Assembly: GCA_016209155.1 (NCBI GenBank)
Contig: JACQWU010000090.1
Location: 5,775-14,637, forward strand
DNA: 8,863 bases
From: Candidatus Desantisiibacteriota bacterium
GTDB lineage: Bacteria; JACRDZ01
Direction: 5' to 3'
The notes under the pieces are model-generated. The model searched no databases. It saw only the letters and a program-made list of their open reading frames with translations, and was not told the origin of the DNA. Below are positions 1-8,863 of the stretch, piece after piece; within the stretch, counting starts at the first letter, position 1, and each line of letters begins with the position of its first letter. The translations under genes and the position numbers were made by a program.

Positions 1-777
1 CTTTTTAAAATTAAAAAAGGTAAAAAAGAAATCTATATTGATAATGAGCATCAGCTTGATAAGCATATATTATCGATGGCGTATGATGGTAATATTAAGC
101 TTAAAAAAATCAAAAACAATATGGAATTTACCGACAGTGTTTACAAAATAATTATCAGCGCATTGATTGGAATCGAAGAAAAGATGCTGCATTTACAAAA
201 AAAAGGAATAACCTCATCCGAATTTCAGGAATTATGGAAAGGCGGAAAACTTCCTACTCATTATGTAATCAGAGATAAAAAGAAAGAATTTATTTATTCT
301 CCCGCCGAGCTGGAAAAATTTCTGGTGAAAGATAAGGAACGGACTGAAGCTCAGCTTGAACTCGGGATAATTAACGGCGGGGGACACGGGCTTCCTTCAA
401 ATGTGTTTGATCTGGAAGAGATGAAAAAAATAGGAGAATATTTTTCTTCGCTTGAAAAAGCTGGAATCAAAGCTGAGGATTATGAGAAAGCTTATGTTTC
501 ATCATCTCCCGAGGCGCTTTTTTCAATTAAAAAAGATAATGACGAAATTTTTTTAATACAGGCAAAAGACATACTCAAAGAAACCCGGAATATCGGAAAA
601 AAAGGAATTAACATCCAGAGGTATAAAGGACTTGGAGAAATGAATTCCGACCAGCTCTGGGAAACCACCATGAACCCCGAAAACCGCGCAGAGAATTTAT
701 TGAAACTTATGCGCATGCAGTCAGAGATCTGGATATATAACATAAGGAGATATTTAAAATATGTATTCACAAGGTGA
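1..777 (+). CDS. gyrB: DNA gyrase subunit B, 3' portion (5' end outside window; reading frame broken near the C-terminus)
   Basis: GyrB is the ATPase/TOPRIM subunit of DNA gyrase, which introduces negative supercoils as an A2B2 complex with GyrA. The frame is open from base 1 and starts with a PLYKVK-like stretch ([12 protein letters not shown]), the end of the TOPRIM core. About 200 residues separate this from the conserved [11 protein letters not shown] motif (about 616-648) and [12 protein letters not shown] (to 687). Short GyrBs such as that of B. subtilis have about 40 residues here, so this one carries the long insert seen in E. coli GyrB. After NPENR the frame leaves homology: residues from 688 to the stop at 775-777 match nothing expected and overlap gyrA. 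The genuine end, [18 protein letters not shown], is read one frame over at 684-740. About 25-28 residues are missing between the two parts. Family identity is certain; the encoded C-terminus is almost surely wrong. Confidence 0.95.
684..740 (+). pseudogene. gyrB: Out-of-frame authentic gyrB 3' end
   Basis: In the frame offset from the main gyrB reading, bases 684-740 encode [18 protein letters not shown] followed by TAA. This is the classic GyrB C-terminus (E. coli ends EPRRAFIEENALKAANIDI). The stop at 738-740 would leave a normal 20-base gap to gyrA, containing the gyrA ribosome-binding site. The main frame (AAC CGC) and this frame (CCG CGC) share CCGC at 684-687, so the break looks like a deletion joined across a 4-base microhomology. 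The implied missing length is 1 more than a multiple of 3, probably around 75-85 bases judging from other GyrBs. Confidence 0.88.
744..750 (+). promoter_or_regulatory. Ribosome-binding site of gyrA
   Basis: AAGGAGA lies 10 bases before the ATG at 761 and supports that start. It sits after the inferred true gyrB stop (738-740), indicating gyrB-gyrA are one transcription unit with a short spacer, rather than overlapping genes as the broken frame would suggest. Confidence 0.8.
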
Positions 778-3031
778 AAAAATAAAACCGGTTTATATTG
801 AAGATGAGATGAAAAATTCTTATATAGATTACGCTATGAGCGTTATTGTGGGCCGTGCTCTTCCGGATGTCAGAGACGGGCTTAAGCCGGTTCACAGGCG
901 TGTGCTTTATGCAATGTATGAAATGGGGCTTTTTTCCAATAAACCCTACCGCAAGTCCGCGGCAGTAGTCGGAGAAGTAATGGGAAAATATCACCCGCAT
1001 GGTGATACTGCCATATATGATACTCTGGTACGACTTGTACAGGATTTTTCATTGCGTTATCCTCTTGTGGACGGACAGGGTAATTTTGGTTCTATTGACG
1101 GTGATTCTCCTGCGGCAATGCGTTATACAGAAGTACGAATGGAAAAAATTACGGCTGAAATGGTTAAAGACATTGATAAAGAAACCGTGGATTTTATGCC
1201 AAATTATGATGAATCTCTTTTGGAGCCCATGGTGCTTCCTTCAGTACTGCCAAATCTTATAATAAACGGTTCAACAGGAATTGCCGTTGGAATGGCAACA
1301 AATATTCCTCCGCATAATCTGGGGGAAATCATTGATGCGTTATTACTGCTTATAGATAATCCTGAAGCCTCAATTGATGATTTTATCTCAATTATTAAGG
1401 GACCTGATTTTCCGACAGGCGGTTATATATACGGAAAAAACGGAATAATTTCTGCTTACACAACCGGAAGAGGAATTTTAACGGTAAGAGGTGTTGTAAG
1501 TACCGAGCAGATAAAAAACAGCAAAGAGAATATAATTATCAGTGAAATTCCCTATCAGGTGAATAAAACTAAATTAATTGAGGATATTGCTCTTTTAGTT
1601 AATGAAAAAAAATTAGAGGGAGTGGTAGATTTAAGAGATGAATCTGACCGCGAAGGGATGAGAATTGTATTGGAATTAAAACGCGATCAGATACCTGAAG
1701 TCATTATAAATCAATTATATAAACACACCCAGCTTCAAAATTCTTTTGGTATTATTATGCTTGCTTTAGTGAATAATCAGCCCAAAGTTTTAAATATTAA
1801 AGAAGTTCTTTACTATTATCTGGAACACAGAAAAGAAGTGATTATCCGCCGCACACGGTTTGACCTTCGCAAGGCTGAAGAAAAAGCTCATATTCTGGAA
1901 GGATTAAAAATTGCTCTTAATAATCTGGATGCAGTTATTAAGACTATCCGCGCCGCAAGCGATCCTGCTGTCGCAAAACAGGAATTATGCGCTAAGTTTA
2001 AATTATCCGAAATTCAGGCGCAGGCTATTTTAGATATGAGACTGCAGCGATTAACAGGACTTGAACGGGAAAAAATCGAAAAAGATTATCTGGAAACAAT
2101 CAAGCTTATAGAATATCTGCGTTCAATACTTAGTAATCCGCAGATGGTTCTCGGTATTATTAAAAAAGACCTTGAAGAAATACGGGAAAATTATTCTGAT
2201 AAAAGACGGACGCAAATTGTTGAGGATGTGAAAGAGTTTAAAATTGAAGATTTAATTGCGGATGAAAATGTTGTCATCACTATTTCGCATGACGGCTACA
2301 TAAAACGTCTACCTGTAAGCTCATATCGCAAGCAGAGAAGAGGCGGTAAAGGTGTTACGGGGATGGAGACAAAAGAAGAGGATTTTGTTGAACATCTTTT
2401 TATTGCTTCAACTCATAATTATATTCTATTTTTCAGCGATAAAGGGAAATGCTACTGGTTAAAAGTTTATGATATTCCTCAGGCATCAAGAAACTCCAAA
2501 GGTAAAGCCATAGTAAATTTGATAAATATAACTCCGGGTGAAAAAATTCAAGCTTTTATACCGGTAAAAGAATTCACAGAAAGTATATTCCTTGTTATGT
2601 GTACCAAAAAAGGAATTATCAAAAAAACAAATTTAACCGAATACAGCAACCCCCGTACAAATGGTGTTATTGCCATAAATGTTGATGATGATGATGAACT
2701 TATATCAACCGTTCTCACAAATGGCAGTGAACAGTTAATACTTGCGACATATAATGGAATTGCTATCCGGTTTGCGGAAAGCGATGCAAGAGCAATAGGG
2801 AGAGTTGCGCGCGGTGTAAAAGGCATTAATCTTGAAAAAGATGATTTTGTAGTTGGAATGGAAATTGTAAAAGACACTGAAACCATACTTACCGTAACGG
2901 ACAAAGGATTCGGGAAAAGGACTATATTCGATGAATATCGCCTTCAGTCAAGGGGCGGACATGGTGTAATTAATATTAAAACAACAGACCGTACAGGTAA
3001 TGTGGTAAGGTGTAAAACTTATCAATCTTGA
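761..3031 (+). CDS. gyrA: DNA gyrase subunit A (frame broken near the C-terminus)
   Basis: GyrA cuts and rejoins DNA and wraps it through its C-terminal beta-pinwheel. The N-terminal winged-helix domain is intact: [21 protein letters not shown] (about 20-40), the [11 protein letters not shown] helix (78-88) and AAMRYTE with catalytic Tyr122. Numbering matches E. coli GyrA, so the quinolone-determining positions are Thr83 and Asp87; Thr83 is a common natural state in other bacteria. The GyrA box QRRGGKG at residues 525-531 separates gyrase from topoisomerase IV ParC. The pinwheel runs to [17 protein letters not shown]. After GNVV (codon ending 3007) the frame goes to RCKTYQS and stops, 756 residues in all. 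The true end continues in another frame to 3131. With about 35 missing residues restored the protein would be near 820 residues, the usual size. It follows gyrB in an operon. Confidence 0.95.
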
Positions 3032-3131
3032 TGAAAATGATAAAGTCGGCGCATTAGCCAAAATACCTCTTGAGGAAAGAGAAGTTCCTGATGCTCCTGA
3101 TGCTGATGAACCGGAAGAGGAAAAGCAATGA
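3009..3131 (+). pseudogene. gyrA: Out-of-frame authentic gyrA 3' end
   Basis: Reading from 3009 in the shifted frame gives [20 protein letters not shown], then a Glu/Asp/Pro-rich tail ending EEEKQ and TGA at 3129-3131. GV(R/K)LI-L-E-D-V---AK is the last strand of the final GyrA pinwheel blade, and an acidic tail is normal for GyrA. What is missing between NVV (3007) and GVKLI is roughly one blade segment (about 35 residues, corresponding to the stretch ending IGRNTQ in homologues). The implied deletion is 2 more than a multiple of 3 in length. Confidence 0.87.
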
Positions 3132-3140
3132 GAAGGATGG

Positions 3141-3200
3141 GGACGAAAGACGAGGGACGACCATTCGCTTCGCTCATTAGGACGAGGGACGATGGACGGG
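3141..3200. repeat. GGACGAN heptanucleotide tract interrupted by an 18-base spacer
   Basis: Three heptads (GGACGAA, AGACGAG, GGACGAC; 3141-3161), an 18-base spacer containing the TTCGCTTCGCT doublet (3162-3179), then three more heptads (GGACGAG, GGACGAT, GGACGGG; 3180-3200). It fills the space between the convergent gyrA and hydrolase genes. It is more G-rich than its surroundings and non-coding. The phasing is clear by eye. I infer a dispersed intergenic repeat, but no second copy is in this window. Confidence 0.7.
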
Positions 3201-3205
3201 TGAAA

Positions 3206-3502
3206 CTATAATACTCCTTTTAAAAATCCGGCAATGACTTGAAAGATAACGCCATTGTCCCATTCATAAATATCATTATGTCCTGCTCCGTAAACAGGCA
3301 TAAATTTCTTGGGGGCATTTGCTTCATTAAAAAGCTTCTCAGCAAGACTTATCGGTACTATTTCATCCCGGGTTCCGTGTATTCCCAATATTGGAATATT
3401 AACATTTTTTATTTTTTTTACAGAATCAAACTTTGTATTAGAAAATAAATATATAGGAATATAGGGAAACATTCTGGCTCCCATATCAGATGCGGAAGTA
3501 AA
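3206..3502 (-). pseudogene. Alpha/beta hydrolase, C-terminal part (separated by frameshift)
   Basis: This frame encodes FTSASDMGARMFPYIPIY, then the C-terminal half of a BEM46/YqiA-like serine hydrolase. VNIPILGIHGTRDEIVP contains the acid Asp (in GTRDEIVP), and VYGAGHNDIYEW contains the catalytic His (in GAGHND). It ends at a TAA at 3206-3208. FTSA-DM is normally the stretch after the nucleophile strand (typical ES-FTS---), so the piece belongs to the same gene as the N-terminal part at 3503-3879. An internal ATG at 3482-3484 gives a 92-residue open frame that should not be taken as a separate gene. Confidence 0.85.
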
Positions 3503-3879
3503 TCCGCTGCTCTGCCGTCTTTATACAATCCTTCTTCATCAGGTTTACCGGAACTTTTGCCATAACCTCTATAATCGAATGCAAAGACATTATATCCAAG
3601 TTTATAAAGATTAAAAATAATATCCATTCTTCCGGATATATTGCCGGCATTCCCGTGAAAATATATAATAACTCCGGCATTTTCCTGCTTTGCCGGAACA
3701 AAAATACCCCATAGAATCTCTCTGTCTTCTGTCCTGAAAAAAACTTCTTCGCAAGCTATATCTACTGAGGGAATTTTATCTATTTCTTTTGAAGGATAAT
3801 AAATAAACCCGGGCTCCATAAAACGCACAAAAACCAGGAACCCTAATAGTATTAGAATAAATCCAATGGCAATTTTCAT
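3418..3879 (-). pseudogene. Alpha/beta hydrolase, N-terminal part with membrane anchor; nucleophile region deleted
   Basis: The N-terminus, MKIAIGFILILLGFLVFVRF, is a hydrophobic anchor or uncleaved signal. Next come GFIYYPSKE, FHGNAGNISGRM (oxyanion-hole HGN motif, about residues 74-85) and FAFDYRGYGKSSGKPDEEGLYKDGRAA. These are hallmarks of the BEM46-like alpha/beta hydrolases, whose substrates are unknown. Homology stops around 3503; the 28 residues that follow in this frame, to the stop at 3418-3420, are nonsense. The expected nucleophile elbow (G-x-S-x-G) and roughly 45-55 residues are absent, and the C-terminal half resumes in another frame at 3502. As assembled, no active enzyme is possible. 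The start at 3877-3879 is supported by AGGAG seven bases upstream. The gene is convergent with gyrA. Confidence 0.85.
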
Positions 3880-3886
3880 TATTCAT

Positions 3887-3891
3887 CTCCT
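3887..3891 (-). promoter_or_regulatory. Ribosome-binding site of the hydrolase gene
   Basis: On the - strand, AGGAG precedes the ATG (3877-3879) by seven bases, fixing the start. Confidence 0.7.
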
Positions 3892-3899
3892 ATATGTAT

Positions 3900-3908
3900 A
3901 TTATATCA
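3900..3908 (-). promoter_or_regulatory. Extended -10 promoter of the hydrolase gene
   Basis: On the - strand, TGATATAAT gives a perfect TATAAT (3900-3905) preceded by the TG-N extension (3906-3908). No good -35 box lies 16-18 bases upstream, which is tolerated for extended -10 promoters. The predicted start of transcription would lie only a few bases before the ribosome-binding site, giving a very short leader. Confidence 0.5.
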
Positions 3909-3950
3909 CAATTCTATGCTGTCTTATGGTTTTATCTTTTTCACGGAAAT

Positions 3951-4014
3951 GTATCTTTATCTTTTCATAGATAGAAGATACCTCGCAGCTTGCTGAGGGT
4001 TCTTCATTAATGAA
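3951..4014. repeat. Overlapping imperfect hairpins and a 12-bp palindrome in the hydrolase/SNF2 intergenic region
   Basis: The 296 bases between the hydrolase and the SNF2 gene (3880-4175) hold no gene. Within them, GTATCTTTATC (3951-3961) can pair with GATAGAAGATAC (3970-3981), one bulged base, 8-base loop. GAAGATACCTC (3974-3984) can instead pair with GAGGGTTCTTC (3995-4005) with 9 of 11 matches. The two stems share 3974-3981 and so exclude each other. TTCATTAATGAA (4003-4014) is a perfect palindrome. The element lies upstream of both flanking promoters, so it is not obviously a leader. It may be a degraded dispersed palindromic repeat. Confidence 0.5.
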
Positions 4015-4054
4015 AAAAATCAGCTAAATTTTTTAAGGGATGACAAAGTTTTTC

Positions 4055-4084
4055 TCGACATTATTAATCGGTTGAAAGTATAAT
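4055..4084 (+). promoter_or_regulatory. Sigma-70-like promoter of the SNF2 helicase gene
   Basis: TCGACA (4055-4060, four of six to TTGACA), an 18-base spacer, and a perfect TATAAT (4079-4084). Transcription would start near 4091, leaving an untranslated leader of about 85 bases. No convincing structure was seen in that leader. Confidence 0.6.
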
Positions 4085-4162
4085 ATCAAAGATTTTGCTT
4101 TTGTTTGATTTTATTCTTATAGCTGAGTGCTGATATCTGACCACTTATAAAATATAATTGAA

Positions 4163-4168
4163 AAGGAG
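4163..4168 (+). promoter_or_regulatory. Ribosome-binding site of the SNF2 helicase gene
   Basis: AAGGAG ends seven bases before the ATG at 4176. It is a strong site and decides this start. Confidence 0.8.
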
Positions 4169-4175
4169 ATTTTAG

Positions 4176-6647
4176 ATGGACTCACAATTAAATAAAAATG
4201 AAAATAGTAAAAATTTAAAACCCAAACCAATTAAATTAAAAGTACCAAGAGCATATAAACCTGAAGATATTACTCTTGAAGAGTGGCAAATTCTTCTTAG
4301 AAAGCAATTTAGTCAGGAGCAAAAATATAGTCTTAAAAATATAGGTGAGCATTCTATATTTTCAGAGTTTTTGCTCACTAATCCGTTATCTAAAAAAACT
4401 TATAAAATTGCAATCCGCAGCAATACTCCAGGGGACAATTTCTGTTCCTGTCCTGATTTTAGTATTAATAATCTTGGAACATGCAAGCATATTGAATTTG
4501 TTCTCCATAAATTAATGAAAAGAAAAGATGCAAAAAAAGCATTTGAAAAAGGATATGCATTGCCTTATTCTGAAGTGTACTTAAGCTATGGATTAAAACG
4601 CGAAGTTAAATTTAAAAAAGGTAAAGAAGCTTCACCTGAATTGCTAACTTTAGCTGCCAATTTTTTTGATTCAAATGGAATACTTAAAAATGATTGGATC
4701 CCTAATTTTAATCAATTTCTTAATAATATACCACAAAATACCGGACAGGAAGTCCGCTGTTATGATGATGTTATGTCTTATATTGCTGAACATCAGGATG
4801 CTCTCTATAGGCGTAATATTGTTTTATCTCAATTTAAAGAAGGTATTAAAAGTCCGATATTTAAAAATATTTTAAAAACAGAATTGTATCCTTATCAATT
4901 GGAAGGAGCAATGTTTGCAGTAAAAGCCGGACGATGTCTGATTGGTGATGATATGGGACTTGGAAAAACAATTCAAGCGCTCACAGCAACCGAACTTTTA
5001 TTTAAATTATTCAATATTCAAAAAGTATTAATTATTTCTCCTACAAGTTTAAAGCATCAGTGGAAATCAGAAATAGAAAAATTTACCTCAAGAAATGCCA
5101 TTGTTGTAGAAGGTATGAATACTAAAAGGAAAGAGTTATACCATGAGGAATCTTTTTATAAGCTTATTAATTATGAGCTGGTTTCAAGAGATGTTAATTT
5201 GATAAAGGAATGGTCACCGGATCTCATTATTTTAGATGAAGCTCAGAGAATAAAAAATTGGAAAACCCGCACTGCGCAGTATGTTAAACAATTAGAATCA
5301 AATTTTGCGATTGTGCTCACCGGTACTCCGATAGAAAACAGGATTGAGGAATTACATTCTATAATGGAATTTATCGACAGACATAAACTCGGACCTCTAT
5401 ATAAGTTTGTACATAATTATAGAATTATTGATGATGGAGGAAAAGTAATAGGTTATCAAAATCTGCAATCAATCAGGGATTCACTTTCGAATATACTGAT
5501 ACGCAGGAAAAAAAATGAAGTACTTAAACAGCTTCCCGGACGTTTAGATAAAAATTTTTTTGTACCAATGACAAAAGAGCAAAGAGAGATACATGATGAA
5601 AATTATGATATTGTTGCAAGGCTTGTAACAAAATGGCGGAGATACAAATTCTTGTGTGAAGCAGACCAGCGCCGTATGCAAATAGCTCTGAATTTTATGC
5701 GAATGGCTTCAGATAATACATATCTGGTTGATAAAAAAACAATTCATGGGCCAAAGATTGAAGAGCTGGAAATAATACTTAAGGAAATAGTAATCGAGGG
5801 TAAAGAAAAGTGCGTTATTTTCAGTCAATGGCTTAGAATGACGGAATTAGTAGAACAAATACTTAAACGAAATGATATTAAATATGCGCATTTAAACGGC
5901 AGTATTCCATCACATAAGAGAAAAGATTTAATATCGCAATTTAAAGAAGATCCGGCGTGTATGGTTTTTTTATCTACAGATGCCGGCGGAGTTGGATTAA
6001 ATTTGCAAAGCGGATCAGTTGTTATCAATATGGATATTCCATGGAATCCTGCTGTGCTTGAACAGCGTATAGGACGCGTACACAGACTCGGACAGCAAAA
6101 AGCAGTTCGAGTAATTAATTTTGTTACATCAAATTCTATTGAAGAAAAAATATTAGGTCTTTTAAATTTCAAAAAATCATTATTCTCAGGTGCCATGGAT
6201 AGTGATGGAGAAAATATTGTAATGCTTGGCGATTCCCAGCTTAAGAAAATCATGCAGACAGTTGAAACGCTGACTGAAAATCTTGAAAAGGCAGATCCTG
6301 AAGTAGAAAAACAAATTGAAATTGAAGAAAAAATAGATAAAGAAAAGATAGTTAAAGATGAAACAACTCTTGCGGATGATGACACACCTGTAGATACAAA
6401 AAATATTTATGAAGAGCATCAGGCTGTTTTAAACAATTTCCTTAAAAGCGGAGCTGAATTTTTAATGAATATGAGTAAAATAGTCAGTGAGCCAAAAGAG
6501 CAAATGAGCGCGCATCTTAATACTATGATTGGAAAAGATGAAACAACAGGGAAAGAATATTTAAAAATACCTCTTCCCGATAGAGAAACAATAAAAAATG
6601 CTTTTTCAGCTTTAGGGGAATTAATTTCAAATATCATTCAAAAATAA
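4176..6647 (+). CDS. SNF2-family helicase (DNA translocase) with SWIM zinc finger
   Basis: This is a superfamily 2 ATPase expected to translocate on double-stranded DNA and remodel protein-DNA complexes. An N-terminal SWIM finger has Cys90-x-Cys92 and Cys103-x-His105 (CSCPDF...TCKH). The SNF2 core has motif I GDDMGLGKT (257-265), SPTSLKHQW (Ia), motif II DEAQ (354-357) and motif III LTGTPIENR (381-389). The second RecA-like domain has VIFSQW (547-552), LNGSIP (573-578), STDAGGVGLNLQ (600-611) and QRIGRVHRLGQ (630-640) with the arginine finger. After about residue 690 comes a charged, Glu/Lys-rich, probably coiled-coil extension to residue 823 that I do not recognise. All motifs are present and the gene looks intact, unlike its left neighbours. 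It appears monocistronic, with its own promoter. SNF2 proteins occur in RapA-like housekeeping roles and in some phage-defence systems; no partner here decides between these. Confidence 0.93.
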   Translation: MDSQLNKNENSKNLKPKPIKLKVPRAYKPEDITLEEWQILLRKQFSQEQKYSLKNIGEHSIFSEFLLTNPLSKKTYKIAIRSNTPGDNFCSCPDFSINNLGTCKHIEFVLHKLMKRKDAKKAFEKGYALPYSEVYLSYGLKREVKFKKGKEASPELLTLAANFFDSNGILKNDWIPNFNQFLNNIPQNTGQEVRCYDDVMSYIAEHQDALYRRNIVLSQFKEGIKSPIFKNILKTELYPYQLEGAMFAVKAGRCLIGDDMGLGKTIQALTATELLFKLFNIQKVLIISPTSLKHQWKSEIEKFTSRNAIVVEGMNTKRKELYHEESFYKLINYELVSRDVNLIKEWSPDLIILDEAQRIKNWKTRTAQYVKQLESNFAIVLTGTPIENRIEELHSIMEFIDRHKLGPLYKFVHNYRIIDDGGKVIGYQNLQSIRDSLSNILIRRKKNEVLKQLPGRLDKNFFVPMTKEQREIHDENYDIVARLVTKWRRYKFLCEADQRRMQIALNFMRMASDNTYLVDKKTIHGPKIEELEIILKEIVIEGKEKCVIFSQWLRMTELVEQILKRNDIKYAHLNGSIPSHKRKDLISQFKEDPACMVFLSTDAGGVGLNLQSGSVVINMDIPWNPAVLEQRIGRVHRLGQQKAVRVINFVTSNSIEEKILGLLNFKKSLFSGAMDSDGENIVMLGDSQLKKIMQTVETLTENLEKADPEVEKQIEIEEKIDKEKIVKDETTLADDDTPVDTKNIYEEHQAVLNNFLKSGAEFLMNMSKIVSEPKEQMSAHLNTMIGKDETTGKEYLKIPLPDRETIKNAFSALGELISNIIQK

Positions 6648-6711
6648 ATTATGATTTCCCGAGGGCATAAGCTTAGACATAAAGAATCTGCAGGGCGCGC
6701 TCATTTTTTAT
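6648..6711. other. Short intergenic gap without identified function
   Basis: The space between the SNF2 stop and the DUF3800 remnant contains a weak pairing (GAGGGC at 6661-6666 with GCGCTC at 6697-6702, one mismatch, large loop) before a T-run at 6704-6709. It is too weak to call a terminator. Confidence 0.4.
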
Positions 6712-6715
6712 TTAT

Positions 6716-6921
6716 TTAAGGTAAATACATATCATCAAAAATAATTTTACTTTTAAATATAGCATACCATTCAAAATCTTTTTTTCGTATTTTCTAAATA
6801 TTCCCCATGCAAATAAATCAACTGCCTGCAATCCTAAATTTTCATGCGAAAGACTATGGGAAATATTTAAAGGAATTTTGTTTTTACTTGTATGAGTTAA
6901 AACATATAAAACATTTGGATT
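6716..6921 (-). pseudogene. DUF3800-type protein, C-terminal remnant with homopolymer frameshift
   Basis: Read on the - strand directly after the PIN gene stop, and in its frame, the sequence gives NPNVLYVLTHTSKN, then ISHSLSHENLGLQAVDLF and AWGIFRKYEKK. The LQ-aD-- motif with a following (F/I)RKYE is the end of the DUF3800 family, which begins with a DESG motif and is thought to have an RNase H-like fold (from memory of the family). At the seven-base run 6779-6785 (A7 on this strand) the frame is lost. With one extra A it continues DFEWYAIFKSKIIFDDMYLP and stops at 6716-6718, the expected family ending; as assembled, it runs to a stop at 6712-6714. The N-terminal two-thirds, including DESG, is absent. 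It is either a decayed gene or another collapsed gap plus a homopolymer error. Confidence 0.65.
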
Positions 6922-7437
6922 TTATTCATCTTTATCAATATAACAAGTAAATCTGATATTCAATTGCTCAACCAACTGAAAATCATTTATCCATATAATC
7001 CCCATATTATCGCATACGTTAGGGATTTTAATTTTATTAGTATTTAGAGCTGTAATTTTTTCTTCTTTAGTAACAAGAATAGCATTTTCTTTCAAAGCAT
7101 GTGCAATTAACCAGGGATCTGCCAATGATCTTTGTTTTGTATTATCTACAAGTTTTTTATGTTCAGAATTTTTTGCGTAAATCTTTTTAAGACATTCTGT
7201 AACAGGTTGATCTACTTTATATGCTGGAATGTTACTTACTTTTAACCATTTTGATAAATCATCATCAGTTCTGACAATTTCTTCATATACCATTTGTGGA
7301 ATAAAGATTTTATCCTGCAAACCTAAATCATTAAGCACATCCCAATAATTTGGACATATTTTAGGCGAATAATATTTTTGCCACGCTTGAATAAGTACAT
7401 TCGCATCTAAACAATACTTTTTTGTTTGTAAGTTCAT
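6922..7437 (-). CDS. PIN-like nuclease of the DUF4411 type, putative toxin
   Basis: This 171-residue PIN-fold protein is probably a metal-dependent ribonuclease. The acidic residues expected in the active site are visible: Asp11 in YCLDANVLI, Glu52/Glu53 in VYEEIVR and Asp107 in LADPWLIAHAL. These are followed by AILVTKEEK (119-127), in the position where PIN domains carry their last acidic residues. KIPNVCDNMGIIWINDFQLVEQLNI is the usual C-terminal end of DUF4411 proteins, so length and ends look complete. Its ATG overlaps the stop of the upstream XRE/ImmA-IrrE gene (ATGA, 7434-7437), implying translational coupling; GAGGAG at 7449-7454 is 11 bases upstream. The pairing resembles a toxin-antitoxin operon with this protein as toxin. 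That role is inferred from family and order only; cellular target unknown. Confidence 0.85.
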   Translation of the reverse strand: MNLQTKKYCLDANVLIQAWQKYYSPKICPNYWDVLNDLGLQDKIFIPQMVYEEIVRTDDDLSKWLKVSNIPAYKVDQPVTECLKKIYAKNSEHKKLVDNTKQRSLADPWLIAHALKENAILVTKEEKITALNTNKIKIPNVCDNMGIIWINDFQLVEQLNIRFTCYIDKDE

Positions 7438-8606
7438 TTGTAAATTAGCTCCTCAAATTTTGAGAATTTATTCACCTGAGTATTTAATAGACTGCTGGCT
7501 AGTGTCGGCTCAATAAATCCGCCATAAAAAGCATCCAGTACAATTTGAGTAAACAATCTGCTGTTTTTATACAAATTAAGAAGATAATAACTTGGACCAC
7601 CTTTTTGTTTTTTTTGCCAAGCTTTCTTTTCTTCTTCATGTTTTAAAAAAGCTTGAAATTCTTTTTCTGCTTCTTTTTTTAAAATTTGATATTTATTTAA
7701 TGTAATTATCTGTAGATTAAAAGCTCTAACTAAAAATGAGAATGTGCTTACACCAAAAGTCTTAGAGATTTTAAAAATATCTTTAGCCGAGTTAAAAATT
7801 GTTAAATTAATTTTCTTTATTTCTTCAGCAGGTAATAAAACATTAGCAGCGACTTCATTGCAAAACAGTTCAATAGGATGAAGTTGATCTTTGTGTTTTA
7901 ATTCAGGTTCAATATCATTTGAAATTCCAGATTCAGCAATCCATATATGGGCTAATTCATGAATTAATGTAAAAAGCTGCGGGGCATTCCAATCGTTTGA
8001 ATTTACAAATACAAAAGGGGCATAAGGATCTGAAATTGTAAATCCCTGAATTTCTTCACAATCTAACTTTAACCTTGAATGAATAAAACTCGTTCTGGAA
8101 ATAAAAATTCCATGTAACTCTGCATTATAAATCCATTCTTTTATAGGATTATCAGTTGAATATTTCGGCGGATAAATTTTTAATGTATTAAGAATATCTG
8201 TAGCAACTTTTAAAGGATCATCTTTAATTGTGAATCTACCAATAAAAGGAAGAGGAGATTCTTTATCTTCTTCAAAAACTTCTCTTATCCATGCTTGTTT
8301 TTGCTGAATTTCTCTAATAATAAAAATAGATGCTGTACTCAATGGTTTTGCCTTCTTTGTCCTAAAGTCTTGTAAAGGTTGAAAATCTTTTGGAACTTCA
8401 GGTAAAAAAAATAAAGCAAAAGGTCTTCTATATGCTTTTGCTAACACTTCTGCCTGCCTAATTGAAGGCTGAGTGATCCCATCTTCCCACTCTTTTAACT
8501 TTTTAACTGATACATGAACTTTATCTGCGGCAGTTTCTTCGGAAATCCTGGCTGATTTTCTTGCCCATTTAAACACTTCGGGAGTTATATAGGCCTTATC
8601 TATCAT
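7434..8606 (-). CDS. XRE-family regulator fused to ImmA/IrrE-type metallopeptidase (putative antitoxin/regulator)
   Basis: This 390-residue two-domain protein has an N-terminal XRE helix-turn-helix at about residues 10-62 (ARISEETAADKVHVSVKKLKEWEDG...SIRQAEVLAKAY). A linker leads to a zinc-dependent ImmA/IrrE (DUF955) peptidase with HELAH at 216-220 and a likely third ligand Glu251 in CNEVAANVLLP. Residues 336-390 hold the family's conserved tail (GGPSYYLLNLYKNSRLF...VLDAFYGG). Members of this fused class bind their own promoter and often sit next to PIN/DUF4411 genes; ImmA and IrrE relatives cleave XRE repressors. Here it precedes and overlaps the PIN gene, the usual antitoxin-first order. 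AAAGG lies eight bases before the ATG (8604-8606). Its promoter contains a dyad suited to autoregulation. The gene is complete, with no missing catalytic residue seen. Confidence 0.92.
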   Translation of the reverse strand: MIDKAYITPEVFKWARKSARISEETAADKVHVSVKKLKEWEDGITQPSIRQAEVLAKAYRRPFALFFLPEVPKDFQPLQDFRTKKAKPLSTASIFIIREIQQKQAWIREVFEEDKESPLPFIGRFTIKDDPLKVATDILNTLKIYPPKYSTDNPIKEWIYNAELHGIFISRTSFIHSRLKLDCEEIQGFTISDPYAPFVFVNSNDWNAPQLFTLIHELAHIWIAESGISNDIEPELKHKDQLHPIELFCNEVAANVLLPAEEIKKINLTIFNSAKDIFKISKTFGVSTFSFLVRAFNLQIITLNKYQILKKEAEKEFQAFLKHEEEKKAWQKKQKGGPSYYLLNLYKNSRLFTQIVLDAFYGGFIEPTLASSLLNTQVNKFSKFEELIYK

Positions 8607-8654
8607 AATTTAACCTTTATTTTTTAAATAATATAATTTTTTCTATAATTATCG

Positions 8655-8670
8655 GTATCTTTTACGATAC
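8655..8670. promoter_or_regulatory. Candidate operator of the XRE/ImmA-IrrE gene
   Basis: GTATC-N6-GATAC forms a 16-bp dyad located just downstream of the -10 box of the - strand promoter, 49 bases before the start codon. The size and position suit an XRE dimer repressing its own transcription. The right regulator is inferred, not shown. Confidence 0.5.
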
Positions 8671-8681
8671 TCATATTATCT

Positions 8682-8710
8682 ATTTTATCATAAATATTTA
8701 TAAAAAACAA
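8682..8710 (-). promoter_or_regulatory. Promoter of the XRE/PIN operon
   Basis: On the - strand: TTGTTT (8705-8710) as -35, a 17-base spacer, and TAAAAT (8682-8687) as -10. Transcription would start near 8675, so the GTATC/GATAC dyad would cover roughly +5 to +20. Confidence 0.55.
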
Positions 8711-8725
8711 AATACGTAATTATGT

Positions 8726-8756
8726 GGGGTGCATCCCCGTATTTGCAAACCCCTAC
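8726..8756. repeat. GC-rich palindromic segment between divergent promoters
   Basis: GGGG-TGCAT-CCCC (8726-8738) is followed by the perfect palindrome TTTGCAAA (8742-8749) and CCCCTAC. It stands out against very AT-rich surroundings and separates the two divergent promoters. It may be a remnant of a small palindromic repeat; no second copy is in the window. Confidence 0.4.
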
Positions 8757-8785
8757 TTGAAAATATGTATGTTATATGATAATAT
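8757..8785 (+). promoter_or_regulatory. Promoter of the truncated right-edge gene
   Basis: TTGAAA (8757-8762) as -35, then TAATAT (8780-8785, 17-base spacer) or GATAAT (8778-8783, 15-base spacer) as -10. Either choice puts the transcript start at about 8790-8793, next to the ATG at 8795, so the mRNA would be leaderless or nearly so. No Shine-Dalgarno sequence precedes this ATG. Confidence 0.45.
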
Positions 8786-8796
8786 AACATACATAT
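8763..8796. promoter_or_regulatory. Perfect 15-bp-arm palindrome overlapping the promoter and start codon
   Basis: ATATGTATGTTATAT (8763-8777), a 4-base centre (GATA), and the exact reverse complement ATATAACATACATAT (8782-8796). It fills the space from the -35 box to the first two bases of the ATG, so a bound dimer (or pair of dimers) would block polymerase completely. It is a strong candidate operator for autoregulation by the gene that starts here. Confidence 0.7.
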
Positions 8797-8863
8797 GAAA
8801 GATACAAAACAAGAAATTAGCAAAAACAAAAAACAGATATTAGACATCTCTGAGCATATAAAT
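8795..8863 (+). CDS. Start of an unidentified gene, possibly a transcriptional regulator (runs off the window)
   Basis: There are 23 codons, open from ATG to the window edge: Lys/Gln-rich MKDTKQEISKNKKQ, then ILDISEHIN. K-x-x-IL-x-(I/A)-(S/A)-E-x-I is reminiscent of the first helix of TetR-type regulators, and a large palindrome at the start codon is what an autoregulated repressor would have. The sequence is too short for a family call, and translation start is uncertain because no ribosome-binding site is visible. Confidence 0.45.
   Translation, partial: MKDTKQEISKNKKQILDISEHIN

Follow-up and report, generated by a model that had tools for sequence, protein, structure and literature searches.

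An interrupted palindrome over the promoter and start codon of a truncated gene: a candidate operator

At the end of the stretch of DNA analysed here (the window, 8,863 bases), an exact interrupted palindrome directly follows a -35 hexamer, TTGAAA (8757-8762), and extends through the first two bases of an ATG start codon (8795-8797). We propose with moderate confidence that a homodimeric repressor uses this palindrome as its operator, that this repressor is most probably encoded by the truncated gene starting at the ATG, and that transcription of the gene is initiated 2-4 nt ahead of the start codon. The observations on which this proposal builds are the palindrome, the promoter match, the forced start codon, the lack of a Shine-Dalgarno sequence, the gene-like codons and the single copy of the site; the feature is real, well placed and of a familiar kind. 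If the proposal is correct, the site would be a compact operator of a near-leaderless gene, extending over the full distance between its -35 box and its start codon, and an example from a sparsely sampled bacterial phylum. After identification of the binding protein, the candidate operator could be used as a repressor part, although the principle is already familiar. The source genome (3.08 Mb in 352 contigs) is 79% complete, and one of its contigs contains the window as its right-hand portion; the features of the window are listed in Table 1.

Table 1. Coordinates of the palindrome, the overlapping gene elements and the divergent module.
Feature	Position	Strand	Remarks
-35 hexamer TTGAAA	8757-8762	+	consensus match only
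Interrupted palindrome, candidate operator	8763-8796	.	arms 8763-8777 and 8782-8796, centre GATA 8778-8781
Extended -10 element TG-A-TAATAT	8777-8785	+	hexamer 8780-8785; straddles the palindrome centre
Predicted transcription start	8791-8793	+	derived from the -10 position; 2-4 nt ahead of the ATG
5' end of truncated gene, MKDTKQEISKNKKQILDISEHIN	8795-8863	+	gene-like codon usage; ATG 8795 as sole standard start
GTATC-N6-GATAC dyad	8655-8670	.	just upstream of xre; role suggested by its sequence
XRE-ImmA gene (HTH and M78 peptidase), RosmerTA antitoxin-like	7434-8606	-	context, outside the operator
DUF4411 PIN-type gene, toxin candidate	6922-7437	-	overlaps the end of xre; context

Structure of the palindrome and its expected frequency

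The palindrome has the structure ATATGTATGTTATAT-GATA-ATATAACATACATAT and comprises 34 bases. A sequence-only reading of the region had described it as a perfect 34-bp palindrome with 15 exact base pairs per arm, located between the -35 box and the ATG; the arms are indeed exact over 15 bp each and the location is correct, but the four central nucleotides are not symmetric, and the element is strictly an interrupted palindrome. It is the sole hairpin in the window with arms of at least 10 bp and a loop of 3 to 10 nt, and its DNA fold has a predicted energy of -11.5 kcal/mol (z -7.6). About 0.002 such palindromes are expected by chance per 8,863 bases at the local GC content of 23%, and 0.0002 at the composition of the window. 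Arms of at least 15 bp were found neither in 2 Mb of sequence simulated with a local order-2 model nor in 1.5 Mb simulated with an order-1 model of a genome sample. A chance origin of the exact 15/15 arms is unlikely. A 245-kb sample of this genome contains five further hairpins with arms of at least 15 bp, which corresponds to roughly one perfect hairpin of this length per 40 to 50 kb, and some of these are dispersed repeats. Several causes thus seem to keep such hairpins in this genome, and symmetry by itself is no proof of an operator.

Promoter and start of the truncated gene

The promoter on the plus strand consists of TTGAAA, a 17-nt spacer and TAATAT with a TG ahead of it, and the extended -10 element lies within the palindrome (TGATAATAT). 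A consensus scan of the region found promoter-like sites at about the level of shuffled sequence (4 sites versus 2.9 expected), so the weight of the promoter call comes from its position; no other plus-strand promoter-like site was found between 8640 and the palindrome. An inverted repeat overlapping promoter elements, as expected of an operator, is present at 8763-8796. The signature of a terminator is lacking: the stem is AT-rich and a T run is found on neither strand.

The window ends with the last base of the contig, which leaves 23 codons of the gene visible. The frame has a stop codon, TAA, at 8780-8782; the codons after it read TAT AAC ATA CAT ATG, which leaves the ATG at 8795 as the only standard start codon of this frame within the contig. 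The codon usage of the 22 codons after the ATG scores at the 48th percentile of the real genes of the genome, and only 5.5% of open windows in wrong frames score as high; the truncated gene is probably real. A homologue of the 23 residues was found neither in plasmids and phages nor in PDB, Pfam, NCBIfam or 386 genomes. Matches to a MobA-like protein (G001) and a coiled-coil protein (G216) are weak and internal to longer proteins, and were dismissed as chance. Since the gene is cut after 23 codons, every conclusion is limited.

Inspection of the sequence ahead of the ATG revealed no Shine-Dalgarno motif, in agreement with the earlier statement that a ribosome-binding site is missing. Leaderless genes can be recognized by a TANNNT box around 12 nt before the start codon (PMC3160421). 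The second base of the -10 hexamer (A 8781) is located 14 nt before the ATG and the hexamer ends 9 nt before it, which places the gene at the outer edge of the range of about 8 to 14 nt that serves as a criterion for leaderless genes, together with the lack of a Shine-Dalgarno sequence. Together with the predicted, near-leaderless transcription start, the absence of this motif makes leaderless expression plausible. Shine-Dalgarno motifs are the usual case in this genome, as they precede a nearby start codon in 130 of 160 open reading frames and, in a second count, in 128 of 182; in the latter count, no set of genes stood out by a -10 box located at the ATG. A leaderless gene would hence be an exception. 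The former description of the gene as probably leaderless is supported by the promoter, the forced start codon and the missing Shine-Dalgarno sequence as far as a near-leaderless start is concerned, but has to be read against a genome that generally uses this motif.

Distribution of the palindrome

With up to 3 mismatches, the palindrome core occurs 17 times elsewhere in the genome, compared to 19 times for a reversed control, and a regulon, i.e. similar sites beyond control level, is not visible. For the same reason, a LexA/SOS box is not supported; LexA was not detected in the 79% of the genome available, and Pfam gave no match to the 23 residues. The 30 specified bases are absent, with up to 3 mismatches, from 385 other genomes, which include three of the same phylum, the inner 22 bases are absent from viral contigs, and a search against Rfam yielded no match. 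No orthologue of the truncated gene was found among the 386 genomes. One viral contig contains an 18-nt match, but the sequence around it is unrelated and lacks the palindrome, and plasmids and phages gave distant, A+T-rich DNA alignments with E-values of at least 0.1; both results were attributed to chance. A single copy in the genome and none in the 385 others is what would be expected of a dedicated local operator.

The divergent RosmerTA-like module

The nearest upstream genes encode an XRE-ImmA protein, which matches RmrA models (E 7.6e-20), and a DUF4411 protein. RosmerTA systems are toxin-antitoxin systems involved in phage defence, and ImmA domains are also associated with PIN-like domains in the respective network (PMC10440598). 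The pairing of an HTH-ImmA antitoxin with a toxin gene that characterizes RosmerTA is found in this module, where the toxin role is a prediction. The XRE-ImmA protein has 71 relatives with up to about 70% identity, mostly from Bacteroidota, and the DUF4411 partner is retained in 64 of them. In none of the 71 does a comparable AT-rich palindrome cover a promoter, and the four hairpins detected upstream have unrelated sequences and are located farther out. This argues that the palindrome belongs with the truncated gene and not with the module, and the link to a toxin-like module drawn in the sequence-only reading could not be upheld. Judged by its sequence and position, the GTATC-N6-GATAC dyad is more likely to be the xre operator than the 34-bp palindrome.

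The XRE-ImmA and DUF4411 pair (6922-8606) is 60-70% identical to copies in Bacteroidota, although the genome itself has few relatives, and such a pattern points to a likely horizontal transfer. In many of the Bacteroidota relatives (L041-L110), the ATG of xre is directly preceded, at a distance of 10-25 nt, by a box of the TTGTATTTTTG type, which suggests that the antitoxin gene may have a very short leader there.

A model for repression and alternative explanations

In the operator model, a repressor dimer would bind the palindrome and thereby span the region from the -35 box to the start codon, and the bound dimer would sterically exclude RNA polymerase. The truncated gene itself would most probably encode the regulator and would thus be autoregulated, and it would be read from the short transcript described above. 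The suggestion that the sequence acts as an operator on DNA agrees with its placement over a promoter, with the forced start, the missing Shine-Dalgarno motif and the gene-like codons; what we infer from these is protein binding, the identity of the binder, repression and the transcription start.

It had also been suggested that a transcript initiated upstream folds into a hairpin that hides the start codon. A strong RNA fold is predicted (-17.6 kcal/mol, z -8.0), which includes the first two bases of the AUG; however, the transcript of the best promoter is predicted to start inside the 3' arm, which would prevent the hairpin from forming, promoter-like sites around it do not exceed the shuffled level, with no second plus-strand site between 8640 and the palindrome, and the neighbouring gene is transcribed away from the site. 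Occlusion of the start codon in the RNA is therefore unlikely, and a dual-level switch, in which the same palindrome would act as DNA operator and as RNA hairpin silencing read-through transcripts of a leaderless gene, is very unlikely. Even less credible is a site for site-specific recombination. The loxP site has 13-bp arms and an 8-bp spacer, and the palindrome can be parsed in this way, but only these dimensions and the single copy fit: on either side, the symmetry extends by 2 bp into what would be the spacer, a recombinase gene is not in view, the element sits exactly over a promoter, and the contig is chromosomal (dnaN-gyrB-gyrA). We regard this explanation as extremely improbable.

Alternatively, the palindrome could derive from a mobile or palindromic repeat, as a solitary copy or as a remnant next to the gene start, either non-regulatory or co-opted later. 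The genome does contain palindromic repeat families (CTGAATCTTGCA...TTCAGATTCAG) and six matches to Y1 transposases, and a 22-nt REP-like motif present in eight copies (up to 3 mismatches) has one of them at 8727-8748, beside the palindrome. The palindrome, however, occurs once, has no sequence in common with those families and coincides exactly with the promoter and the ATG, which renders a repeat origin a rather doubtful explanation. The divergent arrangement of the genes raises the question of whether the XRE-ImmA antitoxin uses the palindrome as a second operator to control both directions, all the more as type II antitoxins recognize palindromic sites that overlap the promoters of their own genes (PMC4803016). 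Against this speaks that none of the 71 relatives has a similar site and that the palindrome is 157 bp away from the xre start, with the separate dyad being closer; this scenario is decidedly unlikely.

Comparison with known systems

Dimeric repressors, for example those of the TetR type, have autoregulatory operators. Like these, the operator proposed here is a long inverted repeat over a promoter beside the gene's own start, but its arms are unusually exact and long, and it is known from DNA alone. In restriction-modification systems, the controller proteins bind to palindromes in the promoters of their own (C) genes, and transcripts of C genes are often leaderless (PMC4824078). The palindrome at 8763-8796 resembles the C-boxes of such genes in being located in the promoter of the presumed regulator gene, with a predicted transcript start few nucleotides before the ATG; C-boxes, however, consist of two short dyads (GACT-N3-AGTC or CTAAG-N5-CTTAG) and are also activating, whereas the element described here is one long, unrelated dyad (PMC4824078). 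It also resembles the promoter palindromes of type II antitoxins (PMC4803016), but differs from these in that the truncated gene is not known to have a toxin or antitoxin, that the adjacent toxin-like pair runs in the opposite direction and that the relatives of this pair lack the site.

Further observations

The -35 box is abutted on its left side by a REP-like sequence tagged with GTAG (8725-8755, GTAGGGGTTTGCAAATACGGGGATGCACCCC on the minus strand), whose 22-nt core is GGGTGCATCCCCGTATTTG[CT]AA. GTAG-tagged REPs are reportedly an already described class. The REP core was not found in viral contigs, and neither the core nor the palindrome arm was convincingly located near Y1 transposase genes. 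Some copies of the CTGAATCTTGCA...TTCAGATTCAG repeats are located directly upstream of genes (L119:3824, L121:428, L124:10221, L128:17021, L129:2774 and L120:13414). Elsewhere in the window, the gyrA frame breaks near 3010 (3000-3131), with the C-terminal sequence seeming to run on in another frame to 3131, and a hydrolase gene on the minus strand (3206-3879) is split near 3484; both breaks are probably assembly indels.
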